From the IMG/VR virus record IMGVR_UViG_3300044294_000573, positions 1-45,720 of that record: a stretch of DNA of 45,720 nucleotides, one strand, 5' to 3'. The DNA comes from a virus. The notes under the pieces were generated by a model. The model did not search any database. It was given only the letters and a program-made list of their open reading frames with translations, and was not told the DNA's origin. Numbering within the stretch: the stretch's first letter is position 1; each line of letters opens with the position of its first letter. Shown one piece after another: positions 1-45,720 of the stretch. The position numbers and the translations under genes were made by a program.

Positions 1-1254
1 ATGGCTAAAATCGTTACCCCACTTACTGATAGTAAGATAAGAACTGTTATTTCTAATCAAAAAAAAGAAGATCAAAAGAGAGCTTTTAAGTTAGCTGACG
101 GTAAAGGCTTGTATCTATTGATAGATAAGCATGGTGGTACTTATTGGCGATTCGACTATACACGCCCTATCGTTAAGACTCGTAATACTATTGCTATTGG
201 TGTCTACCCAGAAATTACATTAGCTCAAGCACGGCAGTATCGAGAAAAATTCAGATCAGAGCTAGCTAACAACCAAGATCCAGCAACTGAGAAGAAACAT
301 GAAGAACATCGTCAGGTATTTGCTTTAAAAAATACTTTTGAAGCGATAGCTAAAGACTTCATGGAAACCGAAGTACTTGCGGAATCTACATCCCAAAGAA
401 ATCAGTTTGTTTATAAATACCTTTTTCAAGCTATTGGTCATCGCCCTATCAACGAGATCACAGCAATTGAGTTATTAGACATTTGCAAGATTTATGAAAA
501 ACAAGGAAAAGTAGAAACTGCAAGAAGAATGCGGTCAAAAGCTTCTCAAGTGTTTAAATATGCTATTGCGTTAGGCATTTGTGATCGAAATGTTGCTCAT
601 GATATTCAAGGAATCATTAAACCAAGAAAATCTGAACACAATGCTGCAATAACAGATCCAAAGTTACTTGGTAAATTAGTATATTTAGTTGAGCAATATA
701 ATGGTCGTGGATCTATATCCGTCGCATATGCAATAAAGATACTGCCTCATGTTTTTACGAGACCAGGAGACTTACGACAAGCAAAATGGGCCGACATAGA
801 TTTTGATAATAAACAGTGGAAATTCACACCCAAGAAAACAGCAAACTCACTTTCTATAGATCTTATTGTTCCCTTGTCTGATCAGGTTTTTCAGTATTTT
901 AAAGAACTATATACAATAAATGGAAATCAGGAGTTTTGCTTTGCTAGTAACTCCACTGCTGGTGTTATAAGTGAATCAAGCATCAATAAAGCACTTAAGA
1001 ATTTAGGTTTTATTAATGGTGAGACAACTGGACATGGCTTTCGTGCAACTGCAAGAACTCTCTTGGATGAAGTTTTGAGATTTCCAATTGAACGAATTGA
1101 ACAGCAACTTGGCCATCAGGTTAGAGATGTGAATGGTCGTGCATACAATAGAACTAAGTATCTTGAAGAGCGTGTTGTGATGATGCAAGCTTGGTCAGAC
1201 TACCTTGATTCATTAAAGAGCGAGTATGAGAAATCTAAACTACTGCATGAATAA
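1..1254 (+). CDS. int: Tyrosine recombinase, phage integrase (P4/DUF4102-type)
   Basis: This 417-residue protein is the site-specific recombinase that would insert and, with an excisionase, remove the prophage. The N-terminus has the DUF4102 arm-binding pattern (KLADGKGLYLLI, then IGVYPEITLAQAR). The catalytic core follows: Arg254 in FTRPGDLR, His345 and Arg348 in HGFRATAR, His372 in LGHQ, and the likely nucleophile Tyr382 in AYNR. The typical C-terminal YLEERVVMMQAWSDYLD is present, so the enzyme looks complete. The window opens exactly on its ATG, so its promoter and the left attachment site are not visible. In an excised circle it would lie downstream of the + strand early operon that ends with the excisionase. 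Confidence 0.95.
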   Translation: MAKIVTPLTDSKIRTVISNQKKEDQKRAFKLADGKGLYLLIDKHGGTYWRFDYTRPIVKTRNTIAIGVYPEITLAQARQYREKFRSELANNQDPATEKKHEEHRQVFALKNTFEAIAKDFMETEVLAESTSQRNQFVYKYLFQAIGHRPINEITAIELLDICKIYEKQGKVETARRMRSKASQVFKYAIALGICDRNVAHDIQGIIKPRKSEHNAAITDPKLLGKLVYLVEQYNGRGSISVAYAIKILPHVFTRPGDLRQAKWADIDFDNKQWKFTPKKTANSLSIDLIVPLSDQVFQYFKELYTINGNQEFCFASNSTAGVISESSINKALKNLGFINGETTGHGFRATARTLLDEVLRFPIERIEQQLGHQVRDVNGRAYNRTKYLEERVVMMQAWSDYLDSLKSEYEKSKLLHE

Positions 1255-1266
1255 TTGAGAATAAAA

Positions 1267-1392
1267 ATGAAAGACTGGATCTACTTCTACATTGAACACA
1301 CTATCAAGTATGGCGAGCCTTTTTATAAAGAGGCTGGGTGGTCAATTGGTTTAAAGAATAGTTACGACATTATGACTAAATTACCAAGCTAG
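1267..1392 (+). CDS. Small hypothetical protein (41 aa)
   Basis: A short ORF begins with ATG 12 bases after the integrase stop, on the same strand. It encodes MKDWIYFYIEHTIKYGEP and ends LPS, and is rich in aromatic residues. I recognise no family. The upstream bases (ttgaga) make only a weak ribosome binding site, so translation would probably depend on coupling to the integrase. Its position between int and the next gene with little other space, and its ordinary codon use, make it plausible but unproven. Confidence 0.35.
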   Translation: MKDWIYFYIEHTIKYGEPFYKEAGWSIGLKNSYDIMTKLPS

Positions 1393-1426
1393 TCGCATAG
1401 GAATTTTTTTAAATTGAGATCTTGAA

Positions 1427-1864
1427 ATGGAAAGTAATAAGAACATATTAATTAGAAACTTAGCTGAAAGTGTTCTTAGATGCCTCGAGAATGAATTAAG
1501 CGGATTTATTAATAGTTGCTACGAACGATTCCCTCATGGCTGTTGCGATATTGCCTCTGGTCTATTATATAGAGCATTATGTAATGAAGGTTATGAGGAT
1601 ATTTTTATAATTAGAGGTGCAAATAAAGATAATTTATATCATGTTTGGGTTGAAGTTGATGAGTTAGTTATCGATTTAACTTCACATCAATTCGAACTCT
1701 TCGAAAAACCAATGATATTAATTAGAAAAAATGAATTTCCTTTAAATAAAATACCATTTTATTCTGATACTGAATTAACTGATATAAATGATTGGGACTA
1801 TTTTAATTGCCTAGCTATTGAGTTTTTTGAGATTTTTTACAGTCAATATTATACTCGGCAATAA
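1427..1864 (+). CDS. Putative papain/transglutaminase-like Cys-His-Asp protein
   Basis: This 145-residue protein is of unknown function. Three blocks occur in the order and spacing of a papain- or transglutaminase-like fold: FPHGCCDIAS (Cys39/Cys40 at the start of a helix), YHVWVEV (His72) and VIDLTSHQF (Asp83). No signal peptide or membrane segment is seen. It could be a peptidase, amidase, deamidase or acyl-transfer enzyme; nothing in the sequence chooses between them. It lies between the integrase and the SRAP gene, in the accessory part of the prophage where cargo genes are usual. It is more AT-rich than the structural genes, which suggests a separate origin. The ATG follows an AT-rich leader without a clear Shine-Dalgarno sequence. 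Confidence 0.55.
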   Translation: MESNKNILIRNLAESVLRCLENELSGFINSCYERFPHGCCDIASGLLYRALCNEGYEDIFIIRGANKDNLYHVWVEVDELVIDLTSHQFELFEKPMILIRKNEFPLNKIPFYSDTELTDINDWDYFNCLAIEFFEIFYSQYYTRQ

Positions 1865-1891
1865 TTTAAAAATGTAAAACTGAGGTACTAC

Positions 1892-2536
1892 ATGTGTGCC
1901 AACTATCAACCGATTTCAAAAAGTCGCGCTCAATTTCTAAATTTGTTTGAGCCTACATTTGACTATAAAACCGACGTATACCCTAACTATGAAGGTCCAA
2001 TCTTGTTCTCAAAACGCGGGAATATTGAATGGCGTTTAGCTCGATTTGGTCTAGTTGCACCATGGTTAGATGATATTAAGAAAGCAAAGAATACATATAA
2101 CGCTAGAACAGAGACTGTGGCGACAAAACCAAGTTTCCGTAATGCATGGAAGAAAAACCAATTTTGTCTTATTCCTGTTGAAACTATTTTTGAACCAAAA
2201 TATATCGATGGCAAGTCTCATTGGTATGGGATTTATCGCAGAGATGAAATGCCTTTTACTGTTGCTGGCATCTACGAATATGCGGTTATAGATGGCACTG
2301 AATACAGATCCATGTCTATGTTAACGATCAACTCTGATTCACATCCCTTCATGAATCAATTCCATGCTCCTGAAGATGAAAAACGTTCAATAATTGTTAT
2401 TCCTCAAGAGCGCAGAAATGATTGGTTGAATTGCTCACATGATCAAGCTCAAGATTTCTTCTTCGAGATGCCTGTAGATGAGTTCACAGCAGCACCAAAA
2501 TCAGAAATGCATAAATTCCGACCAAACGCTCATTAG
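1892..2536 (+). CDS. SOS response-associated peptidase, SRAP/YedK (HMCES) family
   Basis: SRAP proteins use Cys2, after removal of the initiator Met, to form a thiazolidine cross-link with abasic sites in single-stranded DNA and so shield them. Here the start MCANYQ provides Cys2. NARTET (Asn70, Arg72, Glu74), the FEP motif with Glu101, and NQFHAPEDEKR with His158 match the other conserved SRAP blocks. The usual HxRMP motif is altered to HAPEDEKR. At 214 residues it has family length. Placed just before umuD and umuC on the same strand, it fits a DNA-damage-tolerance cargo module. A ribosome binding site (tgagg) precedes the ATG. Confidence 0.92.
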   Translation: MCANYQPISKSRAQFLNLFEPTFDYKTDVYPNYEGPILFSKRGNIEWRLARFGLVAPWLDDIKKAKNTYNARTETVATKPSFRNAWKKNQFCLIPVETIFEPKYIDGKSHWYGIYRRDEMPFTVAGIYEYAVIDGTEYRSMSMLTINSDSHPFMNQFHAPEDEKRSIIVIPQERRNDWLNCSHDQAQDFFFEMPVDEFTAAPKSEMHKFRPNAH

Positions 2537-2663
2537 TCCACGACAAGCTGTGACTTCTTATTGTTTATCCACAGATAAATAAATTTGAATTTTAAAACTA
2601 AAAATCTTTAACATATATAGACAGATTCACTTCAAACACGCCTCGTAGCGTAGGAGTATCAAA

Positions 2664-3290
2664 ATGTCTAAGAAGTTGCCTATCTACTTCTCGGATGGTG
2701 CATGGTCGAGTTTACAAACTCTCATGGGACCTGAAGGGAAACCTAGTACTACCATCAATTCCTTGCTTGAACAGATCTCGATTCAAACAGATCTGATCGA
2801 TAAGCTTGGTCTCACACCTATCCTTCCAAAGTCTAAATCCTCTATACCTATGGCTTTAGAGCGCATTCCAGCTGGTCCTGCTTTTGCGACCAAAGATGAT
2901 CTAGAAACTACGGTGGATCTGAATGAATATCTCATTCACAATCCTATATCATCGTTTATAGCACGTGTAGACAGTGAGTCGATGTTGGGTGCTGGCCTTG
3001 AAATTAATGATCCCATCATCATCGATCGAAGCATAGAAGCTGCTCATCAAGATATTGTAGTTGCACTGATCGACAATAAAGACTCTACGATCAAGCGACT
3101 TATGATTACAGCCAAAATGTCTAAGTCGGAAATCAAAGAGATCTTTGGGGATGAAGATTATCCTTTACCTAAGGTTTGGCTAAAAGCTGAGAATCCTGCT
3201 TTTCAACACATCATTCCTGACGATAGCCAAACTGTTGTTATATGGGGTGTGGTGACGTTCAACTTAAAGCGTATGTGTTACCGCTCATAA
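2664..3290 (+). CDS. umuD: UmuD-like S24 peptidase with extended N-terminus (UmuDAb-like)
   Basis: This 208-residue protein is a self-cleaving LexA/UmuD-type serine peptidase. The cleavage pair is probably Ala70-Gly71 in ERIPAGPAF. The catalytic dyad is Ser106 (DSESMLGAG) and Lys144 (STIKRL), with spacings matching E. coli UmuD (24/60/97). The roughly 45 extra N-terminal residues compared with E. coli UmuD match the Acinetobacter UmuDAb form, which is known to act as a repressor of damage genes. This copy may therefore be a regulator, a polymerase V subunit, or both. The start has a good ribosome binding site (taggag). umuC follows 14 bases later. An AT-rich stretch with a TATATA box lies upstream. 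Confidence 0.9.
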
Positions 3291-3304
3291 TAAGAAGAAT
3301 AGTC

Positions 3305-4600
3305 ATGAAAAGTAATACAAGGATATTCGCGCTAGTGGATGTCAATAACATGTACGCATCTTGTGAACGTGTTTTTAATCCATCCCTTAATGATCGCCCA
3401 GTAATTGTGCTTAGCAATAATGATGGCTGTGCCGTGGCTAGAAGTCAGGAAGCAAAAGATCTCGGAATAAAAATGGGTGTTCCACTATTCCAGATTGAAG
3501 ACATTGTTAAGAAGTACGATGTTCAGGTTCTCTCAAGTAACTACGCTCTATATGCTGAAATGTCACGCAGATTCATGAATCTGCTTAGCCAATATGTTGC
3601 GCCAGGAGAGCAAGAGATTTATAGCATTGATGAGTGCTTTCTTGAATTAACAGCATTCGAGAAAAACTATGATCTAACTGAATACGCTCAGGAAATGAGA
3701 TTGAAGGCTCAACAATGGCTAGGATTGCCCTGTTGCATTGGAATTGGCCGCAGTAAGACTGAGGCTAAAATTTCGAACCATATAGCGAAGAAAAATAAGT
3801 ATTTCAATGGGGTTTGTAATTTAGTAGAGATGGACCCGTGTTCATCTGAGCAATTACTCGCGCAGATAGATATTGGCGAGGTTTGGGGCGTTGGTCGCCA
3901 AAACTGTAAGAAACTAAACTTAATGAATATTAAGTCCGTATTGGATCTGATTGAGTCAAATCCGAAAGAGATTAAGAAAAGCTTTTCGATTGTAATGGAA
4001 AAAACTGTCCGCGAGTTGCAAGGCGTTTCATGCATCGATATTGAAAATGAAAACCCATCAAAGCAGCAAATCATAAGTAGCCGTTCGTATGGCCAACCCG
4101 TCTTAGAGAAAGATGATATTAAATCATCAGTGCGATTATTCGTAACGAGAGCGGTAGAACGTATGCGTCATGATGGATCTATTTGTAAAATGATAGGTGT
4201 ATTTATTCAGACTGGCCGTTTTAACCAGAGTGAAAAATACTCCCCCTACATCATTGTACAAATGCATGAACATACAGATGATTTATTAGAAATTACCAGG
4301 GCAGCAATGAAAGGGATCGATCAGATCTACAAGAAGGGATTCAAATATAAAAAGGCTGGCATCGTATTGCTCGAGTTAATTCCGAAGTCGAAATTTGTAC
4401 CTGATTTATTCACTGACTACACGCACCGAAATCAGCGCGAAAAGCTTTCTAAAACGTTGGAAGCTATCAAACAAAAATACGGCAAAGATCATGTTTCATT
4501 AGGACTTTGCAATGACACTAAGGCTATCTGGCAGATGAATCAAAACCGCCGATCGCCCTCTTATTTAACGAATTGGAATGAACTTTTTAGAATAGGATAA
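3305..4600 (+). CDS. umuC: Error-prone DNA polymerase V catalytic subunit UmuC
   Basis: A 431-residue Y-family polymerase that copies damaged DNA with low fidelity in complex with processed UmuD and RecA. Catalytic carboxylates are Asp12 in [18 protein letters not shown] and Asp109-Glu110 in [10 protein letters not shown]. The [16 protein letters not shown] and [10 protein letters not shown] blocks and the C-terminal little-finger region are all present, and the length is close to the E. coli protein (422). The ATG at 3305 is preferred over upstream in-frame starts because those lie inside umuD, and a purine-rich aagaag stands before it. It forms an operon with umuD and with the 74-residue gene that overlaps its stop codon. 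Confidence 0.95.
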
Positions 4601-4824
4601 TGACTATGCATTTATTTAAATTAACTGATGAACAACTTACTCAAATGCTTATACCTGAACGTTTTGTTCCACCTACTCCACCAGAGTATGAAGGCAAGAA
4701 TATGGTTTATGTATTTGATAGCGAGGATTCGTTTAATCTTACTTACGATGAACTTGTAGAAATTATAAGAAAAGCAAGACAAGCAGGCCCAAGGATGGTG
4801 CCTGTGATTGGAACAGTAAGCTAA
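4600..4824 (+). CDS. Small hypothetical protein at the end of the umu operon
   Basis: A 74-residue acidic protein ([17 protein letters not shown], ending VPVIGTVS). Its ATG shares a base with the umuC stop (TAATG), so it is likely translated by coupling and belongs to the umuDC transcript. A second ATG at 4606 is possible. It has a proline-rich patch (VPPTPPEYEGK) and a predicted helix (TYDELVEIIRKARQA). I do not recognise a family. A 10-bp hairpin 18 bases downstream probably ends the operon. Confidence 0.6.
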   Translation: MTMHLFKLTDEQLTQMLIPERFVPPTPPEYEGKNMVYVFDSEDSFNLTYDELVEIIRKARQAGPRMVPVIGTVS

Positions 4825-4842
4825 TTAGTTAAGATCAATATT

Positions 4843-4870
4843 CAAATAGCTCTTACATCAGAGCTATTTG
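4843..4870. terminator. Hairpin between convergent genes
   Basis: A perfect 10-bp inverted repeat, CAAATAGCTC and GAGCTATTTG, with an 8-base loop. It sits between the + strand umu operon and the minus strand gene ending at 4864, whose stop codon lies inside the stem. No long T-run follows on either side, so it may be a weak bidirectional terminator or an RNA-stabilising 3' end. Confidence 0.55.
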
Positions 4871-5118
4871 ATACTCGAATTAATAATCTCATCAAAATTT
4901 GGATAAAATTTCTCTAAATTATTTATAAGCTGTATTTTAGAACTCTCATCATAGAGTTTGAATTTTAATGATTTTATATATTCTTCTACAAAAATTAATC
5001 GACTAAAGTCTGAGTCTTTAAGTGATTTCTCATTTAAAAACATATGATAAGTCAAAAGAAATCTATTCAGCCTATGATTAGTTCTGTTCCTTTCTCGAAC
5101 ATTCAATGTTTTATCCAT
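4864..5118 (-). CDS. Hypothetical protein (84 aa)
   Basis: A predicted soluble, mainly helical 84-residue protein, basic at the N-terminus (MDKTLNVRERNRTNHRLNRF) and with no recognised domain. The evidence that it is real is the strong Shine-Dalgarno sequence (taggaggaaaaaatt) at normal distance before the ATG. It runs against the umu operon and is read from the AT-rich 5119-5323 gap. It is a single-gene unit, a common form for prophage cargo or small regulatory genes. Confidence 0.6.
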   Translation of the reverse strand: MDKTLNVRERNRTNHRLNRFLLTYHMFLNEKSLKDSDFSRLIFVEEYIKSLKFKLYDESSKIQLINNLEKFYPNFDEIINSSIK

Positions 5119-5323
5119 AATTTTTTCCTCCTAATCTAGGATTGGAAAATAAATATTTTGAGAATAAAGTAAATAAATTGTCATATTTCATACTATAAAG
5201 TAATTCACATTTGTTACATTTTTATGACAGCAAATTTGTGATTTTTTTTCTAATTTTCATATAGATAACACAGTTTAATTATATTATTCTTTCATAAATT
5301 CTTAAAAGTGATGCATCAAAACC

Positions 5324-5557
5324 ATGAGCGATACAAGTCTTTTAAATGAATTGAACCTAATGATCGATCAATATGTTTCTAGAAATGGGCGACAACCTGA
5401 TCGAATTATTTTAGGTTACAAAGCCTATGGGGATCTAATGAATGATTCTGTATTTTCAAAAGAAGTGACTAATTCAGCACTGAATCCTAATAAAAGAAAA
5501 TACAAAAAATTAAAAATTAAGGTGACTAAAGATGATCATCAAATAGAACTGGAATAG
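5324..5557 (+). CDS. Hypothetical protein (77 aa)
   Basis: A 77-residue protein (MSDTSLLNELNLMIDQYVSR, then QPDRIILGYKAYGDLMND) with a very lysine-rich C-terminus (NKRKYKKLKIKVTK). No family is recognised. The RIILGYKAYGDLM segment recalls short phage proteins with an encapsulin-like strand-helix pattern, but this is too weak to name. It is the last + strand gene of the left accessory region, and its stop codon overlaps the start of a very strong terminator. The ATG lacks an obvious ribosome binding site, so expression may be low. Confidence 0.5.
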   Translation: MSDTSLLNELNLMIDQYVSRNGRQPDRIILGYKAYGDLMNDSVFSKEVTNSALNPNKRKYKKLKIKVTKDDHQIELE

Positions 5558-5600
5558 ATGAAAAGAAAAAGCCCTCGATTGAGGGCTTTTTCTTTTCATC
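5557..5600. terminator. Strong bidirectional intrinsic terminator
   Basis: A perfect 20-bp inverted repeat: a 5' arm ending AAAAAGCCCTC, loop GATT, and a 3' arm beginning GAGGGCTTTTT. Both strands give a GC-rich stem followed by a U-run. It separates the + strand accessory genes from the minus strand late operon and is likely the final stop of the late transcript. Confidence 0.9.
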
Positions 5601-5683
5601 TTAATAGTGAGCATAATTTTGCGCCAACTTATAACTATATATAGAATCTTGTGCATAAATTTTCTCAAAACTTACAACACTTC

Positions 5684-5848
5684 TTAAAGTGCTCTAACAT
5701 GAATACCAACATTAACGTGAGTATTGATTGTTTTAGCTGTGCAGCTTGGCAATATACACATAATAAAAACGCTCAAAATCAATGAAGATAGTGAGCGTTT
5801 GCAATGATGAACTACTTTGTTATGCGATCCGATTGTTGATCCAGCCAT
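5684..5848 (-). CDS. Possible Rz1-like lipoprotein (o-spanin) overlapping the endolysin gene
   Basis: A 54-residue ORF starting at an ATG inside the 3' end of the endolysin gene, in another frame, with AGGAG ten bases upstream. It has a basic segment (HHCKR), a hydrophobic stretch (SLSSLILSVFIMCIL) and a lipobox-like LPSC, leaving a short mature tail of about 19 residues. Gram-negative phages usually place a small outer-membrane lipoprotein spanin after the endolysin, and this is the only candidate here. The mature part is not proline-rich as in many Rz1 proteins and no inner-membrane partner is visible, so the call is tentative. Confidence 0.4.
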   Translation of the reverse strand: MAGSTIGSHNKVVHHCKRSLSSLILSVFIMCILPSCTAKTINTHVNVGIHVRAL

Positions 5849-6362
5849 AAAAGAACTGCTCCTGTGTTGGATTGCGTTCACAGATTTCGATATAGCGCTG
5901 CCCTTGCATGATGTTCAGAACTCGGATTAAGACCTTTTCACCTTCTTTCCCACGTTTGGCCACAAAGGTTTTCAGAGCATTCAAAGTGGCTGGTCCATAG
6001 ATTCCATCAATTACTAAATCTGACCAGCCGCCTTTACCTTGATTGTTCAATAGATTTAAAGCACGTTGAAGTAATGGCTTGGCAAAGCCAGTACCGCAAT
6101 TAACTCCTGTATCGAGTAGCTCTTCAGCCACAGCGGCACTAATCGTATTTACTTGTTCAAATCGCGGCGAGATCCAATACTGTTTTCGATAAATCTCTTT
6201 GGCCACATCTAAAGGTAGATCTCGCATATGACCTTTAAAGCCACTCGCACGTGCTACAGCTTCAGTAATACCGTACTTTGTAGCACCGCCTCGATCTGCG
6301 GGATTGTTTACATAACCGCCTTCACGTTTAATCAATTCATCTAGGTATTGTTCGATGTTCAT
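5820..6362 (-). CDS. Endolysin, GH108 N-acetylmuramidase with peptidoglycan-binding domain
   Basis: This 180-residue enzyme cuts the peptidoglycan glycan chain at the end of infection. The N-terminal part has the GH108 active-site pattern KREGGYVNNPADRGG, with catalytic Glu14, followed by ATKYGIT. The C-terminal half (LVIDGIYGPATLNALKTF) is the PG_binding_3-type domain usual in this family. The ATG at 6362 is chosen because a good site (aaaggaaag) precedes it and upstream frame extensions run through a terminator hairpin. No signal peptide is seen, so it should need the holin gene just upstream. Confidence 0.93.
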   Translation of the reverse strand: MNIEQYLDELIKREGGYVNNPADRGGATKYGITEAVARASGFKGHMRDLPLDVAKEIYRKQYWISPRFEQVNTISAAVAEELLDTGVNCGTGFAKPLLQRALNLLNNQGKGGWSDLVIDGIYGPATLNALKTFVAKRGKEGEKVLIRVLNIMQGQRYIEICERNPTQEQFFYGWINNRIA

Positions 6363-6381
6363 TTCACTTTCCTTTAGACGT

Positions 6382-6402
6382 AAAAAACCGCCTTTAAGCG
6401 GT
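6382..6402 (-). terminator. Intrinsic terminator between holin and endolysin genes
   Basis: On the minus strand ACCGC, a 6-base loop and GCGGT are followed by TTTTTTA. It lies after the holin stop and just before the endolysin ribosome binding site, so the endolysin would need readthrough or an antiterminated polymerase. Confidence 0.7.
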
Positions 6403-6420
6403 ATAGGAATCAAATCAGCT

Positions 6421-6795
6421 TTATTTAAAAATTGAGCCAAATGTTTCTTTGACTTCCACAATGATCTCAGCAAGTGACTTGCCTTTCATCAGCTGCACAG
6501 CTTGGTACAAGATACCAATACACAGCATTCCAAACACAGCAAACATCAGCATGACAAAGCCTTGAGCCATGTGTGAGTAATGTTTTGATAATTCATAGTA
6601 TTCAATAAAAGCTGAGCCACCGTATAAGCTAATTGCAACACTGAAGACAAATTTCATAATCACGCTAACGTTGATTTTAATTCGCCCTTCTTTGTCTATA
6701 TCTCCACTTAAGGTTAGTGCGAATATCGCCCCCACAACTGCTGCTAAAATCTTGATGAACCACGGCAAAGCTTTAATTGAAAGTTGTTCATGCAT
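6421..6795 (-). CDS. Putative holin
   Basis: A 124-residue membrane protein with three hydrophobic segments: ALPWFIKILAAVVGAIFALT, the VIMKFVFSVAISLYGG region, and MAQGFVMLMFAVFGMLCIGI. The charged C-terminus ends VKETFGSIFK. Size, three-helix layout and position directly before the endolysin fit a class I holin that opens the inner membrane. Family identity is not certain from motifs alone. The ATG at 6795 has GGAG eight bases upstream; an earlier in-frame start runs through the preceding hairpin. Confidence 0.75.
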   Translation of the reverse strand: MHEQLSIKALPWFIKILAAVVGAIFALTLSGDIDKEGRIKINVSVIMKFVFSVAISLYGGSAFIEYYELSKHYSHMAQGFVMLMFAVFGMLCIGILYQAVQLMKGKSLAEIIVEVKETFGSIFK

Positions 6796-6814
6796 TTTTA
6801 CCACTCCAGAAAAT

Positions 6815-6838
6815 GAAAAACCGCCCATAATTGGCGGT
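6815..6838 (-). terminator. Intrinsic terminator upstream of the holin gene
   Basis: On the minus strand ACCGCC, a 7-base loop and GGCGGT are followed by TTTTTCATTTT. It follows the 76-residue gene and precedes the holin ribosome binding site. Confidence 0.7.
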
Positions 6839-6856
6839 CATATTTATGTTTTAAAG

Positions 6857-7087
6857 TTAAACTTCGATTTGATATACAACACCCTCGGGTGCACTTCTCT
6901 TTATTTCATTTCCACTTATATAAACTTTATCTCCGGCAAAAAATTTTGTTGAACTAGTACAAAGCACAAGCCCTGTACCATCAGCCACTAATACTTTGTA
7001 ATTTGGATGATCTGCAATTTGAACTGTGCCAATAAATTCAGGGGTTTTGGGAAGCATCTCGAAAAAGCGATTGTAGATATTACTCAC
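6857..7087 (-). CDS. Small phage tail-associated hypothetical protein (76 aa)
   Basis: A 76-residue protein predicted to be mostly beta strand (GTVQIADHPNYKVLVADGTG, then GDKVYISGNEIK), suggestive of a small barrel. The start codon is GTG, overlapping the stop of the large tail gene upstream, with AGGG at proper distance, so it is translationally coupled. The pattern resembles small proteins beside baseplate hub genes, but no family is assigned. It may be a hub accessory or assembly protein. Confidence 0.65.
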   Translation of the reverse strand: MSNIYNRFFEMLPKTPEFIGTVQIADHPNYKVLVADGTGLVLCTSSTKFFAGDKVYISGNEIKRSAPEGVVYQIEV

Positions 7088-8975
7088 GATTCACCCTCTC
7101 AATTGATACGGTTTGATTCACAAGCTTATGAGTAAATGATCCTCTAACACCATCTACAATTCCCCACCAATCACCATTAAATGCAACCAACTCACCTGGT
7201 AAACATAAGCCTATTTCTTGGGTGATTGGCATTAACAAACTATGATTTTCAACTAATCCAGCTTTGGCCAGAACTTCACGACCTTTGCTATGCATCACAG
7301 TTGTAGATGTCAGTAAGGGATTATTGATCGACTCTTGAAGCACACCGCCCGCAGTTCCAATTCGCTTAACTTTCCCAGTGTCACCTGTACGATCGTTCGT
7401 TAGAAATACACCGTTGTAATCGGGATAAGGCTGATAATCAGTCGATTGATCGGTGACAATACTTTCAGGAATTACCCGGTCATAATCATCGATCGCAATT
7501 GAATCCCACCAGGTCTTTTTGTAGCGGGGCTTAATCGTTAAAGTGTTACTTGCAGGCTCACTGTAGATAAAGCCACCTGCAGCCTCAACAATAAGTTTTA
7601 TCGCGGCTACTGGTGTTAGATTTGAATAGCTCAAACTCTCTGCAGGTAATATCCATCCAAGCGCATCAATCAGATCCCAATTCAACACAACATCACTGTT
7701 CACTCTATCAAGCTCAGCTTGAACCAGTTGCACGGACGATCGCTCATTTTCTTGAGTGAAAGATCGTGTCGGTGAATATGGCGCATCAAGTAATGCGGTA
7801 GGACTACGACCTGAGAGCTTATAAACATCTTTGCCGAACCGTCTTGAGCGTGAAATGTTTTCAAGCAACATGCGATGCTCATTGCCATTGATCATGATTT
7901 TTAGAATTACAGGCTGGCCATTAATCGGCTCAGTTTTAGACTTCTCATAAAACGGGATCGATAGATTATATGACCAGCTCCAACTGCTTCGGTCAGTGCT
8001 GTAATCGCCACTGTAAATTTGGATCTCTTGCCCGTTGTCTAACCGGGTTACTTTGATTTCATTCACGATATACCACCAATCAACAGGTACTGAGCTAGGT
8101 AAGCATTCATCAGCACCAAAATTTAAAATAACGTTGTGCGAATCAATGTCATGACACAGACAAATGAAATTAAGGTCTGTAGAGCCTACATACTCAGGAA
8201 GTGGTTGAGGTTCAATTGGATCAACTTTTGATTTTCGGTAATAAACTGACTTTGACACATCCCACGGAATAGAATCAGATGTAAATAACTCCAACCCCTT
8301 GTCATATTTAAATATGTAACGCTTTTCAAAGACCTCAGCCACTTCATGACTAAACGTAATTTTCTTACGCTTTTTGACCATTTCCTCCCAATTAGCTTGG
8401 CTGTTAATCACTAACTTTTCAGATTCTGCAAATACCAAATTTCGAGATATAAATCTCTTGTCGTTCACCTGCCATACAAGATTTAGATCAGCAGCTAAAC
8501 CTGTAGTTTCTTCAAAAACTGAATGTATTGATTGCTTAAGAAAATTTGATTGAGCAAAGCCACAATTAATGGCGCTTGAAATCGTCAAACTACGCTCAAA
8601 AATAAAGGCGCTGTTATGCGCCTTGAATATTGCTTTGCCATATCGGACGGTTTGATCAATTAATGCAGGTATTGTTCTCTCAAACTTAAAATCACTTAGA
8701 TTGTTTAATCCTAAAACAAACGAGATATCAAAACTTGCCTGAACTTTAGCAGTTAAAGTGAGATCAATGATGGCATCAACACGGGTTTCACGTTCTGCAG
8801 ATGGTGTATAAGTCGCATGAATTTCTGCGATGAATGTTAAATTTACGCTTGCATCAACAATGGTAACTTCAAACTCTTCACCGAAATTTAAGATGACGTT
8901 ATGAGGATCTGAAACAAGTGGCTTATCAAAATTAAGATCTATCTGATGCGGATCAAGTGGTGTGTAAGTTGGCAT
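7080..8975 (-). CDS. Tail tip / baseplate hub-like protein
   Basis: A 631-residue virion protein in the position of the tail-tip or central hub component. A module appears twice: DLNF followed by DPHNVILNFG near residues 13-31, and DLNF followed by DSHNVILNFG near 270-290. The C-terminal part (VAAIKLIVEAAGGFIYSEPA, then a late domain with EIGLCLPGELVAFNGDWWGI) resembles the hub domains of phage tail proteins that process a tip structure. It overlaps the next small gene. A terminator-like hairpin lies within its coding sequence at codons 117-125. Exact role is inferred from position and domain appearance. Confidence 0.65.
   Translation of the reverse strand: MPTYTPLDPHQIDLNFDKPLVSDPHNVILNFGEEFEVTIVDASVNLTFIAEIHATYTPSAERETRVDAIIDLTLTAKVQASFDISFVLGLNNLSDFKFERTIPALIDQTVRYGKAIFKAHNSAFIFERSLTISSAINCGFAQSNFLKQSIHSVFEETTGLAADLNLVWQVNDKRFISRNLVFAESEKLVINSQANWEEMVKKRKKITFSHEVAEVFEKRYIFKYDKGLELFTSDSIPWDVSKSVYYRKSKVDPIEPQPLPEYVGSTDLNFICLCHDIDSHNVILNFGADECLPSSVPVDWWYIVNEIKVTRLDNGQEIQIYSGDYSTDRSSWSWSYNLSIPFYEKSKTEPINGQPVILKIMINGNEHRMLLENISRSRRFGKDVYKLSGRSPTALLDAPYSPTRSFTQENERSSVQLVQAELDRVNSDVVLNWDLIDALGWILPAESLSYSNLTPVAAIKLIVEAAGGFIYSEPASNTLTIKPRYKKTWWDSIAIDDYDRVIPESIVTDQSTDYQPYPDYNGVFLTNDRTGDTGKVKRIGTAGGVLQESINNPLLTSTTVMHSKGREVLAKAGLVENHSLLMPITQEIGLCLPGELVAFNGDWWGIVDGVRGSFTHKLVNQTVSIERVNRE
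8601..8624 (-). terminator. Intragenic terminator-like hairpin
   Basis: AAGGCGC, a 6-base loop and GCGCCTT, followed on the minus strand by TTTATTTTTG, inside the tail hub gene. A complete stem with U-rich tail in coding sequence fits the wider pattern of late-operon terminators. Confidence 0.5.
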
Positions 8976-8987
8976 TTACCACCTCAT

Positions 8988-9383
8988 TTAAGGTACTCGC
9001 AGAATAAATGAGTCTAACTTTTCTGTACCACCAAGTACTAAATTTGGATTTGTCATTGTGATATCTGTACCAACTGAAAAATCAGCAACGACTAACCCAT
9101 TTCCATTGTACAGCCGCGCCCAAATCGCAGTTCCAGTTTTTATAACTGTAAAACCAACTGTTTCTTTCAGTTCTATACCATCTGCAAGTAACTGCTTAAA
9201 ACAAGGTTTAGGTAACTCAATTGAAACTAATTTTGCTGACTCTGTTGCTGCTAAAGAAGTACTTGTAGGTTTAGTATTATCATAAAAAACAAAGGTAGCA
9301 TTATTGCTACCCGTATCTATGAAATTTGCCAGTGATTGCAGTTGTGCCAAGCCGGCAGCTAAAGATGGAATCACACTCATCAT
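8988..9383 (-). CDS. Hypothetical phage tail protein (131 aa)
   Basis: A 131-residue protein (MMSVIPSLAAGLAQLQSL, then NNATFVFYDNTKPTSTSLAA) with a beta-rich C-terminus ending SFILRVP. No family is recognised by motif, but it sits within a tightly coupled set of tail-tip genes. Its ATG overlaps the upstream stop (ATGA). Codons for GSNNATFVFYD contain a perfect terminator-like hairpin. Confidence 0.65.
   Translation of the reverse strand: MMSVIPSLAAGLAQLQSLANFIDTGSNNATFVFYDNTKPTSTSLAATESAKLVSIELPKPCFKQLLADGIELKETVGFTVIKTGTAIWARLYNGNGLVVADFSVGTDITMTNPNLVLGGTEKLDSFILRVP
9284..9311 (-). terminator. Intragenic terminator-like hairpin
   Basis: GGTAGCA, loop of 4, TGCTACC, followed on the minus strand by TTTGTTTTTTATG. 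It spans about codons 25-33 of the 131-residue tail gene. Confidence 0.6.
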
Positions 9384-9748
9384 CCAACTCTCCCATCAAA
9401 CGGTAAGATATTGTCTTGAATTACCGCGTTATATTGGTTATTGGGATCAAATGCGAGAATGAAGCAGCTAAGACCAACCGCAACATTCCTAAAAATGTAT
9501 GATCCATCCTCATTCGATGTAGTCTCCCATAGCAGTTGCCTAGTGTCACGACGAAATAAGCAAACTGGAACTGGTGAATAAGTTGCCCCAAGCTTTTTTG
9601 TTGAACCGTTAACTTTTCCAAAACCTTGATTATTATTCTTTGGTAAAAATAATGAAAAAGGAGTTGGTATACGGAAATGTTTTTTTTGCATTTGAACTGC
9701 TTTAGATGCCGCATATGAGCCGTAAAAAGCTCTGTAGACTTTAACCAA
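9380..9748 (-). CDS. Tail protein with carboxypeptidase-regulatory-like (CNA-B type) fold
   Basis: A 122-residue protein whose second half, VPVCLFRRDTRQLLWETTSNE followed by DGSYIFRNVAVGLSCFILAFDP, has the typical pattern of carboxypeptidase regulatory-like beta-sandwich domains, common in phage tail decoration proteins. The start is a TTG with an excellent ribosome binding site (gaggag) seven bases upstream; no ATG fits. The gene overlaps both neighbours, so it belongs to the coupled tail-tip cluster. Confidence 0.7.
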   Translation of the reverse strand: MVKVYRAFYGSYAASKAVQMQKKHFRIPTPFSLFLPKNNNQGFGKVNGSTKKLGATYSPVPVCLFRRDTRQLLWETTSNEDGSYIFRNVAVGLSCFILAFDPNNQYNAVIQDNILPFDGRVG

Positions 9749-10943
9749 TTTTGATCTCCTCTACAGGGATAACACACCAAAAACCAGTTGAAAACCCGTT
9801 GTAACTTGCACTGTGAATATACAGTGGGTTAGAAAAGTCTATGTCAGATGTTTTTTTAGGCATTTCGGCACTAGCGGGTAGATTTGACAACGTATGCGAC
9901 CATCTATACATACCGCCAGCTATAAATCCAAGGAACTGAAGAGTTGTAGCTTCGAATATTTCAATAGGATACGCAACACTGGTTTCAAAGTTATCTATTG
10001 TCGCGGGGAGATATGAACTTGCAGCTGTCGGATATGTGTGGGTGGGAGCTGCACCCGAACTGACATAAGGTCTTGCTACTACTTTAACACCGTTAATATT
10101 CCAAAAATCATTAACTAGATACCAGCCTGAATCTTCACTACTCATTGCTGGAGTGTATGCAAAGCTCAAAGGATATTTAAGTTTCTCATAGTCGAGGCAA
10201 TGAGAAGGAACAAACCCAAAAAAACCTTTATTATCAGCATAGTAAGTAATCATACCTAAAAAGTGATACAAACTACCGACAACCACAGTATTTAAAAATA
10301 ATGTCGGGTTTTGAGTCGCAGTGTACGAGTTGTAAGTTGAATTTGCGTATTTTGCAAGTTTCCAAGATGGTTGACTAGTATTTATAGTTGCACTTCCAAC
10401 CCCAAAACCGTTTGACAATGTATCAGTGATTACCCCTGTTTGTTCATCTGCGCTAAGACCAAAAAAAGGCTGCATACAGCTCAAAAATGATGTTGAATTA
10501 GCAATACTATAAGTCAGTCTGCAATATAAATCTGTTTCATCCAAATTCTTTAGTTTATATAACTGAACATAAGAATTAGCTGACTCATAGCATAAAACCC
10601 AGCCTAAGGGAGCTACATGTGTTGTAAAACTGGATTCAATGGATGACGGAGGCTGATCAACAATTATAGTAAGAGATAAACTTTCAACACTCTCAATTAC
10701 AAATTCACTATTTAGAGATGGGGTATTAAGTTTTAAAACTCGACCCTTAGTATAACCGTGTGGTGCACCATAATTTAGTGTAATCACATTGCCACTTATA
10801 GCTACACTAGTTACAGTTTGAGTGTTATAACCTGTGCTTAATATTTTTTTTAAAGCACTTGGCAATAAACTTTTGCTTGCGGGTGTTAAGTTTAAGCCCA
10901 CATCTGAAAAACTATATTCTTTAGTTTGTGTTTGTCTGATCAT
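9741..10943 (-). CDS. Phage tail protein, hypothetical (400 aa)
   Basis: A 400-residue, serine- and aromatic-rich protein (SALKKILSTGYNTQTV, then YGAPHGYTKGRVLKLN) predicted to be beta-rich. The end (YIHSASYNGFSTGFWCVIPV) is compact. It lies between two structural genes and overlaps the next one, so a virion or tail-fibre-like role is likely. No catalytic motif or known fibre repeat is seen. A terminator precedes its leader, and its ATG at 10943 follows a weak ribosome binding site. Confidence 0.6.
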   Translation of the reverse strand: MIRQTQTKEYSFSDVGLNLTPASKSLLPSALKKILSTGYNTQTVTSVAISGNVITLNYGAPHGYTKGRVLKLNTPSLNSEFVIESVESLSLTIIVDQPPSSIESSFTTHVAPLGWVLCYESANSYVQLYKLKNLDETDLYCRLTYSIANSTSFLSCMQPFFGLSADEQTGVITDTLSNGFGVGSATINTSQPSWKLAKYANSTYNSYTATQNPTLFLNTVVVGSLYHFLGMITYYADNKGFFGFVPSHCLDYEKLKYPLSFAYTPAMSSEDSGWYLVNDFWNINGVKVVARPYVSSGAAPTHTYPTAASSYLPATIDNFETSVAYPIEIFEATTLQFLGFIAGGMYRWSHTLSNLPASAEMPKKTSDIDFSNPLYIHSASYNGFSTGFWCVIPVEEIKIG

Positions 10944-10960
10944 TGTTATTTACTCTCAAT

Positions 10961-10983
10961 AAAAAAGGCTGCATAAGCAGCCC
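10961..10983 (-). terminator. Intrinsic terminator between tail genes
   Basis: On the minus strand GGCTGC, loop TTAT, GCAGCC, then TTTTTTATTG. It follows the 537-residue tail gene and lies in the leader of the 400-residue gene. Confidence 0.75.
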
Positions 10984-10997
10984 ATTTGATTATTTCT

Positions 10998-12611
10998 TTA
11001 GATATCACGATCGATATCACCGCGATACATGATTTGGAAGTTATCACTCAATACTGTTGGTTCAGATTGCTTCACTGTACGAATACACCAGAGTGGGTAC
11101 ATAGAAGCGATTGTATTGAAACGTAGAACATTACCCGAAGCCCAACCCGCCCCCCATCCCAATGCTTTAACTTTGAAATATGGTGCATTGGTAATCGGAT
11201 TAATCGGCATACAATCATCGTTAATGTTGCCATTCCCGATTTGTCCTGACACTTCACCAATGATTATGAAATTAGTATTATTAGTAAATACTAGTGCCCA
11301 ACGCTCCTGAATTGCACCTTTGTTTGTGACTTCAATCTGATACAAAGCATCGTTGTAGTTTGCTGAAATAGATCCACCACTTGCTGTATTAGCCCAAGAG
11401 TTATTCCAAGTTCCTTGCACAAACTTCGATGTATATCGACTGAACATATCACCTATCACCAATGCAGACCCGACAATTGTATTTGATGCTTGATAATTAT
11501 GGGTTAACGCCTTAGTGAAAGTGATTTGTCCATTGATTTGCACATCATTGATTAATCCAAGATCTTGATAACGATATGAAGCCGTCAACGGCGCAACCAA
11601 AGTGTTTAAAGCAAAATCACCGCTTAAAGTTACTTTTCCGTAATCATAATCAACTACGTACATATCATATGGAACTTTAGTACCTTCATTATCTTCAAGT
11701 TCACACCAGGATATGCGCTGATCATTAAGATCATAAGTTTGCCCCGCTACATGAGACGGTAGAACCTGAGTCTTTGAAGCAGCCACAACTCCAATATCAC
11801 CAACGCGGAATATTGGAACACGACCATCAATTGGTAAACGAGTAGCACTTAGCCCCAAAATATCCTTATCCAAAGGAATATAAGTATATGCAACAGCGTT
11901 ATAGCGAATCGAATCAGCCGCAATCCACTGTGGAACATCAATATAAACTTTATTTGCTTCAGTATATTCAAGCACTGGCAAATACCAAGGTTCAGCCTCA
12001 ATTTCAGCTCGATTTGCAGATGTGATTTCAGTTTTTGTATAGAAATACACGTCTACAAAGCCTGTGTCATAGTTGACCTTGCCGCGCGCCTGACTTGTTT
12101 CAATTTGCCCTTGCTCATTAGCTGTCAAAGTTAATTGACCACCATTCAAAAATGATGCAACGACAGTCAAAGAACCTGGTCGAATCGGGATGACTGGCGT
12201 TCTAAAGCTAATATGATTCACTGGCTGCAAATCAGTCGTCGTTGTTAAAGACTGCAAAGTGATTTGATTATCAACATTCGGTGTCCAGCTGCTTAACTCA
12301 ACTATACCAGTTCCGTATTGAATAGATCCTGATGCGGTACCGCTACCATTTGCTGGATCAATATTTCTATATAGCGTACTAGTACGGTCAATGTATGTAT
12401 CATTACCAAGCTTAAAACGAACTGATCCAGTTAATATCTGTTCATTAAAACCATTGGTGATATCTAATTTAAGTGAATCTGCTGTGATTTGTTTCACACC
12501 TGAATTTACGCCACTTGTGTCTCGATACTTGACTTCAATATCTGTATTTGTGAATGCCTTAAGCTGTTTTGTTGATCGAGAAACATTAGAAATTTGCGGA
12601 TAAAAGCTCAT
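10998..12611 (-). CDS. Phage structural (tail) protein, hypothetical (537 aa)
   Basis: A large beta-rich protein with modules that recur in the neighbouring 657-residue protein, for example YGTGIVELSSW and YDTGFVDVYF here against YATGVGRI and YASGACVV there. This suggests the two adjacent genes share repeat units. ATG 12611 is preferred, with ggggtg upstream; a GTG at 12617 is an alternative that would overlap the previous stop. The product is likely a tail-tip or fibre-associated component. No enzyme motif is visible. Confidence 0.65.
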   Translation of the reverse strand: MSFYPQISNVSRSTKQLKAFTNTDIEVKYRDTSGVNSGVKQITADSLKLDITNGFNEQILTGSVRFKLGNDTYIDRTSTLYRNIDPANGSGTASGSIQYGTGIVELSSWTPNVDNQITLQSLTTTTDLQPVNHISFRTPVIPIRPGSLTVVASFLNGGQLTLTANEQGQIETSQARGKVNYDTGFVDVYFYTKTEITSANRAEIEAEPWYLPVLEYTEANKVYIDVPQWIAADSIRYNAVAYTYIPLDKDILGLSATRLPIDGRVPIFRVGDIGVVAASKTQVLPSHVAGQTYDLNDQRISWCELEDNEGTKVPYDMYVVDYDYGKVTLSGDFALNTLVAPLTASYRYQDLGLINDVQINGQITFTKALTHNYQASNTIVGSALVIGDMFSRYTSKFVQGTWNNSWANTASGGSISANYNDALYQIEVTNKGAIQERWALVFTNNTNFIIIGEVSGQIGNGNINDDCMPINPITNAPYFKVKALGWGAGWASGNVLRFNTIASMYPLWCIRTVKQSEPTVLSDNFQIMYRGDIDRDI

Positions 12612-12613
12612 AA

Positions 12614-14587
12614 TCACCCCGAAACATAGACAACAGATTGATAAGACTGGCTGTAAACAATTTGCTCAAGCACAGGTGTCACTACACAGGCACCACTTGC
12701 ATAAGTGATTGTCCCCTGCACATTTCCTAAGCGATCAATCAAATTCCCAGTAGCTGCATTTATTGGGACATCAAATAATGTCACTAATTGAAAGTTATCA
12801 GGTGAAGAAGTTGGGTACTCATACACAGGTATTTTCAATTCAACACTATTTGGTTCAATTGCAGCACCTGTTCCAATATTAAAACTTAACTGTTGAGAGC
12901 CATTTGGTGTTACATCAGAAACAGTCTGTGATTTTGGATCACCGAAGCTGTAGTTGATCGTGAAAACTGTTGCTTTCTGAGGCAATTTATTCGGAATTAT
13001 TCGCCCAACACCTGTTGCATAATTAACGGTACCTGTAGCATCACCAGTGAATTGCCCTTGTGAATTAGATGTTGCAGATTTTGCAATACCTTCTAACATC
13101 CAATTCACTGCTACTGAACTTGCAGCAATCCCTAATTGATTGAGATCAAACTCGATTGCAGCAGGCAAAACTGCTAGATCAGCTCTCTCAAAAGTTGATA
13201 TTGGCGTTCCCCATAACAACAGAATTGGAGTATCAACATCAGGTAATGCACCTAATGTAACAAGCCAAGATCCTGTCACATAGTTAATTGTGCCTGCTCC
13301 ATAAGAATCACTTGATCCTTTTAATTGCCCACTTCCGTTATCTTTAAGCGTATAAAACTTACCTTGAGACATATAAGATACTGACAAAGAACCTGGTGCA
13401 GGAATTGGTATCAAAACACCTGTCCAATTCAAAGACTGATTATTCTGAGTGACAGGAACTGCATAGGTATGCATTGGTTGCGTTGGTGCAGCTGCAGGTC
13501 TAAATGTAATACTTAAACTTGTAGAACCTGATCCTGCAGATGAAGTCCATTGAATCAATCCACGCTGATAGTCAATTGTTCCGACTTGAGTACCATCCGA
13601 CTTTTTAAGCAGTCCACCCTGATCTGCAATCGCATTACCAAACAATGTAAAAGAAACACTAGAAGGAATAACACTAGAACCGATATACAAGTTTTGTGAT
13701 GTACCAATCGTAGTTGAATAAGCAATTGTAATCTTATTTGCGTTGCCTGATACCAATGCAATACTTTCACTTGAAGCATTCAAGTCAACTAAAGGAGTTT
13801 CAATTTGAGCTGCCGGAACCAGTTGACTAAACATACTTGCTGCTTGGACAGTGAACTGCCCTACGTTCGCATCTTCAACTAAATCAGTGCTTGCGTAGTA
13901 CTTACCTGTATCCGCAACCAACGTATCTCGAATAATCGTTGTAGATTTAGTTCCTGAATACCATTGGCTTGCTGATAACCCAACAAAATCAATCTCAAGC
14001 GGATCATTCAAATCGTAAGTTGCAACTTTGTATTCAACTTCTTTACCGTTAACGATCATGATTGCAATACGTGTCTCAACTTTAGTGATTCTTACGTATT
14101 GCTCATATTCGTTGCTTTTGCCTTCATTCGAAATTAATACAATTGTATCGCCGACATTTGCCTCAATTTCATTTTTAAACATCGCAACTTGAATGATCTT
14201 CATGCCTTGCCACAAAGTATCTAAGGGCGTTCCTGCAATCTGTCCACCTTTTGCTAGGTAATTTTCAACACGGTTTTGAGCAGAATCACGTGTATCTACA
14301 TGTGACTCTGTACTGAATAAAAGTGCTGAGACGTTCGGATCATCTGGATTCTTAGAAACGAAAACGGTTGAACCCATTAACGCATCAGTATCTACACTAT
14401 TTACACCCGCATAGATCTTACGCATCGATACACGACCCATTGTTCGATCTAACTCAGATACATCAGGAAAAAGGTTATTACTCTCCCCATCAACAACCAC
14501 TTGGCCAGAATATTTACCACCACCATCAGTGGTATCAGTAAGGCGCTCAGACTTATATAAAACTAAATTATTGGTCTCAATTGGCAT
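12614..14587 (-). CDS. Phage structural (tail) protein, hypothetical (657 aa)
   Basis: A 657-residue protein with repeated units of the form '...SDGTQVGTIDYQRGLIQWT', 'YGAGTINYVTGSWLVTLG', 'TGTVNYATGVGRI' and 'GTITYASGACVV'. These are roughly evenly spaced beta-sandwich modules as in tail-spike shafts or tail-tip proteins. The ATG at 14587 is chosen because gaggtg precedes it; an upstream TTG is less likely. It follows the small 139-residue gene and overlaps its 3' end. Receptor-binding or tip function is inference from context. Confidence 0.65.
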   Translation of the reverse strand: MPIETNNLVLYKSERLTDTTDGGGKYSGQVVVDGESNNLFPDVSELDRTMGRVSMRKIYAGVNSVDTDALMGSTVFVSKNPDDPNVSALLFSTESHVDTRDSAQNRVENYLAKGGQIAGTPLDTLWQGMKIIQVAMFKNEIEANVGDTIVLISNEGKSNEYEQYVRITKVETRIAIMIVNGKEVEYKVATYDLNDPLEIDFVGLSASQWYSGTKSTTIIRDTLVADTGKYYASTDLVEDANVGQFTVQAASMFSQLVPAAQIETPLVDLNASSESIALVSGNANKITIAYSTTIGTSQNLYIGSSVIPSSVSFTLFGNAIADQGGLLKKSDGTQVGTIDYQRGLIQWTSSAGSGSTSLSITFRPAAAPTQPMHTYAVPVTQNNQSLNWTGVLIPIPAPGSLSVSYMSQGKFYTLKDNGSGQLKGSSDSYGAGTINYVTGSWLVTLGALPDVDTPILLLWGTPISTFERADLAVLPAAIEFDLNQLGIAASSVAVNWMLEGIAKSATSNSQGQFTGDATGTVNYATGVGRIIPNKLPQKATVFTINYSFGDPKSQTVSDVTPNGSQQLSFNIGTGAAIEPNSVELKIPVYEYPTSSPDNFQLVTLFDVPINAATGNLIDRLGNVQGTITYASGACVVTPVLEQIVYSQSYQSVVYVSG

Positions 14588-14996
14588 TTGGCACCTCAAT
14601 AAATCTTAATGTTGCTCGGTAATAGTCACCATCTGACACCGTTGGAAAACCTTTTACTGTATCCGCCTCAATAGCACCTTCAGCATGATTAAAAATCACG
14701 TTGAATTGGCGTGTGTCATGCGGATATTCAAAAACCAATGTGAATTGTTCATCTTGCAAAGCTGACCAGTCTAGGATCACTGATAAAACTGAGCGCTTAA
14801 TCCATCCCTGATTGTCAGTTTTAGATAACAGTGTGATTGGTCTACCTGACTTCTTCTTTCCTTCTTGAATGATCAAGGTTCCATCCACGGCGTACTCTTG
14901 ATTTTGGTCAATTGGCTTCCAAGCAAATTCGTCAGACCATAAAAAACCGTCCTCAAGTGGGACGGATTCATTTGTTGCATTTCGTTTGAGTCTCAT
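14577..14996 (-). CDS. Hypothetical tail protein downstream of the tape measure (139 aa)
   Basis: A 139-residue protein (MRLKRNATNESVPLEDGFLW, later KKKSGRPITLLSKTDNQGW and EYPHDTRQFNVIFNH). In siphovirus order, the gene just after the tape measure encodes a distal tail or minor tail protein, and the size and beta-rich sequence fit. It overlaps the tape-measure stop (TAATG). Codons 11-17 carry a perfect terminator-like hairpin. Confidence 0.65.
   Translation of the reverse strand: MRLKRNATNESVPLEDGFLWSDEFAWKPIDQNQEYAVDGTLIIQEGKKKSGRPITLLSKTDNQGWIKRSVLSVILDWSALQDEQFTLVFEYPHDTRQFNVIFNHAEGAIEADTVKGFPTVSDGDYYRATLRFIEVPNAN
14941..14965 (-). terminator. Intragenic terminator-like hairpin
   Basis: CCGTCC, 7-base loop, GGACGG, followed on the minus strand by TTTTTTATGG, inside the first 20 codons of the 139-residue tail gene. 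The U-run encodes part of GFLW. Confidence 0.65.
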
Positions 14997-17900
14997 TACA
15001 TTCTCTTCTTAGCTTGTTCAAGTTGATTAAAGAAGCTATTCACCATGTCTTGTTGAGATGGATCGCCTTGGAACTCAATATCTTGTCCACCAAATTCAAA
15101 CCGATAAGTAACAGTCTTAGATGATCCTGTCTCGATATTCGGCATCTTAATTTGCTGGATAGACGGAGCTTCGATATTTGGTGCAGAAATTTTCGGTGTT
15201 GGACCCCCGATAGAGCCTTTACTATCTAAACCGTCCAAAATTTCTTGCATCCACGCTTGAGATTCATTGCGACCAATCTTCGCATCAAATGCACCACTTG
15301 CAGATCCTCCATTTAATGCAGTTCGCAATTGATTGTTCATTCGTGTGATTGCTTCATTCTTGAGTTCTTCAGCACGACCTTTTTCCATTCCGCCGGCGAT
15401 CAACTGATCATAGAAGTTCTGAGCCATTTGATTTTGACCGTCAGCCAATTGACCTAGACCTTTAGCCGTTTCAGCTGCTTGTGCCTTTCGCTCTTTATCC
15501 ACCCGCGCCATAGCCTGTTCCCAAGTCTCAGCAACCTCCTCTGCCTCCTGTTTGGCAACACGACCAAGTTCACGGAAGCCATCGGCAGCTGATCCGCGAG
15601 CAGTCCGACCAATACGATCAACCGATTCATTCAGTTCATCCATTGATTTAACAGAGGCTTTACCCATGCTATCAACTGATGATTCAAGGTCATTTGCTGC
15701 CAATTGAGATTCATACCACGCTATCTTTGCAACATCACCAGAAGCATAGATTTTATCGGCCATATTGATTAATGCTTGCCTAACTTGCTGTGCTGATGCA
15801 GTGCCACTTTGCTGCATGATATTAAATGCTTTAACCTGGGAATCAGCCATTTTGTTAGCTTCTTCTCTTGAGGTGATACCGAGTAACTTATATGCCTTTT
15901 CAACCTCAGAAATATTAGCAGGCAGTTTTCCGTTTACTTCATCTAGGTAACGCATACCCATTTCTACTTGTTTAGCTGATAAAACACCCTGCTTTTCAAA
16001 TTCAATCAGTTTGGCTTTCGCAGCATCAATTTCAGCTGGGCTTTTTGCTTGATCCGCCCACTTTTGCCAAGCCTCATAAGTTAGCTCTGCTGCTTGTTTA
16101 CCAGTTGCACCCATTAATTCAAGGTTTTTGGTAAAGGTTTCTAAAGCTGTGGCTTTGGTGGTAAAGCCCTCAGAGACTCGATTTAAAGAAACATCAAGAT
16201 CAACACCTAAAGCAGCAGCCGCTTTTCGTCCTTGAGCTAGTCGTGAATCTAAACTTACTACAGCAGCGCCTGCCTCTTGCTCAATCGCTTTGACAATCGC
16301 TTTGCCAGTTTTATCAAACTCAACTGCTAAACCTTGAGCTGCAATTTGCGCTTCAATGGTTTTTTTGGTTTGACTTGATAGAGCTACACCACCTTTGGTC
16401 GCTGCTTCGATTTGTGCCGAAGCCCAATCCTGTGCTGCCTTGATTTTTTCATCACTGATTTTTTTACTTTCAGCCTGATAAGCTTTCTCTTTCTTATCAA
16501 GTTCAGCAAGTCCTGCAACTGCTGCATCAATCGCTGATTGATCACCTGATTTTCTTGCATCAACTAATTGCTGTTGCAGCTTGATACGCTCATCACTAAT
16601 CGCTTTATAGTCAGAGACATGTTGAGCTTCTTGCGCTTTTAGATCAGTGAGTGTTTTTTGGTTGTTGGCAACACGTTCAGCATTCTTTTCATCTTGGGTT
16701 AAACCAATCTGACGTATTGCTTCAACACCAGCCGATTTAAACTCCATCGCTGCATCGGATGATTTCTTGTAATACTCCTGTGCTTTCGCACTCATTACTT
16801 CAAAATCTTTCAAAGCCTGTGCAGAAGTATCACCAAAAGTTATTTTTGATTTCCAGTAGCTAAATGCACCTGCAGCATCATAAGCAGCACCAATAATTAA
16901 ATTGATACCTATATTAATTGCTTTAAAACCATCACTAAGAAAACCAAATACAACATTTACAGCCTGAAGTGCTTTAGTAAAGCCATTGGTTTTGTCTGAT
17001 GCTGAATCAATTCCACTAGAAAAATTGAATATTTGCCCAAGAGTCGTGTTAATTACGTCAACTGTAGTTTCAAATACTGTGCCGACCGTAGCACCAAGAG
17101 ATTTAATCGCATCGTATGCAGATAACAACGCAGTTTTAAGTGCTTCAATAGTCTGAGGATCAATCTTTTTAAGTTGATCACCAAACCATACAAATCCGTC
17201 ACCAATATCGCTTAAAAGAACTTCAACAATATTTAAATTATCGGCAATAGTTGATAGCCATTGAGCCACTGTTGCACTTGCACCATTGGCCTGATCCATC
17301 TCACCAATGAGAATCTGCCAAGACGTTGCGATTTTTTGGAGTGCATTACTAATGGTAGTTGGCATTTCAGCATATTGAGCGTCAACACCCGCTTTCTGTT
17401 TTTCCAGTGCTGCAAGTACACGTTCCGCACTGAGTTCTCCATTCTCAGCCATAGCACGGAGTTCGCCAGTGGTTTTACCCAAGCCTTTTGCAAGTGCTTC
17501 TGCTAAACCGTAACCACCCTCCATGATGCTGTTAAATTCTTCACCACGAAGCACACCACCTTGCATTGCTTGAATAAACTGAGTGACTGCTGCTTCTGCT
17601 TCTTGCGTACTGCTACCGCCTAACTGAATCGCTTTAGTGACGGTGCTGGTCATATCAAGTGCAAATTGCTGGGATTTCCCCATATCCTTTGCAACTGTAT
17701 TTAAACGAGTGAACAGTGCCCCAGTGTTATCAAGCGTTGAGTTTGTTTGCAGTGCGATTTGATGTACGCCTGAAATGGCTTGTTCAAAGTTCCCACTATC
17801 TTTAGTTGACTGTTGGATCTTCGCTGAAAGCATTGCATAGCTATCTGCTGCTTCTGCAAGTTCCTTTACGCCCAAACCAACACCTAGCGCAGCCATAGCA

Positions 17901-18004
17901 CCTACAAGCGCATTTACCGCAAACTTTGCACCATTGATTCCTTGATCAAAGCCTGAAGTATTGGCTTGTAAGTTCAATAAGAAATCTAAACTGTTTGAAG
18001 CCAT
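14996..18004 (-). CDS. Tail tape measure protein
   Basis: The 1002-residue protein sets tail length and occupies the tail lumen. The N-terminal part (NLQANTSGFDQGINGAKFAV, later LRGEEFNSIMEGGYGLAEAL and GELRAMAENGELSAERVLAAL) is the tape-measure N-terminal domain. Long helical, Ala/Lys/Gln/Glu-rich stretches follow, including a coiled-coil run near residues 440-540. Hydrophobic patches lie near residues 30-50 and 350-385. The length would correspond to a tail of roughly 150 nm by the usual rule (inference). The ATG at 18004 has tagga upstream. Confidence 0.92.
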   Translation of the reverse strand: MASNSLDFLLNLQANTSGFDQGINGAKFAVNALVGAMAALGVGLGVKELAEAADSYAMLSAKIQQSTKDSGNFEQAISGVHQIALQTNSTLDNTGALFTRLNTVAKDMGKSQQFALDMTSTVTKAIQLGGSSTQEAEAAVTQFIQAMQGGVLRGEEFNSIMEGGYGLAEALAKGLGKTTGELRAMAENGELSAERVLAALEKQKAGVDAQYAEMPTTISNALQKIATSWQILIGEMDQANGASATVAQWLSTIADNLNIVEVLLSDIGDGFVWFGDQLKKIDPQTIEALKTALLSAYDAIKSLGATVGTVFETTVDVINTTLGQIFNFSSGIDSASDKTNGFTKALQAVNVVFGFLSDGFKAINIGINLIIGAAYDAAGAFSYWKSKITFGDTSAQALKDFEVMSAKAQEYYKKSSDAAMEFKSAGVEAIRQIGLTQDEKNAERVANNQKTLTDLKAQEAQHVSDYKAISDERIKLQQQLVDARKSGDQSAIDAAVAGLAELDKKEKAYQAESKKISDEKIKAAQDWASAQIEAATKGGVALSSQTKKTIEAQIAAQGLAVEFDKTGKAIVKAIEQEAGAAVVSLDSRLAQGRKAAAALGVDLDVSLNRVSEGFTTKATALETFTKNLELMGATGKQAAELTYEAWQKWADQAKSPAEIDAAKAKLIEFEKQGVLSAKQVEMGMRYLDEVNGKLPANISEVEKAYKLLGITSREEANKMADSQVKAFNIMQQSGTASAQQVRQALINMADKIYASGDVAKIAWYESQLAANDLESSVDSMGKASVKSMDELNESVDRIGRTARGSAADGFRELGRVAKQEAEEVAETWEQAMARVDKERKAQAAETAKGLGQLADGQNQMAQNFYDQLIAGGMEKGRAEELKNEAITRMNNQLRTALNGGSASGAFDAKIGRNESQAWMQEILDGLDSKGSIGGPTPKISAPNIEAPSIQQIKMPNIETGSSKTVTYRFEFGGQDIEFQGDPSQQDMVNSFFNQLEQAKKRM

Positions 18005-18023
18005 CTTATTTTCCTACAGATAT

Positions 18024-18045
18024 GAAAAAGCCACCCGTAGGTGGC
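18024..18045 (-). terminator. Intrinsic terminator between antirepressor and tape measure
   Basis: On the minus strand GCCACC, loop TACG, GGTGGC, then TTTTTCATA. It lies after the antirepressor stop and before the tape-measure ribosome binding site. Confidence 0.75.
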
Positions 18046-18056
18046 GCTGGATTTGC

Positions 18057-18584
18057 CTAGTCTTGGTTGTCGTCAAAGTCTAATTTATGCTGTGTCTGTT
18101 GGATCAATTCATCTAGCTCACGAATCATCGCAGGCTTTGTTTGCTTGCCATTAACACTTAAAAAGCGACCACATGCCGATAAGGCATTTGTCATTTGTTC
18201 TATCTCAAGCCAAAGCTTGGCAATTTGTACTTGCAAGCCGCTTTGCATCTGACGAGCCAATTCCTCTTGCTCGATATAGTATTTTCGTATCTCATGACCT
18301 CTTCCATTGCGCTCCATCATTCCTAGATGCTTAGTCATATCCACCGAGATAATGTATTCAATTAGGGTAGCGTTATTGGCTTCCATTTTTTGGTGGAGGC
18401 GAACGTAATCAAACCCCTCTTCAAATCCACACTGGGAGATTCTGCGCTTAATCCATGTTGAAAAGTCCTGCTTGCTCTCTAGCATTTTGTGCAGGTCACG
18501 GGCATTTACACCCAACTGGACTTTTCCATTTAATTCAACTTCGACAAATGGAGTTTGGTTTTCAATTTTTACAATTGCATTCAT
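18057..18584 (-). CDS. ant: AntA/AntB-type phage antirepressor
   Basis: This 175-residue protein has an N-terminal AntA/AntB domain (LGVNARDLHKMLESKQDFST, then EGFDYVRLHQKM and the YIISVDMTKHLGMMERNGRG block). Such proteins inactivate phage repressors, as in P1 and P22. A C-terminal helical part (LWLEIEQMTNAL, DELIQQTQHKLDF) follows. The ATG at 18584 has GGAG seven bases upstream; an in-frame ATG at 18605 is a second option. Its leader contains a structured RNA resembling the P1/P7 C4 antisense RNA, which would control it. It lies inside the late operon between tail genes, far from the immunity region. Confidence 0.88.
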   Translation of the reverse strand: MNAIVKIENQTPFVEVELNGKVQLGVNARDLHKMLESKQDFSTWIKRRISQCGFEEGFDYVRLHQKMEANNATLIEYIISVDMTKHLGMMERNGRGHEIRKYYIEQEELARQMQSGLQVQIAKLWLEIEQMTNALSACGRFLSVNGKQTKPAMIRELDELIQQTQHKLDFDDNQD

Positions 18585-18606
18585 TGATCTGCTCCGACTA
18601 CTCATT

Positions 18607-18687
18607 AAAAAAAGAAACACTGGCAAGAAGATGCAATGAATAGTCGAAACGACCATCTTCCTTTCGGGGATCAGCCTAGCCAGTGGT
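18607..18687 (-). ncRNA. Candidate C4-type antisense RNA controlling the antirepressor
   Basis: On the minus strand a nested fold is seen. An outer stem CACTGGC/GCCAGTG (18679-18685 with 18618-18624) encloses a small CCCCGAAAGG hairpin and a second stem GAAGATG/CATCTTC (18654-18660 with 18627-18633), which itself contains GTCG-TTT-CGAC. The outer stem is followed by TTTCTTTTTTT, a terminator tail. The unpaired segment ATTCATTG is an exact 8-base complement of CAATGAAT, which includes the antirepressor start codon. CTGATCC matches the Shine-Dalgarno segment GGAGCAG at 6 of 7 positions. This is the arrangement known for C4 RNA upstream of ant in P1/P7. Family assignment is from memory of the fold. 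Confidence 0.7.
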
Positions 18688-18689
18688 GC

Positions 18690-18732
18690 GCCTGAATTTC
18701 AGGCATAAAAAAACCTGCCACTAGGACAGGTT
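18690..18732 (-). terminator. Two hairpins upstream of the C4-like RNA
   Basis: On the minus strand AACCTG, 9-base loop, CAGGTT is followed by TTTTTATG, a terminator-like unit at 18712-18732. A second perfect inverted repeat, GCCTGAAATTCAGGC (18690-18704), follows directly. These would insulate or process the C4-like RNA from upstream transcription. Confidence 0.6.
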
Positions 18733-18772
18733 CGGTTAAAACGTATTACGGCTTGTTGGGTGAATTAGGTAT

Positions 18773-18796
18773 TAAAAAACCCGCACTTGGCGGGTT
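18773..18796 (-). terminator. Intrinsic terminator after the DUF4124-like gene
   Basis: On the minus strand AACCCGC, loop of 5, GCGGGTT, then TTTTAATA. It lies 13 bases beyond the stop of the secreted-protein gene. Confidence 0.85.
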
Positions 18797-18808
18797 TATT
18801 TAAGTTGG

Positions 18809-19207
18809 CTAGAAATCTTGAATTGTTGTTAATATGTCATTTTTAAAATACAGGTATTTTGTCAATCCTGGTCTTACGCGATATACCCATTGTTCACTTG
18901 TTCCATTAACACTTGTTGTCACATTTTCCTTATCAGGATAACCCCAACTTGATTTATATGCTTCTGTTTTTGTCATTCCTATTTTAGGTTCTTTTCTAGC
19001 TGCCCATTCTGCCTCGCGCTGCTCTCTTGCAGCCTGTGCGCTTTTATACTCATTTTGTTTCTTTCTTATAGCGTCCGCCTGCTCCTTGCTTCCAGTACAC
19101 GGTTTGTCTTGAAACAATAAACTACCACCAACTTTGCACTGATAAACCTGAGCAATGGCAAATTGCGAGATTAACGAAACCCCAACTGCAAATAAAATCT
19201 TTTTCAT
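18809..19207 (-). CDS. Secreted DUF4124-like protein
   Basis: A 132-residue protein with a clear Sec signal peptide (MKKILFAVGVSLISQFAIA, cleavage before QVYQC). VYQCKVGGSLLFQDKPC follows, which is the two-cysteine DUF4124 pattern found in periplasmic proteins. A basic, coiled Gln/Glu/Ala-rich stretch and a C-terminal beta part (PGLTKYLYFKNDILTTIQDF) complete it. It sits inside the tail operon with its own terminator, so it looks like a moron expressed for the host cell rather than a virion part. ATG 19207 is chosen over an upstream TTG because it starts the signal peptide. Confidence 0.8.
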   Translation of the reverse strand: MKKILFAVGVSLISQFAIAQVYQCKVGGSLLFQDKPCTGSKEQADAIRKKQNEYKSAQAAREQREAEWAARKEPKIGMTKTEAYKSSWGYPDKENVTTSVNGTSEQWVYRVRPGLTKYLYFKNDILTTIQDF

Positions 19208-19275
19208 GATGTTATCCAATTGTTATTAATACACTCAATTTAACAAATGGTCGAAATGAAGTCATTAAAAAATTC

Positions 19276-19473
19276 TCATCTTCTTTTTACTTCCCAGTCC
19301 ACAGCATGATTTCCATTATCGCAATCATGGCTCACACATTCACCTTTATGATTGACTTGAATTGGACCACATCCCTCACAAATAACAGTTGCTAGATAGT
19401 TCGGTTTACATTCGTTAATGAAGCCGTTTTTCATGTTGTAAGTTTTGGCGCATTGAGCGCAATATTCAGCCAT
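19276..19473 (-). CDS. Small cysteine-rich, probably zinc-binding protein
   Basis: A 65-residue protein with CAQC, CEGC and SHDCDN motifs plus extra histidines, suggesting one or two bound zinc ions. No DNA-binding or enzyme family can be assigned. It is preceded by the 187-residue tail gene and followed by the secreted protein gene, and no strong Shine-Dalgarno sequence is visible. Similar short Cys-rich proteins are often found in tail regions of Acinetobacter phages (from memory, not checked). Confidence 0.6.
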   Translation of the reverse strand: MAEYCAQCAKTYNMKNGFINECKPNYLATVICEGCGPIQVNHKGECVSHDCDNGNHAVDWEVKRR

Positions 19474-19508
19474 ATCAGCATCTTGTTGTTTTTAGTGGTG
19501 TATTTATA

Positions 19509-20072
19509 TCACCCATCCAAACCTCTTACAAACTTATCAAAATCATTATTTTTGGCACTGGCAGCACGAGTTGCTATAGCAATCGTTTTTAATCTTTGCG
19601 ACTCACATCTTTGAGCTGCTTTTAAATACCCAGTAAAAGCACCATACGACATATTTAAAATATCATCTTGCCTGTGGCCGTTTGAAATAAGGCGCTGAAA
19701 CAAATCAAACCAAGAATATTTTTTTTGATTTTCTCTTTGCTGTTTTTTCGGTTTTTCTTCCTTAAAATACGCTTCATTCACCTGAATGATTTTTAAAATC
19801 AGATCAGCAATAGCATCCTGATTCCCGATATGTTTTGAGAAAGTCTCTGGATCAAGTGAAGTGACCAAAGAACAAAGGCCCATGATCTGAATAATGCTTG
19901 TAAGAATAATTGGCTTGATTGTTTCTATTGAATAACTTTCCAGTTTCTTTATTGGATCAGCAAAGTAAGCAAACTGGTTTAGATTCTTAACCTGTATCTG
20001 CTTAATCTCAATATTCTGATCAATGAATACGTGTGGCAATGATTCATTGTTTAAAAGAAAAAAGTCATTCAT
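19509..20072 (-). CDS. Tail assembly chaperone-like protein
   Basis: A 187-residue protein located between the tail tube gene and the tape measure, where siphoviruses encode a tail assembly chaperone. The middle has hydrophobic helices (IKPIILTSIIQIMGLCSLVT), then a basic linker (EEKPKKQQRENQKKYSWFDL) and a C-terminal helical segment resembling short chaperone proteins. The ATG at 20072 has TTAGGAA upstream. No slippery heptamer or frameshift product was identified. The function rests mainly on position. Confidence 0.55.
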   Translation of the reverse strand: MNDFFLLNNESLPHVFIDQNIEIKQIQVKNLNQFAYFADPIKKLESYSIETIKPIILTSIIQIMGLCSLVTSLDPETFSKHIGNQDAIADLILKIIQVNEAYFKEEKPKKQQRENQKKYSWFDLFQRLISNGHRQDDILNMSYGAFTGYLKAAQRCESQRLKTIAIATRAASAKNNDFDKFVRGLDG

Positions 20073-20097
20073 AGAAAAATTCCTAATGCACAGGCAC

Positions 20098-20117
20098 AAA
20101 AAAAGACGCTGATGCGC
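20098..20117 (-). terminator. Intrinsic terminator after the tail tube gene
   Basis: On the minus strand GGCGC, loop ATCA, GCGTC (with one G-U pair), followed by TTTTTTTG. A longer GCACAGG/CCTGTGC repeat flanks it (20088-20126). Confidence 0.65.
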
Positions 20118-20138
20118 CCCTGTGCCTGCAAGTGTTGC

Positions 20139-20891
20139 TTAAACTGGTGCTGCAATCTGCACGACACGACCAAACAAGCCAAGACTTGAGTCGCTGCCTT
20201 TCTCTGCATCAGATAACGCCATGCCGCTGATTTCATAAGAACCAAGTTCTTCATGAATCAATGGGAATGTAGCTGAAGCATCTTTTTTAGTACGCCACAA
20301 CTTCACTTCGACTTTGCTATTGTCTACTGTGTTAATACCACGGAAAGTAAGTTCGTACTCTTTACTGTCTTGGTCATTGATTGTGGTAACTGAAGCTGCA
20401 CCTGCGGTAAAGTCAGCAGTCAACGGCATGGTTAGACCAGTTACATCACTTAGAGTTACTGTGCCGAAAGCTGCATCAACTTTATATTTTGATTCATTAA
20501 CAACAACTGGCGTTCCTGTTGAATCTTTGATAACCACATTCGACACATTGTAGCCACCCAAAGCAACTTCTTGGCCTACAGCAACCGTGCCGAGGTTCTT
20601 GGCTGTCACCGTTCCGCCTGCAATGGAAGTTGCCTGACCATTAAGAATATAAGCAATATTTTCTTTGCTTGCTTCTTCCAAAGTGCCGCTGAATTTTACA
20701 CTACGAGTTCTTGTCATCATAAAATCAGTGGTGCGCTGACCCGTTGTAGACTCTTGGTGTTCGATCACATCGCCATCCAATTCAATCTCGAAATCTGGCG
20801 CATTTCCCACATGACGAGCTGCCCCAGCAACACCTGCAACAATCGGCGATAAATACAATTTACCCTGCAACGAAATATACTGTTTAGCCAT
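20139..20891 (-). CDS. Major tail tube protein
   Basis: A 250-residue protein that would polymerise into the tail tube. It has the beta-sandwich sequence of phage tail tube proteins: an N-terminal GKLYLSPIVAG segment, an FEIELDGDVIEHQESTTGQR segment, SVKFSGTLEEASKENIAY, and late strands TTINDQDSKEYELTFRGINT and VEVKLWRTKKD. An insertion with YNVSNVVIKDSTGTPVV may be an Ig-like or decorating domain. It overlaps the preceding 54-residue gene by 8 bases and is closed by a terminator, which suits high expression. Confidence 0.85.
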   Translation of the reverse strand: MAKQYISLQGKLYLSPIVAGVAGAARHVGNAPDFEIELDGDVIEHQESTTGQRTTDFMMTRTRSVKFSGTLEEASKENIAYILNGQATSIAGGTVTAKNLGTVAVGQEVALGGYNVSNVVIKDSTGTPVVVNESKYKVDAAFGTVTLSDVTGLTMPLTADFTAGAASVTTINDQDSKEYELTFRGINTVDNSKVEVKLWRTKKDASATFPLIHEELGSYEISGMALSDAEKGSDSSLGLFGRVVQIAAPV

Positions 20892-21048
20892 TGGCTTTTA
20901 CCTCTTTAGTTGATTTTGGCTCTGTTTTGACTTCAATAATCAAACCATCGCTTAATAGTTTTTCGATCTGCACTTGTGGCAAATCCCCGATTGTGTCGCC
21001 CTTTGACCACGGGCCGACTGGTTTTAATGCTTTATATCGCTTGGTCAT
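20884..21048 (-). CDS. Small hypothetical protein (54 aa) before the tail tube
   Basis: A 54-residue protein, MTKRYKALKPVGPWSKGDTI, followed by a helix (PQVQIEKLLSDGLIIEV) and a basic tail. The ATG at 21048 has a strong site (gaggtattt); longer forms are out-of-frame reading of the upstream gene. It overlaps the tail tube start, indicating translational coupling. A similar short protein with an N-terminal KRYKAL-type motif is common beside capsid or tail genes, where its function is unknown. Confidence 0.65.
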   Translation of the reverse strand: MTKRYKALKPVGPWSKGDTIGDLPQVQIEKLLSDGLIIEVKTEPKSTKEVKANG

Positions 21049-21055
21049 AAATACC

Positions 21056-21499
21056 TCATGTAAAAACTTGTATTTCAAACATAAATGGAAAATATGCAAA
21101 GCCTGGTGAGCTTCCGATTCGCACTGGAGAATTTGCTCGCTTAAACATTCGATAACCTGCGACTTGAGGATTGAATCCCTGCAGTGTGTCCAGTAGATTT
21201 CGAATGAATGGATCTGCTTCTTTACGCAGTGAGTTTGTATTTTGCAATTGAGCGCCCGCATCTCGAATACATAGCACGACTAACCATTGCTGAAATACTG
21301 TTGCAGAACTTCCATTGCCCACACTTTCACTAACACGATCATCAAAATAAATCACACTGACTGAGGGTGCATTATTTGAACCTTCAAGCATTGCCTCTAT
21401 CGTAAATGGCGTATTAACTTCTACAAGTTCAGGCATATCTGTTTGAATTCGATCGACCAAAACAGGCTCAACTGCGAAGTAATCTTGAATTATCGTCAT
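21056..21499 (-). CDS. Tail terminator-like protein (Mu gp37/DUF1834 type)
   Basis: A 147-residue protein with the pattern of small phage neck or tail terminator proteins: an N-terminal helix (VEPVLVDRIQTDMPELVEV), central strands (SVSVIYFDDRVSES, QQWLVVLCIRDAG), a helix (RKEADPFIRNLLDTLQGF) and a C-terminal strand (FAYFPFMFEIQVF). This matches the Mu gp37-like family in shape and in gene order after DUF1320. It would cap the tail and join it to the neck. The ATG is two bases from the DUF1320 gene. Confidence 0.75.
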   Translation of the reverse strand: MTIIQDYFAVEPVLVDRIQTDMPELVEVNTPFTIEAMLEGSNNAPSVSVIYFDDRVSESVGNGSSATVFQQWLVVLCIRDAGAQLQNTNSLRKEADPFIRNLLDTLQGFNPQVAGYRMFKRANSPVRIGSSPGFAYFPFMFEIQVFT

Positions 21500-21501
21500 A
21501 G

Positions 21502-21888
21502 TTACACCACAAAAATTCCAGTACCAAATAGGTGTGTTGGTTGGTCATCCTGCACAGGAAAATTCAAAACAGCTTTGCCAGTTGCAATGTTCTTAAGCCA
21601 ACTCATCACATCTTCGTAATCAAGCCGAACAATTTCCGTAGGCTTGTCCTTATACAAGTAATACCGTGCAACAACAGCGACTGCGCGCTTAACTGGTTCA
21701 GTAGTAACAGGTAAAGGTAAGGGATATTGAACAGCAATATAGCCATTCACCATTTCTACAGCATCCGAAATGGCTTGTTCGGATGTTGTTGGGTTAGCTC
21801 CATCTGTTTTGGCAATATTGCGTTCAAGTCTGACAATTTCAGTTTCACCAAAACGACCAATAAGCTCATCCCGTGTTAAGTAAGACAT
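21502..21888 (-). CDS. Head-tail adaptor, DUF1320 (Mu gp36-like)
   Basis: A 128-residue protein starting MSYLTRDELIGRFGETEIVR, the standard opening of the DUF1320 family, with YIAVQYPLPL and AVAVVARYYLYKD following in order. These proteins form the head-completion or adaptor ring under the portal. It abuts the morphogenesis gene upstream without a gap and lies directly before the tail terminator-like gene, the usual order in this module. Confidence 0.85.
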   Translation of the reverse strand: MSYLTRDELIGRFGETEIVRLERNIAKTDGANPTTSEQAISDAVEMVNGYIAVQYPLPLPVTTEPVKRAVAVVARYYLYKDKPTEIVRLDYEDVMSWLKNIATGKAVLNFPVQDDQPTHLFGTGIFVV

Positions 21889-22353
21889 TTAATCCACCAC
21901 TCTATATGTTATTGATTGTCTCAATTGGCCAGTGTCTATTAATGGCTTGCTGCTTCCTTTACGCTTAATTGTTTGAGCTTTCAACGGCGTAAATTTGCCA
22001 TTCACCATGTACATCTGCACATCTGCCGCAGCTTGCATACCTAAAACCTGCTTAATCTTTGTAGGGGTTGTTCTAAGTAGAAGTAAGTCCTTTACCTCTC
22101 CCAACAAATATTTGCCATATTTACCTTGGTTCAGTGTGATTGATGCACGTAGAAACGATCGCTCTGGAATTTTGCGGCTAGGTGCACCATATTCATGAAT
22201 TGCCGCGAGATCAGGCATCGTGATTGAACGTTTACCGCTATGCATCCCAAAAGCTCCAATCTCAACCTTTCCCAGAAACTTATTCGCCTGTTTTTGGAAT
22301 TGTTTTAGAATCCAACTTGGATTTTCTGACATTTCAACTTTGACTTTGAACAT
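21889..22353 (-). CDS. Phage neck/virion morphogenesis protein (gp10-like)
   Basis: A 154-residue protein with the motif set of small neck proteins: MPDLAAIHEYGAPSRKIPER, then SFLRASI, and a C-terminal PLIDTGQLRQSITYRV. These blocks are shared by phage virion morphogenesis and HK97 gp10-like proteins, which join head and tail. The ATG at 22353 has aggtgg close by; a GTG six bases upstream is possible. The gene sits between a gp35-like small protein and DUF1320. Confidence 0.8.
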   Translation of the reverse strand: MFKVKVEMSENPSWILKQFQKQANKFLGKVEIGAFGMHSGKRSITMPDLAAIHEYGAPSRKIPERSFLRASITLNQGKYGKYLLGEVKDLLLLRTTPTKIKQVLGMQAAADVQMYMVNGKFTPLKAQTIKRKGSSKPLIDTGQLRQSITYRVVD

Positions 22354-22369
22354 AGCCACCTAGCCTTTA

Positions 22370-22708
22370 TTACTTAGCAGCTGCTAACTTTGCTTGCAGA
22401 TCTTCAAGTGATTCATCATCACTAAATTCGACATTAAGCTCGGTCAATTTGGCTTTTACTTCCAGCAATTCAGCTTCACGTTTTGCCTTAGCTGCTGTAT
22501 CAGCTTTACCACTTGGCTTAGTTTTCTTAACCTCAGATATGAACAATTCACCTGATTTTTCTAAAGCGTTAAAAACAGGATGATCGACTAAAGCTTCATG
22601 TTGCTCATTAGTGATTTCAACTTCTTCGCCTTTCGGCAATACAACTGCACCGAATTTGGTACGTGCTGATAGGCGACCCATTTCACCCTGATATGTATAT
22701 TTCGGCAT
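22370..22708 (-). CDS. Small head protein with C-terminal HeH/SAP-like helical motif (FluMu gp35-like)
   Basis: A 112-residue protein. The N-terminal part (GRLSARTKFGAVVLPKGEEV, EITNEQHEALVDHPVFNAL) resembles the Mu-like gp35 family. The C-terminal helix-extended-helix motif (LLEVKAKLTELNVEFSDDES, LEDLQAKLAAAK) resembles HeH/LEM-type DNA- or protein-binding tails. The ATG at 22708 is preferred because GGAG is 8 bases upstream, while the ATG at 22714 would be too close to it. It lies just after the major capsid gene and its terminator. Confidence 0.7.
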   Translation of the reverse strand: MPKYTYQGEMGRLSARTKFGAVVLPKGEEVEITNEQHEALVDHPVFNALEKSGELFISEVKKTKPSGKADTAAKAKREAELLEVKAKLTELNVEFSDDESLEDLQAKLAAAK

Positions 22709-22720
22709 TTTCATTGCTCC

Positions 22721-22760
22721 AAAAATGACTAAAGCCGCGTAATTGCGGCTATTTAGTCAT
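22721..22760 (-). terminator. Strong hairpin terminator after the major capsid gene
   Basis: A long interrupted stem: ATGACTAAA-GCCGC, loop GTAATT, GCGGC-TA-TTTAGTCAT, followed on the minus strand by TTTTTGG. It is the most stable-looking hairpin of the head region and follows the gene expected to be expressed highest. Confidence 0.8.
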
Positions 22761-22778
22761 GATTTATAAATTGCTTAA

Positions 22779-23774
22779 TTAAGTTTTAGGAACGTCCATA
22801 TAGCGCAAGCTATCAACACGTTTGAGCCATACACCTTGATATAAGTAATAACCCGGTGTGAATAGATCAAGCCCATCAGCTTGAGGTGCTAAGAATTCCA
22901 ACTCTTTTGGAATGCGCATTTCGATACAAGCTGGATCACGACGATAAACAGTAATACGGCGAATACCACCCACCCCCATCGACTCTGTACGACTTGTTGC
23001 ACGAATTGTGAGTTTTTTACCTTCAAGTGCAAGTAAATTATTTTTTGAAACCCATTCAAAAATAGTGGTCTCTAAATTATCAGCGATACGTCGTTGAGTC
23101 AGAATACGCATTAAGCTCGTTGGAAGAATCATCGTATCTGGAGTGATTGCGGGATTGAATTCACTTGCTTCAATCGCATCAGACAAGATGTCATTAATGT
23201 CTGCAAGGATTTCATCCGGTGTTGCAGTTTCCCATGCCTTTAATGCAGTCTGAACATTAACCCCAGTTTGGTTAAACAAACCACGCAAACCTAGATTAAG
23301 ATCACCCACCCAAGCAATACGCGACATATGCTTTTCAAAACCCAAACGAGCAGCTTGGATCTTGTCAGCTTCAAGAGTGATACCGGCTTGAGATGCTGTG
23401 GCCAATTCAAGAATTGAATATTGATAACCAATTGAGCCAGAACGAACGCCTAGATCCACGTTGTCGTAGAATACTTCAGCTAATGGAATGTCATTACCCG
23501 TACCGCTATGGTCCTGACCTTCACCTACGCCGTTTTTACGTTGTAATGTGTGTTTGGTCCCCACCACTGCAGGGAAATTTGATTTCACTGGAATATACGA
23601 AGCGTATTCAGTTGCTTCAGTCATTTGTGGTGTCATTTCATTACTTGTTTCTAATTGAACAAGTAAAGTCACCAAATTTTTAAGATTAAATGCATCACCC
23701 GCCTGAGCTTGCATAATTGGTGCAACACCACCAAACAGGGCGAGCTTTCGATTAATTAGTTGTTCACGATTCAT
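22779..23774 (-). CDS. Major capsid protein (DUF2184 family, HK97-type fold)
   Basis: A 331-residue protein. The N-terminus (FNLKNLVTLLVQLETSNEM), a strand block (LGVRSGSIGYQYSILELATA), LGLRGLFNQTGVNVQTA, PDTMILPTSLMRILTQRRIA and a C-terminal QGVWLKRVDSLRYMDVP are hallmarks of the DUF2184 major capsid family, which folds like encapsulin and HK97 gp5. It follows the cement protein gene and is closed by a strong terminator. No separate prohead protease domain is fused to it. Confidence 0.88.
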   Translation of the reverse strand: MNREQLINRKLALFGGVAPIMQAQAGDAFNLKNLVTLLVQLETSNEMTPQMTEATEYASYIPVKSNFPAVVGTKHTLQRKNGVGEGQDHSGTGNDIPLAEVFYDNVDLGVRSGSIGYQYSILELATASQAGITLEADKIQAARLGFEKHMSRIAWVGDLNLGLRGLFNQTGVNVQTALKAWETATPDEILADINDILSDAIEASEFNPAITPDTMILPTSLMRILTQRRIADNLETTIFEWVSKNNLLALEGKKLTIRATSRTESMGVGGIRRITVYRRDPACIEMRIPKELEFLAPQADGLDLFTPGYYLYQGVWLKRVDSLRYMDVPKT

Positions 23775-23777
23775 GTA

Positions 23778-24245
23778 TTAAGCCCCGCGTAATTGAACAA
23801 TAGCCATGCCATCAGCATTGGAAATGCAATCCCAAGTAGCACCGACTAATTCAGTGCCATCTGTTGCACTTGTTTGATATGAACCCAATGGGTTGTTAGT
23901 GGTTGCATTCGCTGTGCGAACGTAAACCTTGCCACCTGTGGCTGTAATTGGAACCGCGGGTTTTACCCAGATTCGACCGACTCGCATGATCGGCGGCACA
24001 TCGTATTGTTGATATGCTTCTTTGCCACTTGAATCAGTACCGTTCTTGCCGATGTGTTGATGCACAACGATACCGATAGGACGCAAGCCACCCCCAACGA
24101 CAGAACAACGAACGCCGTCACCTGCATCACAAGCGACTTGGCCATCATTTAAAGTGCCTGCCCCTGCCATTGGCATAGAACGCACATCTTCAGGCGTACT
24201 TTTAAGGCGTTGCCCGACTACCGCCACTTTTGAATTAAGCTGCAT
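23778..24245 (-). CDS. Structural cement / head decoration protein
   Basis: A 155-residue protein with the Gly/Val/Thr-rich beta pattern of DUF2190-like and gp24-like cement proteins (GLRPIGIVVHQHIGKNG, later GGKVYVRTANATTNN, LGSYQTSATDGTELVGATWD). Such proteins stabilise the expanded capsid shell. It lies three bases before the major capsid gene in transcription order, the usual position. The ATG at 24245 follows an aaggagct site. Confidence 0.8.
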   Translation of the reverse strand: MQLNSKVAVVGQRLKSTPEDVRSMPMAGAGTLNDGQVACDAGDGVRCSVVGGGLRPIGIVVHQHIGKNGTDSSGKEAYQQYDVPPIMRVGRIWVKPAVPITATGGKVYVRTANATTNNPLGSYQTSATDGTELVGATWDCISNADGMAIVQLRGA

Positions 24246-24256
24246 TTATTAGCTCC

Positions 24257-25474
24257 TTAAATATCTTTTTTCCAAGCTGTTGTTTTGTCATAGCCCTGTT
24301 CTTGTGCAGGTGTCGAACCATTCCCTCCTGCTGGTGGGGTATTTTGGCTATCACCCGTAAAGAAACTATTAATTGGGTTTGACGGGGTTTGAGTGCCACT
24401 GGTTGCAACAAGCGCACGAAACACCATGTCGACTTGCTCAGGTTTAGCATCACCAATTGCAACTTGTCCCAAGATAGCGCCAACGATTGCATCGCCAGCT
24501 TTGGCATTAATAGCCTCACGCTTAATTTGCTCACAAGAACACCCATCCGTTTTCACATTTGCATTGAGTTTTTTTGCATCTGAAATTACAGCTGCACGCT
24601 CATTTGCCAATGCTTCTAACTTTTCTGGTGTGACTTGATTAGCTTCAAGAGTTGTGACTTTTTCAGCATTGGTTTTTGCATCTGCTACGACTTTATCGAT
24701 TACAGCTTGAACGGCAGTTAATTCAGAAATAGAAAACTCTTGATCTCCAATTTTCAGTTTTGAATTAACTGTCTGTTGTAACGAAGCCAAAAGATCCTGA
24801 TCCTTTTTAAGTGCTGCGGCTAATGCAGAATTATCAGCCACGTCAAAAGGGATTCCATTTACAATGATTTGCATTGTTTTCTCCGTATTTGTTGGATTTG
24901 GTTTTTGATCGCCAATGCGGCAATCGCCACCACATCGACCATATTTGACTAAGGCAACATGATCGCCATAGAAGTTTTTGAATTCAGCTTGATACGGCGT
25001 ACCGTCCGCAGCTGTTCCGCTGATAAGATGAAGTTCTGCGCCATAGCCTAATGAGAGCTCTAAGCGTTCTTGGCTTTGGATCTGCTGAATCACATCACTA
25101 TCTTTAATCAGCAAATCACCAATTAGATAATCCCCATCACGGCGAACATTGAATAATGTCCCGATTGAATGGGTTTTCCATGTCGCTGCATTGATAGAAT
25201 TACCCGGTGGATGATTGTCTGTGACATCTACACCCTGATAGCTTTGGATTGTTTCAGGTCGAAATAGCTCATCAGCTGAACTAAAGACATTAATGACCTG
25301 ATCAGGCGTATAGCCCTCTATCCCATTAAATTCGGCTGCGTAGTATTGGCGTACCTGTGGGGCCTTGCCTAATCTGGCATCTTTGCACAATAAAAAACCC
25401 TCTTGAGTGAGGGTTCTTGTTGATTGAGCAGGTGCAAAGTCACCTAACTTTAAGTGAAGTAAATAACGTTTCAT
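24257..25474 (-). CDS. DUF2213 protein, probable prohead protease/scaffold
   Basis: A 405-residue protein. The N-terminal half (GFLLCKDARLGKAPQVRQYY, QSYQGVDVTDNHPPGN, LELSLGYGAELHLISGTAAD, GDHVALVKYGRCGGDCRI) is the DUF2213 domain, linked to capsid maturation. The second half is helical and alanine-rich, as in scaffold segments, and contains a Cys pair (DGCSCEQIKR). It probably combines prohead protease and scaffold functions. The ATG overlaps the stop of the small membrane-protein gene (ATGA). Codons 21-28 contain a perfect terminator-like hairpin. Confidence 0.82.
   Translation of the reverse strand: MKRYLLHLKLGDFAPAQSTRTLTQEGFLLCKDARLGKAPQVRQYYAAEFNGIEGYTPDQVINVFSSADELFRPETIQSYQGVDVTDNHPPGNSINAATWKTHSIGTLFNVRRDGDYLIGDLLIKDSDVIQQIQSQERLELSLGYGAELHLISGTAADGTPYQAEFKNFYGDHVALVKYGRCGGDCRIGDQKPNPTNTEKTMQIIVNGIPFDVADNSALAAALKKDQDLLASLQQTVNSKLKIGDQEFSISELTAVQAVIDKVVADAKTNAEKVTTLEANQVTPEKLEALANERAAVISDAKKLNANVKTDGCSCEQIKREAINAKAGDAIVGAILGQVAIGDAKPEQVDMVFRALVATSGTQTPSNPINSFFTGDSQNTPPAGGNGSTPAQEQGYDKTTAWKKDI
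25392..25415 (-). terminator. Intragenic terminator-like hairpin
   Basis: AACCCTC, loop of 6, GAGGGTT, followed on the minus strand by TTTTATTG, within the first 30 codons of the DUF2213 gene. It has all features of an intrinsic terminator despite being in coding sequence. Confidence 0.7.
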
Positions 25475-25686
25475 AAAGTAATACCAACTCCCATAATTAG
25501 AAATAGAGCTAACAGGCACATGAAAATAATAAAAAATCCACCCTCTAAATTAGGTTCTTGGGTTTCTATTATCGATGGTGGTTTTGTCACAGCTATTGGC
25601 CTGTGTACATTGTTATTGATGCAAGGCATATATCCCCCACACTTTCTGGTATAGCAACAATTTTTACAGTTACATAAATTACTCAT
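25471..25686 (-). CDS. Small membrane protein with Cys-rich N-terminus
   Basis: A 71-residue protein: the N-terminus is cysteine-rich (NLCNCKNCCYTRKCGGYMPC), a short linker follows (RPIAVTKPPSIIETQEPNLE), and the C-terminus is one hydrophobic span (GGFFIIFMCLLALFLIMGVG). It overlaps the minor head gene by 8 bases and ends with an ATGA overlap onto DUF2213, so it is translationally embedded in the head operon. No family is recognised. A membrane role during infection or in the lysogen is possible, or it may be a minor structural factor. Confidence 0.65.
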   Translation of the reverse strand: MSNLCNCKNCCYTRKCGGYMPCINNNVHRPIAVTKPPSIIETQEPNLEGGFFIIFMCLLALFLIMGVGITL

Positions 25687-26578
25687 GTTTCTTATCCGTT
25701 CTATTTTGTTCTGCCATTGCCTGTTCGGGCGACTTTGCATTCTTATCAAATAAATGTGCAGTATAAGGTATTGGTACACAACGGCATCGGATTGGAATAC
25801 CAGGATGCCCATCTGATGGAGGATCATTCCAAGCGAATATCAAACCATCACGCAAACGGTGCGAATGTCTTACTCTCTCATCACGACTTGTTGACCATGT
25901 ATAGTGTGTAATACCTAGCTTTTGTTGACGAATCTGAGCAAGTCGTCCGTTGATTTTTCCAAGTTGATCAATAGCAATTAACTTAGCGCGTGAATCAGTT
26001 GAAAATCCAATCTCTAAAATAGATTTTTTAATCTCTTCTGATCGCTTGCCCGTTTGAATTCCATCTAATACGGCGGCTTCGACTTTATCTAAGTATTGCT
26101 TTGGAATTGACTGGATTAGAGACACGTTTGCAGCTATTGCACTATCAACCGCATCTTGCAGATCCTCATCACGCATCAAGCCAGTAAAATCCAACCCTGT
26201 AGACTTGTAAAGCATCTCTCCAATTTGCTTATCACTTGCTTTCTTCTGCTTCAAAACGATTTGTGTCGCAAGTTGAGCTGCTATCAGATCAATACTATTC
26301 GTGATTTTCTGTTTTAGATTTCCCAGTGCATTTTTAACACTTGAAAATATACCATCACCAATATTAATCCCAATCGAATCCCCCATGTTAAATGCCAACA
26401 TAGGTTCAATATCATCTTTGACACCCTTTTGACATAGATGGCTTATCGACAAAAGTGCTTTGTAATATTCAACTTCAGTTTTTTTGGATATAAAAATTGG
26501 TTGTGGTTTAGCTTTTCTTCCTTTCTTGGCTTTATGAGCTTGCTGAATTAGCGGTTTAAGGTTGTTGAGTATCGTCAT
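25679..26578 (-). CDS. Minor head / head morphogenesis protein (SPP1 gp7, Mu gpF-like)
   Basis: A 299-residue protein with a C-terminal SPP1 gp7/Mu gpF domain: IAIDQLGKINGRLAQIRQQK, then ITHYTWSTSRDERVRHSHRL, GLIFAWNDPP and IPIRCRCVPIPY. These are the conserved blocks in order. The N-terminal half is helical. Such proteins bind the portal and help DNA entry or head assembly. The gene overlaps the portal gene upstream and the small membrane-protein gene downstream. Confidence 0.9.
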   Translation of the reverse strand: MTILNNLKPLIQQAHKAKKGRKAKPQPIFISKKTEVEYYKALLSISHLCQKGVKDDIEPMLAFNMGDSIGINIGDGIFSSVKNALGNLKQKITNSIDLIAAQLATQIVLKQKKASDKQIGEMLYKSTGLDFTGLMRDEDLQDAVDSAIAANVSLIQSIPKQYLDKVEAAVLDGIQTGKRSEEIKKSILEIGFSTDSRAKLIAIDQLGKINGRLAQIRQQKLGITHYTWSTSRDERVRHSHRLRDGLIFAWNDPPSDGHPGIPIRCRCVPIPYTAHLFDKNAKSPEQAMAEQNRTDKKHE

Positions 26579-27857
26579 CTATTTGCCCCGCCAAATCTTC
26601 GAGCGCTTGGATATGAGCATCATCTAAAAAGTCGTAAGTACCATCTTGCTGAAGCTGCTTTGCAATCATTGCCTCAGTGATGATTCCTTTTTCTAAATAT
26701 TTGATGTCACGTTCAGTATTGTTTTTTTCTACTTCTGACCTAGTTTTAATATCTAGCTGCCATAGTGGGTAGAACACAAAATTAAAGCCTGTTGGTATTG
26801 CTCCAAACAGGCTTTTAAATATCACGGGGAAAATCCGTTCTAGTATGGGTCGTAATGTCCAGTTCTGCTCTGTGTTGATTCGATCATAGTAACTTCGCAA
26901 ATCGAACTCACCACTATTGTTTAAGCCAGATGTGGTTTGACCAAATAGCAACGTATAAGGCATATCAGCAGCACCTGCAGTTTGTTGGCCAAACTCTCGC
27001 ATAAGCTCAGGCAAACCGCCAAATGTGTAAGACTTGGACTCATACTCTTCATCTTTATCAATGACAAGCATCCCATTGATACTTTTAAGCAGAGCTGCTG
27101 CCCCAAATCGCTCCATCATGTCTTTAGTACGATCAATGATTTTCATCATTAGATCTGGTGTACGAATCACATCTATCTTTGCTTCGTGTACTAGACTTGC
27201 TGCACCCGCATTAGTTGCGATGTAATTGCGCAATGTGTAATAGATGGCCAACAACAGTGACTCGCCCTCATCGCCGTGTTTCACACACATGATTCGAGAA
27301 TGATGAATTTTGCTTTGAGTACCATTGCCATTACTAATTTGGTAATACATTGGTTGTTCTGGTTCACCAGCACTCAGTTCTAAAGGTACATATTCCTGAT
27401 TTAAAGCCTGTACTTTGGATTTCTTTAGAACTGTGAAAAATTGAAGCCCACCTTGTCGTAACTTTTCAATCTCAAAAGGCTGATCCAATGGCAGACCATC
27501 TGCCAATCCAAATACCAAATACGCTCGACCATATAAACGAGACCAAATCAGAAGCTTCGCCAATCGCTCGACTAAACGCAGGCGCTTAATTTCATCACTG
27601 ATCTTGAGTATTTGCCCATCCTCCAAACCATTGAAGTACCAACCAGCCCGAAGCATATCCAACACGGGACGATTAACGATTTTCTTGGCAAGCCAGTCTT
27701 GATAAACCGCTTCGAAATCATAATCAGTAAGATTGGTTTCTTTCGCAAAATGGCCATGTGATGACTTATCGCGGCTTGTATTGAGATTCGATACAAAGTT
27801 GACATAAGCACCATCATTCACAATGACTGGCGCTTGTGTTTGATTGCGCTCTTCCAA
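26556..27857 (-). CDS. Phage portal protein (DUF1073 family)
   Basis: A 433-residue protein forming the DNA entry ring. Recognisable DUF1073 blocks include LIWSRLYGRAYLVFGLADG, the SRIMCVKHGDEGES block, GQQTAGAADMPYTLLFGQTT and GLNNSGEFDLRSYYDRI. The start is a TTG (TTG GAA GAG) with a strong AAGGAG site; no in-frame ATG near the N-terminus fits. It lies between the large terminase and the gp7-like gene, the standard packaging-module order, and overlaps the latter. Confidence 0.9.
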   Translation of the reverse strand: MEERNQTQAPVIVNDGAYVNFVSNLNTSRDKSSHGHFAKETNLTDYDFEAVYQDWLAKKIVNRPVLDMLRAGWYFNGLEDGQILKISDEIKRLRLVERLAKLLIWSRLYGRAYLVFGLADGLPLDQPFEIEKLRQGGLQFFTVLKKSKVQALNQEYVPLELSAGEPEQPMYYQISNGNGTQSKIHHSRIMCVKHGDEGESLLLAIYYTLRNYIATNAGAASLVHEAKIDVIRTPDLMMKIIDRTKDMMERFGAAALLKSINGMLVIDKDEEYESKSYTFGGLPELMREFGQQTAGAADMPYTLLFGQTTSGLNNSGEFDLRSYYDRINTEQNWTLRPILERIFPVIFKSLFGAIPTGFNFVFYPLWQLDIKTRSEVEKNNTERDIKYLEKGIITEAMIAKQLQQDGTYDFLDDAHIQALEDLAGQIDDDTQQP

Positions 27858-27867
27858 GATATTCTCC

Positions 27868-29394
27868 TTAATCTAAAAGGTCGTAAGGATTCACAACCAT
27901 ATTTTCGATCGCATCAATTGTTGGGTCCCATTGGTCATCGTGGTCATGTGTCATGTCCGCTGTTAGACCTTCTATTTCTTCGATGTAATTTAATAACCAC
28001 GGCGCTTTAGCGGGTAACATCACCAATCCATCTTCCACATAGAAAACAACGTCCATAGTCCTAACGAGTTTGTCTGTATCTCGTTGGATTGCTCTAATCG
28101 GGATAGTTGTTTCTCTTGAAATGGTTTGAATTAAAGTTGTACCACTGGCTTTATCCTCAACTGCCATATAGCGTAGATTCCCGATTTTGGTATCACCCGC
28201 TTTATGTTTATTGATGAACTTCTTACCTTCTTTTATAAGCTCTGGTGCTTCCCACTTCCCGCGATGCACATCGATGATATAAAGCTTATTGTCGTAACCT
28301 AGACCAGCACATAAGAAAACTGAGAAATCGTTATGCTCTTTAATTTTCTGTGCTGTATCTGCAAATATCGCTCGCCATTTAAGGAGTGGTAATTCCAAGT
28401 AACGTCCGAACCATTCAGACTTAACTAGATCACCGCCAAGCTTTTTAGGGTTCTGCATGTACTGGCTTGCAAATGTATATCGAGATACTGTTGCACCATC
28501 TTTATCTTCACCGCCTTTCTCAAGCTGCAGTAATGATTCTAGTGATTCTTTAAGCGGCCAATAACTTTGGCGTCCGTGTTGATCTCGTTCTACATCACGA
28601 GGAACTTTACAACGGATATGCTCAGGCAATTGATCAATATAATCATCGTCAATCAAAGCAGGAATGCTGATCTGTTCCCATTCCCCAGGTACATTGCCTG
28701 TCATCACAAAATTAGTTGGATCCTCAACGTGTAAGCGCTGCATGATCAAAATAATTGGTGTGTCTGACTTCGCCTTACGAGAGTTGACCGTGTTCAGGAT
28801 CTTACGATTGGCCTTCTTACGAGCCGATTTACTAAAAGCATCTTCAGGCTTTAATGGGTCATCAAGAATGATGGCACCTGTAAACCCGTCATTTGCCAAC
28901 GTGCCTGCACGGCGGCCAGTGACCTGCCCACCCATCGAAGCTGAATAAACATGCCCAGCATCGTAACCATCAACGGTAGTTTTCCAACTCGACTTAGCAT
29001 CTGTACTGGTTGATATTTTGACTGGCCATAAACTTTGGAAATCTACAGATTTGACAATGTTTCGCGCCGTGGCAGATACGTCCTCAACCAATGACTGTGA
29101 AAACGACAAATATAAAAACCGTGATCGAGCATTTCTAGCTAAACCACGGGCAATTAGATTAGTCAGTAATTCAGTTTTACCTGATCCAGGTGGAACGTTA
29201 ATGACAAGGTTTTTAACTTTTCCTGATATGACCTGATCAATCTTGTCTGCAATATATTCATGATGCCAATTGACTGAAAATTTAAAGCCCATTCGCGGCA
29301 AGAAAAAACGCCGTGTAAAGAATAAATGTTCTTTCTCACAGCGTTCTCGTTCTAATTGCATTTCAAGCAGACTAGTATTTACTTTCGAGTTCAT
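27868..29394 (-). CDS. terL: Terminase large subunit
   Basis: The 508-residue packaging motor with ATPase and nuclease. Walker A is VPPGSGKTEL (residues 67-76), Walker B is GAIILDDPL with Asp178-Asp179, and a coupling segment VNSRKAKSDTPIILIMQRL follows. The C-terminal RNase H-like nuclease begins at RAIFADTAQKIKEHNDFSVF with Asp344 as a likely metal ligand, and late acidic residues occur in DQWDPTIDAIENMV. It overlaps the small subunit gene by 23 bases and is followed by the portal gene. Confidence 0.95.
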   Translation of the reverse strand: MNSKVNTSLLEMQLERERCEKEHLFFTRRFFLPRMGFKFSVNWHHEYIADKIDQVISGKVKNLVINVPPGSGKTELLTNLIARGLARNARSRFLYLSFSQSLVEDVSATARNIVKSVDFQSLWPVKISTSTDAKSSWKTTVDGYDAGHVYSASMGGQVTGRRAGTLANDGFTGAIILDDPLKPEDAFSKSARKKANRKILNTVNSRKAKSDTPIILIMQRLHVEDPTNFVMTGNVPGEWEQISIPALIDDDYIDQLPEHIRCKVPRDVERDQHGRQSYWPLKESLESLLQLEKGGEDKDGATVSRYTFASQYMQNPKKLGGDLVKSEWFGRYLELPLLKWRAIFADTAQKIKEHNDFSVFLCAGLGYDNKLYIIDVHRGKWEAPELIKEGKKFINKHKAGDTKIGNLRYMAVEDKASGTTLIQTISRETTIPIRAIQRDTDKLVRTMDVVFYVEDGLVMLPAKAPWLLNYIEEIEGLTADMTHDHDDQWDPTIDAIENMVVNPYDLLD

Positions 29395-29848
29395 CCATTG
29401 CCTGCCTTATCTGTTCAGGCGTAGCTACAACATGAGTAACTTGCTCAGGGTTTAAAGGCTGGCCATCTGCACCAGTAAACTCAGTCTTATTGGTATATTT
29501 TCCGCCCATATCCTCTGCAGCTTGTTTGAGAATACTTAGCGCTGCCACACGATTTTTACTATGCTTTTGATATTGGCTTTCATATCGCTGTAGACGCACT
29601 GCTAAATTCGCAATTGGAATTGCCTCAGGCTTACCCAAAAACATTTCACGAGTTTTTTCAAAATCAATTCTCAACTCTTCACTAAGGTTCTCGCCTGATC
29701 GCTTTGTTGGGTCGTATTTTTCACACTGCTGCTTAGTAACTTTCACCCCATATTCTTGGTGGACAAGTTCCACTGTTTCTGATGGTGTGTTAAAGATAGC
29801 AAGCGACCGAACTATATAGAGTTTTATCTCTTTTTTTAGAGCTGCCAT
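29372..29848 (-). CDS. terS: Terminase small subunit (DUF2280)
   Basis: A 158-residue DNA-recognition subunit of the packaging motor. The N-terminal part (EIKLYIVRSLAIFNTPSETV, VHQEYGVKVTKQQCEKYDPT) is the winged-helix-like DUF2280 domain. Helices for oligomerisation follow (NLAVRLQRYESQYQKHSKN), and a C-terminal TerL-binding tail ends QAMDELESKY. It directly precedes and overlaps terL. The phage cos or pac site is likely in or near this gene, but no site can be named from sequence alone. Confidence 0.85.
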   Translation of the reverse strand: MAALKKEIKLYIVRSLAIFNTPSETVELVHQEYGVKVTKQQCEKYDPTKRSGENLSEELRIDFEKTREMFLGKPEAIPIANLAVRLQRYESQYQKHSKNRVAALSILKQAAEDMGGKYTNKTEFTGADGQPLNPEQVTHVVATPEQIRQAMDELESKY

Positions 29849-29886
29849 AAACTACCATCCGTCCACCTACGTCCACCTAAATAGGC

Positions 29887-29910
29887 AAAAAAAATGAGCC
29901 CATCGGCTCA
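29887..29910 (-). terminator. Intrinsic terminator before the terminase genes
   Basis: On the minus strand TGAGCC, loop GATG, GGCTCA, then TTTTTTTTGCC. The stop codon of the metallopeptidase gene is part of the stem. Terminase transcription from upstream must pass it. Confidence 0.8.
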
Positions 29911-30549
29911 ACTTATAACGCATGTCCCGCAACATCGGGTGATGCTTAGATCAGATACAAACGGCGCTTGCTTCGCCACTTCTACGAGTCGCTTAACGTT
30001 TTCACTTGCTCCATGTCGTTTGACTACGCCTATGAATTCTTCTACATCGTGACCAGCTAAGAAATGCTTAGGCAGTCCAGTATTATCACTATAGATAATC
30101 TCACCATCAGCATCACGCTCCACACCGATGTGATAAAGCTCATGCTCGATCAAAGCGCAAAACTCACGATCTGAAGTTTGTTCGCAAAAACTTGCATCGA
30201 TGGTAATCAAGTAAACAGGTACAAAACCAAACCAGTCTCGCATTTGTTGTTCTTGTCGAGCTTTACGCCATCCACCAACGTTAAACATGACTTTTTCACA
30301 CTGCCCAAGCACCATTTGCTTTTTGACCGTACAAGCTTGTGATGCCCAAGCAAATGCTAAAAACTCATCATTGTCGTGCAGCAGCTCAGCGATATGGTCA
30401 TGATCAGGATTGTATAACTCAGCATCTACAGTGAGATAATTAGCAACCACCCACTCTTTTAAATCAGGTGCAGGCGCTATTCGAATCGCTTCCTCTTCCT
30501 CTGCTAGATCTATAAGTTCAGTTGGTGGAAATGGTCTTATTTGGCTCAT
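29908..30549 (-). CDS. Putative phage metallopeptidase
   Basis: A 213-residue protein with a zinc-peptidase motif HELYH (His136, Glu137, His140) preceded by EFCALIEHELYHIGVERD, and a later DVEEFIGVVKRHGASEN that may give the third ligand. QQMRDWFGFVPVYLITIDAS matches the phage metallopeptidase domain family often encoded just upstream of terminase. Its substrate is unknown. It is an intracellular protein without signal peptide. It overlaps the nuclease-like gene upstream. Confidence 0.8.
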   Translation of the reverse strand: MSQIRPFPPTELIDLAEEEEAIRIAPAPDLKEWVVANYLTVDAELYNPDHDHIAELLHDNDEFLAFAWASQACTVKKQMVLGQCEKVMFNVGGWRKARQEQQMRDWFGFVPVYLITIDASFCEQTSDREFCALIEHELYHIGVERDADGEIIYSDNTGLPKHFLAGHDVEEFIGVVKRHGASENVKRLVEVAKQAPFVSDLSITRCCGTCVIS

Positions 30550-30979
30550 TAAATATATGCCTCTTTAAATTTTTAAGCCATTGATGCGCAAAGCCTGCTT
30601 GTATCTGTAATGGACCAGAATCATTAATTTTAAATCTAGCTGATGATTCCAAACGAACAATGGTAAATCCCATCTTATATGCCGTGTCCTCACGATCAGC
30701 ATCATGAGAAATTCGTTTTCTTTTTCTGCCTGCCGACCAAGGTCCACCAGAAATTTCAACTAGAATTCGATATTCAATTAAATGAAAGTCAAAGCGCCAA
30801 TGCTTAGTTGATTCAAACTGAAATAGTTTTTCGTACTTAATATCCAAAATCTGTAAGGCACGTTCAATATCCTCAAAAGCTTCTAAGTATTTTTCATTCG
30901 CTTTCGGCAATGGTTTATTTCGTGGCTTTGCTTTGGGTTGACGTTTTCTCGTGAGTTGTAGATATTTATCGGCTTCCAT
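30518..30979 (-). CDS. Putative PD-(D/E)xK-type endonuclease (DUF559/Vsr-like)
   Basis: A 153-residue basic protein with the core pattern of very-short-patch-like nucleases: WRFDFHLIEYRILVEISGGP (Asp and Glu-x-Ser), followed by HDADREDTAYKMGFTIVRLE. The typical lysine of E-x-K is replaced by Ser, with lysines nearby (GRKRKR), so activity is uncertain. Such a nuclease near terminase could resolve branched DNA or nick during packaging. It overlaps both neighbours. Confidence 0.7.
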   Translation of the reverse strand: MEADKYLQLTRKRQPKAKPRNKPLPKANEKYLEAFEDIERALQILDIKYEKLFQFESTKHWRFDFHLIEYRILVEISGGPWSAGRKRKRISHDADREDTAYKMGFTIVRLESSARFKINDSGPLQIQAGFAHQWLKNLKRHIFNEPNKTISTN

Positions 30980-31155
30980 TCAAATACCCTCACATCACGG
31001 CGACCTTTAAGCCACTTTAATTTTTCTATGGCCAAAAAAAATCGCTCATCTTGTTGAGCGATCTGTTCATCCGTTAAACCTTTCGTTGTGCAGCTTCCCA
31101 AATGCTTTAATTCTTGTTCAGTATCACGTATCTCATTATCAATGTTTTGATGCAT
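30883..31155 (-). CDS. Hypothetical protein (90 aa)
   Basis: A 90-residue, charged, helical protein (MHQNIDNEIRDTEQELKHLG) that may form a coiled coil, with a basic C-terminus (NHCRKRMKNT). The ATG has GGAGG four bases upstream, a strong site. It overlaps the nuclease gene by 97 bases. Codons 32-40 contain a perfect terminator-like hairpin with an 8-base U-run. No family is recognised. Confidence 0.55.
   Translation of the reverse strand: MHQNIDNEIRDTEQELKHLGSCTTKGLTDEQIAQQDERFFLAIEKLKWLKGRRDVRVFEWKPINIYNSRENVNPKQSHEINHCRKRMKNT
31034..31062 (-). terminator. Intragenic terminator-like hairpin
   Basis: ATCGCTCA, loop of 6, TGAGCGAT, followed on the minus strand by TTTTTTGGCC. The stem is perfect and the U-run long, inside the 90-residue gene. 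Confidence 0.75.
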
Positions 31156-31166
31156 AAGGCCTCCAA

Positions 31167-31194
31167 ACAAGAAAAGCCACCGCTAAGGTGGCTT
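31167..31194 (-). terminator. Intrinsic terminator after the membrane coiled-coil gene
   Basis: On the minus strand AAGCCACC, loop of 5, GGTGGCTT, then TTCTTGTTTGG. It follows the gene just below the late promoter and precedes the head operon proper. Confidence 0.75.
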
Positions 31195-31219
31195 GTTTTA
31201 ACTATTAAAGTGTAAATTT

Positions 31220-31987
31220 CTAATGCTTAATATTTTTAATCATTTGGTTAAGAATAAAATCCTGTTTAATATCATTTTTGATGCCAATCTCTTGTCTCAA
31301 TAAATACATAACTGAAAGGGCTTTATCGGTTATCTGTTCATTGATCTCATTTTGTTCATCATGAAGTTCTTTCATTTTTAATTTGTATTCATTTTCAACT
31401 TTGGATAACTGTTCAACAATTTTTTTAGTTTCAGAAATCTTTTCGTTAAGTAAATTTAAAATATTTTGAATCCTTTGATCTTGTGGATTATCAATTTTAA
31501 TATCCGTAATTTTTAATCTAATATCTGTAAACTCTTTAAGTACATTTTGGTGCTTTTCATTTTCTAACATTAATTCTTCAAATTTTTGTAAAAAATTGAA
31601 TAGCTTATCAGAGAAAATAGACATTGCTGGTAGGAAAAAACTTAGAAACTGAACTATTTCTTTTTTAGTACTTGTTTCACATACAAACATTGCCTTATCT
31701 AAGGATGTTGAAAAAGCTGTTATAGCATCTGTATATTTTTGCTGAGCTTCATTTGGGTGAAGAATTAAAATCGATAAAACAGCAGTTAAAGTACTATATG
31801 TTTCTATAAGTTGAGAGTAAACCTCCCTTCGTGTTTCTGCAATCTTATCTTTCTTTTGTAAATGAAGCCCCGTAAACCATGATGCAACAACACCTAAACC
31901 CAATCCAATTGCAGCGATAATTGCAGCCATAAAAGTGGAATTAGCTTGAATCTTAGCAGCCTCAATTACAGCCTCAATTTCAGTCAC
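31220..31987 (-). CDS. Membrane-anchored coiled-coil protein, possible moron
   Basis: A 255-residue protein with one N-terminal hydrophobic segment (FMAAIIAAIGLGLGVVASWF) and long charged helices after it (KISETKKIVEQLSKVENEYK, LKMKELHDEQNEINEQITDK). No enzyme motif is present. It is markedly AT-rich compared with the neighbouring structural genes. It lies directly after the late promoter and between hairpins, where lambdoid phages often carry conversion or exclusion genes. Superinfection exclusion or another host-membrane function is possible but unproven. Confidence 0.55.
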   Translation of the reverse strand: MTEIEAVIEAAKIQANSTFMAAIIAAIGLGLGVVASWFTGLHLQKKDKIAETRREVYSQLIETYSTLTAVLSILILHPNEAQQKYTDAITAFSTSLDKAMFVCETSTKKEIVQFLSFFLPAMSIFSDKLFNFLQKFEELMLENEKHQNVLKEFTDIRLKITDIKIDNPQDQRIQNILNLLNEKISETKKIVEQLSKVENEYKLKMKELHDEQNEINEQITDKALSVMYLLRQEIGIKNDIKQDFILNQMIKNIKH

Positions 31988-32009
31988 TTTTTATTATCCA
32001 TTTAAAGTT

Positions 32010-32032
32010 AAAGCCCGCATTTAGCGAGCTTT
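32010..32032 (-). terminator. tR'-like hairpin downstream of the late promoter
   Basis: On the minus strand AAAGCTCGC, loop TAAAT, GCGGGCTTT (one mismatch), then AACTTTAAA. It lies about 40-65 bases after the predicted start of the late transcript, as tR' does in lambda. A weaker GGGCG/CGCCC hairpin (32045-32068) is right at the transcript start. Confidence 0.5.
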
Positions 32033-32080
32033 CAAATTCTTTCAGGGCGACCAATTCATAAAGCGCCCATTTTAGAAATA

Positions 32081-32109
32081 CTTATACTGAACCGTTCTGT
32101 TTATGTCAA
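32081..32109 (-). promoter_or_regulatory. Predicted late promoter (PR'-like) overlapping the Q stop codon
   Basis: On the minus strand TTGACA (32104-32109) and TATAAG (32081-32086) are separated by exactly 17 bases, a near-consensus sigma70 promoter. The -35 box contains the TGA stop of the Q gene. It points into the late operon. Placement directly behind Q copies the lambda Q-PR' layout, in which Q loads at the promoter. Confidence 0.85.
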
Positions 32110-32840
32110 GCTAGTAAAATTGCTTCTGGTTCAAAATGAAAAGATCGTGCTAAACAATTTCTAATGCTATTTTCCCAATTCTCAATACAGCCTTCTGCCA
32201 CTAACTCATATGATTCATACCGTTCAGAGTAACCAGACTTAGAAACCTTTAAATTCGCGATAGTGATCTTTTCATGCAATGTATAAGGGCGTTTTCCAGT
32301 TCCTTTACACTTTTCACAAAATTTAGAATTATTTGGATGACCCTTTTCGTTATAAAGCTCAAGCTTACCTATACCTTGGCAATGACTACACATCGCTTTA
32401 GTGAATAAACGTCCACGTAAAACCACCTCTGCAATTCCTTTGGCAATATTGGTTATATCACCTTGAGAATTGTTAGGCTTGAAATTCTTTTTGATCATTT
32501 CTTTATGGATCTTACCTGCTAAAACATTTCGAACTCGGAAAAAATCTGCAGAATTAATTTCACCTTTTTTAAATTCAACTTTCCCAGGTATATCTTCAAT
32601 TCGTTTTTTTAATTCCTTCCCGTTAATAATATTTGTTTCATAGATTTTCTTTGCATCAGTGACAACTGCGATCCTTTCGAAGTCCACACGCTCCAAAAGC
32701 AGCTCAGCCCATTTCTTAGCATGAACTGGCATCAAAGCTATTTCACCCAACACCACATCTTTTGTCATTTTCCCTTTACCGTTACTCTGAGCTATAGCGA
32801 GTCGCAACAATTCTAAAAAATCAAACTTTTCAATTAACAT
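32106..32840 (-). CDS. Q: Late antitermination protein Q
   Basis: A 244-residue protein with two CxxCxGxG-type zinc-knuckle motifs, CSHCQGIG (Cys151, Cys154) and CEKCKGTG (Cys175, Cys178). This is the pattern found in antitermination Q proteins of lambdoid phages. An N-terminal helical part (LELLRLAIAQSNGKGK) precedes it. Q would bind DNA at the late promoter directly downstream and modify RNA polymerase so that it passes the many terminators of the late operon. The ATG at 32840 has aggaag six bases upstream. Confidence 0.88.
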   Translation of the reverse strand: MLIEKFDFLELLRLAIAQSNGKGKMTKDVVLGEIALMPVHAKKWAELLLERVDFERIAVVTDAKKIYETNIINGKELKKRIEDIPGKVEFKKGEINSADFFRVRNVLAGKIHKEMIKKNFKPNNSQGDITNIAKGIAEVVLRGRLFTKAMCSHCQGIGKLELYNEKGHPNNSKFCEKCKGTGKRPYTLHEKITIANLKVSKSGYSERYESYELVAEGCIENWENSIRNCLARSFHFEPEAILLA

Positions 32841-32850
32841 TTCTATCTTC

Positions 32851-33264
32851 CTATACTTCTGTGATGCTGATCCCAAGAACTGTGCTCATGAGATGTTTCT
32901 TGGTGCGATAGCTCGCTAACTTTCTCGTTGCAGCTGACTTCACATCTTCTACGATGTACTCACCTCGGGTGTTGTAGTAAGTGAAATCTGCAAAATAACG
33001 TAATGCAGGTTTTGCCCTTTTCTCTCCCTCAAGTTTGGTTTTGGGTGCGAGTTCAAATTTAGTGTGATGTTCCAAACCGAAGATCTCTCCCCTTTGCTGC
33101 ATTGCTTTAAGCTCGATATACCGCTTGTGTTCTTTCTTACTGTCAAATGTCATTCCATCTAGTCCAATCTTCTGCGCATTGAACTTATTGCGTTTAGCTG
33201 TCTTAGTCTTATCTGACTGCTTTAAGATTTCACGGCGATATTTTTCGACGCTCATTGATGTCAT
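32851..33264 (-). CDS. DUF1064 family phage nuclease-like protein
   Basis: A 137-residue protein with DUF1064 blocks: NKFNAQKIGLDGMTFDSKKE, HKRYIELKAMQQRGEIFGLE, YFADFTYYNTRGEYIVEDVK. The D..(D/E)xK-like arrangement (FADF, VEDVK) suggests a PD-(D/E)xK nuclease fold, perhaps a Holliday-junction or branch nuclease, as is common just before Q. The start overlaps the upstream stop (TAATG). Confidence 0.82.
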   Translation of the reverse strand: MTSMSVEKYRREILKQSDKTKTAKRNKFNAQKIGLDGMTFDSKKEHKRYIELKAMQQRGEIFGLEHHTKFELAPKTKLEGEKRAKPALRYFADFTYYNTRGEYIVEDVKSAATRKLASYRTKKHLMSTVLGISITEV

Positions 33265-33488
33265 TAAAATTCACCAACCCTTTCAATCACAGTCTTGATT
33301 GCTTTCAATGTCATGTCTTTATCAACTGGATTCATCAAAAGAGTTTGTATGTGCCAGCATTTCGTTTGATATTTATTAGCCTCTGCCTTGTGAGCCTTGC
33401 ACTTACGATCCAACTCATCATTAAATAGAAGCAACTCAGCGTGTTCTTGCTGAAGCTGCTCAAGTGTCATGTTCATGTAGTCACTCAT
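33264..33488 (-). CDS. Small coiled-coil protein (74 aa)
   Basis: A 74-residue protein with a predicted coiled coil (MTLEQLQQEHAELLLFNDEL, KAHKAEANKYQTKCWHIQTL). It overlaps neighbours by a few bases on either side. No function is recognised. Short helical genes of this kind are usual in the ninR-like region between replication genes and Q. Confidence 0.6.
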   Translation of the reverse strand: MSDYMNMTLEQLQQEHAELLLFNDELDRKCKAHKAEANKYQTKCWHIQTLLMNPVDKDMTLKAIKTVIERVGEF

Positions 33489-33846
33489 CTAAACCACCCT
33501 TAAGCGCTTGCTCTAACTCGTAAGCGACAATTGAAAGTGCATGACAAAATGTCTTATCTTCTGTTGGAGGGTCTCTATATTCCTGAATCAATTGCTTGAC
33601 CGCATCCACCCTCTTTTGCAGCTCATCAATTTTGGATTGTTGGTGTTGGTAAACACACAAACCAAAATCTAAATCAAACGAACCGTATCCTCCTTTTTTG
33701 CTTGTGTAAGGGGTGCATCTGAGTTGTAGCTTGTTTCTATCTGAGCCGTGAGATTGAATAAATTCTTCAAATCCCATGCGCGTATTTTCATTAAATTCTT
33801 TCATTGATTCTTGATATTGTTCTAACGTATCAAATTCACTTCTCAT
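33481..33846 (-). CDS. Hypothetical early protein (121 aa)
   Basis: A 121-residue protein with an N-terminal helical part (TLEQYQESMKEFNENTRMGF), a short middle (YGSFDLDFGLCVYQHQQ) and a C-terminal coiled part (LQKRVDAVKQLIQEY). ATG 33846 overlaps the HNH stop and has gaggg upstream; a GTG three bases earlier is possible. No family is assigned. It lies in the accessory part of the early operon. Confidence 0.6.
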   Translation of the reverse strand: MRSEFDTLEQYQESMKEFNENTRMGFEEFIQSHGSDRNKLQLRCTPYTSKKGGYGSFDLDFGLCVYQHQQSKIDELQKRVDAVKQLIQEYRDPPTEDKTFCHALSIVAYELEQALKGGLDE

Positions 33847-34205
33847 CACTTCACCCTCTCAAAATAAAAGACCACTGGTTTTTGAATGAACTCAACCAAT
33901 CCAAAACGCATTAAATGGCGGATTTGAGAACAATCGCGAATTACTTGCACATCACGATAATGAGCCAATAGATCGCGCCATGACTCCAAAGACATTGAGC
34001 GCTTGTTGTGATTGCAAGCTGTGCATGCTGGCATTAGATTCTCAATCACATCGTGCTCAGGATTTAAGCACGTGCCATCACCATTTCTTCTAATTGCTTC
34101 AAAATGATCTGCATGCCACTTGTCCCCCAAAACAGAACCACAATAAGCACAATGACCATCGTATTTTTGCTTTAGTTCTTCACGTTGAGCCTTATTTAGT
34201 TTCAT
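33846..34205 (-). CDS. HNH endonuclease-like protein
   Basis: A 119-residue HNH-type protein. CAYC (Cys19, Cys22) and CTAC (Cys61, Cys64) form the zinc pair, and HADHFEAI (His31, His34) is the catalytic HNH part. The protein could be a free-standing nuclease or a packaging-linked HNH protein; in this position it is an early gene, not next to terminase. It overlaps both neighbours. Confidence 0.82.
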   Translation of the reverse strand: MKLNKAQREELKQKYDGHCAYCGSVLGDKWHADHFEAIRRNGDGTCLNPEHDVIENLMPACTACNHNKRSMSLESWRDLLAHYRDVQVIRDCSQIRHLMRFGLVEFIQKPVVFYFERVK

Positions 34206-34755
34206 TGCTATTCACCCCCTCATCAAACTTCTTGCAATTAGGACTGGTGTCACAGTCGCGTAGGGTTTCTAATTCCAACGTTTCAGTATTTCCGAATAGT
34301 TGCTCGTAGTCTGCGATGGCTTGTTCAAATAAATCGAATTTAATGGCTTCTTTGGGTTTGCACTGATTTCTCCCAAAAAGCTGTATTAATTTTTTATTTT
34401 CAGGATGTTGTATGAAATGAGTTGCTTTTTCATTTCTCAGTCTTTTTTGAAATGTGATTTTATTTGCGATAGCCAAACCACCGCAATTGTTAACCAAATC
34501 CATGCTCTCAACTAGGCGCTTGAGGTCGGAAAGACTTAAAACAAAATCTGATCCATAGCTATTAATTAAATCTTCCTCAGTATGACAATCACTATCCCAC
34601 CATTCGCCATCGTGATACCAAGACTGAAACTCAACCGAGTAGTACCTAGGTATTTTGCGAAAAACATAGTGTGTTGCTGTTTTATCAGGCGCACCCTCAA
34701 CAACCTCCCTCGCCTTCTCAACCCCATGGTCTTTTATGAATTGAATTGCGTTCAT
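34192..34755 (-). CDS. Hypothetical early protein (187 aa)
   Basis: A 187-residue protein (MNAIQFIKDHGVEKAREVVE, later FQSWYHDGEWWDSDCHTEED, LSLSDLKRLVESMDLVNNCG). The repeated hydrophilic helical pattern recalls accessory early proteins of lambdoid phages such as Ea22-like proteins, but no firm match is claimed. Its ATG overlaps the Dam stop (ATGA), so it is translationally coupled. Confidence 0.6.
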   Translation of the reverse strand: MNAIQFIKDHGVEKAREVVEGAPDKTATHYVFRKIPRYYSVEFQSWYHDGEWWDSDCHTEEDLINSYGSDFVLSLSDLKRLVESMDLVNNCGGLAIANKITFQKRLRNEKATHFIQHPENKKLIQLFGRNQCKPKEAIKFDLFEQAIADYEQLFGNTETLELETLRDCDTSPNCKKFDEGVNSNETK

Positions 34756-35219
34756 TGGCTTTGCTCCCACTTCACATCATTAAGACTTGGACGAAATACA
34801 ACTACACAACATCCGAATGGTGCATTTGATGAAGACCCGCCAAACTTCAATCGACCGCGAATAAAATGAATCTCACGGCCTAAACAGTAATCTTGAAACC
34901 AGCGAGCATCCGTACGCACTGGAACGAGTGCAACAACTGTGTGACCTTGTTGAGCCGTGTGAGCTGCCTTTGCAACCCAGTCAATGATTTCTCTTCCGTA
35001 AGGTGGGTTCATCCAACATGTGCCAGTCCACTCTTGCTTTAAACCATTTTGTTCAGGACTAAAGAATCGTTCACACTTTGCATTCTCTGGCAAAGCACAA
35101 ACATCAAGATCAAAGTTAAATACAGCATTTAGTTTGTCGAAGAAGTCTTGAGGCGTAGCCCATACATCTGTTCTGTTATCTGCCATTCCAAACAACTTAT
35201 TTTGAGTCATTGCATTCAT
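34752..35219 (-). CDS. Phage DNA N6-adenine methyltransferase
   Basis: A 155-residue enzyme of the small phage Dam type (PF05869-like). It has DVWATPQDFFDKLNAVFNFD at the N-terminus, the catalytic NPPY (71-74) in CWMNPPYGREI, and VVALVPVRTDARWF. It would methylate adenine in an unknown short site, perhaps to protect phage DNA from restriction. ATGA overlaps link it to both neighbours. Confidence 0.9.
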   Translation of the reverse strand: MNAMTQNKLFGMADNRTDVWATPQDFFDKLNAVFNFDLDVCALPENAKCERFFSPEQNGLKQEWTGTCWMNPPYGREIIDWVAKAAHTAQQGHTVVALVPVRTDARWFQDYCLGREIHFIRGRLKFGGSSSNAPFGCCVVVFRPSLNDVKWEQSQ

Positions 35220-35422
35220 CGCCCTTCTCCGTCACGCTCTAAAACTTCAACGTCATTGGTAAAACACATAAACGTCTGCCCATCATCCAATCTTCCAAAC
35301 ACTCGCCCACCTTCAACTCGATCTAAAACACCGTAACCAGTGAAGCGAATACCAACGTGAATCGTTTCTGGATTGTTTATGAAATCAACTTTCACTCGAT
35401 CGCCTTTTTTAAGATTAGCCAT
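35216..35422 (-). CDS. Small beta-rich hypothetical protein (68 aa)
   Basis: A 68-residue protein (MANLKKGDRVKVDFINNPET, HVGIRFTGYGVLDRVEGGRV) with a KOW/SH3-like beta pattern. ATG 35422 is chosen because it starts the conserved-looking KKGDRVKV part; the longer frame extends into the DnaC-like gene. Overlaps with DnaC-like and Dam genes indicate coupling. Function unknown. Confidence 0.6.
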   Translation of the reverse strand: MANLKKGDRVKVDFINNPETIHVGIRFTGYGVLDRVEGGRVFGRLDDGQTFMCFTNDVEVLERDGEGR

Positions 35423-36185
35423 GATTGCCACCAATACGTGAATCCGCCCAGTTACACTCAACCAAAGTTAATCCGTCATGTTGGAAACGAGACCATAATC
35501 GGTCGCCCAAGTTGTCTTTCAAACCTTGTGAATTTTCAGTTGAATGAAGTGATAAATTTGAAATTAAGACCGTTGTTTTTTTTGCGTCATAACGCGAATA
35601 AAGAACTTTGTGCACAAGTTGCAATCGGCTTTCGTGTTGATCATGCAAGCCATATTCATCAATGATTAAAAGATCATAATCAGTGAAACGGAACACAGCG
35701 CTTGCTTCGCTGTCATCGGTTTTAGTCCAAGCATTGGCTATCTCGTTTGCCATGTCTTCAGATGTCACATAGCGAACATAACTGCGCTGATCCAGAACAT
35801 TGCGAGCTATCGCACATGACAAATGGGTTTTACCTGTACCAGTTCGCCCAACCATGATTAGATTGCGCTTAACACCAGCGTTGAAGTCTTTAGCAAATGA
35901 CTGACACTGTGCTTTAGCATTTTTCTGACCTTGGTTTTGAACAATGTAATTCTTAAAGCCACTCTCAAGATGGCGATCTGGAAGCATTGCGCCTGCAAAT
36001 TGTTTTTCACGAACCATCTGATTCACAGCTTGATGGTGATCAATTTGCGCCTGCTCAACTGATTTCAAAGCACATGTTTTGCAGAAATCTCGACCACCAA
36101 CACTGATCATCCGCTCTTTGTGTTTTTCACAAAACCGATTGGTTTCTGTGATTTTTTTAGTGAGTTCTTTTGCTAGTGCATTCAC
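35415..36185 (-). CDS. DnaC-like helicase loader ATPase
   Basis: A 256-residue AAA+ protein. An N-terminal zinc-like cluster (Cys19, His22, Cys35, Cys38) is followed by Walker A GRTGTGKT (113-120) and Walker B LLIIDEYG (172-179). It would load the host DnaB helicase at the phage origin. The start is GTG overlapping the upstream stop, with ggaggg six bases before. Together with the DUF1376 gene upstream it forms the replication pair corresponding to lambda O and P. Confidence 0.88.
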   Translation of the reverse strand: MNALAKELTKKITETNRFCEKHKERMISVGGRDFCKTCALKSVEQAQIDHHQAVNQMVREKQFAGAMLPDRHLESGFKNYIVQNQGQKNAKAQCQSFAKDFNAGVKRNLIMVGRTGTGKTHLSCAIARNVLDQRSYVRYVTSEDMANEIANAWTKTDDSEASAVFRFTDYDLLIIDEYGLHDQHESRLQLVHKVLYSRYDAKKTTVLISNLSLHSTENSQGLKDNLGDRLWSRFQHDGLTLVECNWADSRIGGNHG

Positions 36186-37030
36186 AGCATACCCTCCAAA
36201 TCAATATCATCGACTGCAGGTGCGTAATCCTGTGGTTTGCCCCATGCATCATTCACATTTCTGCTCACAGCGGTATTTGTTTTGCTTGATGGTTTCTGTT
36301 GTCCAGATGGTTTGATTTTTTTGAACTCAAGAATCAACCACTGAGCAAACTTTCTCGTTCGCTGGTTTTCAGTGAGATCTGTTTTGTTTTCCCAGTGGGC
36401 ATTGAAGTTACCCAAGTGAAATTCGTAATCGGGCATTGTGATTACTTGTTCAGCCTGAGTGCCCATGCTTTGTCGAATCACGTTTAGCAAAATTTCAGGA
36501 TTTGGAGTCCAAGAACTTTCCTGAGCTGAGTTTTCAGTCTCGCCCAGTGTGTGTGTATTTATTCTTGGTTCACGGTTATCGGTTATCGGTTTACGGTTAA
36601 GGTTTTTTTGGGTTTCGTTTTCACAACCTAAAATATCCGACTGGGTTTCTTGTGGGTTTTCCAAATTATCTAATTCGGTTTCACTTTGGTTTTCGCTAGG
36701 TTTGTTTTTACGTGGACGACCACCCTTTTTACCGTTTTCCCGATTTTTGTTCGCATTTTGGTGGTATTCAGCAATTTCAGCATCACATCGCTTATTGTGA
36801 AAACCATCATCTTGCTCAACAAAGAAATCATTAAGCACATTTATTACAGCATCTCTTTCTTCTTGGGTTATTGCACGTAACCGACGAAAAACCGACTGGG
36901 TTTCTTTGGGTAATGGCTTTTCATTTAAATAATAAAAGTCGATTGCACGGCGATAGAAACACTCCTCCAATGGAGTTAAGTGTGCAGTATCGACCATGAA
37001 ATCACTTATGTGATGAAGGTATTTATACAT
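36182..37030 (-). CDS. Replication initiator-like protein: DUF1376 plus DnaT-like C-terminus
   Basis: A 282-residue protein. The N-terminal DUF1376 winged-helix domain starts YLHHISDFMVDTAHLTPLEE and includes CFYRRAIDFYYLNEKPLP. A basic GKKGGRPRKNK linker follows, then a low-complexity Asn/Glu/Gln-rich region. The C-terminal part (PDYEFHLGNFNAHWEN, KFAQWLILEFKKIK) is DnaT-like. It probably binds the phage origin and primosome proteins. The linker region contains tandem heptamer DNA repeats, possibly the origin, as in lambda O. Confidence 0.85.
   Translation of the reverse strand: MYKYLHHISDFMVDTAHLTPLEECFYRRAIDFYYLNEKPLPKETQSVFRRLRAITQEERDAVINVLNDFFVEQDDGFHNKRCDAEIAEYHQNANKNRENGKKGGRPRKNKPSENQSETELDNLENPQETQSDILGCENETQKNLNRKPITDNREPRINTHTLGETENSAQESSWTPNPEILLNVIRQSMGTQAEQVITMPDYEFHLGNFNAHWENKTDLTENQRTRKFAQWLILEFKKIKPSGQQKPSSKTNTAVSRNVNDAWGKPQDYAPAVDDIDLEGML
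36562..36602. repeat. Tandem heptamer array (candidate replication origin iterons)
   Basis: Five in-register heptamers of the form TTNNNGG: TTCTTGG, TTCACGG, TTATCGG, TTATCGG, TTTACGG, then a shortened TTAAGG. They lie in the variable linker of the initiator gene, followed by T-rich and further GGTTT-rich sequence to about 36700. Lambda carries its origin iterons inside gene O in the same way. Confidence 0.55.
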
Positions 37031-37388
37031 TTACTTCACCACCTTTAATTTCACTAACCCACGCTTTTCCAACTGACGAATAATCCTTGGTGGAATAAAC
37101 TCGTTGTTGATCTTGTATCGCGTACGTGACTTTTCTTTCACTTGAATTAACAAGTGTCCATCCTCCATAAGACGGCGAACGGCTATGGCTTGCCCCCCCC
37201 ATATGAGTAGTTTCTTCAAGCACGTAAAATTTCTCTTGAGCCTCTATCGCTGCATTCATTTGAGACAGAGGCATAGCAGCTAACTCTTTAGCTGTGTAAA
37301 TTTTTACTGGTTTCTCGAGCGGTATGATGTTTTCAATAGGCGCTTTTGAAACAGTTATGTCTTGTTTTCTTTTAGCTGCATATCTCAC
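37031..37388 (-). pseudogene. Early gene split by a frameshift at a G8 tract
   Basis: The first frame starts at GTG 37388 (MRYAAKRKQ... by translation) and continues through KELAAMPLSQMNAAIEAQ to MGG at a run of eight G (37193-37200, C on the + strand). After it, the same frame gives an unconvincing C-terminus that runs to 37023. The other frame gives a protein-like end (RRLMEDGHLLIQVKEKSR, then IPPRIIRQLEKRGLVKLKVV) with the stop immediately before the next ATG. One G fewer would join the two good parts into one protein of about 118 residues. This is either a sequencing error, a real null allele, or phase variation. Confidence 0.65.
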
Positions 37389-37681
37389 ACATCACCACCC
37401 TTAGGCTTAACATAGCCACCAAATGATTGAACTTGATCGGCCTTTACAAGACTTGTTAAAACTTGCTGTGCTAACCATTGAGTAATTCGAAATTGACGTG
37501 CCATTAATTCTGAAAACTCAACCTTGGTAACTGCAGCATTGTTCTCGTCATACCCTTTCGAACGTAGATTGCGTTTCTTGTTTTCATACAACTGATCAAG
37601 CAATCGCAATGCAGGCTCATAAAAAGATTGAACTTGTTGATCTTGTTTAAACTCAGGTTGCTTTTGAAATTTAGAGTTCAT
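37385..37681 (-). CDS. Hypothetical early protein (98 aa)
   Basis: A 98-residue helical protein (FYEPALRLLDQLYENKKRNL, later FSELMARQFRITQWLAQQVL). The C-terminal half looks like a winged-helix arrangement (LVKADQVQSFGGYVKP). It is coupled to both neighbours by 4-base overlaps, in the early operon ahead of replication genes. Role unknown; DNA binding is possible. Confidence 0.6.
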   Translation of the reverse strand: MNSKFQKQPEFKQDQQVQSFYEPALRLLDQLYENKKRNLRSKGYDENNAAVTKVEFSELMARQFRITQWLAQQVLTSLVKADQVQSFGGYVKPKGGDV

Positions 37682-37866
37682 GAGATCTCCTTTTGTGCAG
37701 CCAAAGCATTGCTCAAATGGATATGCTCATCATTTGAGATATTTCTACAATTGGGTGATATGTGATTCTCAATGTATTGATCATCAGCAATGATTAGGCA
37801 TGTTTTGCATTGCTCTTCTTTAAATTCACTGCACTTGTTAGCGCATGGGTGTTTTGGTATATTCAT
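37678..37866 (-). CDS. Small Cys-rich early protein (62 aa)
   Basis: A 62-residue protein with four clustered cysteines (PCANKCSEFKEEQCKTC), likely a zinc site. ATG 37866 is used; an upstream TTG would add three residues. The stop overlaps the next gene's start. No function is recognised. The gene is the first after the CII-like regulator. Confidence 0.55.
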   Translation of the reverse strand: MNIPKHPCANKCSEFKEEQCKTCLIIADDQYIENHISPNCRNISNDEHIHLSNALAAQKEIS

Positions 37867-37898
37867 CTTGTTCAATCTCGCTATAGATTCGAATGCCT

Positions 37899-37934
37899 AA
37901 GCCTGATCTAATCCATCAGGCTTTTTCTTTTTGA
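37899..37934 (+). terminator. Terminator-like hairpin, + strand orientation, at the CII gene end
   Basis: AAGCCTGAT, 7-base loop, ATCAGGCTT, then TTTTCTTTTT on the + strand. The early operon reads the other way, where no U-run follows. It would stop antisense transcription running towards cI rather than the operon itself. Confidence 0.55.
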
Positions 37935-38416
37935 GCATGTGCTGTGTATTTCTGCATTTGCTTAAGTGCTGCTTGGTCCACGGCGGTAATCAACTCAATC
38001 AAGCCCTGGGTAATTTGGTGGATCTCTTCATATTCAGAAGGTGTAATCACCCCATCCTCATAAGCCTCATACACAACTCGGTTCGCCTTTCCGCTCTTAA
38101 TGTTGTGTTTCATCATTGCTTCAAAGATCGAAAGCTCATGATGTTTGCTAGCATCACAATTCACTGGTACTAGTGCATAACCCATTTGATGTGCCCACAC
38201 TTTTAAAATTTCAGGGTTCTGCGTGTACATCATGATGGTTTCAAGCTTCTTTAGGCTTGGTAAGTGATTTGGCATCCCTACGTTGCCGTAGTTGCAAATA
38301 GTGTTATGTGAATCACCAGTGACTTGAGCAATTTCCTTTGGTGAAATCCCCTGCGTCTGGTTAATCATTTTGAAAATTGCCGTTTGAGCTTCACGACTTA
38401 GTGTTATTTCTTGCAT
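37916..38416 (-). CDS. CII-like phage regulatory protein (CP76-type)
   Basis: A 166-residue protein with an N-terminal helix-turn-helix (KMINQTQGISPKEIAQVTGD, SHNTICNYGNVGMPNHLPSL) and a helical C-terminal part. The pattern matches phage regulatory protein CII of the CP76 family. It lies second after cro, the lambda cII position, so it may promote lysogeny or delay late genes. A GTGAAA-N10-GTTTCAC repeat just upstream of its ATG (38419-38441) is a possible operator. Confidence 0.7.
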   Translation of the reverse strand: MQEITLSREAQTAIFKMINQTQGISPKEIAQVTGDSHNTICNYGNVGMPNHLPSLKKLETIMMYTQNPEILKVWAHQMGYALVPVNCDASKHHELSIFEAMMKHNIKSGKANRVVYEAYEDGVITPSEYEEIHQITQGLIELITAVDQAALKQMQKYTAHAQKEKA

Positions 38417-38486
38417 TTGTGAAATCCTTGATTTGTTTCACGTTTACTGAAAGTAAAAACTCCCCATAATTCAATTAAATGAATAA

Positions 38487-38681
38487 TCAGGATGCATGTA
38501 ATGCATTTAAATCAGCTTTTAGTTTTCCTTCAGTTAAGATTTGAATACGTGCCTGTGTATCGATGGGAATTCCGCGATGTCTCCACTTGCTAATTGTTCC
38601 TCTTGTGACTCTTAAGATGGTTCTAGTTAGCTGGATATCGTTTTTCACACCGAAATGGTCTTTAAGATCATCAACGGTCAT
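38487..38681 (-). CDS. cro: Cro-like repressor
   Basis: A 64-residue helix-turn-helix protein (MTVDDLKDHFGVKNDIQLTR, then RGTISKWRHRGIPIDTQARI) of the Cro/YdaS type, with a basic end (EGKLKADL). It is the first gene of the minus strand early operon, divergent from cI, with a promoter and operators in between. It would repress cI and favour lytic growth. Confidence 0.85.
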   Translation of the reverse strand: MTVDDLKDHFGVKNDIQLTRTILRVTRGTISKWRHRGIPIDTQARIQILTEGKLKADLNALHAS

Positions 38682-38682
38682 C

Positions 38683-38764
38683 GTTTACCTCAATAAACTA
38701 TAAGTTTCCGTTAGTAAACCATAAGTTTATTTTAGTTTCAACATGTTTGTTTACTATAGGAAAC
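38683..38764. promoter_or_regulatory. OR-like operator array between cro and cI
   Basis: Three 16-bp inverted repeats of one type: GTTTACCTCAATAAAC (38683-38698), GTTTCCGTTAGTAAAC (38704-38719) and GTTTACTATAGGAAAC (38749-38764). The first two start 21 bp apart, two helical turns. A degenerate left-half site lies another 21 bp on (38725-38740). Consensus GTTT(A/C)-N6-(T/G)AAAC. Confidence 0.8.
38713..38741 (-). promoter_or_regulatory. Predicted cro promoter (PR-like)
   Basis: On the minus strand TTGAAA (38736-38741), 17-base spacer, TTTACT (38713-38718). The -10 box is covered by the middle operator. The transcript would start about 25 bases upstream of the cro ATG. Confidence 0.6.
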
Positions 38765-38782
38765 AATTATGAGGGATTTTTT

Positions 38783-39526
38783 ATGAGCTCTATTAGTGAT
38801 CGTATAATTCAAAGAATGACTGAGTTAAAAGTTCGTCAAGTTGATTTGATAGAAGCAACTGGAGCTACTAAAGGTGCTGTTTCAAAATGGGTGGCAGGAA
38901 CAAATGTACCTAAAGCTGAATATTTACCAGGACTAGCAGCAGTGTTAAAAACTACTCAAGAATGGTTATTAACTGGAAAAGAGCCTGAAAAATTAAATAC
39001 ATTTAAAATGCAAGAATTCATGGATAAACATGGGCTTAAAAAGATTGACGATTCATCTTTTGATGTAAATGACATTCATGAACCAACTGTAGTTGATTAT
39101 GAAATTGAAAACGGTTTTATTTGGATCGATGTGGTAGAAGCAAATTTTTCATGTGGCACAGGTGAATCAATTGAATTTCATTTTGATGTAATAAACGGTA
39201 AGTTCCCTTTTCCTCCTTCATTTTTCCAAAAGAAGTATGTAGATCCTAGATGTATGAGAATCATTAAAGCTAAGGGTGACAGTATGTCCGATTTTATCCA
39301 TGATCAGGATTTAGTTGGCATCGACATTTCTCAAACGGAAATCATAGATGGTGAAATTTACGCGGTCTATTTTGAAGGTGAAGGCATGATTAAGCAGATA
39401 TTTAAAGAAGAAGGTGGAAAGCTAATCTTACATAGCCTGAATCCCAAATATCGTGATAGAGAAGTAACAGAACAGAATGGTTTAAATTTTAAAGTTATGG
39501 GTCGTCAATTTTGGCGTGCAGGATAA
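38783..39526 (+). CDS. cI: CI-type prophage repressor with S24 peptidase domain
   Basis: A 247-residue LexA/CI-type repressor. The N-terminal helix-turn-helix is SDRIIQRMTELKVRQVDLIE, then ATGATKGAVSKWVAGTNVP. The C-terminal S24 domain has Ser167 (KGDSMSDF) and Lys204 (MIKQIF). The self-cleavage site may be Cys124-Gly125 (NFSCGTGE). ATG 38783 has gaggg seven bases upstream; the longer ORF reads through operator DNA. RecA-stimulated cleavage would trigger induction upon DNA damage. Confidence 0.92.
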   Translation: MSSISDRIIQRMTELKVRQVDLIEATGATKGAVSKWVAGTNVPKAEYLPGLAAVLKTTQEWLLTGKEPEKLNTFKMQEFMDKHGLKKIDDSSFDVNDIHEPTVVDYEIENGFIWIDVVEANFSCGTGESIEFHFDVINGKFPFPPSFFQKKYVDPRCMRIIKAKGDSMSDFIHDQDLVGIDISQTEIIDGEIYAVYFEGEGMIKQIFKEEGGKLILHSLNPKYRDREVTEQNGLNFKVMGRQFWRAG

Positions 39527-39595
39527 TATAGCTGTGAACCCGACACAGTTTTAAAACAATGAATAAAATATTTAATTTAATTGCAATTGAAAATA

Positions 39596-39613
39596 GTTAA
39601 CTTATAAGGTAAC
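39596..39613. promoter_or_regulatory. Palindromic operator/promoter of the toxin-antitoxin-like operon
   Basis: GTTAACTTATAAGGTAAC is an 18-bp near-perfect palindrome with core CTTATAAG, nine bases before the first ATG. It contains a -10-like TATAAG (39603-39608), and TTGCAA lies 16 bases before it. Autorepression by the HTH protein of the operon is likely. Confidence 0.6.
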
Positions 39614-39621
39614 TTGCACAA

Positions 39622-40125
39622 ATGATAGACCCTTACTTTTTCCTTTGGGATGAATTAGGATTTCCTGACAATCTTCATCCAATTGTCATACCTGATAGCA
39701 TGAGGGTCTATATGCTGTCATCATCACAGGATAAACGAGATGTATTTCTGTACCGTGATAGAACAGAGTTTTCATTAACCAGTAAACGGGATAACGAGGA
39801 TGTTGTTAGGCTGTTTTCTCAACTAGCTTCTCGATGTGAGATGTGTGAACATCCCAACGAATTGTTTGATTTTTATAATTCGTCAGAGTTGCATAAAGCG
39901 CACACTACAAAGTTGGATGGTAAAGATATAGCAATATATAGAATCAGGAAAGCAAACCTTAGGCTTTATTTGGTTTTTGTTGATGCTTATATCATATTGT
40001 TTAGGTTATCCCCTAAGCGCAAGGACAAAATTGATAATTCTGAAAAGATAATCCTTGATAATCGTGTTAAGGCAATTTTCAAGTATCAAGCTAACACGGA
40101 AGCATTCTTAGTGAGATTGTTATGA
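39622..40125 (+). CDS. Putative RelE/HigB-fold toxin
   Basis: A 167-residue protein. The C-terminal part (IAIYRIRKANLRLYLVFVDA, YIILFRLSPKRKDKIDNSEK) follows the RelE/HigB fold pattern of strands then a basic helix. The N-terminal half is longer than usual for such toxins. It overlaps the following HTH gene by ATGA, in the toxin-first order typical of HigBA. An mRNA-targeting activity is inferred, not shown. It is transcribed in the cI direction but has its own promoter. Confidence 0.6.
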   Translation: MIDPYFFLWDELGFPDNLHPIVIPDSMRVYMLSSSQDKRDVFLYRDRTEFSLTSKRDNEDVVRLFSQLASRCEMCEHPNELFDFYNSSELHKAHTTKLDGKDIAIYRIRKANLRLYLVFVDAYIILFRLSPKRKDKIDNSEKIILDNRVKAIFKYQANTEAFLVRLL

Positions 40126-40673
40126 ATAAAGCATATTTGCTTTCATGTAAAAGTGTAGATATGTCCATTGTAAAAATGGAACAAATCGCTTCACATTTGG
40201 TTGGCTTATTGCGCCATAGTAATATGAGTCGTGCAGAACTAGCTGCCCAGCTTGGGTGGAAAAAAAGTCGAGTTACCAAAGTTTTATCAGGCGATGAAAA
40301 TCTAACTATTAAAACTATTACCGCGATCACCCAACAGTTGGGCTATGATTTTGATGTTGTTTTTCACAATAAAAATTACGAGAAGCCGAAGCAACCCTGG
40401 CAAGTTGATCGAGAAAAATTGTTATCTAAAAGCATTTTTGTTAATGCTAATCGTGAGCTTAAGCTCGCTTTAGAATTTCAAACTGGTGCGCAAGTTGTTG
40501 ATGCTGTGTTGAGTGGTAATGAAAGTGATTTTTACATAAGTATAAATCCATCACACCCAACAGAATACAAAGAAGTAATTTCTGTAACGCCCCAGATTGA
40601 AACTGAATCTAAATCCATCAGCGTCATCTATCAACATCAAGAAACATTCAAAGAGGCAGTTTGTTATGAGTGA
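40122..40673 (+). CDS. HTH antitoxin-like transcriptional regulator
   Basis: A 183-residue protein with an XRE helix-turn-helix (RHSNMSRAELAAQLGWKKSR, VTKVLSGDENLTIKTITAI). The C-terminal domain of about 90 residues may contact the toxin. Position directly behind the RelE-like gene suggests the antitoxin and autoregulator. An internal ATG (MSIVKMEQ) is an alternative start. It overlaps the third gene. Confidence 0.7.
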   Translation: MNKAYLLSCKSVDMSIVKMEQIASHLVGLLRHSNMSRAELAAQLGWKKSRVTKVLSGDENLTIKTITAITQQLGYDFDVVFHNKNYEKPKQPWQVDREKLLSKSIFVNANRELKLALEFQTGAQVVDAVLSGNESDFYISINPSHPTEYKEVISVTPQIETESKSISVIYQHQETFKEAVCYE

Positions 40674-40983
40674 TAATCAGGGAAATTCCACTGCTCAAGA
40701 GAAAACTGAGTTAAAAACTATCTTGAACCCAAGCATACAACCCATCTATGCAGATCATATAATGCAAGTTGCGATGGAACCTAGTACCTTAAAATTGGTA
40801 TTGGGTTGTAGAGTTAATAATCAGGTCGTGAATAACGCTACGATTGTATTACCTCTAAATGTTGTATTGGGGTTACAAGACGCATTAAAAGACATGTTTT
40901 CTAACCCAGATATTCAACAACTCATCCTTACTGATTTTGAAAAAAATTGCAACCAACTGAAAGAAAGATTCGGTAAGAAGTAA
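40666..40983 (+). CDS. Third protein of the toxin-antitoxin-like operon (DUF3467-like)
   Basis: A 105-residue protein (MSDNQGNSTAQEKTELKTIL, then MQVAMEPSTLKLVLGCRVNN, IVLPLNVVLGLQDALKDMF). The strand-strand-helix pattern recalls DUF3467-like small proteins, but the match is weak. ATG 40666 overlaps the antitoxin stop by 8 bases, so it is coupled. A third gene is unusual for a simple toxin-antitoxin pair. It may be an inhibitor, a chaperone-like partner or an unrelated passenger. Confidence 0.55.
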   Translation: MSDNQGNSTAQEKTELKTILNPSIQPIYADHIMQVAMEPSTLKLVLGCRVNNQVVNNATIVLPLNVVLGLQDALKDMFSNPDIQQLILTDFEKNCNQLKERFGKK

Positions 40984-41037
40984 TTTATCAACAGTAGCAC
41001 CTGAGAACCAAGAATTTTAGCTTAGAGATCTAATGTT

Positions 41038-41066
41038 AACCCGCCTAGTGCGGGTTTAATTTTGAC
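41038..41066 (+). terminator. Terminator of the toxin-antitoxin-like operon
   Basis: AACCCGC, loop CTAGT, GCGGGTT, then TAATTTTGACTTTT on the + strand. It isolates the cassette from the early left-type promoter that follows. Confidence 0.8.
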
Positions 41067-41070
41067 TTTT

Positions 41071-41151
41071 GGAAAGTTAAGTTTCCAATCATAAAAATAA
41101 AAGTTTCTTTTAATAAACTTTTTGTTGACTTGTTAGTTTCCTTTGGTAAAC
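41071..41151. promoter_or_regulatory. OL-like operator array
   Basis: Two full sites of the repressor-operator type, GTTTCTTTTAATAAAC (41103-41118) and GTTTCCTTTGGTAAAC (41136-41151), plus a near match GTTTCCAATCATAAAA (41081-41096). An inverse palindrome GGAAAGTTAAGTTTCC (41071-41086) overlaps the latter. Same consensus as the array next to cI. Confidence 0.8.
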
Positions 41152-41152
41152 T
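41125..41152 (+). promoter_or_regulatory. Predicted PL-like early promoter
   Basis: TTGACT (41125-41130) with TAAACT (41147-41152) 16 bases on. One operator covers the -10 region and another lies just upstream of the -35, so the CI-type repressor should shut it in the lysogen. It drives the recombination and excision operon. Confidence 0.65.
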
Positions 41153-41171
41153 TAATCTCATGAACAGCAAA

Positions 41172-41204
41172 AAGCCCTGCCGACTCTCACATCAAACAGG
41201 GCTT
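41172..41204 (+). other. Leader hairpin of the + strand early operon
   Basis: AAGCCCTG and CAGGGCTT form an 8-bp stem with a 17-base loop shortly after the predicted transcript start. It could be an antitermination or translation-control element. A small ORF of 37 codons begins at ATG 41160 and spans it. Confidence 0.45.
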
Positions 41205-41226
41205 CTCACTTCACATGAGGTAGATT

Positions 41227-41685
41227 ATGGAACAAAACACAATTCAAAGCAATTCAGCTTTGCCTTTCGGTAAGGTTGTATTAGGGACATGGGCAGCTTC
41301 AAGCTTATTGATATTCGGAATAGCATGGGCAGTTTCATCTTGTGATTACCAAACAGCTCACTCAAGCCAACCATCAATTGCAAACGTAACTCCAAGCTAC
41401 TACGGCGTTATGACACTCAAACTTACATCTGACACTACTGGTGAAGCGATCGTTAATCTTGATGGTTACCACGTTTTTACCAGCTTCGATTTTGAGTTGG
41501 TTCCTGATTACAACGGCGCGTTAGGTAGCGACACAAAGGCCGTATTCATTACAAATCTGGCTGTAGACCGTGTTTTATTGGCTAACGGCGGCTTTTATAA
41601 CGATTTCACTAATGCTGATGACATCCGCAACATGATCTCAGTCATCACTGCCCACATCGAACGCAACAATATGGTAAGGGGGTGA
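41227..41685 (+). CDS. Membrane-anchored early protein (152 aa)
   Basis: A 152-residue protein with one transmembrane segment near residues 16-37 (GKVVLGTWAASSLLIFGIAW) and a Cys following it (SSCDYQTAHS), then a beta-rich domain (GVMTLKLTSDTTGEAIVNLD). It is the first gene of the early + operon, with GAGG before the ATG. First genes of such operons often encode host-takeover or anti-defence proteins; no family can be named. Confidence 0.65.
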   Translation: MEQNTIQSNSALPFGKVVLGTWAASSLLIFGIAWAVSSCDYQTAHSSQPSIANVTPSYYGVMTLKLTSDTTGEAIVNLDGYHVFTSFDFELVPDYNGALGSDTKAVFITNLAVDRVLLANGGFYNDFTNADDIRNMISVITAHIERNNMVRG

Positions 41686-41689
41686 TCTG

Positions 41690-41872
41690 ATGAAACTGGA
41701 ACTAGAAAACCTTTCAGAAGCACAAGCTATGGCTTTGGCTCAATTCGTTAAGCGTGTTGGCTGGAACGAAATCCGTATAAATGCTGTAAACCATGATGAG
41801 GCACATCTCATGCGTGATGCCATTTCAAAACTTCAAGACGCACTGGCTCGCCAGGGCTATGCGCCACGTTAA
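41690..41872 (+). CDS. Small early protein (60 aa)
   Basis: A 60-residue helical protein (MKLELENLSEAQAMALAQFV, later HDEAHLMRDAISKLQDALA). The ATG has a good aaggggg site. It is commonly seen as an uncharacterised helical protein in early phage operons. No function is recognised. Confidence 0.6.
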   Translation: MKLELENLSEAQAMALAQFVKRVGWNEIRINAVNHDEAHLMRDAISKLQDALARQGYAPR

Positions 41873-41882
41873 GGGGTTGATC

Positions 41883-42212
41883 ATGGAAAAGAAACGCTTC
41901 ACCACCCCATACCGCGAGTTTATTACCCGCGATGAAAAAGGACGCTATCACGTCCGACTCGGACCACAGACATTTTCTACAAATTATCGCCTTACAGATA
42001 TTCGTCTTGAGACCGAAAACGGCGGTACACCTGTAGATCCTGAATTGTTGAAAGCTAAGCCTTGGATACTTCGCAACTTACAACAAGAAGTAGAGTTTCG
42101 ACGCAAAAAAGAACGTGCGGAAATGTTTTCAAAAGAATGCTTTCAACGTACTCCGTACAGTGCAAATCAACGCATGTCTTATAACAACGCTAAATCTAAT
42201 AAGGGGTTGTAA
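41883..42212 (+). CDS. Basic early protein (109 aa)
   Basis: A 109-residue basic protein (MEKKRFTTPYREFITRDEKG) with a strand-rich N-terminus and a charged helical C-terminus (RNLQQEVEFRRKKERAEMFS). ATG 41883 has aaggggttg upstream; the earlier in-frame start lies within the preceding gene. It directly precedes the Sak4-like gene, so a nucleic-acid-related role is possible. Confidence 0.6.
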   Translation: MEKKRFTTPYREFITRDEKGRYHVRLGPQTFSTNYRLTDIRLETENGGTPVDPELLKAKPWILRNLQQEVEFRRKKERAEMFSKECFQRTPYSANQRMSYNNAKSNKGL

Positions 42213-42214
42213 TC

Positions 42215-43336
42215 ATGGCTCTTAATATTATTACTTCTGATCAGCCCCTACAGGTTAATGCAATCATTACCTATATATATGCTGATCCTGGTCTAGGTAA
42301 AACCTCAATGGGATTTACTGCGGATAAAGCAGTTTCATTCGACTTTGACAAAGGTGCTCATCGTACTGGTGAGTTACGTCGTGGAGCAGTTATTCCAGTT
42401 CAAAAATGGACTGATATTGCAAATCTAACTCCACAGGATCTAGCACCTTTTAATACTGTAGTAATTGATACAGTGGGTGCAATGCTTGAGTGTATTAAGA
42501 CTCACCTTCTCGGTATATCTGAAAATCGCCAAAAAGATGGAACATTAAAGCTTAAAGCCCAAGGTTCAGCCAATAATATCTTTAAGAGTTATGTTCATAT
42601 GCTTATTGCAATGGGTAAAGATGTTGTTTTCATAGCCCATGCAGTTGAAAGTGAAAATGGTGATCAGACTATACATCGCCCAGATCTAGGTGGGAAAAAC
42701 CGAAATGAGCTTTATCGAATAGCTGATGTCATGGGCTATTTAACCACTGTTAGAACTCAAGAAGGTAAATCAGCTCGCGTAATAAGCTTCAATCCTACCG
42801 ATACTCATCATGCAAAAAATGCTGGTGCATTAGGTGGTGAAACTGGTGAAGTTTGGGTTCCAGATTTAAAAACCAGTCCAACTTTCTTGGCTGAACTCAT
42901 CTCACAAGCAAAAGCCCACATCAATACACTTACACCATCTCAATTAGCAGCTGCTAAAGCTTTTGAGGAATTTGAGAACTGGAAACAAAGTTGCAATGAA
43001 GCTGAACACGCGGGTGATCTAAACCAGCTAACTGAGTCATTAGTTAAAGACCATATGTATTACCAGAACATGCGACAAGCTATGTTGCAACGCGCCAAAG
43101 CTCTTAATTGCACTTTTGATAAAGAACAAAATAAATGGATTAGTCCTCCTGAATTTTTAGGCATCAGTGACGCTCAAAGAGATGAACTCCAAGATTTTAT
43201 TGCTGAGCGCGGCTTGGATATCAAAAGCGTATGTGAATACCTTGGCTTAGATGCATTAACTCAAATCGAAGTTTCAAAACTTGAAGCTGTAAAACAGGAA
43301 ATCGACAACCTAGCTAAACAGGAATTACATGCATGA
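42215..43336 (+). CDS. Sak4-like RecA-fold ATPase (AAA_24), recombination
   Basis: A 373-residue protein with Walker A ADPGLGKTS (residues 23-31), VSFDFDKGAH, Walker B-like FNTVVIDTVGAM and a sensor-like VVFIAHAVESENGDQ. This is the AAA_24 pattern of phage Sak4-type RecA-like proteins, which promote annealing with an SSB. The C-terminal part is helical and acidic. It overlaps the exonuclease gene by ATGA, giving a recombination pair. Confidence 0.82.
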   Translation: MALNIITSDQPLQVNAIITYIYADPGLGKTSMGFTADKAVSFDFDKGAHRTGELRRGAVIPVQKWTDIANLTPQDLAPFNTVVIDTVGAMLECIKTHLLGISENRQKDGTLKLKAQGSANNIFKSYVHMLIAMGKDVVFIAHAVESENGDQTIHRPDLGGKNRNELYRIADVMGYLTTVRTQEGKSARVISFNPTDTHHAKNAGALGGETGEVWVPDLKTSPTFLAELISQAKAHINTLTPSQLAAAKAFEEFENWKQSCNEAEHAGDLNQLTESLVKDHMYYQNMRQAMLQRAKALNCTFDKEQNKWISPPEFLGISDAQRDELQDFIAERGLDIKSVCEYLGLDALTQIEVSKLEAVKQEIDNLAKQELHA

Positions 43337-44007
43337 GCGCAATAATTTTAGACACTGAAACTCATGACATTAACGGCTATCCAATCGAGATAGCCCATGT
43401 TCCTGTCTACTTTGAAAACGGTGAATTGGTCGTTAATAAAGATGCTTGTTTTGATGAGTACTTTTCATGTCCTGAACCGATTAGCTACGGTGCTATGGCT
43501 GTGCATCACATTCTTGAATCTGACATAGCTGGAAAGCCAAGTTATGAGACATTCAGATTGCCTGTAGGTGTGCAATACATTATTGGCCACAATGTTGATT
43601 ACGATATTGAGGCAATCAAACTGGCTGATAAGACTATTAATGTTAAGGCAATTTGTACTTTAGCTTTGGCGCGTATGGTTTGGCCAGATGATGCACATAA
43701 TTTATCAGCACTAATCTACAAATTTACTAATGGATCTGAAAAAGCACGTCAAAGCATTCGAAATGCACATAACGCTAAACAGGATGTTTTGCTTACAGCA
43801 GCTCTATTAAAGAATATTTGCAAAGTGCTTGGTGTTAAAGACATGCAATCCCTTTTCTTGTTTTCTGAACAAGCCCGCATCCCTACGCATCTGACCTTTG
43901 GCAAACACAAAGGCACGGCTATTAAAGACATTCCTGCCGATTATGTTACTTGGTTACTTAAACAAGATGACTTAGATCCATATTTACGCAAAGCATTAAA
44001 AGGATAA
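43333..44007 (+). CDS. DnaQ/ExoX-like 3'-5' exonuclease
   Basis: A 224-residue DEDDh exonuclease. Asp7 and Glu9 are in IILDTET, the second Asp is in IIGHNVDYD (Asp89 or Asp91), and His146 and Asp151 are in NAHNAKQDVLLTAALL. The C-terminal part (LTFGKHKGTAIKDIPADYVT, later DDLDPYLRKAL) is the DUF3820-type motif that often follows phage exonucleases. It would act with the Sak4-like ATPase in recombination or DNA turnover. Confidence 0.88.
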   Translation: MSAIILDTETHDINGYPIEIAHVPVYFENGELVVNKDACFDEYFSCPEPISYGAMAVHHILESDIAGKPSYETFRLPVGVQYIIGHNVDYDIEAIKLADKTINVKAICTLALARMVWPDDAHNLSALIYKFTNGSEKARQSIRNAHNAKQDVLLTAALLKNICKVLGVKDMQSLFLFSEQARIPTHLTFGKHKGTAIKDIPADYVTWLLKQDDLDPYLRKALKG

Positions 44008-44011
44008 TAAG

Positions 44012-45124
44012 ATGACTAATATTTTAAATGCACAAGAAGCTTTCACCGCTCTACAAAAAGGTAAAACTGTTCTATGTCGCTATGCTGGTGATGGCACTCT
44101 TCATGCTGATAAAGATTTCAGTACCTTGGATCAGATGCCAGCGACAGTTTTTGCTTTGCCTAATTATGAATTTTGCATTCAAGTTGAAATGCTTGAGTTA
44201 GCTGGTATTACATTTACCAAACCAATGATTGTTGATGATTTAGAAGTTGGGACTGAGGTATTTGTTGTTAATCCGGCAGGTTTTATTCTGCAATGCACTT
44301 ACCAGGGAATTGGTGATGCTATTATTACTATGGTTGATAGTGGTTTTGCTCAACGCGATCTAGACAATGCGCGATTGCAGTATGAAGCTCTTTGTAAACT
44401 GCTTGGCGGAAATGCAATTAAGTTGGCACCTGTTAAAACTATAGAGGAATTGGAAGCAGAAATTAAGACGCCTAAAAAACGCTCATCAAAAAAACAGAAT
44501 AATGATGTTCTCGAAGTTAAACTGCAATCTAATATCGCTGCTAACGACGATAATTCCTTAGATGACATCATCGGTCCAGTTGGTGATCAAAAACCTACCT
44601 CAAATGATGTTGAAAAAAAGACATTGGATGAGATAGCAACACAATCTGAAATTCAGAATAATCCAACTTCATTTGATGCTGTTGCCGCAGCTGTTGTTAA
44701 TAAAGCTAAAGAAATCGATGAAGTTACTTTAGAAAATAACTCTAAGAAATTAGCTAATGATGAATCTGAATACCAGGAGAAACTTGCAACTTTAAAACAA
44801 CGTGTTGATGAGTCAAAAACAGTTACAGAGGTAAATGCTGTTGTTAAATATACGACTGGCTGGACCACTGAACAACTTGCGCCACTTTTAAAATACATGC
44901 ACAAACGCTTAGAAGTACTTCAACAAAATAAGGCAGCTGAGCAACCATCACTAATGGTTCGTATTCAGAATGCACCTGACCTTACTGCTCTTGATGCACT
45001 TGAAATAGATGTCTCAAGTTTGGATCCAGTTATTCAACCTGAAATGATGCGTCATGTAAGAACACGTCGATTAGAACTAGAAAAAGCTTTGTCAGTTGCA
45101 ATAAATGACGAGGATCTGCCATGA
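44012..45124 (+). CDS. Hypothetical early protein (370 aa)
   Basis: A 370-residue protein. An N-terminal domain (NAQEAFTALQKGKTVLCRYA, later TPKKRSSKKQNNDVLEVKLQ) is followed by a disordered acidic linker (DDNSLDDIIGPVGDQKPTSN) and a C-terminal helical repeat region (VDESKTVTEVNAVVKYTTGW, LTALDALEIDVSSLDP). It has aaggat before the ATG. The protein resembles uncharacterised phage early proteins near recombination genes, and no enzymatic motif is seen. Confidence 0.6.
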   Translation: MTNILNAQEAFTALQKGKTVLCRYAGDGTLHADKDFSTLDQMPATVFALPNYEFCIQVEMLELAGITFTKPMIVDDLEVGTEVFVVNPAGFILQCTYQGIGDAIITMVDSGFAQRDLDNARLQYEALCKLLGGNAIKLAPVKTIEELEAEIKTPKKRSSKKQNNDVLEVKLQSNIAANDDNSLDDIIGPVGDQKPTSNDVEKKTLDEIATQSEIQNNPTSFDAVAAAVVNKAKEIDEVTLENNSKKLANDESEYQEKLATLKQRVDESKTVTEVNAVVKYTTGWTTEQLAPLLKYMHKRLEVLQQNKAAEQPSLMVRIQNAPDLTALDALEIDVSSLDPVIQPEMMRHVRTRRLELEKALSVAINDEDLP

Positions 45125-45273
45125 AATTCAAATACTCAACCCTCACCCGAACACTTGAAGTGTTCGGAAGCAAGATGACTCACATTTATGAAAATGTCAG
45201 CGCTGGTGAAATAGAAGATCTTATTGTAAATGCAAAATTTAAAGAGGCTAACTTTAAGAAGAAGGTAGTGTGA
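45121..45273 (+). CDS. Small early protein (50 aa)
   Basis: A 50-residue protein (MKFKYSTLTRTLEVFGSKMT, ending FKEANFKKKVV). The ATG overlaps the preceding stop (ATGA) and has gagg seven bases upstream, which is good evidence it is translated. Its basic C-terminus and position between the recombination genes and the excisionase suggest a small DNA-related role, but no family is known to me. Confidence 0.55.
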   Translation: MKFKYSTLTRTLEVFGSKMTHIYENVSAGEIEDLIVNAKFKEANFKKKVV

Positions 45274-45275
45274 AG

Positions 45276-45455
45276 ATGACAGAAGTATTATTGACCGCAA
45301 GTGATGTGCAGCGTATCTTATGTATATCGCGCACCACTCTATATAGATATATAAATGATGGGTTACTGACTCGAATAAAGTTAGGTAAAGGGCGAAATAG
45401 CAGCATTAGATTCTCCCCTTCAGAGATAGAAAATTTGAAAGAACAAGGCGCTTAA
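45276..45455 (+). CDS. xis: Excisionase / AlpA-like HTH protein
   Basis: A 59-residue MerR-like HTH_17 protein (LLTASDVQRILCISRTTLYR, then YINDGLLTRIKLGKGRNSSI), the pattern of excisionases and AlpA-type regulators. It sits at the end of the early operon 265 bp from the window end, next to arm-like repeats, in position to act with the integrase. ATG 45276 is used; GTG 45270, with aagg four bases before, is an alternative. Its stop lies inside a terminator hairpin. Confidence 0.78.
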   Translation: MTEVLLTASDVQRILCISRTTLYRYINDGLLTRIKLGKGRNSSIRFSPSEIENLKEQGA

Positions 45456-45463
45456 AGCGCCTT
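45445..45463 (+). terminator. Terminator at the end of the early + operon
   Basis: AAGGCGC, loop TTAAA, GCGCCTT, then TACAATT. The U-run is short. The excisionase stop codon lies in the loop. Confidence 0.55.
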
Positions 45464-45488
45464 TACAATTCAGGGTAGTTTTAATCTT

Positions 45489-45695
45489 TGCGGTATATTT
45501 TACGGTATATTCAAAATACAAAAATTAAATATTTATTATTATCAATAACTTGATTAAAAAGTATTGTTTCCGCTGAGCGCACCACAATCTTATCTCAAAT
45601 CATTTCAAAACTATTTCAATATAACAATTTTTTGATTGAGCTTATTATTACCTCTTCTGATGCATTCTCAATAATTACCGTATAGATTACGGTAA
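45489..45695. repeat. Candidate integrase/excisionase arm sites near the right attachment site
   Basis: CGGTATAT occurs twice in direct orientation 12 bases apart (45491-45498, 45503-45510). TTACGGTA-type elements recur at 45500-45507 and as an inverted pair, TTACCGTA (45675-45682) and TACGGTAA (45688-45695). Between them is AT-rich DNA. DUF4102-type integrases commonly have such repeats beside att (established in general; not verified here). The att core cannot be defined because attL is outside the window. Confidence 0.5.
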
Positions 45696-45720
45696 GTGAT
45701 AAGTCTTTCTCATATTTCAT

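Follow-up and report, generated by a model that had tools for sequence, protein, structure and literature searches.

An int-alpA-type RNA in a prophage antirepressor leader probably represses translation by C4-like antisense pairing

The window, as we call the whole 45,720-nt stretch analyzed (IMG/VR record IMGVR_UViG_3300044294_000573), is a prophage-like virus record in which the structural genes lie on the minus strand between an integrase gene, int (1-1254), and a gene for a CI-like repressor (38747-39526). Its closest phage relatives are Acinetobacter phages throughout. On the minus strand of the tail operon, positions 18057 to 18584 form ant, which encodes a 175-aa antirepressor with an AntA domain and a weak ORF11CD3 domain. 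The match to Pfam AntA (AntA/AntB, PF08346) covers the full domain (E 5.2e-24; 85.1 bits against a curated cut-off of 27), and the product also matches phrog_5817, "anti-repressor Ant" (8.1e-60). That Ant acts against the CI of this prophage is assumed from its protein family. Together with the RNA described below, ant occupies the place that an earlier note on this DNA had given the unit, between a small gene (18809-19219) and the tape measure gene (14996-18004). Immediately 5' of the RNA is a terminator-like hairpin of the preceding transcript (18711-18733, minus), and a search of the minus strand from 18500 to 19300 gave no promoter-like site. In the window (18692-18740, minus) and at the corresponding place in relatives, there is nearly always a terminator whose sequence varies by phage; a conserved T-run and a hairpin, ATGCCTG...CAGGC, follow it, an arrangement with no obvious room for a promoter.

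Directly ahead of ant, the minus strand from 18686 to 18607 encodes an 80-nt element that scored 101.5 bits with R1, a covariance model built from antirepressor leaders only. An R1 search of the window returned no second copy. The earlier note had described a nested three-stem RNA that ends in a U-run, and this description was borne out: with exactly these 80 nt, the fold was better than that of 198 out of 200 shuffled sequences (z -2.56), compared with no folding signal for an arbitrary 101-nt slice (z -0.25). The conserved order is stem P1, CUAG, a small P2, CGAAA, P3 with an inner hairpin and an exposed TATTCATTG, the 3' arm of P1 and the U-run; P1, P2 and P3 form a three-way junction. The 5' arm of stem P1, CCACTGGC (18679-18686), pairs with the 3' arm, GCCAGTGT (18617-18624); in the window, the outermost pair is not formed. 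The P2 region, GGCTGATCCCC (18666-18676), was placed by alignment A1. The outer stem of P3 joins 18654-18661 to 18626-18633, with 95.6% of cells paired, and encloses the antisense segment GTTTCGACTATTCATTG (18634-18650), which consists of one arm of the inner hairpin and the exposed TATTCATTG (18642-18634). Stem P1 is followed by the terminator-like U-run, TTCTTTTTTT (18607-18616), and U-richness at this position was seen in all aligned ant leaders.

Comparison of homologues supports this structure. Among 20 distinct antirepressor leaders, 89% of cells were paired in the named structure versus 33 to 52% with slid partners, and eight pairs were changed on both sides, a result that none of 500 shuffles gave. 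Five of the stem P1 pairs in alignment A1 carry changes on both sides. When 48 distinct P1 arm pairs drawn from ant leaders and int-alpA loci were examined, 364 of 384 cells were paired, versus 244 ± 10 with shuffled arms. At the level of sequence comparison, stem P1 is confirmed by these paired changes. In alignment A1, P2 takes one of three sequences, and which of them is present does not follow the target. The fold predicted for the free element does not agree in every detail with the conserved P2/P3 model (-22.7 versus -18.3 kcal/mol).

The antisense segment is complementary to the leader of the gene that it precedes. GTTTCGACTATTCATTG (18650-18634) pairs with target site 1, TAATGAGTAGTCGGAGC (18607-18591, minus), over 17 contiguous positions, 13 of them Watson-Crick and 4 G-U. 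The pairing score of 33 compares with 12.9 ± 2.3 for shuffles, none of 5,000 of which reached it, and the computed energy of the duplex is -27.5 kcal/mol. The element's own complement excepted, no stretch on either strand of the 45.7-kb window complements the loop as well as site 1 does. Site 1, defined by pairing and covariation, covers the Shine-Dalgarno (SD) sequence GGAG (18595-18592) and bases upstream; judged by sequence, it is the dominant contact, and it was absent from the earlier note, which had instead reported a match to the start codon. That match was upheld: ATTCATTG, within the exposed 18642-18634, is an exact complement of CAATGAAT (18586-18579, minus), here called site 2, which covers the ATG at 18584. 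The second segment that the note had reported, with a 6-of-7 match to the ribosome binding site, did not hold up. Its best candidate, CTGATCC in P2 opposite GGAGCAG, is not conserved, and it was rejected since locus L060 has the same leader with a P2 that reads GAGCGACGGTTC and P2 switches independently of the target. Site 1 also holds an ATG in frame with ant (MSSRSRS-MNAIV...; window 18606-18584, minus), as it does in most homologues of the window's loop class; because this ATG is without an SD sequence of its own, it is probably an incidental consequence of the target sequence.

The loop and its target change together between phages. The pairing core was kept in all 14 distinct loop/target combinations despite the changes in them. 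Loop CTATTCATT goes with target AATGAGTAG, loop CTGCTCATT with AATGAGCAG (L172) and loop CTGTTCATA with TATGAGCAG (L045), and L053 lacks one base in the loop and one in the target. Between the window and L045 or L172, an A-to-G change in the loop is matched by a U-to-C change in the target. A loop change from U to C opposite a retained G turns a wobble pair into a Watson-Crick pair (L009 and L172), and in the 3' flank of L045 a U-to-A change faces an A-to-U change. A second loop class, CATGTTCA, goes with TGAACATG both upstream of the SD sequence and at the start codon (L005 and L110). In L114, the loop is CATATTCA and TGAATATG stands at both sites, so that three places have changed together (CATATTCA, TGAATATG and ATGAATATG). 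Swapping partners among the 14 distinct ant/rha loops lowered the score at both sites (z 4.9 at site 1 and z 3.6 at site 2, both with p 5e-5) in swap/permutation tests that count related sequences as independent. The site 2 match thus tracks loop class, and by this sequence criterion the start-codon match is a real second site. Since loop and target change together in related phages, the RNA most likely keeps ant off.

The same leader was found in front of genes other than ant. A search with R1 alone gave matches in 27 of 176 Acinetobacter genomes, and most of the 20 R1 loci fetched have AntA genes downstream. Others precede P22_AR_N genes (L161 and L172), KilA-N/P63C genes (L162, L163 and L167, with L168 near-identical) or a T5orf172/MUG113 gene (L164). 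The CATGTTCA/CATATTCA class stands ahead of Rha genes (L114, which was tested, and the similar L093, L110 and L112) and of a P22_AR_N gene (L104). The cassette is therefore re-used before several unrelated antirepressor-type genes, namely AntA, Rha, P22_AR_N, KilA-N/P63C and T5orf172/MUG113. Because the leader and the first codons (MNAIVKI...) are all that these loci have in common, the RNA travels with a translation start and not with one protein family. These observations bear on another explanation of the locus, an ordinary intrinsic terminator with a conserved leader in which the complementarity is a side effect of the conservation of start-codon and SD sequences. The homologous stretch of phage TRS1 is annotated as a putative terminator, and short common words do occur in both loop and leader; we nevertheless consider this explanation very improbable, given the shuffle and swap results, the coordinated changes at several positions and the sharing of the cassette by unrelated downstream genes.

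The earlier note had likened the RNA to C4 of phages P1 and P7 and had named the lack of a C4 hit above threshold, together with that of a small RNA from 18607-18687, as evidence against itself. With the C4 covariance model (RF01695; cut-off, 45 bits), no match was obtained in 18500-18800 even at E<=10 or in the whole record at E<=0.001, and a scan of the window against Rfam at the gathering level also gave no match. This negative is informative because the same model finds C4 of phage P1 (68.8 bits), the leader RNA of P4 (74.9 bits) and, in 101 of the 119 Acinetobacter genomes examined, matches that exceed the cut-off. A true C4 RNA would fit the gene order, the antirepressor target and the three-stem layout, all of which are as in phage P1 c4. 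Known C4s, however, score about 65 to 84 bits, R1 finds none of them, and the junction, the length of stem P1 and the position of the antisense bases are all different. Membership in C4 was thus rejected, and we regard it as highly unlikely. The mode of action that the note had drawn from C4, antisense pairing at the antirepressor translation start, is well supported by the comparative data.

The family that the element resembles is int-alpA (RF02996). The window element aligned to this model over its full length (1-71, cmscan) with 27.2 bits and an E value of 8e-4, which is below the cut-off of 35.8 bits. Close homologues score above it: L005 with 38.9 bits, L085 (phage qsb1) with 35.9 bits and L090, the L074 RNA, whose P3 and loop are those of the window, with 38.3 bits. 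Among 13 whole Acinetobacter genomes, 9 have exactly one int-alpA match, and in several of these, including G001, G003, G004, G010, G011 and G012, this match lies within the ant leader, which had been located independently, starting from the ant protein. In the larger set, 21 of 119 Acinetobacter genomes have int-alpA matches. In the reverse direction, R1 matches 19 of 50 int-alpA loci (E up to 0.0036), including classical loci from other Gammaproteobacteria (L122, L125, L129, L131, L134, L140 and L142). The shared features are the P1-P2-P3 junction with its CUAG...CGAAA core, an 8-bp P1, a P3 loop that matches bases after stem P1 and a small P2 with the same alternative sequences; the three P2 sequences of the ant leaders recur in classical int-alpA RNAs, and the P2 of L125 is exactly the window's GGCTGATCCCC. 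The window RNA differs in its longer P3, which contains an inner hairpin and 17 nt of antisense sequence, and in its place: many classical copies directly follow the integrase gene, whereas this one precedes an antirepressor gene of the tail operon and is separated from int by about 17 kb. On these comparisons we file it as a divergent int-alpA RNA, the window copy's own score being below the cut-off. In the literature searched, no function for int-alpA was found, and the one article that mentions the family lists it in a table only (PMC12370729); a hint of function may have been published elsewhere.

Classical int-alpA RNAs share the loop-target relation. Thirty classical loci from other Gammaproteobacteria were examined, many with an integrase gene directly upstream. 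Their short P3 loop (e.g., ACCTTC) complements bases just past stem P1 (e.g., TGAAGG) and has a second complement in the SD region of the gene that follows. The match of each loop to its own downstream gene was lost when loops were swapped among the 30 loci, with z 7.2 for site 1 (0 of 20,000) and z 4.7 for site 2 (1 of 20,000), related sequences again being counted as independent. For single short-loop RNAs, shuffle tests were mostly non-significant, so that significance lies in the joint swap test. The tail is unpaired in the Rfam consensus structure as printed; therefore, the model-based choice of matches should not create loop-tail pairing. These sequence data suggest that the whole int-alpA family shares the antisense design. 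We lean slightly towards a broader proposal, in which int-alpA is a second C4-like class of antisense immunity RNA whose fold is unrelated to that of C4, each copy silencing the adjacent downstream gene across Gammaproteobacterial integrative elements; in Acinetobacter phages, it would have turned into a portable cassette that, with its loops recoded, guards five or more unrelated antirepressor-type genes and determines cross-immunity groups.

Given the fold, the complementarity to sites 1 and 2, the joint change of loop and target and the re-use of the cassette that sequence comparison shows, the ant leader probably contains an int-alpA-type antisense RNA that represses antirepressor translation in the manner of C4. 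Termination at the U-run, processing or both would free the RNA from the leader transcript. Its P3 loop would then pair with ant mRNA over the SD sequence, and over the start codon as well, and block ribosome binding. In trans, it could act on ant mRNA made by its own phage and by superinfecting phages with a matching leader, and read-through mRNA that still carries the RNA would be shut in cis through the same pairing. Ant would in this way be kept off in the lysogen by a second control beside CI, and we infer a layer of immunity that is distinct from CI, as the earlier note had proposed. The loop-target code (CTATTCATT, CTACTCATT, CTGCTCATT, CTGTTCATA, CATGTTCA and CATATTCA) would predict which prophages are able to repress each other's antirepressors and bears on prophage induction and polylysogeny in Acinetobacter.

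Pairing in cis alone would also be compatible with the data, trans action being proposed by analogy with C4. On a cis-only reading, which we consider unlikely, the leader is an attenuator or switch: stem P1 and the U-run end most transcription before ant, the SD sequence of read-through mRNA is hidden in the loop-target helix, and ant needs late-operon antitermination or a cut in the leader. The predicted fold of the read-through leader, in which the loop sits on the SD sequence in cis as one long helix, agrees with this reading, as do the U-run that ant leaders carry and the position of the target, always a few bases past stem P1. A real U-run is, however, often absent from classical int-alpA RNAs, and the closest analogue, C4, the 5' end of which is made by RNase P, acts in trans. 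A further point against it comes from orphan copies, which keep the folded RNA and its loop while the adjacent target has been replaced or lost (L085, which is phage vB_AbaS_qsb1, and the L013 group) or is lost (L169 and L173). A device that works in cis alone would have no use for this RNA. Such copies are possibly trans-only antisense RNAs directed against other phages; as sequences, they lean towards trans action, although decay is also possible. For the qsb1 orphan, no target was found at a recognizable gene start in the first 49.9 kb, where TGAACATG occurs three times, once within the RNA element itself.

A second, structurally different module lies before the ant start in L013, L014, L024, L047 and L075, after the int-alpA-type RNA where one is present. 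It is built of a terminator hairpin, GCCATACAGATATGT-CTCGTTACC-GCATGTCTGTGTGGC, and a T-run after it; the hairpin loop, CTCGTTACC, is the complement, exact or nearly so, of GGTAACGAG at the SD sequence of the same ant gene. In L047, GGTGACGAG stands at the ant SD sequence and the stem is paired differently. The module had no Rfam match in the loci scanned.

The proposed system can be set beside several known ones. In N15, a processed RNA controls the antirepressor; in the 7.9 kb of N15 searched, Rfam gave nothing at E<=0.05, and tblastn turned up no Ant homologue that was convincing. In phages P1 and P7, C4 lies just ahead of the antirepressor operon, and its target begins a few nucleotides after the RNA and reaches the SD sequence. 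The phage P1 order is c4, a2, b2, icd, ant1, with a2 annotated as starting 4 nt after c4 and b2 as lying 11 nt before icd; the window order is RNA, site 1/SD, ant, with the RNA immediately ahead of ant and the target in between. C4 differs in that it uses two antisense segments, a' and b', whereas in the window one P3-loop segment matches both sites. Antisense control of an antirepressor is thus known, and what is new is the different RNA fold. C4-style control of antirepressors would then use at least two RNA folds with no apparent relation to each other, and the orphan RNA family int-alpA would gain a testable function. A comparable action has been described for sar of phage P22, a different, small RNA that binds ant mRNA by base pairing and keeps its translation from starting (PMC12197685). 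The Group 1 sRNAs of A. baumannii AB5075 are C4-type, numerous and expressed, with targets not identified (Weiss et al. 2016, PMC5320573). Their expression was determined experimentally, and they resemble the window RNA in host genus, phage origin and variable antisense loop; they differ in that they were assigned to the C4 motif, whereas the window RNA belongs to a separate family. About 19 to 26 true C4 matches were found in each of the Acinetobacter genomes G017, G020, G021, G058, G064, G065, G072, G091, G093, G106 and G112, numbers that fit the large sRNA group reported for AB5075. C4 and c4-a1b1 are both listed by Weinberg et al. 2010 (PMC2864571). In satellite phage P4 (L152, 8420-8507 and 8615-8705, both minus), the leader RNA is a strong C4 match. 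Upstream of it, an isrK match of 60.8 bits lies above the cut-off and a c4-a1b1 match falls just below its own, an arrangement that phage P1 shares.
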